A stretch of DNA of 64,000 bases from Chloroflexaceae bacterium (lineage in GTDB: Bacteria; Chloroflexota; Chloroflexia; Chloroflexales; Chloroflexaceae). The position numbers and the translations under genes were made by a program. This document shows positions 1 to 64,000 of the stretch, in pieces; the first letter of the stretch is position 1; each line of letters opens with the position of its first letter. The notes below the pieces were generated by a model, which did no database searches, was not told where the DNA came from, and was given only the letters and a program-made list of their open reading frames with translations. The stretch spans positions 1-64,000 of the forward strand of contig JANQID010000140.1 in the NCBI GenBank assembly GCA_028282325.1. The letters run 5' to 3'.

Positions 1-2718
1 CAAGCTGCGAACATCGGTCCCCTCCAGATAGGCGGCATCCCATTCCGGCTCCAATGTATAGGGATACTTCTTCCCCCGCTTCGTGGCACACCACTCCCAG
101 ACGTTCCCGGCCATATCCAGGGCGCCATCGGGGCCGGCCCCGGACGGAAAGCTGCTCACGGGCGATGGGCAATCCAGGTCAAGCTCCTTGCTGTTGCAGC
201 GCCCCGGCTCCCAGGCGTCGCCCCACGGATAGACCCGCCCGTCCGGCCCCCGGGCGGCTTTCTCCCACTCCGCTTCACTCGGCAGGTAGAACTCCTGCCC
301 GGTGACGTCGCTCAACCAGCGGCAGTAAGCGACCGCCTCGTACCAGGAGACCCCCGTGACCGGCTGGTTATCGCCGTTGAAATCTGGACGATACCAATAG
401 TCTGGCTGCCGGACATTCTCTGATTCCCGCCACTGCCAGCCGGCCTGGGTCCAGTAGGCCTGGTTGGCATAGCCGCCCTGCTCGACAAAACGCCGCCACT
501 GGGCGTTTGTCACCGGGGTCTTGCCGATCCAGTAGGTCGGCAGATCCAGCTTGTGCTGCGGCTTTTCATTGTTTCGTTCGTGCGGGTCGTCGCTGCCGCT
601 GCCCATCAGGAACGGACCCGCCGGGATTTCAACCAGCTCGGGAATCCAGCCGTCGTCGGCGTAGCGCGGGTCGTTGCGCGCCAGGGCGAAGCCGGCCGCC
701 AGGCGCAGGCGATAGTCCGGCTCGACTTCGAGCATGCGCAGGGCCAGTTTCTGCACCCGGGGCGCAGCCGGCCGGGATGCGGGCCGACCGGGCGCCTCGC
801 CGTTCAGCAGGGCGATCAGCCGGGTCTGTATGGCTGCATCGGTCCCACCCGGAGCATTGGGCGCCGTCTGCAACAGCTCCATGCCGCCGACATCGTAGAT
901 CATCTGGAACAAATCCAAAGCGGCGCCCACATCGGCCTGGCCGTCCCCCAGGGCCAGCCGTCGCAGGGCATCGAGGGTCTGTATGCGACAGGCCTGGTCC
1001 AGGTTGATCGGGCGCTCCAGAATGATCGATCCGGCCAGCACCTGGCCGGCGAGTGTCTGCTGCTCCAGCAGGTGTTTCACGACAGGCGTGGCATCATAGC
1101 TGGCGGCATACAGCAGCAGCACCTCGCGCCAGCGCGGGTCATTCCAATGTGCCAGGAGCCGCTTGCGACGGCGCTCCTGCTGCTCGCTGGCCGCAGCCCG
1201 CGCTGCCAGGTACTCCTGGAAGGTCAGGTGCGCGAACTGGATCTCCACCTCGCCCGTCCCCGGCACATTGCCCAGCTCCTGCAATACCCCGCCTCGCTGG
1301 GTCAGGTTCTGCTGCCAGCGAGCCGCCTCGGAACGGGCGTGGGTAGTCCGCTCCGTAGCGTCCGTCCGATCCGGCGCCCAGCCGGGCATCTGCACCAGCG
1401 TCTGCGCCAGCACGGCCCGGGCCTGCCCGCCCGTGATAACCGCGTGGGCACGGCTGTCGGCCCCGGCCGGCGCCTGCTCAAACATCGTCCAGGCCAGCTC
1501 GCGCAGCAGGCGCAGCTTCTCGTCCAGGTTCAGGTCACTGGAGCTGTCGGTCGGCTCCAGCCCGATATCGGCATCCTTGCGCCGCTCCCAGTCGTACACC
1601 AGCAGCTTCAACGCCTCTTCGTACAGCCGGTAGCGCTCCTGGGGCAGCTCCTGGCCCTTGCCCCGCTGATGATGATGCAGCGCCACCGTCAGCGAGAGCA
1701 GCAGCGGATTCCGGCTCAAACGGCGCAGCCCCGGGTTGGCGGGCAAGCGGTTGATCAGACTGGCGGCCCGCTGCTCCGGGGTCCAGCTCAGGGACTCATC
1801 GTCTTTCAATCCCAAGGCGCGCCGCTCGGTCGCGGCAATCGCCATATACCGCGCCCGAATAAACGCACTGGCCTGCCGGTTGTCCAGCTCCTCAACCAGT
1901 CGCTGCACAAAGCCCGCCTCATCAAGCTGGCCCTCGTATCCGACAATGCGGGACGTGACCACACAGCGGTTGGGATTACGGGCCGGTCCCGCCGGCAGGC
2001 CGGCAATGAGGCGACCGAGACGCACCCGGTCGTCGGCGCTGCGCAGCTCATCGAAGGCATCGAGCAGCAGCAGGCAGCCCCCGCGCTGCACGCGCCGTTC
2101 AAAGAAGCGTTGGGGACAGGTCTGCAATTCGGCTCCCAGAATACTGGCAAGGATCTTGCCATAGGCTTGCAGCAGCGGCTGCTGCTCCTGAAGAGCAGTT
2201 GTCGGCAGCGCCCGCAGGGGAATATAGATCGGGAAGGGTGGCCGGCCCGACCAGCCATACACATCCCGCACCCGGTCGTCGCGCCAGCGGCGTGCGTCAC
2301 CCAGCCGGTCACGGGCGCAGATCACCGCAATATGGCGCAGCAGGGTCGTCTTGCCGCTGCCGGGGTCGCCGCGGATCAGCAGCCGGGGATGGGCCTGGAT
2401 CTCCGCGCCGGGGCTGCCCGCTTGCGCCGGCAACGCAGCGTCGCTATCTGGACGCAGCGTCAGCGGGCTGAAGGCTTCCAGCAGCCGTAGGTCCCGGCGC
2501 GACGTGTCGCTGCTGCTGCCGATCACGAGCAGCGCGGGTGTATTGCCCAGGCGGTTCACAACCGCGCGCAGGTAGACTTTTTCGAAGCTGACCATACGAC
2601 CCGGCAGCAGCGCGCGCAGGCGGTTTCGCAGCGCCCCCAGGTCGGTGAAGGGCAATACGACGGCGAGCATTATGACCAGCACGATGACAATGAGCGGCCA
2701 GACAACATCGTTATTCAT
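1..2718 (-). CDS. NACHT ATPase with C-terminal FGE-sulfatase domain, 3' end outside window
   Basis: Reading leftward from an ATG at 2718, the frame stays open to the window edge (about 906 codons), so the C-terminus is missing. Residues about 5-24 are a hydrophobic anchor. A P-loop GDPGSGKTT lies near residues 117-125 and a Walker B LLLLDAFDEL near 216-225, the NACHT/STAND layout. The middle is rich in Leu and Arg with no clear repeats. From about residue 690 there is a formylglycine-generating-enzyme-like (SUMF1) domain, with VEIPAGPFLMGS, PVTGVSWYEAVAYCRWL and GNVWEWC. NACHT proteins of this build are signal-transducing ATPases, many linked to antiphage defence or programmed death; that role is inferred here. 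FGE-like folds are also C-type lectin scaffolds used as diversity-generating retroelement targets, which cannot be tested because the end is cut. It lies directly after the broken hepT. Confidence in the domains is high, in function low. Confidence 0.85.
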   Translation of the reverse strand, partial: MNNDVVWPLIVIVLVIMLAVVLPFTDLGALRNRLRALLPGRMVSFEKVYLRAVVNRLGNTPALLVIGSSSDTSRRDLRLLEAFSPLTLRPDSDAALPAQAGSPGAEIQAHPRLLIRGDPGSGKTTLLRHIAVICARDRLGDARRWRDDRVRDVYGWSGRPPFPIYIPLRALPTTALQEQQPLLQAYGKILASILGAELQTCPQRFFERRVQRGGCLLLLDAFDELRSADDRVRLGRLIAGLPAGPARNPNRCVVTSRIVGYEGQLDEAGFVQRLVEELDNRQASAFIRARYMAIAATERRALGLKDDESLSWTPEQRAASLINRLPANPGLRRLSRNPLLLSLTVALHHHQRGKGQELPQERYRLYEEALKLLVYDWERRKDADIGLEPTDSSSDLNLDEKLRLLRELAWTMFEQAPAGADSRAHAVITGGQARAVLAQTLVQMPGWAPDRTDATERTTHARSEAARWQQNLTQRGGVLQELGNVPGTGEVEIQFAHLTFQEYLAARAAASEQQERRRKRLLAHWNDPRWREVLLLYAASYDATPVVKHLLEQQTLAGQVLAGSIILERPINLDQACRIQTLDALRRLALGDGQADVGAALDLFQMIYDVGGMELLQTAPNAPGGTDAAIQTRLIALLNGEAPGRPASRPAAPRVQKLALRMLEVEPDYRLRLAAGFALARNDPRYADDGWIPELVEIPAGPFLMGSGSDDPHERNNEKPQHKLDLPTYWIGKTPVTNAQWRRFVEQGGYANQAYWTQAGWQWRESENVRQPDYWYRPDFNGDNQPVTGVSWYEAVAYCRWLSDVTGQEFYLPSEAEWEKAARGPDGRVYPWGDAWEPGRCNSKELDLDCPSPVSSFPSGAGPDGALDMAGNVWEWCATKRGKKYPYTLEPEWDAAYLEGTDVRSL

Positions 2719-2870
2719 ACTCTGCTCTCTTCAGCTCCGCGCACGAGAAGCGGAGCTGACCGGTCTGGGTTGGCGACAGGTTGGCGAGCGTGCAAAGATC
2801 CGTCAAGTGCGACAACAATCTGCGCGATACATTCAAGGATATGGGTCAGGTACAGACCGTCGTCTTTCAT
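2715..2870 (-). pseudogene. HepT-like (DUF86) toxin, truncated after the first helix
   Basis: The ATG at 2870 overlaps the mntA stop codon as ATGA, the usual mntA-hepT coupling. The first residues, MKDDGLYLTHILECIAQIV, match the start of DUF86/HepT HEPN ribonucleases. After about 20 residues similarity stops and the frame ends at 2715, overlapping the NACHT start by 4 bases. A HepT normally has about 110-140 residues and its catalytic RxxxxH motif lies in the lost part, so this cannot be an active toxin. It is most simply a deletion remnant, with the breakpoint just upstream of the NACHT gene. Confidence 0.65.
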
Positions 2871-3154
2871 AGCGGCCTTGCTTCGCGCAACACGCGGTCG
2901 CGGATGTACCAGTGCAGACTGCGCTCGGTGACAACATCGACGCGCCGGCCGAGTACATCCTGAAGGTCTTGCCACAGCGCCACGAGATCGAGCAGGCTGC
3001 GCTGCGTATCCATATCAATCAGCAAATCGACATCGCTCTCCGGCCCTTCCTCGCCGCACGCCACTGATCCGAAGACGCGCACATTCTGCGCGCCGTGCTG
3101 CTCGGCCAGCGCCAGAATCTCGTCGCGCCCGGCGCGCAATTGTTCGAGTTTCAT
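2867..3154 (-). CDS. mntA: MntA-like minimal nucleotidyltransferase antitoxin
   Basis: A 95-residue protein starting at an ATG preceded by a strong AAGGAG site. The sequence VRVFGSVACGEEGPESDVDLLID carries the GSx10DxD signature of minimal nucleotidyltransferases (MNT). In known MntA-HepT modules this enzyme transfers AMP to a tyrosine of the HEPN toxin and so neutralises it. The next gene has an overlapping start and a HepT N-terminus but is truncated, so this antitoxin is probably orphaned. The frame continues upstream of the chosen start to 3223, but only the 3154 ATG has a good ribosome binding site. Confidence 0.8.
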   Translation of the reverse strand: MKLEQLRAGRDEILALAEQHGAQNVRVFGSVACGEEGPESDVDLLIDMDTQRSLLDLVALWQDLQDVLGRRVDVVTERSLHWYIRDRVLREARPL

Positions 3155-3243
3155 CGTGGCTCCTTTCCACAATTCTGCCACGACCGGCGGCAGAAGCGTA
3201 GCGTATTGTTCAGCCAGACGCATAGGATCAAAACTTACCCATC

Positions 3244-3309
3244 CACATTCTGCGCGATGCGGCCCTCACCCCCGGCCCCTCTCCCGCGCGCGGGAGAGGG
3301 GAGATGCGA
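3244..3309. repeat. GC-rich palindromic dispersed repeat, copy 1
   Basis: The core is a near-perfect hairpin (CCCCTCTCCCGCG paired with CGCGGGAGAGGGG), preceded by a conserved arm beginning CATTCTGCGCGATGCGGCCC. The same arm and core recur near 4248-4341, and the core recurs inverted at 3719-3765. The layout resembles REP/MITE-like elements widespread in bacterial chromosomes. Confidence 0.75.
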
Positions 3310-3336
3310 TGGACAGATGGCGCGGCATCTACACGC

Positions 3337-3705
3337 TTATGTATCCAGCGCCGCCCGCAATTCAGCCAGCACCGCATCGGTTTCATCCAACACCCGCGCA
3401 TTCGCAACCCGCAGCACCCGGTAGCCGTCCGCCTCCAAAAACGCGCTCCGCTCGGCATCGCGCTCAGCCTGCGCAGTATGCACCTCCCCATCAATTTCGA
3501 TAATCAAGCGGCGCTCGACAATACAAAAATCGGCGATAAACGGGCCAATCGGGTGCTGGCGACGCACTTTCACCCCTAACTTGCCGCCCCGGAGATAATG
3601 CCACAGCCGCGCCTCCGCAGTTGTCGCCCGTCGGCGCAACTCACGGGCACGCTGGCGCAACACTGGTTTCGGTCGTCGTGAGGCATTGGCGTCATCGTTG
3701 GGCAC
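3337..3705 (-). CDS. DUF559 / Vsr-like endonuclease-domain protein
   Basis: About 122 residues from a GTG at 3705 that has a GAGGA site 6-7 bases upstream. The frame runs further upstream only through the palindromic repeat, so the longer version is unlikely. The sequence shows the DUF559 pattern: RRRATTAEARLWHYLR, then FIADFCIVERRLIIEIDG, then VLRVANARVL. DUF559 proteins share the very-short-patch-repair/restriction-endonuclease fold, with acidic residues in the IADF and IEIDGEVH segments as likely metal ligands. No partner methylase is intact nearby, although an hsdM fragment lies about 0.6 kb upstream. Repeats flank it on both sides, which suggests a mobile or rearranged locus. Its biological target is unknown. 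Confidence 0.75.
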   Translation of the reverse strand: MPNDDANASRRPKPVLRQRARELRRRATTAEARLWHYLRGGKLGVKVRRQHPIGPFIADFCIVERRLIIEIDGEVHTAQAERDAERSAFLEADGYRVLRVANARVLDETDAVLAELRAALDT

Positions 3706-3718
3706 GGCAGTCCTCGCT

Positions 3719-3765
3719 TGTCTCCCCTCTCCCGCGTGCGGGAGAGGGGCCGGGGGTGAGGGCGA
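3719..3765. repeat. GC-rich palindromic dispersed repeat, copy 2 (inverted)
   Basis: The hairpin core CCCCTCTCCCGCG / CGCGGGAGAGGGG with small loop differences, followed by GCCGGGGGTGAGGGC. It is in opposite orientation to copy 1, so the DUF559 gene lies between inverted copies. Confidence 0.75.
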
Positions 3766-3868
3766 GATAATCAATCAGTTCCATTGAGCGCTCATTAGAG
3801 CCGGCGGAGGAGAGCAAGCTGATAAATACGTGCGAAGTTCGAGAGCACGGTTGTATTACTGATGACAT

Positions 3869-4162
3869 TCATTGCAGCGCCCGGCGCAGCGTCTCCACCT
3901 CCGCCCTGGCCTCGTCGAGTGACTCCAGGCCGAGGCGCAGCGGCGCCCCACGCGCAACCATAATCTCGCTCATTTGCGGCCAGCTCACCCCTGCCAGCGT
4001 GGCGGCCTGGGCCAGCGAGATGTCTTCGTGCTGATAGCGATAGATTGCCAGACTAATTCGCAGATCTGGTCGTGCCCGAAGCAGGTGACGCAGCGCGTCC
4101 TCGATCACCGCATCCTCGCTCGCGTAGAGCCGGGCGTTCACAAGATCTTGTGGGGTCGTCAT
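3869..4162 (-). CDS. UPF0175-family small protein, likely antitoxin
   Basis: A 97-residue protein with the UPF0175 pattern: LAIYRYQHEDISLAQAATLA, then GVSWPQMSEIM and a short GAPL segment. UPF0175 proteins are small helix-rich DNA-binding proteins usually interpreted as antitoxins next to PIN-type toxins. No toxin ORF is evident on either side, so it looks orphaned. A partial second copy of the same protein lies at 4550-4598. The ATG at 4162 has GAAGGAGCCTCCGC just upstream. Confidence 0.7.
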   Translation of the reverse strand: MTTPQDLVNARLYASEDAVIEDALRHLLRARPDLRISLAIYRYQHEDISLAQAATLAGVSWPQMSEIMVARGAPLRLGLESLDEARAEVETLRRALQ

Positions 4163-4247
4163 GCGGAGGCTCCTTCCATCGGATTATTGCTGCGGCCTAT
4201 GAGCATTGTACTCACCTGTCAACCATACTGCGCTCCAACAAGGCCGC

Positions 4248-4341
4248 CACATTCTGCGCGATGCGGCCCTCGCCAACGCCACCGGCATTGGTTGCGGTCT
4301 CCCCTCTCCCGCACGCGGGAGAGGGGCCGGGGGTGCGGAGT
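4248..4341. repeat. GC-rich palindromic dispersed repeat, copy 3 with spacer
   Basis: The arm ACATTCTGCGCGATGCGGCC is shared with copy 1, followed after about 35 bases by the hairpin core CCCCTCTCCCGCACGCGGGAGAGGGG and a GCCGGGGGTGCGGA tail like copy 2. It interrupts the hsdM fragment to its right. Confidence 0.7.
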
Positions 4342-4412
4342 TTAGAGTTGGCGCGGAGATCGTCGGCGGCGTCCCACAGCCAGCGCTCGATTTCGGCGAG
4401 ATTGGATGACAT
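4340..4412 (-). pseudogene. N-terminal relic of a type I restriction methylase (HsdM)
   Basis: Reading leftward from an ATG at 4412, the first 20 residues are MSSNLAEIERWLWDAADDLR, followed by ANSKL. This is the well-known start of type I HsdM/N-6 DNA methylases. Homology ends where palindromic repeat copy 3 begins, so only about 24 codons of a gene of about 500 codons remain. The call rests on a short stretch, but the pattern is distinctive. Confidence 0.6.
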
Positions 4413-4549
4413 AATGAACCCTGTAGCGTGATCTCGACGTGCGGCATGCGGCAGCCACGCCGTCGCAATCACCTGACGACGAAGGTAAGCAGTAGCTTGT
4501 ACTGGCGATTAGTATAGCACGATGCGCGGCGTTTTGCATATCATAATAA

Positions 4550-4598
4550 TCAGTGCGATGTCCTCGTGTTGGTAGCGGAAGATAGCCAGGTTGATCCC
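4550..4598 (-). pseudogene. Fragment of a second UPF0175 gene
   Basis: On the minus strand the frame reads INLAIFRYQHEDIAL, nearly the same as the core of the intact UPF0175 protein at 3869-4162. Neither a start nor a C-terminal part is present. It indicates an earlier duplication of this antitoxin. Confidence 0.6.
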
Positions 4599-4627
4599 TG
4601 CGCCTCCGGGTCTACGCCGTTCGTCCC

Positions 4628-4656
4628 TTGCGCCTGCCCCGATGTGTCGGTATAAT
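4628..4656 (+). promoter_or_regulatory. Sigma-70 promoter of the valS leader
   Basis: A -35 box TTGCGC (4628-4633), a 17-base spacer and a consensus -10 TATAAT (4651-4656). Transcription would start near 4662, at the head of the T-box leader. Confidence 0.75.
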
Positions 4657-4661
4657 AGGCG

Positions 4662-4933
4662 GCAGCAGATAGTCACGGCTGCGAACAGGAGGAGTAGGCG
4701 TTGCGCGCCGCCAGAGAGAGCGGGTCATTGGCTGGAAGCCCGCCCCGGTTGCAGAAACGTCGAAGGTCGCCTGGGAGCCGGCAACCCGAACGGTGTTCGC
4801 CCACTCACTAAGGTTGCACGGGAGCGCCCGCTACAGCGCCCGCGAGGGAGTCGCCGCATATGCCCGGCTCCGAAACTAAGGTGGTACCACGTGTGGTAAA
4901 CCCGCTCGTCCTTGGAAAGACGGCGGGTTTTTT
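4662..4933 (+). ncRNA. T-box riboswitch controlling valS
   Basis: The untranslated leader contains the stem I landmarks GGAGTAGGCG and AGAGAGAGCGGG and the T-box element itself, AAGGTGGTACCACG at 4878-4891, which binds the uncharged tRNA acceptor end. It finishes in an intrinsic terminator: AAACCCGC-TCGTC (4898-4910) pairs with GACG-GCGGGTTT (4919-4930), followed by T residues. GTC at 4766-4768 is a plausible valine specifier but its position was not proven by folding. Uncharged tRNA-Val should stabilise the antiterminator and switch on valS. Confidence 0.88.
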
Positions 4934-4952
4934 GATTGATCGAGGATATTGT

Positions 4953-7691
4953 ATGCCGACACACGATATGAGCGTTGCGCCGCCCGCCCGACCGGCGGAG
5001 ATGGACAGAGCCTACGAGCCCCAACAGGTCGAACAGCCGCTCTACGACTGGTGGGAACGCGCCGGTTTCTTCGCCCCGCGCGACGATGCGCCGAACCCGC
5101 CCTTCGTGATCAGCATTCCGCCGCCCAACGTCACCGGCGAACTCCATCTCGGTCACGCGATGTTCGTCACGCTCGAAGATTTGATGATCCGCTGGCGGCG
5201 AATGCAAGGCTACCGGGCGCTCTGGCTGCCCGGAACCGACCACGCTGGCATCGCAACGCAGAGCCAGGTCGAAAAACTGTTGCGCAGCGAAGGAACCAGC
5301 CGCGAGCAGGTCGGGCGCGAGGAGTTTCTGCGCCGCACCTGGGAATGGAAAGCAAAATACGGCGGCGAAATCACCTGCCAGTTGCGGCGGCTGGGCGCCA
5401 GTTGCGACTGGAGCCGCGAGCGCTTCACGCTCGACGAAGGCTTGAGCCGGGCCGTGCATACCGCGTTCAAACGGCTCTACGACAACGGCCTGATCTATCG
5501 CGGCGCCTACCTGGTCAACTGGTCGCCGAGCCTGAGCACCGCCGTGAGCGACCTGGAGGTGGAGTACGAGACGCGCAACGTCTCGATCTGGTACGTGCGC
5601 TATCCGATCATCACCGCCGATTGGGATGGCCCCGCCGCCGATTGGGGCAGCGGAAACTGGGCCGCCGGCGCGACCGAGTGGATCACCGTGGCGACGACGC
5701 GCCCCGAAACTATTCTCGGCGACACAGCCGTGGCCGTCGCGCCCGACGACGAGCGGTTCGCGCACCTGGTCGGCAAATATGCCGTGCTGCCGGCGCTGGG
5801 TCGCCGCATCCCGATCATTACCGACGAATATGTGGACAAGGAGTTCGGCTCCGGCGCGGTGAAGATCACGCCGGCTCACGACAAGAACGACTACGAAGTC
5901 GGCAAACGCCACGACCTGCCGATGATCAACATTATGAACAAGGACGCGACGATCAACGCCGAGGGCGGTCCCTACGCCGGGCAAGATCGCTTCGACTGCC
6001 GCAAGGCGATCCTGGCCGATCTCGAAACCGAAGGCATGCTGGTGCAGACAGCGCCGCACACGATGAGCGTCGGCATCAGCCAGCGCGGCGGCGAGGTGAT
6101 CGAGCCGCTGTTGAGCGAGCAGTGGTTCGTGCGCGTGAAGCCGATGGCCGAAATGGCGCTGGCGGCGGTGCAAGAAGGCCGTACGTGCATCATTCCCGAA
6201 CGCTTCGAGAAGGTCTACTTCCACTGGCTGGAAAACATCGAAGACTGGTGCATCAGCCGCCAGCTCTGGTGGGGGCACCGCATCCCCGTCTGGCACATGC
6301 CCGACGGCTCGATGGTCGCGCCGCATCCCGATGAACCGCTGCCCGCCGACGGCGTGCAAGATCCGGACGTGCTCGACACCTGGTTCAGCAGCGGGCTGTG
6401 GCCGTTCAGCACCCTGGGCTGGCCTGAAGACACGCCCGACCTGCGCACGTTCTACCCGACCAGCGTGATGGAAACCGGCTACGATATTCTGTTCTTCTGG
6501 GTGGCGCGTATGATGATGATGGGTTGCTACCTGACCGGCGTCGAGCCGTTTCACACGATCTATTTGCACGGTCTGGTGCGCGACGAGCACGGTCGCAAAA
6601 TGAGCAAGAGCTACGGCAACGTGGTCAACCCGCTCGAAGTGATGGATCGCCAGGGCGCCGACGCACTGCGCTTCACCCTGGCAACCAGCGGCACGCCGGG
6701 GCAAGACCTCAACCTGAACCCGCAGCGCATCGAGGCGGCGCGCAATTTCGCTAACAAAATCTGGAACATCACCCGCTTCGTGATCGGCAAGCTGGACGAC
6801 TGGCGTGAGAACCGGACGGCCATTCCCGCTGCTGTCGCGCTGACCCTTTCCGACCGCTGGATTCTGTCGCGCTACCATCGCCTGCTCGCCGACGTGGGGC
6901 GCTTGATGGAGGGCTACAACTTCGGCGAGGCCGGGCGTCATGTTCACGACTTCTTGTGGAGCGAGTTCGCCGACTGGTACGTTGAGATTGCCAAGGTGCA
7001 GCTCGAAGGCGACGCCGAGCGCCAGGCGAACACGCGCGCGATCCTCTTCACCGTGCTGGAAGGCGCGCTGCGGCTGCTGCATCCGTTTATGCCGTTTTTG
7101 ACCGAGGCTGCCTGGCAATACCTCAATCCGGCGTCGAATGCGACGGACGGCGCGCACCACACGATTATGCTTGCTGCCTACCCGACCGCTGATGACGATC
7201 ACGACGCCGCCGAGGCCGAGGCTGCCTTCGACCTGCTACGCGAACTGATCGTGAGTATTCGCAACGTGCGCAATGAGTACAAAGTCGAGGCGGCGCGCTG
7301 GGTGGCGGCGACGGTTGTTGGAGGGCCGCACACGGCAATGTTTCAGGAGCAAGCCGCGTTGATCAGCCGCCTGGCACGTGTGGACGACGCAAAGCTCGAC
7401 ATCATCGCGACGCTTGATGAGAAACCCCGTCACGTCGCTGCACTGGTGATCGGTGAGATCGAAGCGTTCTTGCCGCTCGCTGGTATGATCGACCTGGACG
7501 TCGAGCGTGCCCGACTGGCGAAAGAATTGGAGACCGCCGAGAGCGACGTATCACGTCGGGCGGCGCGCCTTGCCAACGCCAACTTTGTGGATAAAGCCCC
7601 GGAGCACGTGGTGCAGCGCGAACGCGAAGCGCTCGAGTCGGCTCGCGCCGCCCTGGAGCGTCTGCGGGAGCGGCTGGCGGCGCTTGAATAG
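4953..7691 (+). CDS. valS: Valyl-tRNA synthetase
   Basis: A 912-residue class Ia synthetase that charges tRNA-Val. The signature HLGH is at residues 65-68 and KMSKS at 549-553. The editing-domain region (TTRPETILGDTAVAV) and the anticodon-binding part follow in the usual order. A C-terminal coiled coil occupies about the last 65 residues (DVERARLAKELETAESDV onward), as in bacterial ValRS. The ATG at 4953 was chosen because it follows the leader terminator by 20 bases; the frame continues upstream only into the T-box. It is transcribed alone from the promoter at 4628 under T-box control. Confidence 0.97.
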   Translation: MPTHDMSVAPPARPAEMDRAYEPQQVEQPLYDWWERAGFFAPRDDAPNPPFVISIPPPNVTGELHLGHAMFVTLEDLMIRWRRMQGYRALWLPGTDHAGIATQSQVEKLLRSEGTSREQVGREEFLRRTWEWKAKYGGEITCQLRRLGASCDWSRERFTLDEGLSRAVHTAFKRLYDNGLIYRGAYLVNWSPSLSTAVSDLEVEYETRNVSIWYVRYPIITADWDGPAADWGSGNWAAGATEWITVATTRPETILGDTAVAVAPDDERFAHLVGKYAVLPALGRRIPIITDEYVDKEFGSGAVKITPAHDKNDYEVGKRHDLPMINIMNKDATINAEGGPYAGQDRFDCRKAILADLETEGMLVQTAPHTMSVGISQRGGEVIEPLLSEQWFVRVKPMAEMALAAVQEGRTCIIPERFEKVYFHWLENIEDWCISRQLWWGHRIPVWHMPDGSMVAPHPDEPLPADGVQDPDVLDTWFSSGLWPFSTLGWPEDTPDLRTFYPTSVMETGYDILFFWVARMMMMGCYLTGVEPFHTIYLHGLVRDEHGRKMSKSYGNVVNPLEVMDRQGADALRFTLATSGTPGQDLNLNPQRIEAARNFANKIWNITRFVIGKLDDWRENRTAIPAAVALTLSDRWILSRYHRLLADVGRLMEGYNFGEAGRHVHDFLWSEFADWYVEIAKVQLEGDAERQANTRAILFTVLEGALRLLHPFMPFLTEAAWQYLNPASNATDGAHHTIMLAAYPTADDDHDAAEAEAAFDLLRELIVSIRNVRNEYKVEAARWVAATVVGGPHTAMFQEQAALISRLARVDDAKLDIIATLDEKPRHVAALVIGEIEAFLPLAGMIDLDVERARLAKELETAESDVSRRAARLANANFVDKAPEHVVQREREALESARAALERLRERLAALE

Positions 7692-7878
7692 ACGGTCGGG
7701 TTGCCGTCTCTTCACTAATTCAGCCCTGGTTCGCCTGGCGCGCGCTGGTGCTGGCCAGCCCGCAGTGATATCCCGCGCTGAACGACTTCGTGCGGCGGCG
7801 GTTGTTGACATTTGCCGTCCGTGTGATGGACGAGCGCCAGTTTGAGTGGGAAGCGATCAATCATTACCTGGAGTGAAA

Positions 7879-8430
7879 ATGGAGACGCAACCGTGATGGG
7901 TCATCTGGCTGACCGGGCTGCTGGCGGCGGGAAAAACCAGCGTTGCGCGCGAGTTGCGCCAACTGCTCGCGGAGCGCGGCGTGCGGGCGCATCTCCTCGA
8001 CTCGGACGAGTTGCGCGTCGTGTTGACGCCGACGCCGACCTACGCCCCCGCCGAGCGCGACTGGTTCTACGGCGTGATCGCCTGACTGACGGCCTGGTTG
8101 GCGCGCGACGGCGCAAGCGCGATCATCGCGGCGATGGCTAATTGCCGGGCGTACCGTGATGCGGCGCGCAGCCGAATTGTGCGTTTTGCTGAGGTTTGCG
8201 CACAGCGCCCGCTTAACATCTGCCGGCAACGTGATCCTAAAGGGATCTACGAATCGGCAAGCGCGGGCTGCGCGAGAGATGTTCCCGGCGTGGGGGTTGC
8301 ATACGAGCCGCCGTTGTCGTCGGAAGCTGTGGTGGAAACCGATGTCGGGACGCCGCGCACCGCCGCGGCCAGCTTGCTGGAAAAGTTAAACAACTTTCTG
8401 GGCCTATCGTTGGATGCCTCGGCAGGCTGA
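7879..8430 (+). pseudogene. Adenylylsulfate (APS) kinase pseudogene with two in-frame TGA stops
   Basis: From ATG at 7879 one frame reads through to 8430 as an APS-kinase-like protein of 183 codons. It has WVIWLTGLLAAGKTSVA (P-loop), LLDSDELRVVLTPTPTY, and near the end RQRDPKGIYESASAG and VAYEPPL, matching the CysC order. The frame is broken only by TGA at 7894-7896 and TGA at 8083-8085; there are no frameshifts. APS kinase phosphorylates adenylylsulfate to PAPS. The 3' end overlaps the convergent phosphoribosyltransferase gene by about 180 bases. The stretch 7692-7878 before it contains only a short open tail (ending at 7876) that I do not recognise. No other sulfate-assimilation gene is present. 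Confidence 0.7.
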
Positions 8431-9152
8431 CCCTTGCCAGCGCGCTCAACCGGTTGTGGTCGGAACTGATACCGCTGCAACAAAGGTGCAGCCTCATCAT
8501 CGCTAATGGATCGCTGCCAACGATTGTCGCAGCCGGGATACGGACTCTCTAGGCTTGACAGCATAACAAAATCGTCGGCTAGGCGTTTGACAATGGCGGC
8601 GGTATCCCGCGATCCACCGGTCGTTGCGACGATGCAGCGTTGAATATGCGCGCGGCGAAGCGCCTGAATGGCTGCGAGATGATGCAACCCGCTGCACAGG
8701 CCGTCATCGACCAGAATGACTGAGCGACGGTTCATACTGGGGAAGGTATGACCCGGTCGATAGTGATCAAGCAGGCTGATAATTTCGAGGCGGGTGTGGC
8801 GGGCTTCGTTCCAGATGTCATCCATCGACATACCGGGCAGTCGGATCGCCGCAGCGTTGAGGCAGAGGCCGCCGCCTTCGCTCATAGCGCCGGCGACAAC
8901 TTGCGGGAACGCGCGGGTGTGGAACTCACGGGCGATCATTACATCCAATGGCAAGCGCAACGCCCGCGCCAACTCGCCAGCCACCACGACGCCGCCGGGC
9001 GGAAACGCCAGGACAACCGCGCGCTCGCCTCGGTAGCGGCCGAGTAAATCGGCGAGATTGCGACCGGCAGCGGCGCGATCCTCATACCGATCGTCGATGC
9101 CGACTAGCGGGACGCCGTGAATAAAACTCTCTGGAGTTTGCTGAGTGATCAT
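8247..9152 (-). CDS. Phosphoribosyltransferase-domain protein
   Basis: About 301 residues. The N-terminal two thirds match the predicted type I phosphoribosyltransferase family often seen beside stress genes: DRRYEDRAAAG-like start, VVLAFPPGGVVVAGELARAL, LDVMIAREF, and the PRPP-loop-like VILVDDGLCSGLHH near residues 145-158. The loop normally reads DDGxxTG; here Thr is replaced by Ser. The last 70 residues (after about 230) are low-complexity, rich in Ala, Ser and Pro, and overlap the APS-kinase pseudogene on the other strand, so the C-terminus may be a recent extension. The start is uncertain: ATG at 9152 or TTG at 9164, neither with a strong ribosome site. Substrate unknown. Confidence 0.75.
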   Translation of the reverse strand: MITQQTPESFIHGVPLVGIDDRYEDRAAAGRNLADLLGRYRGERAVVLAFPPGGVVVAGELARALRLPLDVMIAREFHTRAFPQVVAGAMSEGGGLCLNAAAIRLPGMSMDDIWNEARHTRLEIISLLDHYRPGHTFPSMNRRSVILVDDGLCSGLHHLAAIQALRRAHIQRCIVATTGGSRDTAAIVKRLADDFVMLSSLESPYPGCDNRWQRSISDDEAAPLLQRYQFRPQPVERAGKGQPAEASNDRPRKLFNFSSKLAAAVRGVPTSVSTTASDDNGGSYATPTPGTSLAQPALADS

Positions 9153-9444
9153 AGCTCGTGCCAAAGGGCGTGATTGGTTTCAAAAGGGTTCGATGTGCGT
9201 CAGAGCAAGAGGTGGATATTTTTGGATTACTGTAGCACAGGAACTTCTGCCAACGAGAGAAGAAATAATCACCGATGTGAAAAAAGCCACAACCGCACGT
9301 TGCATAGTTGCGAGATGATTACAATTGGTGAGCAAGCGTTATGGTATGTTGCAGTACGAGTATGATATGATGGAATGAATATAGCAAAGCGGCTATAGAG
9401 ATACGGTAATGTCGCGGCAGAGTTGCTGCCAGGAGGTGTGTAGT

Positions 9445-9927
9445 ATGTGCGCCCAATTTGCCACTGAAAAGCATGAAAGAACGTTCCCTGTGGAACATGA
9501 AATCCGCTACTGGATGCGTGCGCCAGCGGTAACGGCGAACATCGCAGCATTCCTGAGCGATACTCTGGCGCTGATGCGTGAACACGACATCCGGCGCCTG
9601 CCGATAGTGGTTGATACAGGAGAACTGCGCGGCATCATTACCCAGGGCGATATTCGCGGTGCGGATGTATTCCGTGCCGCCGGGCTTGATCCGCTGGATA
9701 TTGCCGAGGCGTTGCGCCAGATCAGAGTCTATGAAGTGATGACGGAGAATCCGATCACGGTGTTGCCGGACACCAGCTTGCGTGAGGCGGCGCTCTTGAT
9801 GATTGAAAACAAGATTGGCGGCTTGCCGGTTGTCGACGAGGATAACATTGTAGTTGGCATCATCACCGAGAGCGATTTATTTGAGGCGCTTGTCTATCAG
9901 CTTGACAGCATTATGCTGAAATCGTAG
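9445..9927 (+). CDS. CBS-domain pair protein
   Basis: A 160-residue stand-alone protein made of two CBS motifs. The first includes ALMREHDIRRLPIVVDTGEL followed by RGIITQGDI; the second includes VMTENPITVLPDTSLREAAL and VVGIITESDLFEAL. Such Bateman modules bind adenine nucleotides and usually sense energy state; the partner here is unknown. The start at 9445 has an AGGAGG site 8 bases upstream. The 290 bases before it (9153-9444) hold no other gene that I can see. Confidence 0.9.
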   Translation: MCAQFATEKHERTFPVEHEIRYWMRAPAVTANIAAFLSDTLALMREHDIRRLPIVVDTGELRGIITQGDIRGADVFRAAGLDPLDIAEALRQIRVYEVMTENPITVLPDTSLREAALLMIENKIGGLPVVDEDNIVVGIITESDLFEALVYQLDSIMLKS

Positions 9928-9987
9928 GGCTGCATTTTCGCACATATGCAGGAAATAACCCCAGGAGAACGAGTGCATCGGAGTACG

Positions 9988-10320
9988 TTACTTTTGTTTC
10001 TGCAAGTGTGAACGGCGGTTATAAAGAGCGGCGCGGCATCGCGCGCAGATGCGGAACGGGACGCCCGTTCCGCTTTCCATTTGCAGATCATTGCGACATC
10101 CACAGTAGCGGCAGACGCTCAGGTTCTCGATATCTTCGGCTCGCCAGAGCTGTGGCGATTGGATAAGCTCCATATGGCCATTGATCGAGAGAATGCCGAT
10201 GCGTACACACACGGCAGCCGGGAATAACTCGGTGACTTTGGCAAAAAGCTGTTGTGGGTAGGAGTACACCTCGTCATCAATCCGAATCTCGTGCATTCGG
10301 GGATGTTGACGGATCTTCAT
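9988..10320 (-). CDS. Uncharacterised zinc-ribbon-like protein, last gene of the rpsB operon
   Basis: A 110-residue protein I do not recognise as a named family. Residues about 70-95 contain CRYCGCRNDL followed by RICARC, two CxxC knuckles typical of a zinc ribbon. The first half is a mixed alpha/beta sequence (RIGILSINGHMELIQSP). The start overlaps the end of the upstream 82-residue gene by 4 bases, so the two are translationally coupled and part of the same minus-strand operon as the Cas4-like pair and rseP. A DNA-, RNA- or protein-binding role is possible but unproven. Confidence 0.7.
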   Translation of the reverse strand: MKIRQHPRMHEIRIDDEVYSYPQQLFAKVTELFPAAVCVRIGILSINGHMELIQSPQLWRAEDIENLSVCRYCGCRNDLQMESGTGVPFRICARCRAALYNRRSHLQKQK

Positions 10321-10565
10321 GCGTACTTCAACTGTGTGATTAGATCTCGAAGTATAGCTTCATCTAGCGCAAAGGCGGGATCGTCCATAAACATAAGCGT
10401 ATCCAATATCGCGGGAATGATCGTTGCGTCGTCCGGAGAGAGTCCCGCTTCGTGTAGCTCCATATCATAGAACTGATCAAATGTCCAGCTTGCAAGCTGT
10501 TCATCATTCAGCATACCGGACAGTCTGGCTTCAATGTGTGAAATGATCTCGCTACGAGTTACCAT
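10317..10565 (-). CDS. Uncharacterised acidic 82-residue protein
   Basis: Small, acidic and Leu-rich (many Asp/Glu: LSPDDATIIPAILDTLMFMD), predicted all-helical by composition. No catalytic or metal motif is visible and I do not recognise the family. It begins 18 bases after the Cas4-like nuclease subunit stops and overlaps the zinc-ribbon gene by 4 bases, so it belongs to the operon tail. Small acidic proteins in such positions can be antitoxins, inhibitors or chaperones of a neighbouring enzyme; here that is only a guess. Confidence 0.65.
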   Translation of the reverse strand: MVTRSEIISHIEARLSGMLNDEQLASWTFDQFYDMELHEAGLSPDDATIIPAILDTLMFMDDPAFALDEAILRDLITQLKYA

Positions 10566-10583
10566 GATACCATCTTCTTGCCG

Positions 10584-11156
10584 TTAATCAACCAGCGCTT
10601 CAGCACAGACATCAACAAACCCGCATCGAGCGCACCTGCGCGCCTCGTTATGGCTGCGCTCACAATCGCTTGCATCCAGCAGAACGCGCATATCATCCAA
10701 GATATCGAGCAGGCGGTTGTAGATTGCATCGTCGTAATCCACACGGAAGGTTCGGTCAGTATAGCGCAAAAGCCCGTAGGCGGGCGCCGTTCCGTAGGTT
10801 TCCTCGATCAGCAGGCAATAGGCGGCGAGTTGCATCAGATCTGATTCGTAAGGCTTTTGCGCTTGACGTCCTGGTTTTATTTCGACTGGTATGTAGGTTC
10901 CGTCAATCTTCATAATATAATCCGGCTTGCCGGTCAATCCATAACGGGAAGCGTAGAGCGGTCGCGCGAGCGTCCGCAAGCCGTCGGTATCGGAGGCGAC
11001 AATATCGCCCCATGGAAGGCCGGTGGCGCGACGCAGGCGCAGCGCGAGCCATAAAGCAAGTAGGGCCGCTGTAATCAAGCCAACCGCGACAACAGTGATC
11101 ATAACCCGAAAAAGAACGACGAAGACTACGGCAGCCTTCGTCGTTGCTATGTACAT
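10584..11156 (-). CDS. Membrane-anchored Cas4-like nuclease, C-terminal polypeptide
   Basis: About 190 residues. Residues about 10-42 are strongly hydrophobic (membrane segment). Then come the RecB/Cas4 nuclease motifs: GKPDYI (Asp), YIPVEIKPGRQ (E-x-K) and QLAAYCLLIEE (Q-x3-Y). A C-terminal Cys cluster, DCERSHNEARRCARCGFVDVC, matches the three C-terminal Fe-S ligands of Cas4. The N-terminal Cas4 parts, the first Fe-S Cys and the G-x3-H motif, are absent here but present in the preceding gene (11167-11397). The start is taken as ATG 11156, 10 bases after that gene's stop; a TTG at 11192 overlapping it is an alternative. There is no CRISPR array in the window. Cas4 proteins are 5'-3' DNA exonucleases; activity here is inferred. 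Confidence 0.75.
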   Translation of the reverse strand: MYIATTKAAVVFVVLFRVMITVVAVGLITAALLALWLALRLRRATGLPWGDIVASDTDGLRTLARPLYASRYGLTGKPDYIMKIDGTYIPVEIKPGRQAQKPYESDLMQLAAYCLLIEETYGTAPAYGLLRYTDRTFRVDYDDAIYNRLLDILDDMRVLLDASDCERSHNEARRCARCGFVDVCAEALVD

Positions 11157-11166
11157 CTCAGAAATA

Positions 11167-11397
11167 TTACGGCAACATGCTGATGACAGCAAGTGCTACG
11201 CCAGCAAAAAACAGCCCGATCGCGAGCAGCAGCAGCATCTGACTGAAGGTTACGGTGTGCCCGTGTTGGGTGTGCAACAGCGTCCCCTGGGCGCGGCGCT
11301 CGCGACCCTCCGGTTCGATCTCCACCACCCGATTTAGCCACCAGGCGCGCGCACAATACACGTACGCGCCAATTTCACTGGCGCGGATAATTTCCAT
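11167..11397 (-). CDS. Membrane-anchored Cas4-like nuclease, N-terminal polypeptide
   Basis: A 76-residue protein. Residues 5-20 (RASEIGAYVYCARAWW) match the Cas4 N-terminus with its single Fe-S cysteine, and GTLLHTQHG near 38-46 matches the first nuclease motif containing the metal-binding His. The C-terminal half (LLLLAIGLFFAGVALAVISM) is a membrane helix. It starts 3 bases after rseP stops and is followed at once by the polypeptide carrying the rest of the nuclease, in another frame. The two together look like one Cas4-type protein interrupted by a two-helix membrane hairpin. Whether the split is a genuine two-subunit design or an indel cannot be decided from one sequence. Confidence 0.72.
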   Translation of the reverse strand: MEIIRASEIGAYVYCARAWWLNRVVEIEPEGRERRAQGTLLHTQHGHTVTFSQMLLLLAIGLFFAGVALAVISMLP

Positions 11398-11400
11398 CGC

Positions 11401-12534
11401 CTACCCGCCTCCGAGAACGGGCACGTTAGTCACGGCCTTGATGACATCATTGACTGTGATCAAAACCATCAAGCCCATCAGTGCAGCAAAACCGAGGGCA
11501 TGCACGAGCGCTTCTTTTTCCGGCGGAACCTTCTTGCCGCCGCGCACCCATTCAATCAGCGAAAAAATAATGTGGCTTCCGTCTAACGCGGGGATCGGCA
11601 GGAGATTGAGCAGGAACAGATTGAGGCTTAGGATTGCCGTCAGGTTCCAGAAGGCCAGGAATCCGCCATCCTGCCGGATCACTTCGCCGGTCGCGCGGGC
11701 GATGCCCACCGGTCCGATGGGTTCTTCGGCGCCTTGATCATCCGGGTTAAACAAGCCGCCGATAGCGGCCGGTAGACGTGCCAAACCGTTGAACATCTGC
11801 CCCAGCAGGTCATAGGTGTATGCTGATCCGGATATCGTAGCTTCGATCGGGTTGGTTGTCTGACGAAACTCGCGATGGAGATTGTAGCCAATACCCAGGC
11901 CGACCGGGAGCGTTTCACCATCGGGCGTGGTCCAGGGTCCTGGAACCACAGTCAAACTGACTTCTTCGCCATCGCGCAACACCACTGCCGTGATTGGCAC
12001 GTTGAGGTTCTGACGGGCGATTTCGCTAATCACCGCGCCGTCTTCCAGCGAGCGACCATCCAGGCTTATGAGTTGATCCTCAACCTGGAACCCGGCTGCG
12101 GCGGCTGGCGTTTCGGGATAAATTTCGCTGATGAATTGATGACCGGTTGTAGTGGGCAGACCGACCGTCATCGACAAGATCGCAAAAATGACGATCGCTA
12201 GCAGCAGATTCATCAATGGGCCGGCTAGCATCACCGGAATCTTGGTCCAGGGATGTGCCTCGGACAAACTGCCTGCGCCGTACAGACTGTTATCTCCACC
12301 GCTGCCGAAGCGTACAAAACCGCCGAGCGGCAGCCAGTTCAACGTATATTTGACGCCGTTATGCTCAAAGAGCACCATGGCGCGAGGAGGATAGCCGATG
12401 CCGAACTCTTCAACATGAATGCCCAGTCGCACGGCTGTCAGGAAATGCCCCAACTCGTGGATCACAACGAGGATAAAAAGCATAAGCAGGAAGGCCCCGA
12501 TAGTAATAATCGGGTCGATGAGGTTGCCAAGCAT
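11401..12534 (-). CDS. rseP: Site-2 membrane metalloprotease (RseP/M50 family)
   Basis: A 377-residue intramembrane zinc protease that cleaves transmembrane segments of regulatory proteins such as anti-sigma factors. The first helix carries VVIHELGHFLTAV (HExxH, residues about 24-36). A PDZ domain lies around 125-215, and the second catalytic motif, LLPIPALDGSHI, is near residues 305-316, ahead of the last helices. It is in the common uppS-cdsA-rseP order. The Cas4-like gene follows within 3 bases, so the nuclease is co-translated with an envelope stress protease. Confidence 0.95.
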   Translation of the reverse strand: MLGNLIDPIITIGAFLLMLFILVVIHELGHFLTAVRLGIHVEEFGIGYPPRAMVLFEHNGVKYTLNWLPLGGFVRFGSGGDNSLYGAGSLSEAHPWTKIPVMLAGPLMNLLLAIVIFAILSMTVGLPTTTGHQFISEIYPETPAAAAGFQVEDQLISLDGRSLEDGAVISEIARQNLNVPITAVVLRDGEEVSLTVVPGPWTTPDGETLPVGLGIGYNLHREFRQTTNPIEATISGSAYTYDLLGQMFNGLARLPAAIGGLFNPDDQGAEEPIGPVGIARATGEVIRQDGGFLAFWNLTAILSLNLFLLNLLPIPALDGSHIIFSLIEWVRGGKKVPPEKEALVHALGFAALMGLMVLITVNDVIKAVTNVPVLGGG

Positions 12535-12638
12535 TACGGGCGATCTCCCTTAGGTGATGTATATCCAGCGTTTTCGGTACGTTGGCGTTATGGCTTCGTT
12601 GCTTGCACAGCGGGCGATGTAACAACTGTTTACAAATT

Positions 12639-12662
12639 AAAGGCGGGCTTGCACCCGCCTTC
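12639..12662 (-). terminator. Hairpin between cdsA and rseP
   Basis: AAGGCGGG and CCCGCCTT form an 8-bp stem with a short loop. On the minus strand it is followed by TTTAATTTG, only a weak U tract, so it may act as a partial terminator or RNA-processing site between cdsA and rseP. Confidence 0.5.
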
Positions 12663-12689
12663 GCCCGACATCGTTAGCAGTGTACCGTA

Positions 12690-13592
12690 TCACAAGGGCA
12701 CTGTCAATACAAAGAGACAACAGTAGTAGATCACGGGCGCCGTAAACAACATGCTGTCGGCACGGTCGAGAATGCCGCCATGGCCGGGGATGAGATGGCT
12801 TGCATCTTTGATGCCGATTTGTCGTTTGATCAGCGATTCTCCCAGGTCGCCGAGCTGTCCAGCGATACCACCAATGACGCCAATGATCGCGGCTGCGGTA
12901 TAGCTGATGGGCAATCCCAGGAGAAAAGCGGCCAACATCGCTGCTGCAATCGACATCAGTAGACCGCCTGCAGCGCCTTCCCAACTCTTCTTTGGGCTGA
13001 GGATCGGCGCCATCTGATGACGTCCATATGTTCGGCCTACGAAATACGCTGCCGTATCTTGCAGCCAGGTGATCGCCATCACCGTGTAGATCCACGCGGC
13101 GCCGGGGGGGATATTTAGAAACGACAGCGGCCCTTCATTCAGTGGAGCGTCGATGCGGCGCAGCAGAATGTAGTGGCTCAACAAGCCGCCGATATAGTAG
13201 GCGCTCACAAATGTAAACGCCCAGCCAGGAAGACTCCGCTTCCGATCAGGGCGCGGCATTTCGCTGAGCAGTGCAAGCATAATGCTGCTGCCGACGGCCA
13301 CGCTCATCAGATCAATCGGAACCTGGCCTTGCAGCGTTGCAGCGCCGCAAAGCAGCAATGCATTGATTGAACCAATGACATAGCGCGGCTGATAGCCGGC
13401 GTGGCGCAACACACTGTACAGTTCTGTAAGACTGATAATCGTTGCGACCGCAACCAGCAACGCTGTCGACCAGACACCCCAATAGACCGGAATGATGAGA
13501 ATGGGTATCAGAATAACAGCACTGATAGTACGCGGAACTAATGAACTAGTCTTTCTCGTCGATGAGGCCAAAGCGACGTTCGCGCCGTCCAT
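12690..13592 (-). CDS. cdsA: Phosphatidate cytidylyltransferase (CDP-diacylglycerol synthase)
   Basis: About 300 residues, an integral membrane enzyme making CDP-diacylglycerol from phosphatidate and CTP for phospholipid synthesis. Several hydrophobic helices span the protein. The family signature is at the C-terminus: GESLIKRQIGIKDASHLIPG followed by HGGILDRADS. The gene begins inside the end of uppS (overlap 47 bases with ATG 13592; ATG 13622 is possible), so translation is coupled. Confidence 0.93.
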   Translation of the reverse strand: MDGANVALASSTRKTSSLVPRTISAVILIPILIIPVYWGVWSTALLVAVATIISLTELYSVLRHAGYQPRYVIGSINALLLCGAATLQGQVPIDLMSVAVGSSIMLALLSEMPRPDRKRSLPGWAFTFVSAYYIGGLLSHYILLRRIDAPLNEGPLSFLNIPPGAAWIYTVMAITWLQDTAAYFVGRTYGRHQMAPILSPKKSWEGAAGGLLMSIAAAMLAAFLLGLPISYTAAAIIGVIGGIAGQLGDLGESLIKRQIGIKDASHLIPGHGGILDRADSMLFTAPVIYYCCLFVLTVPL

Positions 13593-14271
13593 AATCTCTG
13601 ACTGCCTGGTACAGATGATCACGCTTGAAATCCGGCCAGAAGACCGGAGACGTCCAATACTCGCTATATGCAGTTTGCCAGATTAGAAAATTCGACAGCC
13701 GCCATTCGCCGCTGGTTCGAATGACAACATCAGGATCGGGCATTCCGCTTGTTGAGAGATTCTCGGAGATGAGATCCTCATTGATTGTTTCAGCCGACGC
13801 ACCTTGCGCAATCAGCTTACGCACTGCATCGACAATATCCGCTCGACCGCCGTAATTAAAGGCGATTGCGAGCGTCAATTGCGTATTCTGGCTTGTCAAA
13901 TCAATGGCGTAGCGCACTTTACGTTTGAGACGCTCGCTTAAACCTTCGAGTCTCCCCAGATGGCGCAAATGAACGCCCTGCTCATGCAGCGTCTGGGTTT
14001 CGCGGTCGATAAAATCGCTGAGGATTTGCATCAAGCCTTCAACTTCGACCGAAGGCCGTCCCCAGTTTTCGGTGGAAAAGGCGTAAAGCGTAAGATAGCG
14101 TATTCCCAGATCGACACAGGCGGTAACAATCGAGCGGATATTTTCGGTGCCGGCGCGATGTCCAGCAAGGCGCGGCAGCCCGCGCTTGCGCGCCCATCGT
14201 CCGTTTCCGTCCATAATGATCGCGATGTGTCGCGGAATACGTTGTAAATCGGAAACAACTTCCGAATTCAT
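13546..14271 (-). CDS. uppS: Undecaprenyl diphosphate synthase (isoprenyl transferase)
   Basis: A 241-residue cis-prenyltransferase that builds the C55 lipid carrier for cell-wall synthesis. HIAIIMDGNGRWARKRGLPR near residues 15-34 holds the catalytic Asp and diphosphate-binding residues, followed by GHRAGTENI, and RTSGEWRLSNFLIWQTAYSE near residues 185-205. Length is normal. It sits between frr and cdsA in the operon. Confidence 0.95.
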   Translation of the reverse strand: MNSEVVSDLQRIPRHIAIIMDGNGRWARKRGLPRLAGHRAGTENIRSIVTACVDLGIRYLTLYAFSTENWGRPSVEVEGLMQILSDFIDRETQTLHEQGVHLRHLGRLEGLSERLKRKVRYAIDLTSQNTQLTLAIAFNYGGRADIVDAVRKLIAQGASAETINEDLISENLSTSGMPDPDVVIRTSGEWRLSNFLIWQTAYSEYWTSPVFWPDFKRDHLYQAVRDYGRRERRFGLIDEKD

Positions 14272-14358
14272 TCGTTCCTCTCTCAGCGGTCTCAGAACCA
14301 GTTTGGAATTGTCGTCTCGAGCGTAGCAACTGGCAAACGCACGTTCAGACCGCTGATC

Positions 14359-14916
14359 CTACACTTCCATCACTTCGGCTTCTTTGTCGGCGCCGATGTG
14401 ATCCAGTTCTTTGCTATGCTTATCCGTGATGACCTGAATGCGGTCGTGGGCTCGTCGCTCATCATCTTCGCTGATGAGCTTCTCGCGTTGCAGTTTGCGC
14501 AAATGGTCAATTGCGTCGCGGCGCTGGTTGCGTATCGATACTTTAATCTCCTCAACCCGCGTGCGTACTACTTTGACCAGTTCACGGCGACGTTCTTCGG
14601 TTAGCGTCGGCAAGGCGAGGCGAATCAATTTTCCGTCGTTACTCGGATTAATGCCGAGATCGGAATGCTGGATCGACCGCTCGATTGCACGTATCGTGCT
14701 CGGATCATACGGCTGGATGGCGATAAGCCGGGGCTCAGGAATGCTGATCCCGGCAAGTTGATTGAGCGGCATCGTCGAGTTATACACCTCGATCGGCATG
14801 TATTCGACGAGCGCAGTTGAAGCGCGACCGGTACGAATCGTTGACAGATTGTGGCGCAGCGCTTCTGCGGCTTTCACCATTTTGTCTTCAAGTTCATTGA
14901 TGATATCATCGACCAT
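14359..14916 (-). CDS. frr: Ribosome recycling factor
   Basis: A 185-residue protein with the RRF three-helix bundle start ([17 protein letters not shown]) and the family's [19 protein letters not shown] segment. It splits post-termination ribosomes together with EF-G. The start is taken at the second ATG (14916), which overlaps the pyrH stop as TAATG and has GGGAG at a good distance; the first ATG, 6 bases upstream, is too close to that site. Confidence 0.95.
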
Positions 14917-15650
14917 TACCATTCTCCCACATTGCTCACCAGAGTCCCCACTTGTTCACCCATAACAATACGCTCTATTGTTCCCGGATCCTGCGCATTG
15001 AAAACAATGATGGGGATGTCGTTATCCATACAAAAGGTCAAGGCCGTACTATCCATCACCGTCAATCCGCGGCTAAGCGCATCCATATAGGTGAGATGAT
15101 CAAATCGCACCGCATCCGGATCGCGTCGCGGATCGGCGGAATAGACGCCATCGACCCCATTCTTTGCCATCAAAATAACCTCGGCGTGAATCTCCGCCGC
15201 GCGCAATGCGGCTGCCGAGTCGGTTGTGAAGTACGGGTTGCCGGTGCCTGCAGAGAGAATAATGACCCGTCCTTTTTCCAGGTGGCGGGTTGCGCGGCGG
15301 CGAATGTACGTCTCGGCAACTTCATCCATTTTTATCGCAGTCATCGCCCGAGTATAAATATTCCGCCGCTCAAGCGCATCCTGAAGGGCCAGAGCGTTGA
15401 TGACGGTGGCGAGCATCCCCATGTAGTGCGACTGGGCGGCATCCATACCTCGTGCGATAGCCCGATTGCCGCGCCATATATTACCCCCGCCGATGACGAC
15501 CGCGACTTCGACATTATGCTGTATCACGTGCTCGATCTCGTTGGCGAGAAAATCTAGCTGGTCGGAATCGATGCTCTCGACTTTCTGGTCGCCGGCCAAC
15601 GATTCTCCACTGAGCTTGATTAAAATCCGACGATACTTTGGTTGTTGCAT
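14916..15650 (-). CDS. pyrH: UMP kinase
   Basis: A 244-residue amino-acid-kinase-fold enzyme converting UMP to [17 protein letters not shown] forms the N-terminal phosphate loop, [11 protein letters not shown] the second, and [19 protein letters not shown] the nucleotide region. The start at 15650 (MQQPKYRR) gives the normal length. It overlaps frr by one base. The 228 bases upstream, to tsf, contain no gene that I can see. Confidence 0.96.
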
Positions 15651-15878
15651 AATTGTGGAGTGATCCTTCCGAAGCAAAGCCGCAAAGGACACGCGAGAGA
15701 GGGGAAGTGACGCGCCTTTGCGTCTTTGGGCGTCATAACGGGCTTGGTTGTAAACGAACGCGCAGTAGCATATGCAGAACCTGTTGTGTCATACAACGTG
15801 TTATCGCATCTGGTACTGCGCGACCCAAAAAAATTGGAGATTACCGAATGCCCGCATCGCCGCGAAGCGCCCGTGCGG

Positions 15879-16412
15879 CTATTCGCTATCGCCGACCTCG
15901 TAGCGTACGAAGCGGCTGATACGAATATTTTCGCCAAGCTTGGCGATGCCTTCTTTAAGCTTGTCTTCAATCGTCATCGAAGGATTCTTAACAAATGGCT
16001 GGGCCAGCAAGACGTTCTCTTCGTAATACTTCTCGGCTGTCATATCGCTTTCGGCAATATCCGCTTCGGCTACGTCCTCAACCTTCAGATAGCGCGGGTT
16101 GGTGGCGGCGATATGCAACGCGATTTCTTTCGACAGGCCGATGAAATCTTCCGTGCGGGCGACAAAGTCGGTTTCGCAGTTGAGTTCAACCATTGCTGCA
16201 AGGCGCGAACCCGGGTGAATGTAGACTTCAACGCGGCCCTCTTTAGCTTCGCGGCCAACCTTCTTTTCTGCAGCTTGAATGCCTTTTTCGCGCAACAACT
16301 CGATCGCCTTGTTGATGTCTCCATCAGCCTGCATCAGAATATCGCGACACTCTTTGACGCCTGCGCCGGTGCGTTCGCGTAATTCCTTAACCAGTTCGGT
16401 TGGGACAGCCAC
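15879..16412 (-). CDS. tsf: Elongation factor Ts, short form
   Basis: The 177-residue nucleotide exchange factor for EF-Tu. The N-terminal UBA-like domain (VKELRERTGAGVKECRDILM) and the core signature ELNCETDFVAR are clear. It is shorter than the E. coli protein (about 283 residues) because the second core subdomain is missing, as in Thermus and cyanobacterial EF-Ts. It follows rpsB after 113 bases. Confidence 0.95.
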   Translation of the reverse strand: MAVPTELVKELRERTGAGVKECRDILMQADGDINKAIELLREKGIQAAEKKVGREAKEGRVEVYIHPGSRLAAMVELNCETDFVARTEDFIGLSKEIALHIAATNPRYLKVEDVAEADIAESDMTAEKYYEENVLLAQPFVKNPSMTIEDKLKEGIAKLGENIRISRFVRYEVGDSE

Positions 16413-16525
16413 AGTCTCACTCCTTGAAATAAAGTAGCCACAAGATTACGTGGGCAAATAGGTGATGGCGAACTGTTGCGTACGCCGGTCTTACTCACCA
16501 GGGCATATAGTACAGCGGCGCAGGT

Positions 16526-17245
16526 TTACTGCCCATCGCTTGCTTCGCGCCGATGAAGTCCTTCGAGTGCGGCATCGGCTATTTTGCTCGTGATCAGCCG
16601 TATGCCGCGGATCGCATCGTCGTTGCACGGGATGACGTAGTCGATCATATCCGGATCGCAGTTCGTATCGACCATTGCAACTACGGGAATACCCAGCTTA
16701 AAGGCTTCATTCACGGCCAAAAGTTCTTTGTGCGGGTCAACCACAAAAAGGGCGGCCGGAAGGCGATCCATCGTTTTGATGCCGCTGAAGACGCGGTTGA
16801 GTTTGCCAATCTCTTCCTCAAGCTTGAGCGCTTCCGCTTTTGTGAGTTTGGCGAAGTCGCCTCGATCCCGACGGGACTCCAGGTCAGCCAGGTGGCGTAG
16901 TCGCGTACGAATGGTGACAAAATTCGTTAAGGTGCCGCCAAGCCAGCGATGGGTAATCGAGTACTGACCGCAACGCTCGGCTTCCTGTTCGATAGCCTCC
17001 TGCGCCTGCTTCTTGGTTCCTACAAAAAGAATGCGATCGCCCCTCGCAGTGATATCTGCAACGAAATGATGCGCATTCGTCAGTCCGATGATTGTTTTCT
17101 GGAGGTCGATGATATGAATGCCGTTGCGAGCCGCGAAGATGTATGATCGCATCTTCGGATTCCAACGGTTGGTCTGGTGACCAAAATGCGCACCGGCTTC
17201 TAATAGTGCTTTGATCGGAACGATTCGCGCCACTGCCTGTGTCAT
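16526..17245 (-). CDS. rpsB: Ribosomal protein uS2
   Basis: A 239-residue small-subunit protein. [20 protein letters not shown] near the N-terminus and [16 protein letters not shown] are standard S2 features, and [14 protein letters not shown] with [10 protein letters not shown] is the conserved C-terminal part. The start at 17245 ([20 protein letters not shown]) is preferred over an upstream ATG at 17296. First gene of the operon, from the promoter at 17378-17406. Confidence 0.96.
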
Positions 17246-17377
17246 ACCTGAAGTTTTCTCCTTAGAATTTTTTCCTCCATCTCCATCGTTTCGCATATGA
17301 ACTAACGCCGCTCGTTAGCAGGAGCATAGGCGATCAGGAGATGTGTGTATTTGGTCGCTATTTCCGCGCCGTCTGAC

Positions 17378-17406
17378 AGTATAGCATACAACATTAGCAC
17401 GGGCAA
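17378..17406 (-). promoter_or_regulatory. Promoter of the rpsB operon
   Basis: On the minus strand: -35 TTGCCC (17406-17401), 17-base spacer, -10 TATACT (17383-17378). The transcript would start near 17371, leaving a leader of about 125 bases before rpsB; I saw no S2-binding structure by eye. Confidence 0.75.
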
Positions 17407-17488
17407 CCGGCGCGCTGACGGGGTATTTGCGTGATCAGGGGGCGTTCTGAAGCTTCTGGATCTGGGGAGAAGTTGCGAGTGGATGAGC

Positions 17489-17522
17489 AATAACGCCGGA
17501 TGGTTATCCCTCCGGCGTTATT
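17489..17522. terminator. Perfect 12-bp hairpin after tpx
   Basis: AATAACGCCGGA (17489-17500) pairs exactly with TCCGGCGTTATT (17511-17522) around a 10-base loop. On the minus strand it lies 31 bases after the tpx stop and ends in TTATT, consistent with an intrinsic terminator separating tpx from the rpsB promoter. Confidence 0.7.
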
Positions 17523-17553
17523 AGCATATTGTTGTTGCGTTCCGTGAAGGCGT

Positions 17554-17976
17554 CTAGCCGACAAGCTGCCGCAGAACCGCCAGCGCCGCTTCGTAGTCGG
17601 GTTCGTTGCCGGCAACAGGTACGTATTCAGTGTGGCGAATCTTGCTGTTGGCGTCAACGACAAATACTGCGCGACTTTCGATTCGGACTTCCTTGACATA
17701 AGTTCCGTAGGCGGCACCAAAACTCATATCGCGGTGATCCGAAAGCATGTGCAAATTGGTGACATCGTTGACGCCGCACCAGCGGGCCTGGCCAAAAGGC
17801 AAGTCAGCGCTAACCGTCAGGAAATTGGCCTTGTCTCCCATACCGGCGGCTTCCTGGTTGAAACGAACCGTTTGTTTGGAGCAGACGCTCGTGTCGAGCG
17901 AAGGGACGACACTGATCAGCAGCGGTTTGTTTGCGAAAGCGTCCCGGGTAATCGTCTCGCCTTTGTTGTCGGTCAA
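17554..17976 (-). CDS. tpx: Thiol peroxidase (Tpx/peroxiredoxin), N-terminus truncated
   Basis: Peroxiredoxin-type sequence with the peroxidatic-Cys region SVVPSLDTSVCSKQTVRFNQ, the ADLPFGQARWC segment with the resolving Cys, and SRAVFVVDANSKI. It reduces peroxides using thioredoxin. Homology continues upstream of the only available start (TTG at 17976) as APDFA, but that stretch directly follows the TGA stop of the kinase gene, in the same frame, with no ATG, GTG or TTG before 17976. Normal Tpx has about 165-175 residues; roughly 25 N-terminal residues are missing. It may be translated by coupling or readthrough, or be a decaying fusion. See the separate finding. Confidence 0.75.
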   Translation of the reverse strand: MTDNKGETITRDAFANKPLLISVVPSLDTSVCSKQTVRFNQEAAGMGDKANFLTVSADLPFGQARWCGVNDVTNLHMLSDHRDMSFGAAYGTYVKEVRIESRAVFVVDANSKIRHTEYVPVAGNEPDYEAALAVLRQLVG

Positions 17977-18003
17977 GGCGAAATCGGGCGCCGCGGCGGG
18001 TAT

Positions 18004-20619
18004 TCATTCCAGGCGTTCGAGGGCGTCCCGAGCGCGGTCATAGTCGGGATCAAGCTCCAGCGCTTGCTCGTAGGCTGCGCGGGCGTCTCCGATGCGCCCC
18101 ATTTCCTCAAGGGTTCGCCCCAGGCCGTAGAACGAATTGACATACGTATCGTCAAGTTCTCCGGCCCGCCGGAAGTGTGGCGCTGCATCTCCATAGCGCT
18201 CAACATTGAACAGGCTCCAACCCAGGCCATTGTGGGCTTCACTCTGTTCTTCGTTGATACCCAACGACTTTTCAAACCAGAGGATTGAGTCGTTGTACCG
18301 CTCCTGATATTGCAAGATCCAGCCCAGCCCGGTCATTGCAAAGGTCGATTCGTTGTTGATCTCCAGCGCGGCGTAATAGGCTCGTTCGGCTTCATCGTAG
18401 GCTGCCTCTTCAACGTCAGGATCATCGGCGTAGTAGCCTTTAAAGAGATATGCTTCACCTATCCATGTCTGATAGTTTGACTCGCGACGGTTACGGTCGC
18501 TAGCTTCGGTGAACTTCTCGATGGCTTCATCGTAGCGATCTTTATCGTAGAAAATGCGTCCAATGCCAAAATGCGATCCGGCATCGTCGGGCGCAAGCTC
18601 GATCGCCGCTTCGAAAGCGCGAATGGCTTCGTCAGTATCGTCTTCGTGGTAGTATGTCCAGCCAATGCCGGTCTGGGCATGCGCAAACGCCGGATCAACA
18701 TCCAACGCCTTTTCAAATTTCTCACGGGCCAGATCATATTCGCCTTGATCGATGTAGAAATAGCCCAGATTGGAATGAAAGAGCGCAATGTGATTTTGCA
18801 ACGCAATGGCCTGGCTGAACTGATCCTTGCCGCGTTCGAGCGCACCTGTGTCGTCGGTCAAATCGTGCTGACGTCCATAGGTATAGCCGACCGAGTTGCG
18901 TACCAATGCTTCGATCTCTCTGGGTGCGTCGCCGAGGGTATCGAGGGCTGTTTGAGCTGATGCGAGCGCTTCGTTGAGCAATGCGTCATCATTGTGCTCA
19001 ACTGCCAAGTTCGCCAGCACGTTTGAGTAGATGCCATGCGCCAGGGGCAGATCAGGCGCCAGATCGATCGCCTGTTGCGCTTCTTGGCGTGCGGTAAAGT
19101 TGTCGCCGAGCGATCCGATAGCATCGGCCAGCAGCGTGTGTCCAAGGGCGGCGTTGTATCCTTTGCCACCGCTTACCTCGATCAGCTCGCGCGCGTATTG
19201 TTCGGCCTGATGCCAGTCACCACGCAAGTTGTAGGCCAACGCCAGTCGGGTCAATGCGTCGGCATTCCCCGGCGCAAGCTCAAGCGCTTGTCGATAGGCT
19301 TCAATGGCTTCATCCATACCGCCGGGGCGCTCCAGCGCCTCATTGCCAACCGTCAGCAATTTTTCGATCTCGGTTGGCGGCGCATCGACCACCGTTGTCG
19401 GAGGGATAGCGGTTGGGCCTGGAGCCGGGCCATTGCCTGCGCCCAGGACGATGATCCCAACTATTACCAGCGCCACCGCAAGCGCTCCTCCCCCGATGCC
19501 GAGCCAAAGACCGCTCCGTGAGGTTGGGCGTGTGGTCGGCGTCGTCGATTGGGTTGGTTGATGGGGAAATGGCGGCGGCGTACCCGCAGCGACGCGGGCC
19601 TGGGGAGTAGAAGTCGCCACGGTAGGGCCGGTATTCGCGGGCATCACGAGCGGCGGTGTTGGTGATGTTGGCGTTCTTCCCGGTTGTGATTGTTGTTGTC
19701 GGACAGGAGCGTGATCCACCACAGTCGGCGGGGGCGCCATACCGCGCGGCGGCGAAACCGGCGGCTGCACCGGGGTCTGCGCACTGATCCCTGTGGCGCT
19801 GCGGAGCGCGGCGACCAACGCAGAGGCACTGTCATATCGTGCGTCCGGGTTGCGCGCCAGGGCGCGCATAATCACATCTTCAACCGGCAGTGGCAAATCA
19901 CCGCGTACATCGCGCGGTGGACGCGGCGTTTGCAGCAGGCGGGCTGCGAGCATTGCCATCGGTGTATCGGCTTGGAAAGGAAAAGCGCCGGTCAGCAATT
20001 CGTAGAGCACCACGCCCAGGGCGTAAATATCGGTTGCTGGCCCAATATTAGAGACTCCCTGGGCTTGTTCGGGCGACATATATTCCGGCGTACCCATAAC
20101 CGTGCCGGTCATTGTCAAACCCGTTGATCCGCCGACGCCGCGCGCTAGACCGAAGTCGGTGAGATACACCCATCCTTCATTTGTCACCATGATATTGGAG
20201 GGCTTGATGTCGCGGTGAATAACGCCGAGGCGATGGGCGTAATCGAGGGCTTGGGCGACCTGCGAAAGCAAATCCACCACGCGTTGCAGCGGCAATGATC
20301 CCTCCGCACGCACAAGCTCTTTGAGCGTGCGTCCCTCTACATACTTCATAGCGATGTAATGCAGATTCTGGGATTCGCCAATCTCGAAGATTGGGACGAT
20401 GTGCGGATGTTCGAGGCGCGCAACGCTCCGCGCCTCATGGCGAAAGCGGGTAATGTAGTTGGTATCGTACGAAAGCTCGGGCGGCAACACCTTGAGCGCC
20501 ACAATTCGATCCAGGGTGATCTGGCGCGCTCTATAGACAACGGCCATACCGCCGCGCCCAAGCTCGGATTCGATCTGAAAATCGCCTAATGTCTGGCCGA
20601 TGAGGTTGAGCTGTGTCAT
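18004..20619 (-). CDS. PknB-type Ser/Thr protein kinase with C-terminal TPR repeats
   Basis: An 871-residue membrane receptor-like kinase. The kinase domain (about 14-275) has the glycine loop GRGGMAVVYR (21-30), HRDIKPSN (135-142), DFGLAR (155-160) and GTPEYMSPEQA, all catalytic residues intact. A Pro/Thr-rich juxtamembrane linker (about 290-365) leads to one membrane helix, LGIGGGALAVALVIVGIIV. The extracellular part is a run of TPR units from about 415 to the end; their spacing near 34-38 residues and pattern (AxxxYxxALELDP) are easily seen. The ligand is unknown. The stop codon is immediately followed in frame by tpx sequence. The start at 20619 is a conventional ATG. Confidence 0.93.
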   Translation of the reverse strand: MTQLNLIGQTLGDFQIESELGRGGMAVVYRARQITLDRIVALKVLPPELSYDTNYITRFRHEARSVARLEHPHIVPIFEIGESQNLHYIAMKYVEGRTLKELVRAEGSLPLQRVVDLLSQVAQALDYAHRLGVIHRDIKPSNIMVTNEGWVYLTDFGLARGVGGSTGLTMTGTVMGTPEYMSPEQAQGVSNIGPATDIYALGVVLYELLTGAFPFQADTPMAMLAARLLQTPRPPRDVRGDLPLPVEDVIMRALARNPDARYDSASALVAALRSATGISAQTPVQPPVSPPRGMAPPPTVVDHAPVRQQQSQPGRTPTSPTPPLVMPANTGPTVATSTPQARVAAGTPPPFPHQPTQSTTPTTRPTSRSGLWLGIGGGALAVALVIVGIIVLGAGNGPAPGPTAIPPTTVVDAPPTEIEKLLTVGNEALERPGGMDEAIEAYRQALELAPGNADALTRLALAYNLRGDWHQAEQYARELIEVSGGKGYNAALGHTLLADAIGSLGDNFTARQEAQQAIDLAPDLPLAHGIYSNVLANLAVEHNDDALLNEALASAQTALDTLGDAPREIEALVRNSVGYTYGRQHDLTDDTGALERGKDQFSQAIALQNHIALFHSNLGYFYIDQGEYDLAREKFEKALDVDPAFAHAQTGIGWTYYHEDDTDEAIRAFEAAIELAPDDAGSHFGIGRIFYDKDRYDEAIEKFTEASDRNRRESNYQTWIGEAYLFKGYYADDPDVEEAAYDEAERAYYAALEINNESTFAMTGLGWILQYQERYNDSILWFEKSLGINEEQSEAHNGLGWSLFNVERYGDAAPHFRRAGELDDTYVNSFYGLGRTLEEMGRIGDARAAYEQALELDPDYDRARDALERLE

Positions 20620-20746
20620 GCTCGTCTCGCTGTAGATTGAGGTAGTGCGGCAAGATCATCCGACTCTTGCCAAACCGATTATCGTGATGCGTTCAAGCGC
20701 CTTTGCGTGAAGGACGCTTTGTATGTGTCGATGGTTCCGAAACTCA

Positions 20747-23245
20747 TTATTGCAGGCTTGCGACCAGGCCGCTATATTTTTCGACCAGGATACGCGCCTG
20801 ATCGTTACTGGCGCCTTCCGCAATAATGTGGAAAGAGGGGCTGTCAGGATCGGGCAGGATGAGCACCCACTCGTACCCAAGATCGATCTTGATGCCTTCG
20901 CCCTGGTCAATGCGCCGATCCTGATATTGCTGATTGAGGATGCGCATCACTTTACCCTTGTTTTCCCAGCGACAAGGCACGCGGCTTTGATACATATAGT
21001 ACGGCGGGAGATGATCGACAACCGAACTCAAGGTCGTATCGTTCAGCTTGAGCAGCTCCATAATCTTGACGACGCTGAACAAGCCGTCGGCGATTGGGTA
21101 AAACGACGGAAAAATATAGCTTCCCGCACCATCGCCGAGTAAAAGAAGGTCGTGGTTGTCGGCTGCTGTCTGCATCAATGCGCCAAGCGTCGCTCGTGTG
21201 CGAATGATGCGTCCGCCATAGCTCGCAGCAAGTCCCTCGAATGCGCGGGGGGCTGTTACCGGTATGGCAATGGCGCCGCCGCCATTTGCCTGAAGCACCA
21301 GTACGGTCAGCGCTGCTAGTGCTTGCAGATTCGGCAAGCGGTGGCCACTATCGTCAACCAGGAAAATCTTCTCGCCGCCGGCGTCGATGCGCGCTCCCAT
21401 ACTCGCTTCTACGACCGGTGTAATGCGGGTCAGGCGGCGCATGCCTTCCTCGAATTGAGCGTTGGTCTGGAAAATACGCTCCTCGTCGAGATTAGCGTTT
21501 AATTCGATCACATCAACGTGCAATCGACGGAGAATTGACGAAAGGATCGGGCTGGTGTTCGCATTGGCATAGTCCATCACCAGGCTGAAGTCATAAGATA
21601 TTCGGCTGAGGGCGTCGGTTCGTAGCGCATTGAGAAAGGCCGCGATATAGGTATCCTCGACGTTGCGCCCGTAGGCGATCCGCCCGATCTCATCTAAATA
21701 GGCCCGTCGGTAGTCTTCGCGGAAGAACACATTCTCGATTTTGCGTTCGATACTCGAGGTAATGTCTAGCCCAAGCTGGTCGAAGAATTTTACTTCAATG
21801 ACACGATTGTCAAACGGCGAGAGACGTACGTGAATGCCGCCGGCTGACCCGCTGGCATAGGTGAAATAGCGGGCTACCGGGATAGGGACATTTTGCAGGT
21901 CGTGAACGTTGACGCCGGCCGAGGGCAAACCAGCCACCATCGCTCGCTTCAGCATACGCGGCGTGTAGTGCGCGTCGCGGTTGATCGTTACTGTGGAGCC
22001 GCGGGGGAGAATGGCGCCGTAGGCCGCGCCGAGCCGGGCGCAAAATTCAGGAGTAATTTCGATATTGACCAGCCCGGTGATGCCGTGGCGTCCAAAAAGC
22101 ACCCGGCGACCCTGGCTGCCCCAGATGATGCTGCTATTAACTGTGGCCCCTTCATCGACTTCTTTGCTCGGCCAGATCTTGACGTTCGGCTGGATCACGG
22201 CGCCGCTGCCGATCTGCACGCCGTCGCCGACGATTACGCCTTCAAAGAGCATCGCCCGGCTGCGGATATTGCATTGACGCAGCACGATTGCGCCGCGCAA
22301 CTCGGCCCGCTCGCCGATGTACGAATTACGCCAGATGATCGAGCGATCAATGCTCGCCCGCGAGTCAATAATTGTGTAATCGCGTATCACCGACGGCCCG
22401 TGCAAAATGACGCCGCCTTTGATCTTCGCGCCGTGGCCCAGAAAGATCGGGCCGTGGAGGTGCGCGTCCGGCGCAATCTCGGCATCGTTATCGACCCAGA
22501 TGTCGCCGCCAATGTTTCGGCCCACGCGCGGCAAATTGACTTTGCCATCGAGATAATCGCTGCAGGCGTGCATATATTGCTCGATGGTGCCAACATCGGT
22601 CCAGTAACCCTGGGTAACGTAGCCCATCAGGCGATCCTGTTTCCGCAACATACGCGGGAACACGTCCTTAGACCAATCCACCATTTTGCCTTTTTCGATA
22701 TAGGCGAATACTTCAGGATCAAGGACATAGATGCCCGTGTTGACAGTGTCGGAGAATACTTCGCCCCAGCTTGGCTTCTCGAGGAACTGGCTGACGTAGC
22801 CTTGATCGTTGGTGATCACCACACCGTAATCAAGCGGGTTAGGCACGCGGGTCAGGGTTATGGTCGCTTTGGCTGCGCTATTCAGATGATAATCGATGAT
22901 CTGGGTCAGGTTAAAATCCGTCAGAGCATCACCTGAAATAACGAGGAAAGGCTCCTGGAGAAGATGCTCGGCGTACTTGACGCTGCCGGCGGTGCCCAGC
23001 GGCACTTCCTCCAGTGAATAGGTGATATTGACGCCGTAGTTGCTGCCATCGCCATAGTAGTCTTGAATCAAGTTCGCCAGATATTGAACGGTGATGACAA
23101 TATCCGTGATCCCATGCATTTTCAGCAATTCAATAATATGGTGGATCACGTGGCGATCTACCAGCGCAACCATAGGTTTAGGACGATTGATCGTAAGCGG
23201 GCGCAGGCGGGTTCCCTCGCCACCGGCCATGACGACGGCTTTCAC
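20747..23245 (-). CDS. Mannose-1-phosphate guanylyltransferase fused to a phosphomannomutase-like domain
   Basis: About 832 residues in three parts. The N-terminal nucleotidyltransferase has [15 protein letters not shown] and RPKPMV, with [10 protein letters not shown] and [11 protein letters not shown] left-handed hexapeptide helix follows ([18 protein letters not shown] and [15 protein letters not shown]). From about 390 on there is a phosphohexomutase-like fold. The mutase active-site loop TASHNP is not present: the equivalent region reads [15 protein letters not shown], and the metal loop DxDxDR appears as [10 protein letters not shown], so mutase activity is doubtful. It would make GDP-mannose or another NDP-sugar for surface glycans. 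The GTG start at 23245 has AGGAG 6 bases upstream; an ATG at 23272 has no such site. Confidence 0.85.
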
Positions 23246-23423
23246 AGCGTACTCCTGAATGATGAAAATCACGAACTATACAGTCCGAGATGCACTCCCA
23301 CATTTTAGTGTACACTAGCTTTCAGCTCCTTGTAGCAGAAAGTGTAGGAGAGCGTTCGCATGATAGCATAGCGATAAGGGCAGCGGCAAGGGACAATCTT
23401 CGTTATATGCACATCCCTGCTTC

Positions 23424-23452
23424 TTGCCAGACCCCTGAGCGTATGCTATACT
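23424..23452 (+). promoter_or_regulatory. Promoter of tRNA-Leu
   Basis: -35 TTGCCA (23424-23429), 17-base spacer, -10 TATACT (23447-23452); the tRNA begins 11 bases further on. Confidence 0.8.
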
Positions 23453-23463
23453 CGGTCAAGGCT

Positions 23464-23548
23464 GGGGATGTGGCGGAACTGGCAGACGCGCATGCCTTAG
23501 GAGCATGTGCCGCAAGGCGTGTGGGTTCGAGTCCCACCGTCCCCACCA
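23464..23548 (+). tRNA. tRNA-Leu (anticodon UAG)
   Basis: The acceptor arm GGGGATG pairs with CGTCCCC, followed by discriminator A and an encoded CCA (23546-23548). The anticodon stem CATGC/GCATG encloses CTTAGGA, giving anticodon TAG at 23498-23500 (codon CUA). A long variable arm (TGCCGCAAGGCGT region) and a GTGGG-TTCGAGT-CCCAC T arm identify a class II leucine tRNA. Confidence 0.97.
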
Positions 23549-23757
23549 GCGGTTTTCCCCTTGTGAGCGTCCTCGCAAAATGTTCACTCTTCTATCCTAG
23601 ATCTCTATCGAATTGAAGTATACGGGCATTTCACGGCCCGGATCCTCGCCGAATCTTTTGTAGGGCCTGGATTGCACCATTGCGACTATGCACGTAACAG
23701 ATCTCTTCCTCTTTGCTCTCCGCGACGTGATTTTGGTCATACGCACGTCACGCGACT

Positions 23758-23802
23758 TTGACGTGATATTTAATAAATGATATACTCTATAACATTAAAT
23801 AT
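23758..23802 (+). promoter_or_regulatory. marR promoter with overlapping inverted-repeat operator
   Basis: -35 TTGACG (23758-23763), 17-base spacer, -10 TATACT (23781-23786). Perfect inverted half-sites ATATTTAAT (23766-23774) and ATTAAATAT (23794-23802) flank the -10 box. AT-rich palindromes over promoters are typical MarR-family operators, so autorepression of the marR-ABC pair is likely but inferred. Confidence 0.7.
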
Positions 23803-23833
23803 TTAAGAAAATGAGCAACAGTTTGGATCGGCT

Positions 23834-24346
23834 ATGGAATCTTCGTGGCAAGATCAACACCCTGTAGATGCGGAGACATCCCATAACGCATTTGATGATA
23901 TCGAGCGAACGATTGTCCAGATTAGCTGGCTCAGTCAGCGCCAGTTTATGCAATTGCTTGATGACGAGCGTTTTCGGTTGACATTGCCGCAATTCTATAC
24001 CTTACTTCACCTGAACCAGTCAACCGGTGAGTGCAAGATGTCTGATCTGGCCGAGGCGACGCATTTATCAGCGGCATCATTAACGGGCGTGGTTGATCGA
24101 TTGTTGGAGAAAAAGCTCGTTGAACGAACGCGCCACGAACGAGATCGGCGTCAGGTTATGGTTGTGGTGACGGCGCGCGGCAGCGAGTTGATCGCGGAGA
24201 TCAAGCAGGCGCGGCGTGACCAGATCCAGGCGGCGTTGATGCATTTGAACTATGACGACATTTCCCTGTTGATGCGCTTGCTTGAACGATTCCTGGAAGG
24301 TATGACCTGGGTTTTGGAACACGCAGAGAGTAAACGATGGGCCTGA
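23834..24346 (+). CDS. MarR-family transcriptional regulator
   Basis: A 170-residue winged-helix regulator. The recognition region reads MSDLAEATHLSAASLTGVVD, then RLLEKKLVERTRHERDRRQV (the wing, with the family's DRR motif), flanked by helical dimerisation segments. MarR proteins repress efflux or stress genes until a small phenolic or similar ligand binds. The stop overlaps the ABC exporter start by 10 bases, so the two are co-expressed, and the palindrome around the upstream promoter is the likely operator. Ligand unknown. Confidence 0.93.
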   Translation: MESSWQDQHPVDAETSHNAFDDIERTIVQISWLSQRQFMQLLDDERFRLTLPQFYTLLHLNQSTGECKMSDLAEATHLSAASLTGVVDRLLEKKLVERTRHERDRRQVMVVVTARGSELIAEIKQARRDQIQAALMHLNYDDISLLMRLLERFLEGMTWVLEHAESKRWA

Positions 24347-26184
24347 TGGGTTCACACCGCAAGGGCGGCGGTTCAGAATCACCAACGAAGGCTCCGAATG
24401 TGCAATCCATCCGCGAAATACGCTGGGGACGGTTGTTCGGCTATGTGAAGCCGTACCGCTGGCGCCTCGCCTTGGCAACGATAGCGCTGGTTGCCGGGAG
24501 CGCGATGGGACTGATCTTGCCGCTGGCGGTAGGGCAGTTGGTTAACGCGATCGCCGAGAGCAACGCTCAATTTCAACTAAACCAGGTTGCGCTTGCACTA
24601 GTCGGGGTGGTGGCGCTCCAGGCAATTTTTAGTCTCGTTCAAACATATTTGCTTGCATTCGTCGGCGAGCGTGTGGTGAGCGATCTGCGTATCGCGGCGT
24701 ATGAGCACCTCCAACGCCTCTCGCTGAGCTTTTTTCACAACCGGCGCGTCGGCGAAATTACCAGTCGCGTAACCAACGATGTGTCGATTATCCAGACAAC
24801 GACCACAACCAATGTCGCGTCGTTTCTCCAGGCCATCATTCAATTTAGCGGCGCGCTGGTTTTGATGTTGGTCGTTTCGTGGCAATTGACAGGCGTGGTC
24901 TTGTTCGTTGTTCCGCTGGCGACGGTTATCAGCATCGTGTTCGGGCGCTGGATCAGGCGCATTTCGACCGATGTACAAGATCGTCTCGCCGACGCCACCA
25001 GCGTTTTGGAGGAGACGGTGTCTGGCGTACGCATCGTCCAGTCGTTTGCGCGCGAACCGTACGAGATTCGCCGTTTTCGCGATGCAATCGAGACGATGTT
25101 TGGCAGCGCAATGCGCCGAACCCGGACGCGATCACTCTTCCAGCCGTTGATTACCGTGTTAGTCTGGGGCGCAATGGTGCTGGTGCTTTGGGTTGGCGGG
25201 CAGCTTGTGCTAACCGATCAGATCCGAGCCGGCGACTTGATCGCGTTTCTGCTCTATTCGGGCAGTATCGCCGGATCGATGAATACGTTTACGAACTTGT
25301 TCAGCCAGCTTCAAGAAGCGCTTGGCGCAACGCAGCGGGTGTTCGAACTGCTCGATACGGCGCCGGAGATCGTCGATGCGCCAGGAGCGCCGCCGCTGCC
25401 GCCAGTAAACGGCCATATCGTATTTAACCAGGTGCGCTTTGCGTACCAGGAAGATGCTCCGATTGTGCTGCACGATCTGACCCTGGAGATTCAACCCGGC
25501 GAGATGCTGGCGCTCGTTGGTCCAAGCGGTGCAGGCAAGAGCACGATCAGCAATCTGATCCCCCGCTTTTATGAGATACAGAGCGGTCGCATATTGATCG
25601 ATGGCTACGATATTCGTGATGTTCAGATGCGCAGCTTGCGCGAGCAAATTGGCATCGTTCCGCAGGAGACGCATCTGTTCAGCGGCACGATCCGCGAGAA
25701 TATTCGCTATGGGCGACTCGACGCCGCTGATGCTGACATAGAAGCTGCTGCGCGTGCCGCGAACGCCCACGATTTTGTCGTCACGCTGCCGCAAAGTTAT
25801 GACACCCTCGTCGGCGAGCGCGGCATTAAACTCAGCGGCGGCCAGCGTCAGCGAATCGCTATCGCACGTGCGATTTTGAAAGATCCGAAGATCCTGATCC
25901 TGGATGAGGCGACCAGTTCGCTCGATAGCGAAAGCGAGCGTCTGGTGCAAACAGCCCTGGAGCATTTAATGCGCGGGCGAACGAGCATCGTGATCGCCCA
26001 TCGTCTCAGCACGGTCAAACGTGCTGATCGCATCGCGGTGATCGAGCAGGGTCGTCTGGTTGAATTAGGCCGACATACGGACTTGTTGATGCGCAACGGC
26101 GTCTATGCCCATCTCTATGCGCTGCAATTTCGCGAAGATGATCCGTGGTTTGGCAGACGATTATCTGATCTGGCCGCTGATTAA
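24337..26184 (+). CDS. ABC exporter, fused permease and ATPase (MsbA/BmrA type)
   Basis: A 615-residue half-transporter that would work as a homodimer. Residues about 40-340 contain six membrane helices with the exporter coupling sequence (LQRLSLSFFHNRRVGEITSR). The ATPase follows: Walker A GPSGAGKST, Q-loop, signature LSGGQRQRIAIARA, Walker B ILILDEATSSLDSES and switch His in IVIAHRLSTV. All catalytic residues are intact. Adjacent control by MarR suggests export of a toxic compound, antibiotic or lipid; the substrate cannot be deduced. Confidence 0.95.
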   Translation: MGLMGSHRKGGGSESPTKAPNVQSIREIRWGRLFGYVKPYRWRLALATIALVAGSAMGLILPLAVGQLVNAIAESNAQFQLNQVALALVGVVALQAIFSLVQTYLLAFVGERVVSDLRIAAYEHLQRLSLSFFHNRRVGEITSRVTNDVSIIQTTTTTNVASFLQAIIQFSGALVLMLVVSWQLTGVVLFVVPLATVISIVFGRWIRRISTDVQDRLADATSVLEETVSGVRIVQSFAREPYEIRRFRDAIETMFGSAMRRTRTRSLFQPLITVLVWGAMVLVLWVGGQLVLTDQIRAGDLIAFLLYSGSIAGSMNTFTNLFSQLQEALGATQRVFELLDTAPEIVDAPGAPPLPPVNGHIVFNQVRFAYQEDAPIVLHDLTLEIQPGEMLALVGPSGAGKSTISNLIPRFYEIQSGRILIDGYDIRDVQMRSLREQIGIVPQETHLFSGTIRENIRYGRLDAADADIEAAARAANAHDFVVTLPQSYDTLVGERGIKLSGGQRQRIAIARAILKDPKILILDEATSSLDSESERLVQTALEHLMRGRTSIVIAHRLSTVKRADRIAVIEQGRLVELGRHTDLLMRNGVYAHLYALQFREDDPWFGRRLSDLAAD

Positions 26185-26193
26185 CCTGAGTGC

Positions 26194-26216
26194 AACGTTT
26201 GCCTGTCTCAAACGTT
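26194..26216. promoter_or_regulatory. Inverted repeat between the ABC exporter and lon
   Basis: AACGTTTG (26194-26201) and CAAACGTT (26209-26216) form a perfect 8-base inverted repeat with a 7-base spacer. No T run follows, so it fits an operator or weak hairpin better than an intrinsic terminator. It lies 112 bases before lon. Confidence 0.4.
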
Positions 26217-26327
26217 CTATGGATAGAGCTAGCGCGTGACAGTGAGCGAGGAATGGTTGAAAGCATCGAAAAGTTGTGTTTGGAAAGCAGTGTTGCCTGT
26301 TCTTGCATACGTTAACGAGGAATTCCA

Positions 26328-28787
26328 ATGACGAACGATAACCAGCAGCGCCAACAGCAACCTTTTGACATCGATGCCAGCGTGAATGTTGAATCAGAAG
26401 AAGCGATGATGTTCAACGCGGCGCTGGATGAGCAAAACCTGGATGCACGAGAGTTGCCCCTGGTAGTTCTGGGCGAGATGGTGATCATGCCGCATATGAC
26501 GGTGCCGCTCCAGGTTGGGCAGGGCAAATCATATCGGGCGATGGAACGCGCCTGGGATGAAGACCGCGAGGTCTTGCTCATCTTCGTTTCTGAGCATGAA
26601 ATCGAGAGCTATAAGAATGGCCAGGCGCGTGATCTTCCGCGGATCGGCGTGATGGCCAAACTGGAAGAATTTATCAAGCTTCCGGATGGCATTGTCCGGA
26701 TTGTGTTGGAAGGCATGAGCCGAGCGCGGATTGTTGATGTCACCCAGAGCGAGCCGTTCTATCGTGTGCGCTGCGATCTGATCTATGACCCTGAAGTCGC
26801 TGGCGCCGAGATCGAAGCGCTGATGGATACGGTGAAGCAACAGGTTGATGAGTTCGTTGACTATCTTGGTGAAGTGCCGCAGGAAGCGATCGCGTTTGTG
26901 CATCGTATTCAGCAACCCGGCCATCTGGCCGATCTGGTGACGTGGGGGCCGGCGTTCGAGTTTAGCGATCGCCTCGATATTCTCAATGCGCTTGATCCGG
27001 TCGAGCGGCTGCGTAAAGCGTATTTTATTCTGGCGCGCCAGTTGGAGTTGCTCAAACTCCGCCAGAAGATACAGCAAGATACGAAAGAAGTGCTTGATCA
27101 GGGCCAGCGGGAGTATTTCTTGCGCGAGCAGATGCGGATCATTCGGCGCGAGTTAGGCGAAGATGACGATAGCGACGACCCGGTCGATGAACTGCGCCGC
27201 AAGATTGCCGAGCTTAATGCTCCGGATTATGTCAAAGAACAGGCGCTGCATGAGGTCAAGCGTTTGGCCCAGCAAGGCATGAACAGTCCCGAGGCTGGGG
27301 TTATTCGCACTTACGTCGATTGGATTGTAAATCTGCCGTGGGGTGATGAAGAGCATGCCGAGATCAGTATTAGCGAGGCGCAGAAGGTGCTCGATACTGA
27401 TCACTATGGCCTGGAGAAAGTCAAGGAGCGCATCTTGGAGTATCTGGCGGTGCGCAAGCTGGCGGGCAAGAAGATGCGCTCGCCGATCCTCTGTTTTGTC
27501 GGTCCGCCCGGCGTCGGCAAAACGAGTCTGGGCCGCTCGATCGCCCGTGCTTTGGATCGCAAGTTTGCACGCACGAGTCTGGGCGGCGTTCGCGATGAGG
27601 CCGAGATTCGCGGGCATCGGCGCACCTACATTGGCGCAATGCCCGGACGCATTATCCAGGCGATGAAAACGGCGAAGTCGAATAGCCCCGTATTTATGCT
27701 GGATGAGATCGACAAGGTTGGGATGGATTTTCGTGGCGATCCAACATCGGCATTGCTGGAAGTGCTCGATCCGGAGCAGAACAATGCCTTTAGCGATCAT
27801 TATCTGGAAATACCTTACGATCTGAGTAAAGTTATCTTCATTGCGACGGCAAACCAGCTTGAACCTATTCCCAGCCCCTTGCGCGATCGTATGGAAATTA
27901 TCGAGATCGGCGGCTATACCGAGGATGAGAAGATTGAGATTGCGCGCGGCTTCCTGGCTCCGAAGCAACTTGAGTTTCACGGCTTGACAGCCGAGCAACT
28001 TGTGATTGATGACTCAGCGCTGATCAAGATCGTGCGCGGGTATACCCGCGAGGCCGGCGTGCGCAATCTTGAGCGTGAGATTGCCAGCCTGTGCCGCAAG
28101 GTTGCGCGAAAAGTGGCGACTGTGCAAGATGAAGACACGAGCGAATCCTCCACGGTAAGCTATACGATCAGCGAAGCCGATGTCGCGACATACCTTGGTC
28201 CGGAGCGCTTTTCCTACGGGCTGGCTGAGGAGAAGGACGAAGTTGGGGTGGCGACCGGCGTTTCGTGGACGCCAACCGGCGGTGATGTGTTGAGCATCGA
28301 AGTTTTGCCGGTGCAGGGTAAAGGCACGCTTCATCTTACCGGCCAGCTTGGCGATGTGATGCGCGAGAGCGCCCAGGCGGCGATGTCTTACGCTCGTTCA
28401 CGGGCTGAGTTGTTCGGCGTCGATCCGAGCTATTTTGATGAGCATGTCATTCACATCCACGTACCCGAAGGGGCAGTGCCGAAAGACGGCCCTTCGGCTG
28501 GCATTACACTGACCACGGCGTTGATTAGCGCAATGACCGGCAAGCCGGTGCGGCGCGATGTGGCTATGACCGGCGAAGTGACGTTACGCGGCAAGGTGCT
28601 TGGTATCGGCGGCTTAAAGGAGAAAACCCTGGCGGCGCATCGGGCGGGCATTAAGACGTTTATTATGCCCAGGGAAAATGCGAAGGACATTGTCGAATTG
28701 CCAGATAAAGTGCGCCAGGATCTGCATCTTGTGCCGGTTTCTTCAATGGATGAGGTCTTAAAAATCGCGCTGCATAATGGGTTCTAA
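26328..28787 (+). CDS. lon: ATP-dependent protease La (LonA)
   Basis: An 819-residue AAA+ protease degrading misfolded and regulatory proteins. The N-terminal substrate domain (about 45-240) begins LPLVVLGEMVIMPHMTVPLQ. The AAA+ module has Walker A GPPGVGKT at 392-399 and Walker B PVFMLDEIDKVG. The protease domain has the catalytic dyad Ser723 in PKDGPSAGIT and Lys766 in GGLKEKTLAAHR. A 40-residue N-terminal extension rich in Gln, Asp and Glu precedes the conserved part. Single gene, possibly controlled through the inverted repeat at 26194. Confidence 0.97.
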   Translation: MTNDNQQRQQQPFDIDASVNVESEEAMMFNAALDEQNLDARELPLVVLGEMVIMPHMTVPLQVGQGKSYRAMERAWDEDREVLLIFVSEHEIESYKNGQARDLPRIGVMAKLEEFIKLPDGIVRIVLEGMSRARIVDVTQSEPFYRVRCDLIYDPEVAGAEIEALMDTVKQQVDEFVDYLGEVPQEAIAFVHRIQQPGHLADLVTWGPAFEFSDRLDILNALDPVERLRKAYFILARQLELLKLRQKIQQDTKEVLDQGQREYFLREQMRIIRRELGEDDDSDDPVDELRRKIAELNAPDYVKEQALHEVKRLAQQGMNSPEAGVIRTYVDWIVNLPWGDEEHAEISISEAQKVLDTDHYGLEKVKERILEYLAVRKLAGKKMRSPILCFVGPPGVGKTSLGRSIARALDRKFARTSLGGVRDEAEIRGHRRTYIGAMPGRIIQAMKTAKSNSPVFMLDEIDKVGMDFRGDPTSALLEVLDPEQNNAFSDHYLEIPYDLSKVIFIATANQLEPIPSPLRDRMEIIEIGGYTEDEKIEIARGFLAPKQLEFHGLTAEQLVIDDSALIKIVRGYTREAGVRNLEREIASLCRKVARKVATVQDEDTSESSTVSYTISEADVATYLGPERFSYGLAEEKDEVGVATGVSWTPTGGDVLSIEVLPVQGKGTLHLTGQLGDVMRESAQAAMSYARSRAELFGVDPSYFDEHVIHIHVPEGAVPKDGPSAGITLTTALISAMTGKPVRRDVAMTGEVTLRGKVLGIGGLKEKTLAAHRAGIKTFIMPRENAKDIVELPDKVRQDLHLVPVSSMDEVLKIALHNGF

Positions 28788-28833
28788 TCAGGGAAATCGG
28801 TTGGCGTTGCCTTGACAACATTTGACTCTTTGT

Positions 28834-28864
28834 AATGGGCTGTCTCATTATCAGATGGCCCATT
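28834..28864 (+). terminator. Hairpin downstream of lon
   Basis: AATGGGC (28834-28840) pairs with GCCCATT (28858-28864), 47 bases after the lon stop. No clear T tract follows, so efficiency is uncertain. Confidence 0.45.
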
Positions 28865-28989
28865 CATTGTGTTGGTCTAGCGCAGAATTTGCTTGAAAAG
28901 CCAACTGTAAAGCTGGGGGATACGTATTTCACAATCGTTTTTGGGCGGTTTTGAGACTGTAGGTTGCTACCAAACAATATTGGAGACAC

Positions 28990-29091
28990 CGCATGCGGTC
29001 ATTCTGAGCGCAGGCGAAGAACCTCAGATTCTAACAACGCCGAGACCCTTCACACTGCCTGCGGCTCCGTTCAGGGTGACATGCGGCATGG
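28990..29091. repeat. Dispersed imperfect inverted repeat (GTCATTCTGAGCG type)
   Basis: Arms GTCATTCTGAGCGCAGGCGA and GCGGCTCCGTTCAGGGTGAC face each other around CGAGACCCTTCACACTGCCT. This type of sequence is scattered through intergenic regions of many bacteria. Only one copy is seen in this window. The rest of 28788-29114 holds no gene. Confidence 0.5.
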
Positions 29092-29114
29092 GTAGCATCG
29101 TTTGGTAGCTGTAG

Positions 29115-29143
29115 TTGCGGTTTGATACTACGCATGTTATAAT
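29115..29143 (+). promoter_or_regulatory. Promoter of the SAM riboswitch operon
   Basis: -35 TTGCGG (29115-29120), 17-base spacer, consensus -10 TATAAT (29138-29143). The transcript would begin near 29150, about 45 bases before riboswitch stem P1. Confidence 0.75.
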
Positions 29144-29194
29144 CGCCGTCGTCTTAAGCATAAGCAAAAATTTGTAATAACATACATACGGAAA

Positions 29195-29363
29195 CTCATC
29201 AAGAGGGGCTGAGGGACTGGCCCGATGACGCCCGGCAACCCCATACGGAAGTTTTGAGTTTTGGGCCCTGGTTTAACTTGCGGCATAATGTGAAACTCAA
29301 GTCTTCTAGGAAGGTGCCACTTCCTGCAAGCATATGGCGATGCCACAATGCTTGAGAGATGAG
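29195..29363 (+). ncRNA. SAM-I (S-box) riboswitch
   Basis: The conserved SAM-I blocks are present in order: CTCATCAAGAGGGGCTGAGG, GATGACGCCCGGCAACC, AGGTGCCA with TTCCTGCAAG, and the closing GAGATGAG. P1 pairs CTCATC (29195-29200) with GATGAG (29358-29363). The 3' strand GAGAGG (29361-29366) can alternatively pair with CCTCTC of the terminator, the expected antiterminator. When SAM is plentiful the terminator forms and the mtnA-metK operon is off. Confidence 0.96.
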
Positions 29364-29377
29364 AGGCTTCCTAGGCA

Positions 29378-29406
29378 AACCTCTCGCTATGCGGGAGGTT
29401 TTTTTT
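29378..29406 (+). terminator. Riboswitch-controlled intrinsic terminator
   Basis: AACCTCTCGC pairs with GCGGGAGGTT around a TAT loop, followed by an eight-T run. It is the expression platform of the SAM-I riboswitch. Confidence 0.93.
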
Positions 29407-29519
29407 CGAGATACGAAGATCGCAACCGGAAGAAAGTCGTGCGCAATGTGTCGTTTGGATGATGCCAGATATGTGAAGTCTCGCTCTGTGCTCGGTTTTG
29501 CTCTCTGTGAGGTTCACCT

Positions 29520-30572
29520 ATGAACACTAACGAATTGCGGACAGTCTGGTGGGAAAACGCAAATGTCTGCTTGATCGATCAACTCCGACTTCCCCACGAG
29601 CAGGTGACTGTACGTTGTCAGACAGTGGATGAAGTTGCACGGGCGATCAAGACGATGCAGGTTCGAGGAGCGCCGGCAATCGGTTGCACAGCGGCGTATG
29701 GTATGGCGCTGGCGGCGAGAAATAGTGTTGCGACGACAGTCGAGGCACTCATTGAAGAATTGTATCAAGCAAAAGCGACGCTTGATGCCCAGCGCCCGAC
29801 AGCAGTGAATTTGATGTGGGCGACCAAGCGAATGCTCCAGAAGGCGATTACGTCTTCCAATGAGCCGGAGTTGCTGCGGCAGCGATTGCTTGATGAAGCC
29901 CATGCTATTTTGCATGAAGATCTGGATATGTGCCACGCCATAGGGGAGTATGGCGCGCCGCTCATCCCTGAACGTGGCAATGTGCTGACCCATTGCAATG
30001 CGGGCGGTTTAGCGACTGCCGGCTATGGTACAGCTCTGGCGCCGATCCGAACCGCGCATAGCCAGGGGCGCACGATCCACGTGCATGTTGATGAAACGCG
30101 ACCGTTTCTTCAGGGCGCGCGCCTGACCGCGTGGGAGTTGCGCGAGGCCGGCATTCCGCAGACTCTCATCACCGATAATATGGCCGGCTTTATGATGAGC
30201 CGCGGTAACGTGGACTGCATTATTGTCGGCGCTGATCGCATCGTTGCGAACGGTGACGTGGCGAATAAGATTGGCACCTATAGCCTCGCGGTGCTGGCAC
30301 AATATCACAAGATTCCGTTCTATGTCGCAGCGCCATTTTCGACCGTTGATCTATCGCTTGCCAGCGGTGATCTGATACCTATCGAAGAGCGATCACCCGA
30401 TGAAGTGACGCATATCGGCGGTCGTTTGGTCGCTCCGGAGCATGTGGTTGCGGCGCATCCGGCATTTGATGTGACGCCAAATGACCTGATTACCGCAATC
30501 ATTACCGAACAGGGAGTGATTCGCCCGCCGTTTGATCAAGGGCTTTTTGGGCTTGGTCGGCGCGATGGGTAG
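29520..30572 (+). CDS. mtnA: S-methyl-5-thioribose-1-phosphate isomerase
   Basis: A 350-residue enzyme of the methionine salvage pathway converting methylthioribose 1-phosphate to methylthioribulose 1-phosphate. The family signatures are GAPAIGCTAAYGMALAA, NVLTHCNAGGLATAGYGTAL (catalytic Cys), and VDLSLASGDLIPIEERSPDE; the catalytic Asp lies in IIVGADRIVANGD. It belongs to the eIF2B-like fold. First gene of the SAM-I-controlled operon. The ATG at 29520 has a GTGAGG site close upstream. Confidence 0.95.
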   Translation: MNTNELRTVWWENANVCLIDQLRLPHEQVTVRCQTVDEVARAIKTMQVRGAPAIGCTAAYGMALAARNSVATTVEALIEELYQAKATLDAQRPTAVNLMWATKRMLQKAITSSNEPELLRQRLLDEAHAILHEDLDMCHAIGEYGAPLIPERGNVLTHCNAGGLATAGYGTALAPIRTAHSQGRTIHVHVDETRPFLQGARLTAWELREAGIPQTLITDNMAGFMMSRGNVDCIIVGADRIVANGDVANKIGTYSLAVLAQYHKIPFYVAAPFSTVDLSLASGDLIPIEERSPDEVTHIGGRLVAPEHVVAAHPAFDVTPNDLITAIITEQGVIRPPFDQGLFGLGRRDG

Positions 30573-30596
30573 GAATGGGTAGAGAAATAAAGGGCG

Positions 30597-31646
30597 ATGC
30601 CTCTTTCTTTTTTTCCGGCGTGTTTGCCAATTGCTCAGGGCAGTTTGCCGCACAGCGATCCAGCACGGGCGATACAGATTCTCGAATCCACAATGCCGCA
30701 TATATTGTCATGGCCAAGGCTGCCGTGTCGGGATTTCCGTGAACAGGGTATTGTACAAAGTGTGCGATCATTTCCGGGCGTTGTAATTGATACTGAACAA
30801 GAGTCTATCTATGTTGAACAAGCGGTAGCTGAGCAGGGTCTGGATCAGCTAGCATTAAACTATCTTCGCGATGAGACTACAACGGGCATCTTGCCATCAG
30901 AAGATGCAGCAGGAATGACCGAGTTGCTGTACCGTTTGAATGTGATTCAAGGCTACAAAGGCAAGGCGCTTAAAGGTCAAATTGCTGGCCCGATCAGCCT
31001 GGGATTGCGGCTCACTGATGAACGTCGACGCTCGCTCGCCTATCAACCGGCGATGCTCGAAGCGCTCGCTCAGCATCTAGCACTCCGCGTCGAATGGCAG
31101 GAGTCACGATTGTCGGCACGATCAGATGATATTATCATCTGCGTAGAAGAGCCATTTCTCGATGCATTTAACTCGCCATTTTGTCCAATACGTTGGGAGC
31201 AAAGCCTCGAATTGCTTGATCGCGTGTTTGCGGGACTCAAGGGCTGCCGGGGATTGGCGACAAGGGGTATGGTGAATTGGTCGCGCTTGCTCGAATCCGC
31301 CGTCGAGCTAATCATCCTTGATTCCTACGAACATAGTGCGACGTTATTTGATGCGACGGACGCATTGGCGGCTTTTCTCGAACGCCCTGGCTACATTGCA
31401 TGGGGCATCGTTCCGGCTGATGAGCATATGCTGGCGTTCGAAACTTCCGCAGCATTGAGCACTCGATTGTTCAACATCATTGATCGTCTGACGGCGCGAG
31501 GGCTGTCGCGTGATGCGCTTCTGCAAGCGTCGCTCATAACGACGAGCGATGATCTGGCGTTTATGTCGCCGGAAGGCGCCGAACAAGCGCTTCAGTTATG
31601 CGCCGATGTATCCGCGCATATGCGAGAATTCTACGGATTAATATGA
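30597..31646 (+). CDS. MetE/UROD-like protein lacking visible zinc ligands
   Basis: A 349-residue TIM-barrel-type protein of the cobalamin-independent methionine synthase/uroporphyrinogen decarboxylase group, recognised by GSLPHSDPARAIQ near the N-terminus, LKGQIAGPISLGLRL, ICVEEPFLDAF and AFLERPGYIAWGIVPAD. In methyl-transferring relatives zinc is held by an H-x-C-x(n)-Cys set; here the equivalent stretches read ATRGMVNW and ITTSDDLAF, with no His or Cys. It may bind a methionine-cycle metabolite or act as a regulator. It lies 24 bases after mtnA in the SAM-I operon. The start at 30597 has only a weak AAGGGCG site, so a later start is possible. Confidence 0.7.
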   Translation: MPLSFFPACLPIAQGSLPHSDPARAIQILESTMPHILSWPRLPCRDFREQGIVQSVRSFPGVVIDTEQESIYVEQAVAEQGLDQLALNYLRDETTTGILPSEDAAGMTELLYRLNVIQGYKGKALKGQIAGPISLGLRLTDERRRSLAYQPAMLEALAQHLALRVEWQESRLSARSDDIIICVEEPFLDAFNSPFCPIRWEQSLELLDRVFAGLKGCRGLATRGMVNWSRLLESAVELIILDSYEHSATLFDATDALAAFLERPGYIAWGIVPADEHMLAFETSAALSTRLFNIIDRLTARGLSRDALLQASLITTSDDLAFMSPEGAEQALQLCADVSAHMREFYGLI

Positions 31647-31683
31647 CTCCGGTTGGCATCGGTGATGGGAGGAGGATATTGCT

Positions 31684-32664
31684 GTGCGAATTGTGGTAAC
31701 TGGCTCGCTGGCCTATGATTACATTATGAACTTTCCAGGCTACTTCAAGGATCATATGTTGCCCGATAAAGCCCATATGCTCTCGGTCAGCTTCCTGGTC
31801 GACACGATGCGCAAAATGCGAGGCGGGGTGGCAGGCAACATCGCGTACAATCTAGCTTTGCTCGGCGAGGAGCCGCTGATTATCGGGACGGCAGGTCAGG
31901 ATTTCGCCGAATATCGGGCCTGGCTCGATCAGTATGGCATTGATACGAGCGGCATTGTTGAGATTGAGAACGAGTTTACGTCATCGTGCTTTATTAATAC
32001 CGACCGTTCGAACAATCAGATTGTGGCCTTTTATGCCGGTGCAATGACTCGTTCGCGCGAACTCTCGATGAAAGATTTTGGGCTTGGCCAGGACGATCTC
32101 GTTGTGATTTCACCGACCGATCCCGAAGCGATGGAGCGCTACGCCGCCGAATGTCAGCAGCTTGGCGTTCCCTATGTATTTGATCCTGGCAAGCAAACGC
32201 CGCGCTTGGAAGCGCAGCATATCCGCGTCGGCTTGAAAGGCGCAAAGATGCTGGTGGGCAATGATTACGAGTTTGGTATGATGGCGAAGCGTCTGGATAT
32301 CAGCGAAGCTGAGTTGATTGCCAGCGCCCCAATCACCGTCATTACACGCGGCGAGTACGGATCGACCATCTATACCAGTGCAACTGACGGTCAGGGCGTT
32401 ACTATTCCAGTCGCTCCCGTCTCTGAAATTGTTGATCCGACTGGCGCCGGAGATGCGTTCTTGTCTGGCCTGGTATTCGGTCTGGCTCGCGGCTTGCCGC
32501 TGGAAATTACAGGCCGAGTCGCAGCTTTGGCGGCCACCTATGCTATTGAGAAGCGCGGTTGCCAGGAGCATTTCTATACGCGCGAAGCATTTAGCGAGCG
32601 CTATCAATCTGCGTTTGGCGCTGCATTGCCTGAAGAGGCTATGGCAGCGCTCCAACTGGCATGA
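31684..32664 (+). CDS. PfkB-family kinase, probably adenosine kinase
   Basis: A 326-residue ribokinase-fold enzyme. VTGSLAYDYIMNFPG opens the fold, RGGVAGNIAYNLALLG is PfkB signature 1, and VDPTGAGDAFLSGLVFG is signature 2 with the catalytic Asp. The GTG start at 31684 has AGGAGG 8 bases upstream. Sitting directly before ahcY and metK, it most likely phosphorylates the adenosine released by S-adenosylhomocysteinase, which pulls that reversible reaction forward. Substrate is inferred from context; a nucleoside or sugar kinase of other specificity is possible. Confidence 0.85.
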   Translation: MRIVVTGSLAYDYIMNFPGYFKDHMLPDKAHMLSVSFLVDTMRKMRGGVAGNIAYNLALLGEEPLIIGTAGQDFAEYRAWLDQYGIDTSGIVEIENEFTSSCFINTDRSNNQIVAFYAGAMTRSRELSMKDFGLGQDDLVVISPTDPEAMERYAAECQQLGVPYVFDPGKQTPRLEAQHIRVGLKGAKMLVGNDYEFGMMAKRLDISEAELIASAPITVITRGEYGSTIYTSATDGQGVTIPVAPVSEIVDPTGAGDAFLSGLVFGLARGLPLEITGRVAALAATYAIEKRGCQEHFYTREAFSERYQSAFGAALPEEAMAALQLA

Positions 32665-32741
32665 ACTTTGTTGGTTGCGCACCTCGATGGATTCCAGATG
32701 TGTTCGTGAGGTTGAGACGCATATCTTCTGTTGTTAGTTGA

Positions 32742-34052
<1,311 letters not shown>

Positions 34053-34192
34053 AGAACCCGTTGTTCACGACATTGGGATAGCCTATTGCTCTGATGTATA
34101 CGATTTTTTCTACATCATACGGTATCGCGCGGAACATCGGCGCTGGCGCTTCTTTCGCGCGAATATAACCTGTAGCAAGAGAGAGAAAGTCT

Positions 34193-35404
34193 ATGTCAAC
34201 CACATTTATGCAATCGCCCAAGTTCTTCTTCACCAGTGAGTCGGTGACGGAAGGACATCCGGACAAGCTGTGCGATCAAGTCAGCGATGCCATTCTGGAT
34301 GCGTTTCTGAAGATTGATCCGCGTGCGCGTGTGGCTTGTGAGACGGCGACCACGACCGGTATGATCGTCGTTATGGGTGAAGTGACGTTTGCACAAGGTT
34401 ATGTCCCGGTTGAAGAGATCGTTCGCCGAACGGTCAGCGAAATTGGCTACGTTGATGCGTCATACGGCTTTGATGCCGATACGTGCGGCGTGATGGTTGC
34501 GCTGCATGGTCAGTCGCCGGATATTGCGATGGGCGTCGATAAGGCACTAGAGATTCGCAGCACTACCACCGAAGAGGAAGTGGAGACGGTAGGCGCCGGC
34601 GACCAGGGGATGATGTTTGGTTTTGCATGCAACGAGACCCCTGAGTTGATGCCGGCCTCGATTGCGTTTGCCCATCGCCTGGGACGACGCCTGTCACACC
34701 TCCGCAAAGAAGGAGTGTTGCCCTATCTGCGCCCCGATGGCAAGAGCCAGGTGACGGTGCAATATGCCTATGGCAAGCCTGTGCGCGTAGATACGGTGCT
34801 GATTAGCAACCAGCACGCGCCTGATGTGAGCCAGGAGCAGATCCGCGATGATATTATCGAACATGTCATTCGCGCAGAAATTCCCGCAGATTGGTTGGAT
34901 GACAAAACTAAATATTTTGTTAACCCGACCGGTCGTTTTGTAATCGGTGGACCGATGGGCGATAGTGGTTTGACCGGACGCAAGATCATCGTCGATACCT
35001 ATGGCGGCGTGGCTCGTCATGGCGGCGGCGCTTTCAGCGGCAAGGATCCGACGAAGGTGGACCGCAGCGCGGCGTACGCGGCGCGCTATGTCGCGAAGAA
35101 CGTCGTAGCGGCGGGTCTGGCGGATCGCTTCGAAGTGCAAATTAGCTATGCGATCGGCGTGGCGCGCCCGTTGTCGGTAAGCGTAGAGACGTTTGGCACC
35201 GGGAAAGTCAGCGATGAGATGATCGAGCGACTAATCTTCGAACATTTTGATCTGCGACCGGGCGCTATCATCCGTGATCTGGATTTGCGCCGTCCTATCT
35301 ATCGCAACACAGCGGCATATGGCCACTTTGGGCGTGATGATATTGACGCTCCCTGGGAGCGAACCGACAAAGCCGATGCACTTCGCCGGGACGCTGGTTT
35401 GTAA
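34193..35404 (+). CDS. metK: S-adenosylmethionine synthetase
   Basis: A 403-residue enzyme making SAM from methionine and ATP. Signatures [36 protein letters not shown] and [20 protein letters not shown] are intact. Last gene of the SAM-I operon, 140 bases after ahcY, with a strong hairpin just downstream. Its product is the riboswitch ligand, giving direct feedback. Confidence 0.97.
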
Positions 35405-35440
35405 CTTGTTCCGTGAAATAATGGAATGAGCGTCGATCAT

Positions 35441-35483
35441 GAAACCCCTTGCTCATTGGTACAATGTAAAAGCAAGGGGTTTC
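35441..35483. terminator. Bidirectional hairpin between metK and the PRK-like gene
   Basis: GAAACCCCTTGCT (35441-35453) and AGCAAGGGGTTTC (35471-35483) form a perfect 13-bp stem with a 17-base loop. It lies between convergent genes, 37 bases after metK and 32 bases after the opposing stop, and can end both transcripts. Confidence 0.8.
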
Positions 35484-35514
35484 AGCATCTCTTGAGTCGA
35501 GAGGCGAAATAGAT

Positions 35515-36459
35515 TTAGGTTTGCCGCATTTGATCTAATTGATAAGCCACCAGTAATTGGGTGAGCGCCAGGGTGTCGCTCTGGCGGCGATAATTCATCT
35601 CTTCAGTCACCACTCCGAGTTGCTCACGCGCTAACCGCCGTCGTTCCGGCATCTTCCGCCAAATGTGATCTTCCAGGATGGAGGCCTGTGTGGCGGTGAT
35701 TGTTCCCAGAATCTCTATCTCATCATCAATCAGACCATCTTCGTCGACAACATTCTCCCGCAACTGTATATATGGGCGAACGTCTGGCGCTTGATCGAGG
35801 ATTGCCGCTATTGTCTCGATCACTAGCGGTCCGTGTTGATTGCGGCGCTGTATAAGTCGTACAGTCAATTGGTCAAAACGCTGTTTGCTGCTATCAGGAG
35901 CGGCGGTTGTTGCTGAAAAGTGGATTATGGCATCAACGTGACGACGTTGTGGTCGTATGTAGCGTTCAGCATCACGCTTGCGCGGCGCAGCCTGGGCTTC
36001 GATTTGCTCCGGGGTATAACCGCGCTGACTTATATCGCGGCTCTGCTCCCATTGACGGCGCAAATCCTCATCCGGTTCAACGAAGATCGTAAGGTCGAAA
36101 AACGCGGCAAGCTCAGGGGTTGTCAGCGTTAGCATACCGTATGCGATAACAAGATTGGTTGCGATGACGTGCTCGGATGCACGCAAAGTTCCGGAACGAT
36201 GGTCGTACATCGGCTTGTTGATCGCTCCGCCTGAGCGTAGCGTCGCCAGGTGCTCCGTCAGAAGCTCTATATCGTAAGCGGCAGGATCGAGCGCCGTGAG
36301 ACCAAGTCGCGATCGCTCCGTGCGGCTGTAACGTAGATAATCATCCAGAGCAATAGGCGTTACGCCGCCGCCCAGAATGCGCACGATTCCTCGCGTGAAC
36401 GTTGTCTTGCCGGAAGCATTGTCTCCGACAATGCCAAGCATAAGCGGGCGAGTGTTCAT
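35515..36459 (-). CDS. Phosphoribulokinase/uridine kinase-like protein
   Basis: A 314-residue P-loop kinase. LGIVGDNASGKTTFTRGIVR is the Walker A region, TPIALDDYLRYSRTERSRLG and TALDPAAYDIELL match the PRK/uridine kinase family, and KPMYDHRSGTL follows. Class II phosphoribulokinases share all these blocks, but the segment usually reading as an E-G-(L/M) motif appears as IAYGML, and the C-terminal 100 residues (after about 215) are distinctive. No other Calvin-cycle gene is nearby, so I do not call it a true PRK. It could phosphorylate ribulose 5-phosphate, a nucleoside or another sugar phosphate. Confidence 0.75.
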   Translation of the reverse strand: MNTRPLMLGIVGDNASGKTTFTRGIVRILGGGVTPIALDDYLRYSRTERSRLGLTALDPAAYDIELLTEHLATLRSGGAINKPMYDHRSGTLRASEHVIATNLVIAYGMLTLTTPELAAFFDLTIFVEPDEDLRRQWEQSRDISQRGYTPEQIEAQAAPRKRDAERYIRPQRRHVDAIIHFSATTAAPDSSKQRFDQLTVRLIQRRNQHGPLVIETIAAILDQAPDVRPYIQLRENVVDEDGLIDDEIEILGTITATQASILEDHIWRKMPERRRLAREQLGVVTEEMNYRRQSDTLALTQLLVAYQLDQMRQT

Positions 36460-36575
36460 TGATGTTCTACCTCGGCAAAATACGCATGTTGCGCTAAACG
36501 CGAACCAACGGCAAGCGAATGATGGTTCCTGCTCACATCCTTCTTCATAGCGCCTTAATTCTACCAGATAAAATA

Positions 36576-36602
36576 ATGGTTGCCAGCAAAACTGGCAACC
36601 AT
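36576..36602 (-). terminator. Terminator of the metalloprotease gene
   Basis: ATGGTTGCCAG and CTGGCAACCAT form an 11-bp stem with a 5-base loop. On the minus strand it lies 38 bases after the protease stop and is followed by TATTTTATC. Confidence 0.8.
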
Positions 36603-36640
36603 CGCGAAAACCTAGACTCCTTCAGGCTGGAGAAGGCTAT

Positions 36641-38464
36641 TTAATGCGAACTATGAATAACCATCGGCAAATACACCGTACTCTGGCTTTGCGCTGAGAC
36701 GTAAGGTGATACATTCCCGGCTACGTCGCGGAAACGGACGCGCACATCGTCAACTTCACCGTTCAGATCAATCCGAGATGTATAATCTTGCCATGTGCTC
36801 GCCTGCCCATCGATCTCCAGTTCTAGTCCGTCAACGCCGCTGCCCTGATCATCGCTTGCAGAGAGAATAACCTGTTTTGGCTCGCCGTCCTGGAGTAGTG
36901 CCTCACCTGTAGGCGCTTGTGTGTCGAGAAGAACCGATTGTCTGTATGCCCTCGATTCAAGGCCGTTGGCATCGCGGAAACGGACATAGAATGTATAGGC
37001 TCCATCCTCGTTAGAAGGCAGCGAGAAGGATGTTGAGGTTGCGAGTGACATCCAGGAAGTTGCGTCGGTGAATAACGGATCATAGCCAATCTGGACGGCC
37101 TGAGTATCTGCGGGCGCTGTATATTCAATATCAACCTGTTGCGATTTAACAGCATCTGGTGCGCTAATGGCATAATTGGGCTGTACGCCTACACCGCTGA
37201 CGTTAACGGTGATCCGGCTCAGATCTGATAGATCTGATGTTGCGCCGACCGAGTTGACCGCGCGCAGTTCAATGACGTGCGTCCCATCGTAGAGCGGCGG
37301 TATGATGGAGAATTCCTCATCGGTATCATCAAAGGCTCCATCAGTCGGGATGGTAGGATGCCACGAACCATTATTTACTCGATATTCAATGCGGGTAATG
37401 GCATTGAGTGACACAACCTTCTGGGCTGGCGACGGATAGCCTGCATCGCTGCTGGAGCCGCGAATTTCTGGCCGCTGCCCGGAAGATTGCACCTGCGCCG
37501 AGGATTTAATTGTCAGCTCTGGTGTTGTATCGAGCGGATCGATAATGCCGTCGTTGTCACTATCGCGGTATCCGATCTGGGCGAGTGCCGAAGGGTCAAC
37601 CGAGCCGTTGCGGAAAGAGTTGAGCACTTCGCGCATAATGCTAGGCAGGTTCATTGGACAATCGCCGTATTCGCTGTTGCTGGTTGGCGTGTACAAATAG
37701 CCGCTCTGTCGATTGCACGAGACGCGCGCCGCGCTATATTGGTCAAGCGCGCCAAAAGTGTGCCCCAACTCATGAGAAATAACCGGGCCAAGATTGTTCA
37801 TGCCGTAGGCCCCTACGTCTGATGTGAGCACCATAAAGGGCCCGTTAATATAGGCGTAGGCGAAGCGATTATCGGTAAATCGGCCATCGCTATCGTTTGC
37901 GCTGTTTACGATAAAGATCGTTGTCGCCCAGTCGCTGTTTTTCTGGTCGCGCAGATCGAATGTCGCATTGTAGGCGCGGGTGAAGTAGCTGCCGCTATAT
38001 CCCAGGCTGCCCAATGTATCGGCGATCCACAGATTCTCATCTCTCCAGCCATGGTTAACTGGCTCATAGGCTGTCGGCAGAACCTGAGTCTCCACGGTGA
38101 AGCTCAATTGAGCGAGGGGCAATCGATCAACCCACCAGTTCAGTCCGGCTTCGACCTGTTGTTCCACTGCATCGATCTGGGCTTCTGTCCAGTCTTCAGT
38201 CGAAGGCTCGGCGCTGCCGTTGCTTTCTGGCAACACCAGACGTACGGCGACATTCCCGGCCATAAACTGGCTGGGCCCGGCTGAAGCGCTCTGCGATGAT
38301 GCGAGATTGGCTGGCGGCGGCGGCGGAATAAGCGCATCTTCTAGCGGCGGTTCAAGATCGCCTGAGGATGCGGTGAAGCTGGTTGCGCTTGCAGTGTTGA
38401 TATAAAGCAGCGCAACTAACAGGATGATAAGCAAAGATGTAATGGTGCGATGTTGCGTTTGCAT
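36641..38464 (-). CDS. Secreted zinc metalloprotease-like protein (M6/metzincin-type motif)
   Basis: About 607 residues. The N-terminus MQTQHRTITSLLIILLVALL is a signal peptide, cleaved probably near NTASATS. The zinc motif HELGHTFGALDQYS near residues 223-236 has the HExxHxxGxxD layout of M6 and related metalloproteases. Close after it are DSDNDGIIDPLDTTPEL, a calcium-binding thrombospondin-3-like segment, and then beta-rich Ig-like or Fn3-like domains to the end (SLNAITRIEYRVNNGSWHP). No cell-wall anchor is visible, so the enzyme is likely released or surface-bound for extracellular protein breakdown. It is monocistronic. ATG 38518 upstream would put 18 polar residues before the signal peptide and is less likely. 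Confidence 0.82.
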   Translation of the reverse strand: MQTQHRTITSLLIILLVALLYINTASATSFTASSGDLEPPLEDALIPPPPPANLASSQSASAGPSQFMAGNVAVRLVLPESNGSAEPSTEDWTEAQIDAVEQQVEAGLNWWVDRLPLAQLSFTVETQVLPTAYEPVNHGWRDENLWIADTLGSLGYSGSYFTRAYNATFDLRDQKNSDWATTIFIVNSANDSDGRFTDNRFAYAYINGPFMVLTSDVGAYGMNNLGPVISHELGHTFGALDQYSAARVSCNRQSGYLYTPTSNSEYGDCPMNLPSIMREVLNSFRNGSVDPSALAQIGYRDSDNDGIIDPLDTTPELTIKSSAQVQSSGQRPEIRGSSSDAGYPSPAQKVVSLNAITRIEYRVNNGSWHPTIPTDGAFDDTDEEFSIIPPLYDGTHVIELRAVNSVGATSDLSDLSRITVNVSGVGVQPNYAISAPDAVKSQQVDIEYTAPADTQAVQIGYDPLFTDATSWMSLATSTSFSLPSNEDGAYTFYVRFRDANGLESRAYRQSVLLDTQAPTGEALLQDGEPKQVILSASDDQGSGVDGLELEIDGQASTWQDYTSRIDLNGEVDDVRVRFRDVAGNVSPYVSAQSQSTVYLPMVIHSSH

Positions 38465-39036
38465 TGCTGTTCCCGTAGTGTGATGGTGATAAGGATGTTT
38501 GGAAAAGCTTGAATGCATTGAGTTGATTGTTCAAGCAGTATGCGGCCAGAGGATTGATGATATCCGCTGATCCGATTTGTCAGAGTGCGTGGAGGATCAC
38601 AGTGTTCTATCCTCGCGTAGTCTAAGGATACCCTGGCGACGGTCTAAAAAGAAGAGAGATGTTAGTCCCTTCGCTACAGCCCTGTTAGACTAAGTAAGAG
38701 TTCGCTAGAAATAGGTGCAGAGTACTAATAATTGGCAAATATGTCCGGATAGGCGTTTTGTTGATGAAAAAGCATGCGGCGTTCGCACGTATCAAGACAG
38801 CTGATTTATCAAACCGACATACGATTCAATGGTGAAGCTGTCTGACGTGAAGATGGCCTAGGTTGCAGATCTGCTGCCGTTCGCAGCCTGCCCTGAGTCT
38901 GCTGAATGGGTCGTCACCAGGCTTATGCTGATGCTCTCGGCAGTGTGGTATCGCCGATTCTCGGTTATCATAGCTGCGTGGTGCCGTTCATCGCTCGTCA
39001 TTCGTCACTCGCTACTCAATACTCGCCTACGGAGGA
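38465..39036. other. Intergenic region without recognisable gene
   Basis: About 570 bases between the divergent protease and glucosaminidase-like genes. I see no tRNA, riboswitch core or convincing ORF. Near 38985-39022 there is a run of imperfect short repeats of the type CGTCATTCGTCACTCGCTACTC. Confidence 0.5.
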
Positions 39037-39039
39037 ATG

Positions 39040-39759
39040 ATGATCTCACGCCGCCGCCTGTTGCACGCTACGTTCGCCGTACTGCTCGCCGCCGGAGGAA
39101 GCGCGCTGGCCCGCGCGATCACGCCCCGCGCCGACTATCGCATCTGGCTGCCGCTTGTTGTTGCGCCCGCCTCGCCCAACGACACGCCGATCATCGGCCC
39201 GCCGTCGGGGAGCGCCGCACAAGCCTGCGCCTGGCTGACCGCCCTCGCCGACGCCTCGTACACCGACGCGGCGATTACCGAAATCGTCAGCGCCTACCAG
39301 AGCCATGGCAACACGGTCGGCATCGACTGGTTTCTGGCCATCGCCCAATGTGCCCACGAAACTGGCAATCTGACCTCGTGGTGGTCGCTGCGCCCGCGCC
39401 GCAACCCCGCCGGGCTGGGCGTGACCGGGTGCGTACAAGAGGGAACGCCCGACGCGCCGCCGGTAGGTAGCTGGGCCTGGGATGGGGACGTGTGGTGCAA
39501 GGGGATCAGCTTTCCGACCTGGGCCGACCATAGCGTGCCGGCACACCTGGGCCGCCTGCTTGCCTACGCGCTGCGCGACGAGGATGCAAACGCCGCTCAG
39601 CAGGCGATGATCGCCTTCGCGCTGGCCTATCGCCCGTTGCCCGACAGCTATCGCGGCGCCGCGCCGATGATCAGCGGGCTGAACGGGCGCTGGGCGGTAC
39701 CGGGGACAGACTATGGCCAGCGGATCGTCGCGCTGGCGCGAAGCATGCGCGGTGAGTGA
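39040..39759 (+). CDS. Exported glucosaminidase/lysozyme-like protein
   Basis: About 239 residues. The N-terminus MISRRRLLHATFAVLLAAGG has a twin-arginine-like motif before a hydrophobic stretch, so export by Tat is possible. The body has WFLAIAQCAHETGNLTSWWS, NPAGLGVTG and later YGQRIVALARSM, which fits glucosaminidase-type (GH73/FlgJ-like) peptidoglycan hydrolases, with the Glu of AHETG as the likely catalytic acid. GGAGGA sits against the first ATG (39037), so the second ATG at 39040 is slightly better spaced. Monocistronic. Substrate not proven. Confidence 0.7.
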   Translation: MISRRRLLHATFAVLLAAGGSALARAITPRADYRIWLPLVVAPASPNDTPIIGPPSGSAAQACAWLTALADASYTDAAITEIVSAYQSHGNTVGIDWFLAIAQCAHETGNLTSWWSLRPRRNPAGLGVTGCVQEGTPDAPPVGSWAWDGDVWCKGISFPTWADHSVPAHLGRLLAYALRDEDANAAQQAMIAFALAYRPLPDSYRGAAPMISGLNGRWAVPGTDYGQRIVALARSMRGE

Positions 39760-39825
39760 TGCGGGCGATGCGTGGTGAGTCGCACGCTCTCATTGCCCGG
39801 AGTATGGGGAAAGTTGCTTTGCCCT

Positions 39826-40617
39826 TTATGACGAACGATAAAACGCGCACACCGCACGTAGAGGGCAGCCGCTTTCGCGGTCGAGGTAGGCGTCGCGCCC
39901 GGCCTGTACGCTGTACACGCGCCGCGAGGGCGGGCCGTCGCAGCGCGGGCGGGCGAGACAATAGCGCACGCACTGCTCGTTGATCAACGCGTGGTAATCG
40001 GCGTATAACCGGCGGCGTTCGTCCGGAGGGGCATCCGTGGCCAGCTCGCGCTCGATCCGCGCGCGCACGACGGCGTACCCGGCGCGATCCCACCCGAATG
40101 CACCGTTGGTCTCTGCGGGAACGACGCGCCCGAACAACCGGCGCGTGTAGCCATCGACCACGAAGACCGGGTGCGCGCCGGCGTAGAGCATAATCACGTC
40201 GGCGGTCTCCGCGCCGATGCGCGGCAGGGCCAGCAACTCAACGCGCAACCGCTCGGTCGGCTGATCGAGCAACGTGGCGGTATCGCCGGCATAATGTGTG
40301 TCGATGTAGGCGCCGATGGCGATCAGACCGACGGCCTTCTGGGTATAAAACGCAACTGGGCGCAAGCGATCAGCCAGCGCCGCTTCCGCCGACCGGGCCA
40401 GCGCTCCCGGCGTCAGCAAGCCGGCGTCGCGCAACCGCAGTATCGCTCCTTCGACCGCCTCCCAGCGGGTGCGCTGCACCAGCACCGCGCCCAGCAACAT
40501 CTCGAACGGCGGATCGGCGCCAAAGATCGGCCACCAGGCGCGCCGCGCGGCATCGCCATGCAGCGAGCCGAAACAATCACGCAACGTTACGTACAGGCTG
40601 TGCAAAGAACCGGGCAT
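39826..40617 (-). CDS. Endonuclease III-like HhH-GPD DNA repair protein with enlarged Fe-S loop
   Basis: About 263 residues. The helix-hairpin-helix ALPRIGAETADVIML and catalytic Asp in FVVDGYTRRLFGR match endonuclease III. The lyase lysine that follows the hairpin glycine (GxGxKTA) is Glu here (IGAETA). At the C-terminus the Fe-S ligands read YCLARPRC, then about 25 inserted residues (GPPSRRVYSVQAGRDAYLDR onward), then GCPLRAVC; in the family the two pairs are nearly adjacent. A monofunctional glycosylase is more likely than a bifunctional one. Start 40617 avoids the terminator hairpin covered by the longer frame to 40674. Confidence 0.8.
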   Translation of the reverse strand: MPGSLHSLYVTLRDCFGSLHGDAARRAWWPIFGADPPFEMLLGAVLVQRTRWEAVEGAILRLRDAGLLTPGALARSAEAALADRLRPVAFYTQKAVGLIAIGAYIDTHYAGDTATLLDQPTERLRVELLALPRIGAETADVIMLYAGAHPVFVVDGYTRRLFGRVVPAETNGAFGWDRAGYAVVRARIERELATDAPPDERRRLYADYHALINEQCVRYCLARPRCDGPPSRRVYSVQAGRDAYLDRESGCPLRAVCAFYRSS

Positions 40618-40634
40618 AACGAGCGTTAGAACAA

Positions 40635-40669
40635 AAGGGCCGGAGCGATGCGGATCGCTGCCGGCCCTT
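40635..40669 (-). terminator. Terminator of glgP
   Basis: AAGGGCCGG-AGCGAT and ATCGCT-CCGGCCCTT form a long stem with a GCGG loop. On the minus strand it is followed by TTGTTC, 65 bases after the phosphorylase stop. Confidence 0.75.
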
Positions 40670-40733
40670 CGCATATGATCATACCGTCACACCGTTCACA
40701 ACCTCGGCAACTCATCTGACCGGGCGCGGCATC

Positions 40734-42875
40734 CTACAACGCGTCGGCCTCAGCGGCAGCCGGCATATACAACTCACTGAGGTAATCGGTCAACATCCGT
40801 CGCATGCTAAACATCGGAGCGATCGTCATAATCGCCTCCTTGCACACATTGATCCACTCAACCGGCACGCCGAATGCATCGCGGTTGTAATACAACGGCA
40901 ATATTTCGTTCTCCAGCGTCGTGTAGAGCGATACGGCATCGTTCCAGTCCTGCTCATCCGCATTGTTATACTCGTGCTCCTCGCCGATCTTCCAGCCGTT
41001 CTTGCCGTTGAACGCTTCCGGCCACCAGCCATCAAGAATGCTCAGATTGGGCACGCCATTCAGGCTGGCTTTCTGTCCGCTGGTACCGCTGGCTTCATAC
41101 GGGCGGCGCGGGGTGTTGAGCCACAGATCGACGCCCTGGGTCAACATGCGTCCCATCGCGATGTCGTACTCCTCCAGGAAGAGAATGCGAATCGCCAGAT
41201 CGGATTGCTGCGACATCTGATAGACATGCTGGATGAAATGCTTGCCGGGATCATCTTTGGGATGTGCCTTGCCCGCAAAGATGATCTGCAACGGGCGATT
41301 CGAGCTATGCAGCATCGCCTTAAGGCGGCCCATATCTTTGAACAACAACGTTGCGCGCTTATACGTGGCAAAACGCCGGGCGAACCCGATCGTGAATATA
41401 TCCTCTTCCAACACTGGCCAGACTACCGGCGGCTGTCCAAGCTTCTCGAAACGCTGGCGGGTGCGCTCGCGTGCAAAGGCGATCAGTCGATGCTTAACAT
41501 TCCGCCGCACCTTCCAGAGTACCTCAGCCGGCGTCTCGGCTAGCTTGGTCCACAATTCCGGATCGTCGAGATAATCCTCCCAATCTTCGCCCAGCACGAC
41601 ATTGTAGAGTTCGCGCATCTCCGGTGCGAGCCAGGAGGCCGAATGCACGCCGTTGGTGACGTGAATAATCGGCACTTCGTCCACCGACTTGCCAGGATAG
41701 AGCCATTGCCACATACCGCGAGCCACATGGCCGTGCAATTTGCTCACGCCGTTGTGGTGGTTCGACATACGCAGCGCCAGGGCCGTCATCGCAAACGTTG
41801 CGCCCCAGGACTGCTCTTGCAGCGCCAGATTCATAAACTCGTCGCGGCTGAGTCCCAACTGTCGCCAGTAGCTCCAGAAGAACTTCTCCATCAACGGCAA
41901 CGGGAAAGCGTCGTTGCCGGCTGGCACTGGCGTGTGGGTGGTGAAGACGCAGCGGGCCTGCACCTCGCGCACCGCATCGGCGAACGGCTTGCCCTGGGCC
42001 ACCATCTCGCGCACCAGTTCGAGGACCAGGAAAGCAGAATGCCCCTCGTTCATATGCCAGACGGTCGGCGTATAGCCCAGCTTGCGTAGCGCCCGTACGC
42101 CGCCAATGCCCAGCACGATTTCCTGTGAAACGCGCATCTCCTGGTCGCCGCCGTAGAGCCGCGCCGAAAGCTCGCGATCTTGCGGGCTATTCGGATGGAT
42201 GTCCGTATCCATCAACAGCAACTCTATGCGGCCCACCTGGAAGCGATAGACCTTGGCATAGATCGTGCGCCCCGGCAGATCCACCTCAATCACCACCTCT
42301 TTGCCATCGGGCGTGCGCGCCGGAACCGCTGGGACGTTCGCAAAGTCCAGCTTCTGATACTCGGCGAACTGCCAGCCGCTGTGGTCAAGACGCTGGCGGA
42401 AGTAACCCTGCGGATAGATGAACCCAACTGCGACAAATGGCAAGGCCATATCGCTGGCTTCTTTCAGGTGGTCGCCCGAAAGAATGCCCAGACCGCCGGA
42501 ATAAATCGGCAACGACTCATGGATGCCGAACTCGGCGCTGAAATAGGCGATCAGTTCACCCGTCGTATCGGGATAGTGATTGGCGAACCAGGTGTCCTTC
42601 CGGGCCATGTACGCATCAAGATCCGCCATAACCGAATCAAATCGCTTGAGATACGCCGCGTCGGATGCGGCGTCGTCGAGCTTGCGCTGGCGCACCTCGC
42701 GCAGAAAGCTCACCGGATTGTGGTACACCAACTCCCACAAATCAGGATCAACCTGGCAGTACAGATCTTGAGCTTCCGGATGCCAACTCCACCAGAGATT
42801 GTAGGCAAGATCACGTAGACGGGCGATGCGTTCAGGGATGGGGGTAAAGAGAATTTCACTCTCCAGCCGATTCAT
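40734..42875 (-). CDS. glgP: Alpha-glucan (glycogen/maltodextrin) phosphorylase
   Basis: A 713-residue short-form phosphorylase releasing glucose 1-phosphate from glycogen or maltodextrin. NLWWSWHPEAQDLY at the N-terminus is typical for the alpha-glucan family phosphorylases. YSGGLGILSGDHLKEASDM, CVFTTHTPVPAGNDAFPL, NEGHSAFLVLELVREM and the PLP-lysine block EASGTSGQKASLNG near residues 590-603 are all present. Regulatory sites of the long muscle-type enzymes are absent. It complements the GlgC pair at 54-57 kb in glycogen turnover. Confidence 0.94.
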   Translation of the reverse strand: MNRLESEILFTPIPERIARLRDLAYNLWWSWHPEAQDLYCQVDPDLWELVYHNPVSFLREVRQRKLDDAASDAAYLKRFDSVMADLDAYMARKDTWFANHYPDTTGELIAYFSAEFGIHESLPIYSGGLGILSGDHLKEASDMALPFVAVGFIYPQGYFRQRLDHSGWQFAEYQKLDFANVPAVPARTPDGKEVVIEVDLPGRTIYAKVYRFQVGRIELLLMDTDIHPNSPQDRELSARLYGGDQEMRVSQEIVLGIGGVRALRKLGYTPTVWHMNEGHSAFLVLELVREMVAQGKPFADAVREVQARCVFTTHTPVPAGNDAFPLPLMEKFFWSYWRQLGLSRDEFMNLALQEQSWGATFAMTALALRMSNHHNGVSKLHGHVARGMWQWLYPGKSVDEVPIIHVTNGVHSASWLAPEMRELYNVVLGEDWEDYLDDPELWTKLAETPAEVLWKVRRNVKHRLIAFARERTRQRFEKLGQPPVVWPVLEEDIFTIGFARRFATYKRATLLFKDMGRLKAMLHSSNRPLQIIFAGKAHPKDDPGKHFIQHVYQMSQQSDLAIRILFLEEYDIAMGRMLTQGVDLWLNTPRRPYEASGTSGQKASLNGVPNLSILDGWWPEAFNGKNGWKIGEEHEYNNADEQDWNDAVSLYTTLENEILPLYYNRDAFGVPVEWINVCKEAIMTIAPMFSMRRMLTDYLSELYMPAAAEADAL

Positions 42876-43226
42876 GCGCTCTCCTCACATCACTCTAGAG
42901 GCAACCAGATTTGCTAAATATCAGCGGCTGGCTCCAACACAGGGCGAAGCGGCGTTGCTCAAGCATGCACAATTCTTCGCCCTTCGCTGGTGTCAGTTTT
43001 TCGCAAGTGTTTCGATGTTGGTAGCATTGTACGCAAAGAGCGCTAATCTGTCTAGCGACGCGGGACTCTTCAGTGCAATTGCAAGGTTGCCGGGTTGTCC
43101 AGTGAAGGTTTATCCTTTTGATAGAAAGCTTTGCTATGGCTTATACCGCGATAGTAACCTGCTGCCTGCTCTGTACGTCGGTGTATGATAGAATGCGTAA
43201 ATTCTCAACCGCAGGCCCCGATCACA
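42876..43226. other. Intergenic region with one inverted repeat
   Basis: About 350 bases between glgP and the rtcB remnant. The only structure I see is GGGCGAAG (42942-42949) facing CTTCGCCC (42975-42982), with further complementarity outside. It could be a hairpin in the rtcB-side transcript; function unknown. Confidence 0.4.
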
Positions 43227-43619
43227 ATGCAGAACATAGCCGGCGACGAGGTGACGCAGATGTATACGCTGATAAACGGCATTCCCGGATGGGGCGAACA
43301 TGGTGAAAGCACGCTGACGCAGATCGAGCGATGTGCCGACGAAGTGCATAACCACCACAACTATGCCTGGAAAGAAACCCACGCCGGCGAAATGGAAGCA
43401 GTCAAGTTGGGCGAGATCAGCCGCCAGATGATGTTGAAACGCGTACGCGCCGCCGGCGTCGAACTACGCGGCGCCGGAACCGATGAGAGCCCCCACGTCT
43501 ATCGACGGCTGCGCGGCGTGTTAAACGCCCACGCGGACAGCATTCGTATTCTGCACACCCTGCGCCCGATCGGTGTAGCAATGGCCGGCGAGGATGGATA
43601 CGACCCATATAAAGACTGA
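43227..43619 (+). pseudogene. rtcB: Internally deleted RNA ligase RtcB remnant
   Basis: A continuous frame of 130 codons whose parts match separate regions of RtcB (normally about 400-480 residues). MYTLINGIPGWGEHGES with QIERCADE is the RtcB start; VHNHHNYAWKETHAGE is the core metal-site motif; EISRQMMLKRVRAAGVELRG, GAGTDESPHVYRRL and ILHTLRPIGVAMAGEDGYDP are the C-terminus. At least two in-frame deletions are implied, of very roughly 200 and 60 residues. The metal-binding Asp/Cys block and the HGAGR guanylylation site are gone, so it cannot ligate RNA. The frame has stayed open, which is odd for a dead gene. Confidence 0.75.
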
Positions 43620-43720
43620 AACCAGGCAGCCAGGAATGCAGCGATACAAGGCTGGTGTATAATAGCGCGTGGTCTGGCACGCATATACACGTTATTGTTG
43701 CAGCAGTGTGAGCGGCATCT

Positions 43721-44632
43721 ATGCGCACAATTGGGATCATCATTCTCAACTACAACCGCGCCGACCTTCTGGCTGACTGCCTGGATTCGCTATATCGGCA
43801 TCTGTCTCAAGCCGCTGTGGAAGTGTGGGTCGTCGATAACGCATCGAGCGACGACAGCGTCACGATGGTACGCCAACGCTTTCCCCAGGTGCGTCTGATC
43901 GTCAGCGATCATAACGGCGGCTTCGCGTATGGCAACAATTTGGCGCTGCGCGCGGCGCTCTGGCCGGACGATCCGACGCAGACGATCCCCGACTACGTGA
44001 TGCTGCTCAACAACGATACTGTCGTGCCCGAAGGCGCTATCGACAGCCTGGTCAACTATCTGGATAATCATCATGATGTCGGTGTCGTCGGACCCAAGGT
44101 GCTGTTGCCCGACGGTTCGCTTGATCTCGCTTGTCGGCGTAGCTTCCCGACGCCCGAAGTCGCCTTCTACCGCATGCTCGGTCTCACGCGCCTGTTTCCG
44201 CGCAGCCCGCGCTTTGGGCGCTACAACCTGACCTATCTCGACACCGATGTCGAAACCGACGTTGACTCAGTTGTCGGGGCGTGTATGTTCCTGCGTAGCA
44301 GTGTCGTCAAGGAAGTCGGTCTGCTCGACGAGCAGTTTTTTATGTACGGCGAGGATCTCGACTGGGCCTACCGGATTAAGCAATACGGCTGGCGCATCGT
44401 CTACTACCCGGCTGTACACATTCTGCACTACAAACGTGCAGCAAGCACCCGCCGCGCCATTCCATCGATTCGCGCATTTTACGAAGCGATGCGAATCTTT
44501 CATCGCAAACACTACGCCGAAATCACGCCTGCACCGCTGAACGCCTTGATCGAATTTGGCATTACCGTGAAGGAGATGATGGCTCTTGGCCGCAATCTCA
44601 TCCGCCCCCCAGCCGCGCGCCGCGTTGGTTAA
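43721..44632 (+). CDS. Family 2 glycosyltransferase
   Basis: A 303-residue GT-A enzyme. IGIIILNYNRADLLADCLDS is the nucleotide-sugar start, VWVVDNASSDDS and YVMLLNNDTVVPEGAI contain the DxD-like metal site, and EQFFMYGEDLDWAYRIKQYG the acceptor-side acidic motif (ED). It resembles rhamnosyl- and related surface-glycan transferases. It overlaps the polyprenyl-phosphate sugar transferase gene by 47 bases, so both probably build one exopolysaccharide or glycan. Confidence 0.93.
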   Translation: MRTIGIIILNYNRADLLADCLDSLYRHLSQAAVEVWVVDNASSDDSVTMVRQRFPQVRLIVSDHNGGFAYGNNLALRAALWPDDPTQTIPDYVMLLNNDTVVPEGAIDSLVNYLDNHHDVGVVGPKVLLPDGSLDLACRRSFPTPEVAFYRMLGLTRLFPRSPRFGRYNLTYLDTDVETDVDSVVGACMFLRSSVVKEVGLLDEQFFMYGEDLDWAYRIKQYGWRIVYYPAVHILHYKRAASTRRAIPSIRAFYEAMRIFHRKHYAEITPAPLNALIEFGITVKEMMALGRNLIRPPAARRVG

Positions 44633-46070
44633 CAACGCCCGCACTTGTCCGATCGCCTGGCGCGCGCTGCTGCGCCTAACCCGGATTTTCGGCGATATAC
44701 TCGCCGTCAACGGAGCATTTACGGTTGTTTATCTCTGGCAAGCCGAGGATATCCGGAGCAGTGGCTTGAAGTTCCCGGCAGATTTTCAATCGACCGGCAT
44801 TTTTTGGCTGCTTTTCAACCTGGTTCTGGTCAGTGCCTTTGCCTTCGCCGGTCTGTATGACGTACGGCGAGGAGCCTCACTTGTAGATGAAGCCTATAAA
44901 GTGTTCACAACGATGTCGCTTGTCACCGTGCTGGCCTTAGTGCTGAACACGATCCTGCCAGAGTTCAATCTTGCCAATATGCCCTGGACGCCAGGCGTGC
45001 TGGCGCTCGGCTGGCTTGGCTCCACCGTCGCAGCCGTGCTTGTGCGCTTTCTCTACCGTCACGTTCTGAACCAGTTGCGCCGTCGCGGTATTGACTCCCG
45101 CCGTGTGCTAATCGTCGGCGCACGGGAACCTGGGCGCGCTGTCTGGCATATCATCCAGCGCGTCCCGGAGTCCGGCTACCGCGTCCAGGGGTTTCTCTCG
45201 GATGTCGCCGCCGTTGGCAGTATAGTCGAAGGTCTGCCCGTGCTGGGCCGCACATCACAACTCGGTCGCGTCGTGCGTGCCACTCGCACTGACGAAGTGC
45301 TCATTGCGCTATCCGGACGATCCCGACAAGATTTGATGGAAATCGTCTCGCTGGCGGAAGACGAGTCGGTGGAAATCAAGGTCTATCCCGATACCTTTCA
45401 ACTCATCACGAACAACGAGGTTTCCATCGGCGACCTCAGCGGCCTGCCCCTAGTGAGTGTCAAGAACGCGGCCCTCGATCTGCCCTGGAACCGCGCGCTT
45501 AAACGCAGCCTTGACATAATCGTGGCGTCGCTCGTTGTGCTGGCCGCTTCGCCGATAATGCTGCTTATCGCAATACTGATCAAACTTAGTTCGCCGGGCC
45601 CCGTTTTTTTTCTGCAACAACGGGTAGGTATGGACAACCGGCCATTCTGGATGGTGAAGTTTCGCACGATGCGCACCGACTCCGAGAAAATCGGGCCGGG
45701 CTGGACAACGCCCAACGATCCGCGCATCACCTGGATCGGACAATTTCTGCGCCGCACGTCGCTCGACGAATTTCCAAACTTCATCAACGTGTTGGTCGGC
45801 GAAATGAGCGTCGTTGGCCCACGGCCTGAACAACCCCACTGGGTCGAGCAATTCCGCCAGCAGATCCCTCGCTATATGCGCCGCCACAAAGAAAAAGCCG
45901 GTATTACCGGATGGGCCCAGATTAACGGGCTGCGCGGCGACACGAGCATCGAAGAGCGCACACGCTACGACCTGTACTACATCGAAAACTGGTCTTTACT
46001 CTTCGACATCAAAATAATCTTGCGCACCATCGTCGATCTCCTTACTGGCAAACAAGAAAACGCGTATTAA
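44586..46070 (+). CDS. Undecaprenyl-phosphate sugar phosphotransferase (WbaP/EpsE-like)
   Basis: About 494 residues, an initiating membrane transferase that moves a sugar phosphate to the lipid carrier. The N-terminal half has about four or five helices, then a CoA-binding-like fold (RVLIVGAREPGRAVWHIIQR). The C-terminal catalytic domain is classic: KRSLDIIVASLVVLAASPIM, PVFFLQQRVGMDNRPFWMVK, FRTM, WAQINGLRGDTSIEER and YDLYYIENWSL. The start is a TTG at 44586 inside the preceding gene, with AAGGAG 10 bases upstream; a later start cannot be excluded. Confidence 0.93.
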   Translation: MAAISSAPQPRAALVNNARTCPIAWRALLRLTRIFGDILAVNGAFTVVYLWQAEDIRSSGLKFPADFQSTGIFWLLFNLVLVSAFAFAGLYDVRRGASLVDEAYKVFTTMSLVTVLALVLNTILPEFNLANMPWTPGVLALGWLGSTVAAVLVRFLYRHVLNQLRRRGIDSRRVLIVGAREPGRAVWHIIQRVPESGYRVQGFLSDVAAVGSIVEGLPVLGRTSQLGRVVRATRTDEVLIALSGRSRQDLMEIVSLAEDESVEIKVYPDTFQLITNNEVSIGDLSGLPLVSVKNAALDLPWNRALKRSLDIIVASLVVLAASPIMLLIAILIKLSSPGPVFFLQQRVGMDNRPFWMVKFRTMRTDSEKIGPGWTTPNDPRITWIGQFLRRTSLDEFPNFINVLVGEMSVVGPRPEQPHWVEQFRQQIPRYMRRHKEKAGITGWAQINGLRGDTSIEERTRYDLYYIENWSLLFDIKIILRTIVDLLTGKQENAY

Positions 46071-46073
46071 AGC

Positions 46074-46102
46074 TTGACGCGCGCTTTGTTTCAGGGTATA
46101 CT
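46074..46102 (+). promoter_or_regulatory. Near-consensus promoter upstream of a structured RNA
   Basis: -35 TTGACG (46074-46079), 17-base spacer, -10 TATACT (46097-46102). It starts 4 bases after the sugar-transferase stop and fires into a region without a convincing gene. Confidence 0.8.
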
Positions 46103-46108
46103 TCACTT

Positions 46109-46463
46109 TCGGTTGAGTCATCAACCACGGTATTCTTGCTCGCTGGCGCCCGGCATGTTTTGCTGTATATGCGAAGCAATGCCTCAGGTGAGAGGCCTTT
46201 ACCACATCCTGACACTATCGGTTTTATGGTGTCTCGATGGCCCACCAGACGAGCTAGTGCGAGGCTATATGGACGGCAATTCCAATCGAGACCGGGCGAT
46301 TATGCCGGGTTATGTTGCACAACCGTACCTTTGCTGGAGCTTCGCACGAACGAACATCGCAGCTCGTTCGCGGTTGTCGGCGCGCCACTTCTAAACCAGC
46401 CGCCGATCAATCCAAGCGCTTTTAGACGCACCTCCGCTTCAGATAAGGATGCGGAGGCTTTTT
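46109..46463 (+). ncRNA. Candidate structured RNA or long riboswitch-like leader
   Basis: About 355 bases from a strong promoter to an intrinsic terminator, with no convincing ORF. Hairpins visible by eye: GCCTC/GAGGC near 46183-46198, CCGG/CCGG near 46290-46305, and a two-part stem where ACAACCG (from about 46317) pairs with CGGTTGT and CGAACGA pairs with TCGTTCG, the 3' halves being contiguous. I do not recognise the cores of known riboswitches (lysine, cobalamin, TPP, SAM, T-box), RNase P RNA, tmRNA or SRP RNA. It may be a free small RNA or a leader acting on the decarboxylase gene 300 bases downstream. Confidence 0.5.
46431..46463 (+). terminator. Intrinsic terminator of the structured RNA
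   Basis: CCTCCGC (46431-46437) pairs with GCGGAGG (46451-46457), loop of 13 bases, followed by CTTTTT. The further 308 bases to the decarboxylase start hold a second imperfect hairpin near 46580-46615 and no clear gene. Confidence 0.8.
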
Positions 46464-46771
46464 ATGCCTCTTCTCTAACCTCGAAAATCACCCTGTCTCG
46501 TCGCGCATGCTTATGGTCAGACTTCATCTGATGCATCTGACCAGTGCATGATTCTGTCGTTTCTTTTGACCAAACAAAGAATGCCAGCGCCGGGCGTTAG
46601 CTTGCGCTGGGCGTTACTATGTGCTGTTTGGAATGTCGACGCAACGCCGTACGCATTTAAGGAAGACAAAGGGACAGGACCCATACAACACACTGCTGCA
46701 TATGATCGGCTCTGTTCCTTACGACGCATTCGACAGACTTGGAACCACACAGTTCACTGTGAAGGAGGGCA

Positions 46772-48343
46772 TTGGTACAGTTGGACCAGCAGGCATATGC
46801 TAGCTACATTGCACAACACTACCATCGCACCAGCGAGGGAGTGATAACCGACTTTATGACTCGCCACAACGGTCACCTCTACTTCGGTGATCGGATCAAC
46901 CTCAGCGATCTGGTCCGCCGTTATGGCACGCCGCTTGAAGTGGCGTATAACCCGCTGATAACCGAGCGCATCCGCTCGATGCAAAACTGGGCCAGGCAAG
47001 CTCGCTCCGCCGCTCAATACACTGGCTCTTTCATCTACGCCTATGCAACCAAAGCCAACTTTGCCGCAGACGTTATCCAGACCGCGCTCGCGGCTGGCGC
47101 TCACTACGAAACGTCGGCAGCGGCCGATGTGCGCATTGCTCAACATCTCTGGCGACAAGGAATACTCCCTGGCGACCGCCTCATATGCTGCAACGGTTCG
47201 AAAGAGCCTGCTTATATCGAAGCTATCTGCGATCTCCGCATCGATGACTATACCAATATCGTTCCGATTGTCGACGACCTGGAAGAACTTGATGCGTTAA
47301 TGGAGTGTCCGGCTCCCTTTCAACTGGGCGTTCGTGAACGCGCTGCCGGAAATCGCGATGGATTTCACCCCGGCAATGATCGGTTCGGTCTCACGATGGC
47401 TGAAATCGACGCCGTTGTCGAGCGCTTGCAATCAACGCGGCATCGACTGACTGTCTATCACGCGATGATCGGCAGCCAGGTGGAAGATCGCGAGCATTTT
47501 CTGACTACACTCCGCGAGTCGATTGTGGCCTACTGTCGCTTGCGTCAACGCGCCCCAGAGCTGCGCTACTTTAATTTCGGCGGCGGAATGCCAACCTCCG
47601 GCTATCGGCTCGACTTCCAATTTGACTATGCGCATTTTCTGACCGAGCTTATGTCGGAAGTACGGGCCATATGCGCAGATTTTAGCGTTCCTATGCCCGA
47701 TCTCATTGGCGAATTTGGGCGCTACACCGTCGCAACCCATAGCCTATATCTCTTTGAAGTCGGCAAAGTCAAGGCGGGACAGCCCGGCGAACCCGACTGG
47801 CATCTGATCAACGGCAGCCTGATGGTCAGCTTGCCCGACAGCTTGCTCGTGGAGGATCAGGAATTCGTCGTGCTCCCGCTCGACAATTGGGATGCTCCGG
47901 TGCGACCGGTGCGACTGGCCGGTCGTCGAACATGCGACTCCGACGATGTCTATCCGCGTTTCCGGCAACAACCACTCATGTTGCCTGCCGGCGGCCCAGG
48001 GCAAGTGATCGCTATCTGCGGCATTGGTGCGTATCAGCAAATGATCTCCGGGCGCGGCGGCGCGCACCATTGCCTCAGTCCCGAACCGCACCGAGTTGTC
48101 ATTACCGATGTAGAGGGCCGTCTGGTGACCCGCAGCATTCCCCAGCAGGACCAAGCATCGATTATGCGTCTGCTTGGCTACCAACCTCATCATCTGCCCT
48201 ACCCGCTGCCATTGGCGCATCCCAAGTCGCCCAGCGAGCCCGCACGAATCAGCAGCGTTCAACGGCCTATGTCACTTGTTGCAGGAGGCTCCGTTCCGCG
48301 TCGGCGCAATCGTGATCGACTCCGACTGGTGCGCAGCAAGTAA
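46772..48343 (+). CDS. PLP-dependent decarboxylase of the Orn/DAP/Arg class (fold III)
   Basis: About 523 residues. GSFIYAYATKANFAADVIQT carries the PLP-binding Lys (ATKAN), and HYETSAAADVRIAQ the start of the barrel. RYFNFGGGMPTSGYRLDFQF is the glycine-rich phosphate loop, and a C-terminal beta domain carries CDSDDVYPRF, the conserved Cys-Asp that completes the active site across the dimer. It resembles diaminopimelate/arginine decarboxylase relatives; the substrate is not certain. The C-terminal 50 residues are Arg/Pro-rich and probably disordered. The start is TTG (46772) after AAGGAGGGCA; no ATG fits. It is preceded by the structured RNA candidate. Confidence 0.82.
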   Translation: MVQLDQQAYASYIAQHYHRTSEGVITDFMTRHNGHLYFGDRINLSDLVRRYGTPLEVAYNPLITERIRSMQNWARQARSAAQYTGSFIYAYATKANFAADVIQTALAAGAHYETSAAADVRIAQHLWRQGILPGDRLICCNGSKEPAYIEAICDLRIDDYTNIVPIVDDLEELDALMECPAPFQLGVRERAAGNRDGFHPGNDRFGLTMAEIDAVVERLQSTRHRLTVYHAMIGSQVEDREHFLTTLRESIVAYCRLRQRAPELRYFNFGGGMPTSGYRLDFQFDYAHFLTELMSEVRAICADFSVPMPDLIGEFGRYTVATHSLYLFEVGKVKAGQPGEPDWHLINGSLMVSLPDSLLVEDQEFVVLPLDNWDAPVRPVRLAGRRTCDSDDVYPRFRQQPLMLPAGGPGQVIAICGIGAYQQMISGRGGAHHCLSPEPHRVVITDVEGRLVTRSIPQQDQASIMRLLGYQPHHLPYPLPLAHPKSPSEPARISSVQRPMSLVAGGSVPRRRNRDRLRLVRSK

Positions 48344-48727
48344 GCCCTCCTCGTTCTATCTGCCAGCCGTACATCCAGGGGGAGTCGCCTGACTTGCGCT
48401 CCCCCTGCGATTAAATCTGTTCATCTACTTCAAAATCCTTTATTCACCCCGTAACTTTTCGTACATCCGGTGAGTTCTTAGTACATGAGTCTGCAACAAT
48501 GCCGGAAGGGAGTCTAGTGCGCTTGACGATCTCAATAATATAATGCTTGGTGCAAAGCGTTAAATACTACTATCGCATAGAGTTAACTTTATGGTAACAA
48601 TCTGGTTATAAAGCCTTTCTACAATCTAAATGCTAGGAGTGCGCTGAACAGACTGCTTTCATTACACCCCGGACAGGGATCCTAGCCATGTTATATTCTG
48701 ATTAGAACAATATGGAGGAGCGCAGCA
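48344..48727. other. Intergenic region with a GC-rich hairpin after the decarboxylase
   Basis: AGGGGGAG (48377-48384) pairs with CTCCCCCT (48399-48406), 33 bases after the decarboxylase stop, without a following T run; a weak terminator at best. The remainder is AT-rich and holds no gene; TATATT near 48690 may be a -10 box for the response regulator. Confidence 0.45.
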
Positions 48728-49408
48728 ATGCACATCCTGGTAGCCGATGATGATATTCCGAGCGTCAAACTTACTTCTTTTGTGCTTGAAGAAGCAGGAT
48801 ACAAAGTACATAAAGCCTACGATGCTACCACTATTTTGCAATCTGTTGAACAACACAATCCTGATTTAATTCTGCTTGACGTTATGATGCCGAAAGTCAG
48901 CGGTTTCGATGTTTGTCGCCAGATTCGCCGTCAGTCAGATGTTCCGATTATCTTCTTGTCGGGTCGTTCACAACTTCAGGATCGCGTAACCGGCCTCCAG
49001 ATCGGTGGCGACGATTATCTGGTCAAACCGTATGAGCCATCGGAGTTGTTGGCGCGTGTCGAGGCCGTCCTCCGCCGGCGCAACAGCGATATGCTTAATC
49101 CATCATCAAGGATTAGCCAGGGCGATATTACTCTTGATCCGGTCGAACACAAAGTACTTTTCAATGATGGCCGAACGGTTGAATTGACCCCTCTTGAGTT
49201 TCGTCTCCTGTACTATCTGATGAAAAACTCTGGGCGTATTCTCAATGTCGGTCAGATCCTTAGCAAAGTGTGGGGATATGATTACGAAGGTGAGAGTAAC
49301 CTGGTCGCCGTATACATTCGTCGCCTGCGTACAAAAGTTGAACAAGACCCCGAACATCCTCGCCACGTCATCACAGTGCGCAATTTGGGATATAAGTTCG
49401 AAGCATAG
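48728..49408 (+). CDS. OmpR/PhoB-family response regulator
   Basis: A 226-residue two-domain regulator. The receiver has acidic residues in ILVADDDI, the phospho-acceptor Asp in PDLILLDVMMPKVSG, and the switch Lys in DYLVKPYEPSEL. The winged-helix domain (about 130-226) has ELTPLEFRLLYYLMKNSGRI and VAVYIRRLRTKVEQDPEHP. GGAGGAGCGCAGCA-type spacing precedes the start. The histidine kinase 47 bases downstream is the obvious partner. Confidence 0.95.
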   Translation: MHILVADDDIPSVKLTSFVLEEAGYKVHKAYDATTILQSVEQHNPDLILLDVMMPKVSGFDVCRQIRRQSDVPIIFLSGRSQLQDRVTGLQIGGDDYLVKPYEPSELLARVEAVLRRRNSDMLNPSSRISQGDITLDPVEHKVLFNDGRTVELTPLEFRLLYYLMKNSGRILNVGQILSKVWGYDYEGESNLVAVYIRRLRTKVEQDPEHPRHVITVRNLGYKFEA

Positions 49409-49455
49409 CACTACGCCTTTTCCAAAAACGCCTGCAACCCGGCGTTGTGTAGTCG

Positions 49456-51690
49456 ATGAACGGAACAACGATGGCTACGCAATACAAAACGCCTAGTCAG
49501 GAGAAACTGGCCATGCTTGCTAATGGAGTTCTCATTGCTCGCGCCCAGCCCTGGTTAGCGACCGGCGGTCGTGACTTGGTGCGAGCAATGTTGCCTTTGC
49601 CAATATTTGGCATCGTTTGGGGGTTGGTTGGATCGAACCTTGAAACTGTAGCAATGCTTGAGATTGTCGTCTATGCGATCATCAACCTGGGGTTGCTGGT
49701 TACGTTGCGCTTCGCCGACATGCGACAATCTAAAACGGGACGTATCGCATTGCTCGCAAGCTCGATGGTAAGCGACACGCTGTTGATAGTCTTTCTTCTC
49801 GGCTCGCTCCCGACGCTCAATCCGGCAATTTTTCCTGTCTATGCAATTCTCGGCATCAAAGCCATTCTCTATCGCCGGTCATTTCCCTGGATCTTCTTAT
49901 CTCCAACAATATTTGGACCGGCGTATCTTTCTGCGCTTTTCCTCCAGAATCAGAATATGTCTGATCTCGGACTGAGCCAGATCCTCACATATTGGGGATT
50001 GATCGCCAGCAGTATACTGAGTGTCATATTGCTGTTTATCGTGAATGAGCGACGCTGGCGACGCAGCCAGCGTCTTGCAGGACAGCTTGAACATGAACAA
50101 GCTGAGTCACAATCACGCATCGTTGAGCTGGAAAGCATCAACAACGACTTGCGGGTGCGTATTCGATCGCAACAGGCGCTTGAAGAGAGCTTGCGAGCTA
50201 TTACCAACTCGCTGAGCCTGGAAGATGTGCTTAACCAGATTCTCGATAGTACGATGCAAATGTTTAGCGCCACCCGGATTACGGCTGCCGCGCTGATGCT
50301 TGACAATGGTTCCAAGTTCATCCAGTATATGCCGACGCAAGGTAGTGAACTGAACGATGGCTGGGAAGATGTTCTCGCTCAGCATATTATGCGCCAACAG
50401 AGCGCGCTGTTGGCTGAGAACACCGCGTATGAGCGTGAATGGGCTGATCTTCATGATTACGGTGTGGTGTCGGCTCTCGGCGTTCAGCTGATTGATATCG
50501 ACAATACAGTGCGCGGTGCATTAACAGTTGTTAGCACGCATCGCCAGGCGTTTACCGCAGCGGAAGCGCGTCACTTGAATTCATTTAGCATCCAGGCAAG
50601 CATTGCGATCCACAATGCGGAACTTCACTCGCAATTGGCGCACCAGCAGGCAATGCTCGAAGCTGTGCTACGTGACATTGGCGACGGTCTGGTGGTATTC
50701 AACGAGTTGGGAGCGATGGTTCTGGCAAACCCTGTCGCCTACCAGGCGCTGGCCCATAGCGATCTGATTAACGATACGCTGCAAGAGCAGTTGTCGCAAT
50801 GCGCCTATGAAGTGCGAAGCAATTATCAGGGTATCTTAAATCGCGAGTTGCGCATAGGTGATCACGAAGATGGCAGTGAACGCGCGTACCAGGCTTTTGC
50901 ATCGCTTGTGCGTGTGACAGATGATGATCAGAGCTATGTGGCGATTGTGCTGCATGATATTACCGAGCGGAAAGCTGAAGAACGAGTCCGTACCGAGTTT
51001 ATCTCTATGGTATCGCACGAACTGCGCAATCCGCTCAATACGCTAAATGGCTTTCTCAAGGTTATCCTGCAAGGGCGTACTGGTGAACTGTCCGAGCTTC
51101 AGCGCGAGTTTCTTGAACTGGCCAATGGCCAGGCGGATCAACTCAAAGGTCGAATTACCGAGTTGCTCGAATTTAATCGCCTTGAGGCCGGTCGATTGCG
51201 TCTCCGTCCGGAGATCAGCGACCTCGCGGATCTTATAAGGGCGACGAGCGCTCGCTTGCAACTTCAGGCGGAGCAATCGGATCTTACGCTCAGGTGTGAT
51301 ATTCCAGATGACCTCCCTGCCGTATGCATGGACGCCGAGCGTGTTGGTCAGGTCGTGACGAATCTGGTCGAGAATGCCATTAAAGCCACGCCAGCCGGCG
51401 GTACAATTGCAATAGATGCTGAGGTATGCGATACTGAGTTTCAAATTCACGTAACTGATACCGGCATTGGCATTCCAGCCGAGGAGATACCCAGGATTTT
51501 TGGTCGGTTTTATCGACTTGACCATAAAGCCTCACGTCAAGGAGCGCACCTGGGCCTGGGTCTGTCAATTTGTAAACAAATTGTTGAGAACCACAATGGC
51601 CGCATCTGGGTTGAAAGTGAAGAGGGTAGCGGCAGTCGATTCACCTTTACGTTGCCTCTCGTCGAGCATCTGCATACAGTAGAGGCATAA
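49456..51690 (+). CDS. Sensor histidine kinase with membrane, GAF and PAS-type domains
   Basis: About 744 residues. Residues 30-200 hold several membrane helices; a coiled-coil linker (about 200-240) leads to a GAF-like domain (about 245-395) and a PAS-like domain (about 400-510, VLRDIGDGLVVFNELGAMVL). The HisKA box FISMVSHELRNPLNTLNGFL has the phospho-His; the ATPase has N box NLVENAIKATPAG, G1 DTGIGIPAEEI and G2 GLGLSICKQIVENH. All catalytic motifs are intact. Starts at 49456 and 49471 are both possible. Likely partner: the regulator at 48728; the signal is unknown. Confidence 0.93.
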   Translation: MNGTTMATQYKTPSQEKLAMLANGVLIARAQPWLATGGRDLVRAMLPLPIFGIVWGLVGSNLETVAMLEIVVYAIINLGLLVTLRFADMRQSKTGRIALLASSMVSDTLLIVFLLGSLPTLNPAIFPVYAILGIKAILYRRSFPWIFLSPTIFGPAYLSALFLQNQNMSDLGLSQILTYWGLIASSILSVILLFIVNERRWRRSQRLAGQLEHEQAESQSRIVELESINNDLRVRIRSQQALEESLRAITNSLSLEDVLNQILDSTMQMFSATRITAAALMLDNGSKFIQYMPTQGSELNDGWEDVLAQHIMRQQSALLAENTAYEREWADLHDYGVVSALGVQLIDIDNTVRGALTVVSTHRQAFTAAEARHLNSFSIQASIAIHNAELHSQLAHQQAMLEAVLRDIGDGLVVFNELGAMVLANPVAYQALAHSDLINDTLQEQLSQCAYEVRSNYQGILNRELRIGDHEDGSERAYQAFASLVRVTDDDQSYVAIVLHDITERKAEERVRTEFISMVSHELRNPLNTLNGFLKVILQGRTGELSELQREFLELANGQADQLKGRITELLEFNRLEAGRLRLRPEISDLADLIRATSARLQLQAEQSDLTLRCDIPDDLPAVCMDAERVGQVVTNLVENAIKATPAGGTIAIDAEVCDTEFQIHVTDTGIGIPAEEIPRIFGRFYRLDHKASRQGAHLGLGLSICKQIVENHNGRIWVESEEGSGSRFTFTLPLVEHLHTVEA

Positions 51691-51840
51691 TACATGTGAT
51701 GAGGCGTCCCGAATCTCCTGATTTTACCGCTGTCGGATTGACTGGATCAGCTAACGCTTTTATTATTTCTGCTCAAATCACCGTTCATATACATGTTAGA
51801 TCGTGAGAGTATATTTGTTTGTACTCTTGGGCAATCCATA

Positions 51841-53049
51841 ATGACAAAGGGTTCGCGTGTGAATGTGGCATTGATAGCGCTCCCATCTCATACATTACCG
51901 GCAACGCCGCCGCTCACCCTGGCCTATGCGGCCGCAGTGTTGGAGCAGCATCGTCATATTGTGCGTATATATGACCTTGCGTTGAAGCCAGATGCGCCGC
52001 TGTCAGCGTCGCTCCATCCCCTGCGAGCCTTTCGTCCCCATACCATTGTCGTGGCTGGGGACCGGCTTGACCTGCTTGATGAGGCCATCTGCTTGCTCGA
52101 CGATTTGAAAACGAGCGTTGTACCGATACGTATCAGCCGTGGAGAGATTGAAATTGGCTTCGGCTGGGTTGATGTGTTCGATTGGATCGACGCCCGTTCG
52201 CGAACGCCAGATCATCGCATATCGCTTGATAAGCTGCCGAAAGCACGCTCAAAGCCAGGGGGCAATATTGATCGTTTGCCATTTCCGGCGCGCCATCTGC
52301 TCTCGATTGAAAGTTATGCGCAGCGGGCCGTCGGCGGCGAATTGCAAACGACGCTGTTGGCGGGGTTTCCCGATGAGCAGGCGTCCGACGGTTTTGTTCC
52401 TCGCTCGCCAGCTCAAATCGTCGCCGAGATGCGCAGCGTGTCTCGCGAATATGGTGTCCGTCACTATCTATTGCCGGGTATGAGCCTGACGCGCCATCGT
52501 GATTGGCTCAACGAACTGCTTGGCCTCATCTGCGAGGCGAATCTGGGAATTGGATGGGAAGGCTGTGTTGATATAGACGTGCTCGACGAGGCGTTGCTGG
52601 CGCATTTCGCGCAAGCAGGTTGCGAAACGATACGCCTCGATTTAACGGCGAGCCGTGTATTCGAGTCGCATCAGACCCGCTCTCAGATCAAACGGATTGT
52701 CGCCATCGCCCGACGACACGATATTTATGTTCGTGCGCACCTGGAATTAGAGCCGCCCTATGAAGCAATTCCGCACCTGGTCGATGTGGCTGCCACGTTT
52801 GGACTCGACGATGCAATATTTAGCATTCGACCCAAGGCAAGCCAATCGCCGAATGACACTGATGACTCGCAATGGGAGGCAGTGGCGCGCCAGTTGTATT
52901 ACGTCGGACGCAAGCGGCAACATATTGTGGATCGTTTCGGCCCGGCTCTTGGAGCGTTGATCTGGAAGCTGCGCCATTCGAAGCTGGTGTCGGATGTTTT
53001 TAGTGAACGTGGCTCGTCAGGACACGAGGATTTGGCAGGTTCGGCATAG
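51841..53049 (+). CDS. B12-binding radical-SAM-like protein without the Fe-S cysteine motif
   Basis: About 402 residues. The N-terminal third matches the cobalamin-binding domain of BchE-type radical SAM enzymes (NVALIALPSHTLPATPPLTL, then AYAAAVLEQH). The barrel keeps family landmarks: IDRLPFPARHLLSIESYAQR, RSPAQIVAEMRSVSREYGVR and AHFAQAGCETIRLDL. Exactly where these enzymes carry CxxxCxxC (between TTLLAGF and RSPAQIV) the sequence is PDEQASDGFVP, without cysteine. The frame is intact and codon use is ordinary, so it looks like a maintained pseudoenzyme. Starts at 51793, 51841 or GTG 51859 are possible. A terminator follows directly; it is a single gene. Confidence 0.75.
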   Translation: MTKGSRVNVALIALPSHTLPATPPLTLAYAAAVLEQHRHIVRIYDLALKPDAPLSASLHPLRAFRPHTIVVAGDRLDLLDEAICLLDDLKTSVVPIRISRGEIEIGFGWVDVFDWIDARSRTPDHRISLDKLPKARSKPGGNIDRLPFPARHLLSIESYAQRAVGGELQTTLLAGFPDEQASDGFVPRSPAQIVAEMRSVSREYGVRHYLLPGMSLTRHRDWLNELLGLICEANLGIGWEGCVDIDVLDEALLAHFAQAGCETIRLDLTASRVFESHQTRSQIKRIVAIARRHDIYVRAHLELEPPYEAIPHLVDVAATFGLDDAIFSIRPKASQSPNDTDDSQWEAVARQLYYVGRKRQHIVDRFGPALGALIWKLRHSKLVSDVFSERGSSGHEDLAGSA

Positions 53050-53073
53050 GCGGAACTGGATATTACTTTGGCA

Positions 53074-53109
53074 AGCAGGCGGCTGTGGCTCGGTCGCCTG
53101 CTTTTTTGT
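53074..53109 (+). terminator. Intrinsic terminator
   Basis: AAGCAGGCG (53074-53082) pairs with CGCCTGCTT (53096-53104) and runs into TTTTTT; it ends the radical-SAM-like transcript. Confidence 0.9.
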
Positions 53110-53173
53110 TGCAACAAACCGGATGCAATGCGTTTAAAGTCTCGCCATTTGATCTGGCCGCGCCAAACAATTT

Positions 53174-54379
53174 CTATGGCAGAGGTAGGATCCGAGCGAC
53201 GATGAACTTGAGATATCGCCCTTCGGGGAAGCCCGCCGGAACCGGATGATCAATTGGCTGGCCTGCTTCATAAACGATTTGCAATCGACAGTCGGCACGC
53301 ACAGCCGCATCGGCGAGGAGCGAGCGGAATTGCTCCGGCGATACCTGGCTCGTGCAACTCGACGACACGAGCCAGCCTCCCGGCTCGATGCAACGCAGCG
53401 CCAAAGCATTCAGGCGAGTATACGCACGGAGTGCCGAATGGATATTCGTCTTTTCTTTGGCAAAGCTCGGCGGATCGAGGATGACGATATCAAATCGCTG
53501 GCCGGTTTTTGCATAGTGATCCAACAACTCGAAGCAATTTTCGGTCAGAAATATGTGTCGAGCCGGATCAAGCTGATTGAGCGCCAGATTCGTCGCTGCC
53601 GCTTCCGCCAGACCGCGCCCGATATCGACGCTGACGACTTGTGAGGCGCTGCCGCGCAAGGCATAGAGCGAAAAGCCTCCGGTGTAGGCGAAGCAGTTCA
53701 GTACGCGCCGTCCGCGGGCAAGTTCCTCGACGGTACGCCGATTTTCGCGTTGGTCAAGAAACAACCCGGTTTTCTGGCCGATATAGAGATTGGCGCGAAA
53801 GTAGAGCCCATGCTCTTGCACCACCAGATCGGCGGGGGGAAGCTCGCCCCACAGTGTATGCAACTGATGCTGTGTAGGTGCCGCCGCACCATCATCTATG
53901 TTCGGGGTTAATGTCGGCGCCGCGTCACGCATAACGATGCCGCGCAGATCGGCATCGCACGCCCGCAGCGCTGGAACGACATCGGGGATGATCGTAGCCA
54001 GGCTTTGAGCATAGGTCTGAATTATCGCGTAGTCGCCGTAGCGATCGACGACTAATCCCGGCAAACCGTCACCCTCGCCATATACCCAGCGATAGGCGTT
54101 CGTTTGCTGCTCGCGTATCGATGCGCGCGCCTCCCACGCCTCCCAGATGCGATCCTGGATCCAGGCTGCGGATGGCACGTCATTGCGGGCGAATATGCGC
54201 ACGGCAATCGGGTTGCTGGGATCCCAGAGTCCGATTGCGCTAAAACTGCCGCAGCGCACCCGCACCCAGGTGCCCGATTGCAACCGTCTGCCGCCGCTCA
54301 CCTGATTGCGATAGACCCACGGGTGGCCCTGGATCAGGCGGGCTTTGAGTGCAGATTGGGCTTGAACATCGGGCAACAT
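53174..54379 (-). CDS. rlmI: 23S rRNA m5C methyltransferase RlmI-like
   Basis: A 401-residue PUA plus Rossmann methyltransferase. The PUA start KARLIQGHPWVYRNQVSGG is typical, followed by GLPGLVVDRYGDY. The methyltransferase core has GRRVLNCFAYTGGFSLYAL (SAM binding), FDIVILDPPSFAKEKT (catalytic DPPSF) and SSCTSQVSPEQF with the catalytic Cys. RlmI/YccW methylates a cytosine in 23S rRNA; exact position is by analogy. It lies 32 bases after the GlgD-like gene and may be co-transcribed. Confidence 0.9.
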   Translation of the reverse strand: MLPDVQAQSALKARLIQGHPWVYRNQVSGGRRLQSGTWVRVRCGSFSAIGLWDPSNPIAVRIFARNDVPSAAWIQDRIWEAWEARASIREQQTNAYRWVYGEGDGLPGLVVDRYGDYAIIQTYAQSLATIIPDVVPALRACDADLRGIVMRDAAPTLTPNIDDGAAAPTQHQLHTLWGELPPADLVVQEHGLYFRANLYIGQKTGLFLDQRENRRTVEELARGRRVLNCFAYTGGFSLYALRGSASQVVSVDIGRGLAEAAATNLALNQLDPARHIFLTENCFELLDHYAKTGQRFDIVILDPPSFAKEKTNIHSALRAYTRLNALALRCIEPGGWLVSSSCTSQVSPEQFRSLLADAAVRADCRLQIVYEAGQPIDHPVPAGFPEGRYLKFIVARILPLP

Positions 54380-54411
54380 CGTGGTTCAAGAATTGGTGAT
54401 AGCATCTGAGT

Positions 54412-55668
54412 TCAAAGCGTCGTTCCGCTCGGCACGGTCTTATCGTGGCCAAACGCGGCTTCGCCGGTGCGCGGGCTAATAGCCACGTTGCGCCCGACGT
54501 GTGCGCCGGCGGGAACCTGCGAGCGCAACCCGACCAATGTCAAACCCGTATTGAGGCGCTCAGGGACATCGCGATTGGGTGTGTTGTCATCGCCATCGCC
54601 GACCAGCGCCCCGTCGCCTACCGTTACGTCTTCATCCACAATGCAGCGATCCACCGCGGCATCAGGGCCGATCCACGCATCGCCGAGAATGATTGAATCG
54701 CACACCACCGCGCCGGGCGAAACGTAGACACCAGGCGAAAGCACCGAGCGTATCACCTGACCGTAGACGCGGCAGCCGTCGCTGAGCAAGCTGTTTTCCA
54801 CCCGTGCCGCTTCGCCAACTTCGACGCCGGGCCGATCCGCGCTCGTGGTGTGGATAACCCAATCCGGGCTGTAGAGATCGAGCGCCGGCGTCTCGGCGAA
54901 CAACCCAAGATTTGCCTCATAGTAGGCTTGCACTGTTCCAACATCGGCCCAATAGCCATTGAAGGTATAGGCCATTACGCGCATCGCACCATAACGACTG
55001 TCGCGAATGAGGCCGGGCAGCAGATGACGCCCAAAATCGGCTTCATTGGTGCGCCTCAGCACATCGGTGAGGAACTCCTTGCGGAATACGTAGATTCCCA
55101 TCGAGGCTAGATTGGACATAGTGCGGCGCGGTTTTTCGACGAAGCCTTCCACCCGATTATCGGCGCCGATCGAGACAATGCCATAACGATGGGCTTCGTG
55201 GGGGCTAATGCTATGCACTGCCATTGTCAGATCGGCGTTGCTATCGGTATGCAGTTGCAATAGCGGGCGGTAATCCATCTTGTAGACGTGATCGCCGGCC
55301 AGGAGCAGCACCGCATCGACTTTCTGGTCGGCGATGAAGTCGAGATTATAGCGTACGGCATCGGCGGTGCCGCGCTGCCAGCCGCTGCCTTCGGGGGTTG
55401 GAAATGGATGCAGAATGCGCAACCCGCCCTGGGCGCGGTCAAGGTCCCATGGGCGCCCGACGCCCATATGGGAATGCAACGAGCGCGGTCGATACTGGGT
55501 GAGCACACCGACGTTGTAGATGCCGGAGTTAATGCAGTTGGAGAGCGCAAAGTCGATAATTCGGAACTTGCCCGCAAACGGCACCGCCGCCTCGGTGCGT
55601 TCTGCGGTCAATACACTCAATGCGGGCGAGTCGCCGCCGGCCAGAATGAGAGCTAGTGTTCGCAACAT
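54412..55668 (-). CDS. GlgD-like ADP-glucose pyrophosphorylase subunit, probably regulatory
   Basis: A 418-residue paralogue of the upstream GlgC. Overall fold motifs are kept (GKFRIIDFALSNCINSGIYN, LLLAGDHVYKMDY, VEGFVEKPR, GYWADVGTVQAYYEANLGL, then a beta-helix). The catalytic N-terminal signature GGxGxRLxPLTxxRxKP reads instead GGDSPALSVLTAERTEAAV, losing the arginine and the KP lysine used for nucleotide binding. Such substitutions mark regulatory GlgD of Firmicutes and the plant modulatory subunit. It lies 27 bases after glgC, so a heterotetramer is likely. Confidence 0.85.
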   Translation of the reverse strand: MLRTLALILAGGDSPALSVLTAERTEAAVPFAGKFRIIDFALSNCINSGIYNVGVLTQYRPRSLHSHMGVGRPWDLDRAQGGLRILHPFPTPEGSGWQRGTADAVRYNLDFIADQKVDAVLLLAGDHVYKMDYRPLLQLHTDSNADLTMAVHSISPHEAHRYGIVSIGADNRVEGFVEKPRRTMSNLASMGIYVFRKEFLTDVLRRTNEADFGRHLLPGLIRDSRYGAMRVMAYTFNGYWADVGTVQAYYEANLGLFAETPALDLYSPDWVIHTTSADRPGVEVGEAARVENSLLSDGCRVYGQVIRSVLSPGVYVSPGAVVCDSIILGDAWIGPDAAVDRCIVDEDVTVGDGALVGDGDDNTPNRDVPERLNTGLTLVGLRSQVPAGAHVGRNVAISPRTGEAAFGHDKTVPSGTTL

Positions 55669-55695
55669 AGCACCTGTAGGTTAGTAAGAGTTTGC

Positions 55696-56949
55696 CTAAA
55701 CCGTCTCACCGCTCACGATGTCGCCGCTTGGAAAGTCGTCCAGGTTGCGATCGGCGTTGATCACGACATTGCGACCGATGGAAATGCCCGCCGGAATGTG
55801 CGCGCCTTTGCCAACCACGGAAATGCCGGTGTTCAACTTTTCGGGTTGCAACTTGTTGGCCGTGGCAAGATCGTCGCCCCAACCCAGTTGCACGCCCGCA
55901 TTGACGACCACTTGCTTGTCGATAACCACCTTGTCGAGTACTGCCCCCGGACCGATCCAAGTGTCATTCATCACCACGCTGTCACGTACAATTGCGCCCG
56001 GCGAGACATATACCCCCGGTGAAAGTACGGAGTTTTCGACCGTACCGCGCAGGATGCTGCCGTTGCACACCATCGAGCGCACCACGCTCGCCTGGGGGCC
56101 AATCTTGACCGATGGGCGCTCTTCGCTTCGTGTGCGGATAACCCACGATGGATCGTAGAGCTTGAACGCACAGCTCGGGTCGAGCAATTCAAGATTGGTT
56201 TCCCAATACGCGTCAACCGTCCCGACATCAACCCAGTACCCCTCGAAGCGATAGGCATAGACGCGATCTTCGGCGATCATCGCCGGGATGACGTTCTTGC
56301 CGAAGTCGATGCGCGGCTTGTCCTCGCTGCCCTCGCTGAGCCGCCGAATCAGAATATCGGTGTTGAAGACGTAGATGCCCATCGAAGCCAGAGTACCTTT
56401 GTCGCGCGCCTTGGGCTTCTCAGTAAACTCAACAATCTGATCTTGCTCATCGACGGTCATAATGCCGAAGCGATCCGTCTGCTCCAACGGCACTTCCATC
56501 ACCGCGACGGTCAGATCGGCGCGTTTGCGCAGATGCGTCTCGATGATGTCGCGGTAGTCCATTTTGTAGATGTGGTCGCCGGAGAGTACCAGTACGAGGT
56601 CGGCGCGCTGTTCGCGGATGAAATTCAGGTTCTGGTAGATTGCGTCCGATGTACCCCGATACCAACTCTGTTCATTGCGACCCTGGTAGGGTTGCAGCAG
56701 CCGCACGCCGCCGCGCATACGGTCAAGGTCCCAGGGTTTACCAATGCCGATGTGGTCGTTCAACGAATGTGGCCGGTACTGGGTCAGCACGGCCACATTG
56801 AAAATCCCGGAGTTCACGCAGTTAGACAGCGTGAAATCGATGATGCGATATTTGCCAGCAAAGGGGACTGACGGCTTGGCTCGTTTCTCGGAAAGAACGC
56901 TCAAGCGCGTTCCCTCGCCGCCTGCCATAATCATTGCAGTGATGCGCAT
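55696..56949 (-). CDS. glgC: Glucose-1-phosphate adenylyltransferase, catalytic subunit
   Basis: A 417-residue enzyme making ADP-glucose for glycogen synthesis. The N-terminal signature [19 protein letters not shown] is intact apart from P-to-V in the PLT region, and [34 protein letters not shown] (catalytic Asp) and EFTEKPKA (sugar-phosphate Lys) are present. The C-terminal left-handed helix follows. First gene of the pair with the GlgD-like subunit, which it precedes on the minus strand. The ATG at 56949 gives normal length. Confidence 0.95.
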
Positions 56950-57215
56950 ATTCCGAGTTCTCTATCTTATTACTTGTTCCGTCTGGATGCCCCCTGATTG
57001 TAACCTGAAATGGAGGGATATGCAAAAAGGGGGCGCAAGGCGTCGTCCTGGAAGCAAGCCCGCCGCCTGCGGCTTTTACATATACGGGCATTCGACAGAC
57101 ACGCGCCGGTCGCTTATTATGAGGCTTGAAATGGTTGGGTCGTTCGATGAAAAGGAGTTGACTACGCTCCGCCACAGCGCCGGTCATCTGCCGTTTGGAA
57201 AAGGAGCCCCGAACA
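56950..57215. other. Intergenic region before the degraded gene cluster
   Basis: About 265 bases upstream of glgC with no gene that I recognise. TTATTATGAGG near 57112-57122 could be part of a promoter, unproven. Confidence 0.4.
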
Positions 57216-57363
57216 ATGGCTACAACCTTAATAAGAAATGCAGCAACTGGCCGATCAACTCTCACCGCTCGATCAGGTAGAGCTCATCGCGTATCTAACC
57301 CGGCGCATTGCCCCCGCCCTGAGCGCTGACGCACTGGCTGCTATCACTTCTGGCACGCCGTGA
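57216..57363 (+). pseudogene. Frameshifted small antitoxin-like gene
   Basis: AAGGAG with good spacing precedes ATG at 57216 (MATTLIR), but the meaningful sequence, [20 protein letters not shown] and TRRIAPALSADALAA, is in another frame from 57238 to 57363. The combined protein would be about 48 residues, like the short start of Chloroflexi antitoxin-like proteins (xLSPxDQxELIAYL). A one-base indel near 57235 explains it. The partner is not visible. Confidence 0.5.
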
Positions 57364-57411
57364 AATCGTACTACGCATCTGCTGAACTGTGCGGTCTCAG
57401 GAGGCGGCGCG

Positions 57412-57603
57412 ATGACGCTTGATCGTAGTCATACCCTCCTGATCGCCACCGGCAGCTACGCCCACGCGCCGCAGCTCAACGTCCCGATCACTGCTGCCGT
57501 ACTGCGCCATCAGGTCTTTAGCTGCGACGCCGGCCATGGGGAGGAATGGTCTATAATGAGTCTGTTCAAACCCGCGCCACGGGAAAGGAGGAATCCGTTA
57601 TGA
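57412..57603 (+). pseudogene. N-terminal fragment of a caspase-like (peptidase C14) gene
   Basis: ATG at 57412 begins MTLDRSHTLLIATGSYAHAP, then QLNVPITAAVLRHQVF. This matches the N-terminus of bacterial caspase-domain proteins, which typically read ALLIGVGxYxxAPxLNVPIT followed by an alpha helix and AVLRDPxF; the helix is deleted here and similarity stops after about 40 residues. The catalytic His and Cys would lie far downstream and are absent. Confidence 0.55.
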
Positions 57604-57900
57604 GCAATACCCCAGACCAATTCACGATCACGGTGTCCCGAAATGAATTTGGAAGCGCTGCTGCGCCGGATCGTGCGCGAAGAGTTGACCCGCCTGCTCG
57701 AAGCGCAGCGGTCATCGCTGCTCGATTCCTGGAGTCACGAAGGCCCAGATGAATCGGACGGCGACGCTGCTTTGCTGGCGGATGTGCTGGCCCAGATTGA
57801 ACGTGAAGCGGACGAAGCTGTGCCGCGCATCAACTGGGCGGAGGCCAAAGCCGAGCTGGCGCGTGCGGAGGCTGCCGGTGATTTACCAGAGCGATATTGA
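57601..57900 (+). pseudogene. Frameshifted small gene, antitoxin-like
   Basis: ATG at 57601 (MSNTPDQFTITVSRNEF), with GGAGG just upstream, runs into the wrong frame; from 57643 another frame continues as EALLRRIVREELTRLL to a stop at 57900. One extra G near 57648-57653 (TTTGGAAG) joins the two into a protein of about 100 residues ending INWAEAKAELARAEAAGDLP. It could alternatively be translated from ATG 57643 as an 85-residue protein. Acidic, helical and small, as antitoxins are; the family is not identified. Confidence 0.5.
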
Positions 57901-57943
57901 CTATGATAGCCTGTAGCTGTGCGCTGTAAGCAAGGAGCTTGCG

Positions 57944-58018
57944 ATGCCCTTTCCCATTGCCCACGCCCTCCTGATCGACACCAGCAGCTACGCTCACGCC
58001 ACCGCCGGATCGCCATAG
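57944..58018 (+). pseudogene. Second N-terminal caspase-like fragment
   Basis: AAGGAG (57932-57937) precedes ATG at 57944. The 24 codons read MPFPIAHALLIDTSSYAHAT and stop at TAG, overlapping the 3' end of the convergent histidine kinase. It is a second copy of the caspase-like start at 57412. The pattern antitoxin-like, caspase start, antitoxin-like, caspase start suggests a duplicated unit. Confidence 0.5.
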
Positions 58019-59466
58019 GATGGAGGCGTTGCCGGCGCGTCGGACTCGGTGGAGGTCGCTTCGAGGGGCAGCCAGATTGCGAACGTGCTGCCGCGCCCGC
58101 GTTCGCTGGCCACCGTTACCTCGCCGTTGTGCGCATCGACGATCCGCTTGACGATTGACAGACCGAGACCCACGCCGCCCTTGCGACGCGAACGCGCGCG
58201 GTCGGCGCGATAGAAACGCTCGAAGATGTGCGGCAGATCATCCGCCTCAATGCCCTCGCCGGTATCCGCCACCGCGATGCAGGCGTAGCCCTCGCGGCGC
58301 TCCAGGCTCAGCGTCACCAAGCCGCCCGGCGCCGTATGCTGAATGGCATTGACCCCCAGGTTGAGCACCGCCTGCTTCAGCCGATCGCGATCACCCCGCA
58401 CGCTGATCTGATCCTCAGCTCCAATGCGCAGCGCCGCCTCGCCCGCCAGAGGCGCTAGCTCGCGGTGCAGTTCAAGCAGCAACGTATCGAGTTCGACGGC
58501 CTCCATACGCAACTGCACGCCTGATTCGCTGCGCGCTAGCAACAGCAGGTCGTTGACCATACGGATCAAGCGCGCAACCTCGCGGCGCATATCGGCCAGC
58601 GACTCGTCGAGTAATTCGGGGCGTTTGTACCCTCCGCGCGCCAGCACTTCCAGGTTGCCTTGCATCGCGGCGAGGGGCGTGCGCAACTCGTGCGATACAT
58701 CGGCCACAAAGCGGCGCTGGGTGATAAAAAGGGCTTCCAGGCGGGCCAGCAAGTCGTTGATGGTAATGGTGAGGCGGTGCAATTCATCCTGCGAACGAGG
58801 CACGGTGACACGCTGATCGAGGTCCTCCGCCCGTGCAATGCTCTGCGCCGTGCGTGTCACCTGGTCAATCGGGGCCAGTGCGGTGCGCGAAAGCCAGGTC
58901 GCCCCGGCTGCCGTCAAAAAGAGCACGATCGCGCCGCCGCCGAGGAAGATGAATAGCAGCAGCTTCAGGGTGCGATCAACATCATTCAGCGAGCGCGAGA
59001 TTTGCAAATAGCCGATGAGTTGCCCGTTGTTGCGCAAAACCAGCGGCGTGATCAGCGACATCACTCGCCCGTCATTGAGCGATCGGGTGATCATCAACTC
59101 CGGCTGCGCCAATCCCTCAGCCAGAATGTCATCGGGCAAGGCCAGTTCGTGGCCTTCCAGGTTAGGCGAGCGCCCCAACAACTCGCCGCGCGGCGCGAAA
59201 ACCTGGGCCAGCAGATTGGGATTATCGAATACACGCGTATAATCGCCCCGCAGCAGCAAGAGCACCTCGCCCGACGGCGTAATGATCTTGTTGAGGCCGC
59301 CCGAATTGAAGATCGTGCGCACCTGCTGGGTTCCCGCGTACAGGTCTCCTTCAACACCTCGTTCGAGCGCGCTTTTAACCGTAAAGATCACTCCTCCGCC
59401 CAGCAGTATCAGGGCGATGGCAAAAAAGCCGGTGTAATAGAGGATCAAGCGTGCGCGTAATGACAT
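57994..59466 (-). CDS. Sensor histidine kinase with HAMP domain
   Basis: A 490-residue classic receptor kinase. MSLRARLILYYTGFFAIALI is the first membrane segment, an extracellular sensor of about 130 residues follows, a second helix (LLLFIFLGGGAIVLFLTAAG) leads to HAMP. The HisKA box FVADVSHELRTPLAAMQGNL has the phospho-His. The ATPase has NLGVNAIQHTAPGG, DTGEGIEADDLPHIFERFYR and GGVGLGLSIVKRIVDAHNGE. All catalytic motifs are intact. No response regulator is adjacent in the window, so it is an orphan here; the signal is unknown. Confidence 0.93.
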   Translation of the reverse strand: MSLRARLILYYTGFFAIALILLGGGVIFTVKSALERGVEGDLYAGTQQVRTIFNSGGLNKIITPSGEVLLLLRGDYTRVFDNPNLLAQVFAPRGELLGRSPNLEGHELALPDDILAEGLAQPELMITRSLNDGRVMSLITPLVLRNNGQLIGYLQISRSLNDVDRTLKLLLFIFLGGGAIVLFLTAAGATWLSRTALAPIDQVTRTAQSIARAEDLDQRVTVPRSQDELHRLTITINDLLARLEALFITQRRFVADVSHELRTPLAAMQGNLEVLARGGYKRPELLDESLADMRREVARLIRMVNDLLLLARSESGVQLRMEAVELDTLLLELHRELAPLAGEAALRIGAEDQISVRGDRDRLKQAVLNLGVNAIQHTAPGGLVTLSLERREGYACIAVADTGEGIEADDLPHIFERFYRADRARSRRKGGVGLGLSIVKRIVDAHNGEVTVASERGRGSTFAIWLPLEATSTESDAPATPPSYGDPAVA

Positions 59467-59724
59467 AGGGATGGAGCGCTCTGGAATTTGCTAACGTTCA
59501 TTCAGTGTAGCGCGCGCGCGTGCAGACTGCAAGAGGAAGGACGATTGTCTCATCATGTTCTCATCTGCGATAGTTTTACAAATTGCAATAGGCGCAGATC
59601 TAGAAATTTCTCGCATTCATGCGTATAATAGGTTCAAAGAGATACTATTTCATTTGTTTCCGTGTAAAACATTTATAGCACATCCGTTCGGTAACGGACG
59701 CTTGAATCGCCCCAGAGACCGACT

Positions 59725-60939
59725 ATGCGCCTCCGCTCACTACAATTGTTGCTGCTCGCCTGCACCGCCGCGCTGTTCCTGGGTGCCGCATGGGATTACC
59801 AGGCCGTCGCACGCCCGCAGACCGCCGATTTTCTGCCTGCCTACTCGCCGGAAGAGGCTGCTGCCCGTGTCGTCGCTGCCCAGGCCGAGCAAGCCAACTA
59901 TCGCCAAATGCTCGCTCGCCAGCTCAACGCGATCGATCCCGCCCGGCTGCCGTTGACCCTGACACTCTATTTTCCTCAGACCGGCCATCATCTGAGCAAC
60001 CGTTCCGGCTTTCTCGATTTCTGGCGCGCCAACGGCCAGGTGCTTATTTTTGGCTATCCCATCACCGAAGAGCTGATCGAGGATGGGCGCGTGGTGCAAT
60101 ATTTCGAGCGCGCCCGCTTCGAATATCATCCCGATGCGCCCGAAGCGACCGGTCGGGTCAAGCTGGGGTTGATCGGGCGCGAACTGACGGCTGAAAGCCC
60201 ATTCGCCGGCGCTCCCGATCCGCAAAACGGCTATCGCTATTTCCCCGAAACCCAGCACACGTTGTACGGCGAGTTTCGGCGTTATTGGGAACGTCGCGGC
60301 GGACTGGAGATATTTGGCTATCCTGTCAGCGAAGAGTTTGAAGACAGTGGCCGTATCGTGCAGTATTTTGAGCGCGCCCGCTTCGAATACAACCCTGGCG
60401 ATATGGCTGCCTTCTATCGCAATATGGAGCGGGCAAACGGCATCATGCTCAACACGCTGCACGAGGTTGAGTTGAGCGATCTGGGACGCCAGATCGCCCA
60501 GGCGCGTGGGATCGACACCGCCGCGACGGAACGGATTGCCGGAGCAGCCGATTGGCATCCGGTCTTATGGCAGCGACGGATCGAAGTCAACCTTTCGACC
60601 CAATGGTTAACCGCCTACGAAGGCGCGCTGGAGGTCTATCGCGCGCCGGTGGCAACCGGTCGCGACGGCTTTAATACGCCCGCGGGCGAGTTTGCCGTCT
60701 ATGATAAGCTGACGATGCAAACGATGACGGGATCGGTCGGCGACGAAAGCTGGCACGTTCCCGACATCCCCTGGGTGATGTATGTGGTCGGTGGCGTGGC
60801 GCTGCACGGTACCTACTGGCACAATGCATTCGGCACAGGCGTGCGTATGTCGCACGGATGCATCAATCTTGGCATGGACGACGCCGAGTGGCTCTATCAA
60901 TGGGCCGATATCGGCACGTCGGTTATCATTCACTATTGA
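59725..60939 (+). CDS. Exported L,D-transpeptidase (YkuD) with duplicated FGYP-type modules
   Basis: A 404-residue secreted protein. MRLRSLQLLLLACTAALFLG is the signal peptide. Two modules of about 45 residues repeat: IFGYPITEELIEDGRVVQYF and IFGYPVSEEFEDSGRIVQYF, each continuing ERARFEYxP, similar to LGFP-like wall-associated repeats. The C-terminal YkuD domain has LHGTYWHNAFGTG and MSHGCINLGMDDAEW with the catalytic Cys of SHGC. It would form 3-3 peptidoglycan cross-links or attach proteins to the wall. Confidence 0.93.
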   Translation: MRLRSLQLLLLACTAALFLGAAWDYQAVARPQTADFLPAYSPEEAAARVVAAQAEQANYRQMLARQLNAIDPARLPLTLTLYFPQTGHHLSNRSGFLDFWRANGQVLIFGYPITEELIEDGRVVQYFERARFEYHPDAPEATGRVKLGLIGRELTAESPFAGAPDPQNGYRYFPETQHTLYGEFRRYWERRGGLEIFGYPVSEEFEDSGRIVQYFERARFEYNPGDMAAFYRNMERANGIMLNTLHEVELSDLGRQIAQARGIDTAATERIAGAADWHPVLWQRRIEVNLSTQWLTAYEGALEVYRAPVATGRDGFNTPAGEFAVYDKLTMQTMTGSVGDESWHVPDIPWVMYVVGGVALHGTYWHNAFGTGVRMSHGCINLGMDDAEWLYQWADIGTSVIIHY

Positions 60940-60961
60940 ATTTGTTTAGAGGACGCTCGTT

Positions 60962-61816
60962 GTGACTGAACGGCATGTGACGACGGCACATGAACAAACG
61001 CCGGTTCCGCTTGAACAGACGCACTACGCCCAACCAAAATCTGATCGTTTCTGGATCTCCACATTTCTGAGCGTTATGGGCATATTGCTGATCGGGCTGT
61101 TGTTTACACCCGGCCTGCCGCTGGAGTGGAAAATGTACGCAGTCGTCCACGGTGTGTGCGGCCAGCAGCATCTCGTTTTTATGGGCGACCTGCAATTTCC
61201 GCTCTGCGCCCGCAACGCCGGCATCTATATGAGCTTTCTTTTGACCATCGGCTATATCTGGCTGATTGGACGCAAGCGTGCCGGACGCATCCCGCCCTGG
61301 TCGATCACCACCGTGCTCGTGCTCTTCGTTGTGGTTATGGGCGTCGATGGCTTCAATTCGTTTTTCCTCGATCTGGGGCTGCCGCACCTCTATACGCCCG
61401 ACAATCGCCTGCGCACGATCACCGGCATGGGTATGGGCGTCTCAATCGCCGTCCTCCTACACCTGATCTTCAACCTGTCCCTACGCAAAGATGTTGACGA
61501 TCACCAGCCCGTGCTGCGCAACTGGGGTGAACTCCTCGGTATTCTGGCGATCGACTTCCTGGCGCTGACCGCAATCTACGGCAACATCGCGTTTATGTTC
61601 TGGCCGCTGGCCTTCATCGCCTTTTTCGGCATTACCAGCGTGCTCTACAGCGTCAATTTGCTGATGACCAGCCTGATGATGGGATACGATGGCTCGATCA
61701 CTAGCCTGCGCCAATTGGCCAGACCGGCGACCATCGCGATCATCCCGACGTTACTCATTCTGGGGCTGCTATCAACGGGGCGTTTCTGGCTGGAGGCGCA
61801 GGGGGTGCTTTTCTAG
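60962..61816 (+). CDS. DUF2085 integral membrane protein
   Basis: A 284-residue membrane protein with about seven helices. VVHGVCGQQHLVFMGDLQF followed by PLCARNAGIYMSFLL is the DUF2085 hallmark, in which the CARN(T/A)GIY motif is nearly invariant. The N-terminal 40 residues are polar. GTG start at 60962, 22 bases after the transpeptidase stop, so the two may form an operon. No biochemical function is known for this family. Confidence 0.88.
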   Translation: MTERHVTTAHEQTPVPLEQTHYAQPKSDRFWISTFLSVMGILLIGLLFTPGLPLEWKMYAVVHGVCGQQHLVFMGDLQFPLCARNAGIYMSFLLTIGYIWLIGRKRAGRIPPWSITTVLVLFVVVMGVDGFNSFFLDLGLPHLYTPDNRLRTITGMGMGVSIAVLLHLIFNLSLRKDVDDHQPVLRNWGELLGILAIDFLALTAIYGNIAFMFWPLAFIAFFGITSVLYSVNLLMTSLMMGYDGSITSLRQLARPATIAIIPTLLILGLLSTGRFWLEAQGVLF

Positions 61817-61845
61817 CCCGCGTTCGTTCCGCCTATTCCCGGCGT

Positions 61846-62286
61846 TTAAATATAATACATCACATTGCCGGAGCGTTGCCGTTTGCGCTGGCAAAGATCT
61901 TCCAGAGTTATCTCGCGCAACTGATTCTCGAAAATTGCGCGCAACTCGCACCAGACTTCCGTGATAATCGCGCGATCGTCGATCTGGGTCGGCGTTAGAT
62001 CGTCGCGGCTGACATCAATCGGCAGCAACGGCCCTTCGAGCGTCGTTAACGCCTCGATCAACGTGATGTTCTCAGGCGCGCGGGCCAGCATATGCCCGCC
62101 CTGGGGGCCGCGCAGACTGTCAATCAACCCCGCTTTGCGCAGCAGGATGAGCAACTGGTTGAGATAGTTGACGGGAATGCCCTGTCGGGTAGCAATGTCG
62201 TCGCTCTGCACCAGACCCTCGCCATAGTGTTGCGCCAGGTCAAAGAGCGCCCGCAGGCCATATTCTCCCTTGCTTGAAATACGCAT
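61846..62286 (-). CDS. Rrf2-family transcriptional regulator
   Basis: A 146-residue winged-helix regulator starting MRISSKGEYGLRALFDLAQH, with the recognition region GIPVNYLNQLLILLRKAGLI and wing SLRGPQGGHMLAR. Relatives such as IscR and NsrR bind an Fe-S cluster through three cysteines; only one Cys is visible here (EVWCELRA), so a cluster is unlikely. A GC hairpin (CCCGGC/GCCGGG, 62309-62327) lies just upstream and could affect expression. ATG 62493 further upstream adds 69 unrelated residues and is rejected. Confidence 0.88.
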   Translation of the reverse strand: MRISSKGEYGLRALFDLAQHYGEGLVQSDDIATRQGIPVNYLNQLLILLRKAGLIDSLRGPQGGHMLARAPENITLIEALTTLEGPLLPIDVSRDDLTPTQIDDRAIITEVWCELRAIFENQLREITLEDLCQRKRQRSGNVMYYI

Positions 62287-62608
62287 ATGTTTTGTATGAA
62301 TGAAAGAACCCGGCTCCGGATGCCGGGAATTGCCAGAGTACGGGTATTTTCGAGAGTACAGCTTTGGTCGAGCAGGCCAAAGCTGAGTCAACAAATCAAG
62401 ATTCATGCTACCATCGAGATGCGCGCCTGTCAATGTATGGAAACAAAGCCGTGATAGGTTTTGAACGCCTTTCGCAGATCGTAAAGAGGTCATAAGTATA
62501 GGTCGTACAAAATAGCTGTAGGATTGGCAGTCCTCTGTTGTCTATGTTTTATCCGATCGCTCTATCAACTCCCAGCGACGGGCGAAGCGCTCTGCGGGCA
62601 TATGGCGG
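62287..62608. other. Intergenic region upstream of the Rrf2 gene
   Basis: About 320 bases. Apart from the CCCGGC/GCCGGG hairpin near the Rrf2 start I see only AT-rich promoter-like sequence (TATACT near 62494 on the minus strand) without a well-spaced -35. Confidence 0.4.
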
Positions 62609-64000
62609 CTAATCCTGCGTAAGCAGCCGATCGACGGCATCAGCAAGCTGGCGCATCGTGCTGACATAATGAACCGCATTGCACATCGGCATATACTTCA
62701 ACATATCGCTGCTCAGGCTGCCGGGATCAAAGCGCCCCCACATAAAGGGTGGCTCCGGGTTGAACCATATCACTCGGCGGGCGCGGCGTTTGATAAAATC
62801 GAATGCCTTGAGGCCGGGATCATTCTCGTTGTTGCGTGCGTCGCCCATTACAATGACCGTTGTGCGTCGATCAACGCAATCGCAATGATCGCGCACGAAT
62901 TCACCCAGACTGGCGCCCAGATCGGTGCTGTAGCTCCGCGTCGGACGAACATTGCGCATCACCTGTTCGATGGCTGTATCAGGCCGAGCTTCAGCAAAGT
63001 AGGTGCTGATGTCATAGATACGGTCAATAAACGCAAACGAGCGCGTGCGGCTGATCTGATCTTGCAAGGAGTAGATCAACAGCAGCATAAAGCTCATAAA
63101 GCGTTCGGTTGAGACGCTGCGGTCGCAGATGATGACCAGTCGGGGTTTGAGATGGCGACGGCGATGGCGGACGACGATTGGTACCCCGCCGAACTGCAAG
63201 TTTGCCCGGATCGTGCCCTTCGCATCGATCGAACCACGTTTGCCGCGTCGCTGACGCAACGCTAGCCGCGAGCGCAGCCGGGCCGCGAGCTGGGCGACAA
63301 GCGCGCGCATATGCTGCGCCTCCTCCGGGCTGAGGTATTCGAACGGGCGATCGAGCAATTCCTCGGCGCGTGGCTGAGGCAGCCCTTCCTGGCGCGCCTG
63401 CTCGCGCATACGCTGGCCGATCTGCTGTGCAATCTGTTCAGCCAGGGCTTGCTGATTCGCGCGCGCCGCCTGTTCGATCTCTTGCAACGCCGCTTCGCTC
63501 ATTCCGGCCTCGCGCAACTTCTCCAGCAGTTCTTGCAGCGCCTGTTCCAGTTTGTTGAATTGCATTTGGCGCATTGCCCGGCGCGCCATCCAATCCTGGT
63601 ACATAGGGTTGCTCATATTCGGTGCGGCGGTTTGATCAACCATATCGCGGATCTGCTGGTCGCCAGGGCGCTGGCCTTGCATCATTGCCTGAAACAGTTG
63701 CGCCAATTGCTGGGGCGTCATCGCAGCCAGCATCTGCTGCAACATCTGCTGGAGCATCTGCTGCTCTTCTTCGCTCATATTGCCGCCGCCCGGTTGGCGC
63801 ATCGGCTTTGCGGCCCCGCCAAAGAATTGGGGAAATAACTCCCGGAATGTTGCGCCATCCTGCGGTTCTTTGATTAGCGTTGCCTGAAGCGCAGAGCGGA
63901 ACAAGCTTTTATCGGCGATGCCGATGTGCTCCACCGCACGCAGCGCATCGGCGCTCTCGGCGACGCTGATCCGCACGCCGGCCGCACGCAGACCGGCGAT
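62609..64000 (-). CDS. VWA-domain (CoxE-like) protein, 5' end outside window
   Basis: The frame is open to the right edge, so the N-terminus is missing. The visible part has a long Gln/Met-rich coiled region (MSEEEQQMLQQMLQQMLAAM, then several helical Arg/Glu stretches) followed by a von Willebrand A domain. RLVIICDRSVSTERFMSFML is the MIDAS region (DxSxS pattern), and TTVIVMGDARNN the later strand. CoxE-like VWA proteins usually work with a MoxR-type AAA+ ATPase in metalloenzyme or complex assembly; the ATPase would lie outside this window. Confidence 0.88.
   Translation of the reverse strand: MAGLRAAGVRISVAESADALRAVEHIGIADKSLFRSALQATLIKEPQDGATFRELFPQFFGGAAKPMRQPGGGNMSEEEQQMLQQMLQQMLAAMTPQQLAQLFQAMMQGQRPGDQQIRDMVDQTAAPNMSNPMYQDWMARRAMRQMQFNKLEQALQELLEKLREAGMSEAALQEIEQAARANQQALAEQIAQQIGQRMREQARQEGLPQPRAEELLDRPFEYLSPEEAQHMRALVAQLAARLRSRLALRQRRGKRGSIDAKGTIRANLQFGGVPIVVRHRRRHLKPRLVIICDRSVSTERFMSFMLLLIYSLQDQISRTRSFAFIDRIYDISTYFAEARPDTAIEQVMRNVRPTRSYSTDLGASLGEFVRDHCDCVDRRTTVIVMGDARNNENDPGLKAFDFIKRRARRVIWFNPEPPFMWGRFDPGSLSSDMLKYMPMCNAVHYVSTMRQLADAVDRLLTQD

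Follow-up and report, generated by a model that had tools for sequence, protein, structure and literature searches.

The known nucleases of the Cas4 type are soluble and consist of a single chain. Members associated with CRISPR systems, such as those in the structures 8d3l, 7mi4 and 7mi5, consist of one chain that is bound to Cas1-Cas2. Dna2, ACE1, MGME1, EXO5 and the AdnAB nuclease domains also have a single-chain, soluble nuclease domain, in some cases with a helicase partner; in several of these enzymes, an Fe-S cluster is formed by one distant N-terminal cysteine together with three C-terminal cysteines. Solo-Cas4 proteins (COG1468/PF01930/TIGR00372) are described as monophyletic in many Chloroflexi, and the main text of that report makes no mention of a split or of a membrane helix in them (PMC5704561). 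Tethering of a nuclease to the membrane has been described for SNIPE, a GIY-YIG nuclease that is bound to the membrane, cleaves phage DNA as it is injected and is toxic in its anchor-less form (PMC13190303). This case shows that an unspecific nuclease can be confined by membrane tethering.

Here, two genes, A and B, are described from a 64,000-nucleotide stretch of DNA of a Chloroflexaceae bacterium (contig JANQID010000140.1; hereafter the window; Table 1). The initial annotation had read them as a Cas4-like nuclease split over two membrane polypeptides, the first carrying a lone cysteine, a His motif and a membrane helix, and the second carrying another helix, the Asp, E-x-K and Q-x3-Y motifs and the C-terminal cysteines. 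This reading was borne out, as both open reading frames (ORFs) are present, they cover complementary positions of the TIGR00372 profile, each encodes a helix, and the motifs are allocated as claimed. The pair shares with solo-Cas4 the Cas4 motifs, four cysteines in total, a location outside CRISPR loci and vertical inheritance. Unlike the known members, which are single soluble chains, A/B consists of two chains with one membrane helix each. The Chloroflexi solo-Cas4 of PMC5704561 may well be subunit B. A text search of open-access papers found no split or membrane-bound Cas4; thus, the family is known, whereas its divided membrane form appears to be undescribed in the papers searched. If real, A/B would represent a natural split enzyme that is kept divided throughout a phylum, even where its genes have moved apart, and would show how a nuclease without sequence specificity can be held at the membrane in nature. 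What solo-Cas4 does in Chloroflexi could then be addressed through two genes in cultured genera (Chloroflexus, Roseiflexus and Pelolinea).

Table 1. Features of the A/B locus, with positions given in the window.
Feature	Position	Strand	Remarks
ORF A	11167..11397	-	76 aa, ATG; N-terminal part of Cas4-type nuclease (Cys15, His42) plus one membrane helix
ORF B	10584..11102	-	172 aa from ATG 11102; membrane helix plus C-terminal Cas4 nuclease domain
rseP-type intramembrane protease (Peptidase_M50 + PDZ)	11401..12534	-	Neighbor upstream of A, in Chloroflexales only
Membrane helix of A	11176..11244	-	~Residues 52-74; predicted N-terminus in, C-terminus out
Membrane helix of B	11034..11096	-	~Residues 3-23; predicted N-terminus out, C-terminus in
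A Cys15, lone N-terminal Fe-S cysteine (YVYCARAWW)	11353..11355	-	106/106 aligned pairs; Fe-S role predicted
A His42, nuclease motif I (GxxxHxxHG)	11272..11274	-	106/106
B Asp61 (GKPDY), motif II	10920..10922	-	Predicted metal ligand; 106/106
B Glu74-x-Lys76 (VEIK), motif III	10875..10883	-	Glu 106/106, Lys 104/106
B Gln91-x3-Tyr95 (QLAAY)	10818..10832	-	Both residues 106/106
B Cys157, Cys160, Cys166 (C-x2-C-x5-C)	10605..10634	-	C-terminal three of predicted Fe-S cluster; 106/106
Terminator-like 14-bp near-perfect hairpin, then CTTTTT	11115..11145	-	Between A and B if B starts at 11102

In the window, A begins 3 bases behind rseP, downstream of a series that reads rpsB-tsf-pyrH-frr-uppS-cdsA-rseP, in which the names other than rseP come from a reading of the sequence. 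For B, an alternative in-frame ATG at 11156 would give a protein of 190 aa, and the frame is open to 11192. With that start, the hairpin listed in Table 1 (z -2.9) lies inside the B coding region. No hairpin of this type was seen at the other A/B junctions read. The hairpin may be an intrinsic terminator, in which case B would be expressed at a lower level than A in the window organism.

Family searches divide the Cas4 profile between the two proteins. B matches the Pfam model Cas_Cas4 (PF01930) with 39.3 bits (cut-off 22.7) and the NCBIfam model TIGR00372 with 66.0 bits (cut-off 65), the latter at profile positions 62-179 of 180 only. A gives a weak match to TIGR00372 (18.4 bits, E 0.0015), below the cut-off, that covers positions 2-46, i.e., the stretch that B lacks. 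Pfam places the Cas4/PDDEXK domain in B alone and finds nothing else credible in A. In a PDB sequence search, B aligned to residues 103-202 of the Cas4 chain 8d3l_I (E 3e-6), and residues 12-51 of this chain were weakly matched by A (E 0.2). Antibody heavy chains also appeared as matches of A in this search and were dismissed as chance hits with a shared YCAR-x-WW. The PD-(D/E)XK motifs are divided, with the His in A and the Asp, E-x-K and Q-x3-Y in B, and so are the four Cas4-type cysteines, of which one is in A and three are in B in 106/106 pairs. With two ORFs in place of a single chain, A/B is classed as a divided variant of the Cas4 family and not as an ordinary member. Even without the N-terminal Cys and the His, B passes the TIGR00372 equivalog cut-off for CRISPR-associated Cas4. 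Because the score of B lies narrowly above this cut-off, annotation is likely to present B as a whole Cas4 and to miss A.

The predicted structures agree with this assignment. AlphaFold2 models were built as single joined chains, which imposes proximity, from 14-15 sequences each. For a Roseiflexus-type pair, whose stop was artificially translated as Gly, the model comprised a single alpha/beta domain and two long helices (pLDDT 87.9, pTM 0.84); for the pair of the window, fused at the stop of A, the corresponding values were 84.8 and 0.80. Foldseek matched the joined-chain models to Cas4 (8d3l), Cas4/Cas1 (7mi5), Dna2 (5eax), ACE1 and MGME1 with probability 1.0, and the best matches also included Cas4/Cas1 7mi4, AdnAB and EXO5. 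The structural match to RecB/Cas4 on which the initial annotation had staked its reading is thus present in these models, and joined A+B is predicted to have the Cas4 fold. CRISPR-associated Cas4 is the best structural match and also the best sequence match of B. Between the His of motif I and the Asp of motif II, an ordinary Cas4 from the same phylum (L248) has ~35 residues, counted by eye, versus ~95 in A+B, and the excess corresponds to the two helices.

The distribution survey covered Chloroflexota. Among the loci of the 30 nearest relatives, 29 have a separate A ORF upstream of B, and in the thirtieth genome (G016) A is on a different contig; in a genome-contig scan, A was a separate ORF in 77/80 named loci. 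The initial annotation had contrasted two conserved ORFs in relatives, as expected of a real two-subunit enzyme, with one fused ORF. All 122 distinct neighboring pairs consist of two ORFs, and none is fused. Both ORFs share one frame in only 14 of the 122, with a stop between them. Most commonly, the B match starts within a few bases of where A stops. At several junctions the ORFs overlap in ATGA or TGATG, a pattern that resembles translational coupling. Some Anaerolineae have an entire gene, HEAT-repeat-like or of another type, between A and B. Furthermore, the two genes are unlinked in families f5, f8, f35 and f77 and in one Caldilineaceae genome. On single contigs, they are 887 kb (G085), 182 kb (G465) and 2.8 Mb (G344) apart, the last distance falling to ~0.5 Mb if the 3.3 Mb contig of G344 is circular; in further genomes, they are on different contigs. 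A programmed frameshift or stop read-through that would unite A and B was rejected on account of the freely varying frames, the intervening genes and the unlinked genes.

The two genes also occur together. Of the Chloroflexota genomes sampled, 72 have B at E<1e-56, and all 72 have A; six further genomes have divergent pairs side by side. In five relatives that lack a clear B, there is no real A either (one weak match, E 0.022). Only B was found in G159, G160 and G009, and only A in G216 and G449; several of these five genomes are incomplete or cut at a contig end. In family f30, the five loci read have, adjoining B, a divergent A that carries a C-terminal helix of its own; this A was missed by the profile A2 and detected by inspecting the sequence beside B. 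One genome (G363) has, besides an intact copy (L231), a second, damaged A/B copy (L232), with a B frame interrupted between two ORFs and an incomplete A match. The pair occurs in most Chloroflexales, where it is near-universal, in much of Anaerolineae and in further families of the phylum. No phage record and no confirmed IMG/VR viral contig matched A/B, and the plasmid matches were ordinary Cas4. An origin from a mobile element or phage was thus rejected, and A/B is best read as vertically inherited.

Across 106 aligned pairs, the Cys and His of A and the Asp, Glu, Gln, Tyr and three Cys of B are invariant, and the Lys is present in 104 (82/83 after deduplication to 83 pairs). Pairwise distances of A and of B correlate with r = 0.91, a value expected for one shared history, in which co-evolution and shared ancestry are not separated. 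A strong hydrophobic helix was found in 137/137 A and 133/137 B sequences, the remaining four B sequences being clipped or truncated. Lys and Arg are in excess before the helix in 133/137 A (the reverse in 0) and after it in 124/137 B. By the positive-inside rule, this pattern predicts that both soluble parts lie in the cytoplasm, with A N-in/C-out and B N-out/C-in. In one locus (L244 of G169, family f23), an A-like and a B-like protein form a pair with degenerate B motifs (GKPSY, E-x-K absent); to judge from these residues, this pair may be an inactive derivative.

The genomic setting of A/B differs among lineages. In Chloroflexales the order is rseP-A-B, often followed by two small genes, and in Anaerolineae it is A-(gene)-B-NAD kinase-zinc finger-recN. 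Other families have translin-like-A-B, an HD-domain-like gene beside the pair (f30), or phoU-A with B elsewhere, and recA lies near A in one f35 genome only. The sole constant neighbor of either gene is the other half. Since the contexts are lineage-dependent, the operon setting says little about function, and guilt by association within the operon was given little weight. The rpsB-rseP setting noted in the initial annotation is accordingly correct as to position but specific to Chloroflexales, and it carries little functional information. A Translin-family gene (PF01997) is a recurrent upstream neighbor of A in several families; it was seen at or near A in loci L271-L275, L277-L281 and L160, where it adjoins an unlinked A, and in the Anaerolineales loci L083, L088, L089, L102, L107 and L110. 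As an obligate third partner it was rejected, since the family is also present in genomes that lack A/B and many genomes with A/B yielded no member of it. A correlation with ComEC, considered with regard to DNA uptake, was uninformative, as ComEC is present in 308/350 genomes with or without A/B.

Taken together, A and B are likely to be the obligate subunits of a membrane-tethered PD-(D/E)XK nuclease of the Cas4/Dna2 type. The computed basis comprises gene structure, conservation, co-occurrence even of unlinked genes, charge topology and a confident joined-chain fold; physical assembly, nuclease activity and an Fe-S cluster are inferred from these. Alternatively, the split might reflect an indel from sequencing or assembly, or the recent decay of a single Cas4 gene into a pseudogene; the 14 pairs mentioned above, whose ORFs are in frame and separated by a stop, would fit this. 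This explanation is refuted, and its probability negligible, given the lack of any fused form among 122 distinct pairs from many assemblies, the junction overlaps, the inserted genes, the unlinked genes in near-complete genomes and the invariant active site. It is also conceivable, if improbable, that B is a working nuclease alone and A a separate membrane protein (a regulator, anchor or inhibitor) that resembles the Cas4 N-terminus. B passes curated Cas4 cut-offs by itself, and many PD-(D/E)XK nucleases function without an Fe-S cluster. However, the Cys and His absent from B are invariant in A, A aligns to the very profile stretch missing from B, and every sampled genome with a clear B also has A. 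A relative with a structural or signaling role and no catalytic activity would have a precedent in a viral nucleocapsid Cas4 derivative and a parallel in the L244 family, which has lost motif residues; the invariance of the active-site residues in the main family makes this option highly unlikely.

The Cas4 resemblance raises the further question of an accessory role in CRISPR adaptation, i.e., prespacer trimming by a membrane-bound CAS-Cas4. The initial annotation had reported no CRISPR array, which holds for the locus itself but not for the genome, where Cas1 is encoded on another contig. Cas1 is indeed common, occurring in 51/61 relatives. Nevertheless, B is kept in 7 of the 10 relatives that lack Cas1, and a CRISPR link was rejected on this ground as a general explanation. 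A/B does not lie beside cas1/cas2; its neighbors are rseP, NAD kinase/recN, translin-like or other genes. In addition, many genomes with A/B have an ordinary single-chain Cas4 as well. No membrane helix was found in 17 copies of this ordinary form, and the idea that it might contain a hidden one was rejected (0/17). In a tree, the split B proteins occupy one side of a branch versus the 17 ordinary Cas4, with support of 81/83, which is not significant. A role in CRISPR adaptation is thus very improbable, and the A/B nuclease is best read as independent of both Cas1 and the rpsB-rseP operon.

For the two-subunit enzyme, the following arrangement is proposed. A and B would each cross the cytoplasmic membrane once, in opposite orientations, and their helices would form an antiparallel hairpin without an outer loop, so that the soluble parts could meet at the cytoplasmic membrane face. 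A would contribute the N-terminal Fe-S cysteine and the His of motif I, and B the Asp, E-x-K, Q-x3-Y and three C-terminal cysteines, and a single metal site and a single Fe-S cluster would be completed by their contact. Such an enzyme might act constitutively, trimming or degrading DNA ends at the inner membrane face, and the tether would keep it off the chromosome. SNIPE offers a comparison, as it is a nuclease tethered on the cytoplasmic side of the membrane, and such a location is predicted for A/B from hydropathy and charge (137 A, 137 B). In contrast to A/B, SNIPE is a single chain with an unrelated GIY-YIG fold, a DUF4041 DNA-binding domain and a patchy, defense-type distribution; in Pfam searches, A/B had neither a GIY-YIG nuclease nor DUF4041. 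The near-universal presence of A/B in Chloroflexales, as opposed to the patchy distribution of SNIPE, argues for a housekeeping task on DNA at the membrane, either incoming DNA or ends under repair.

Between these tasks, a role in handling incoming DNA (transformation, phage or conjugation) is tentatively considered possible. That the same two-subunit enzyme is instead a membrane-placed repair or recombination factor, which does not act on incoming DNA, is viewed as doubtful, as is any other role. The recN and recA neighborhoods hint at DNA repair, though they are lineage-bound: B directly precedes the NAD kinase, zinc-finger and recN genes in Anaerolineae, yet the recN neighborhood is largely that of one lineage, recA lies near A in a single genome, and Chloroflexales have rseP instead. 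The vertical, core-like distribution and the fold match to Dna2 and AdnAB are consistent with a repair factor. In its broadest form, the two-subunit reading is that of a core, phylum-wide nuclease whose active site and Fe-S cluster would be completed only when two oppositely oriented membrane proteins meet. Assembly in the membrane would thereby license the enzyme, and A/B would define a membrane-licensed class of Cas4/Dna2 nucleases with a non-CRISPR function, a proposal regarded as plausible and, on balance, somewhat favored.

Two further observations concern the surroundings of the pair in the window. Downstream (3') of B lie two small genes on the minus strand (9988-10320 and 10317-10565), which encode proteins of 110 aa and 82 aa, respectively. 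The 110-aa protein has a weak zinc-ribbon match, and the 82-aa protein has no family assignment; both genes are found again at many loci of Chloroflexales (clusters c9 and c7). Farther away, a palindromic element of 26-43 nt occurs in three dispersed copies and in both orientations (3262-3313, 3720-3763 and 4297-4338). Its sequence, CCCCTCTCCCGC....GCGGGAGAGGGG, resembles a repetitive extragenic palindrome, and the copies lie near small genes that were judged by eye to be nucleotidyltransferase-like, DUF559-like and antitoxin-like.
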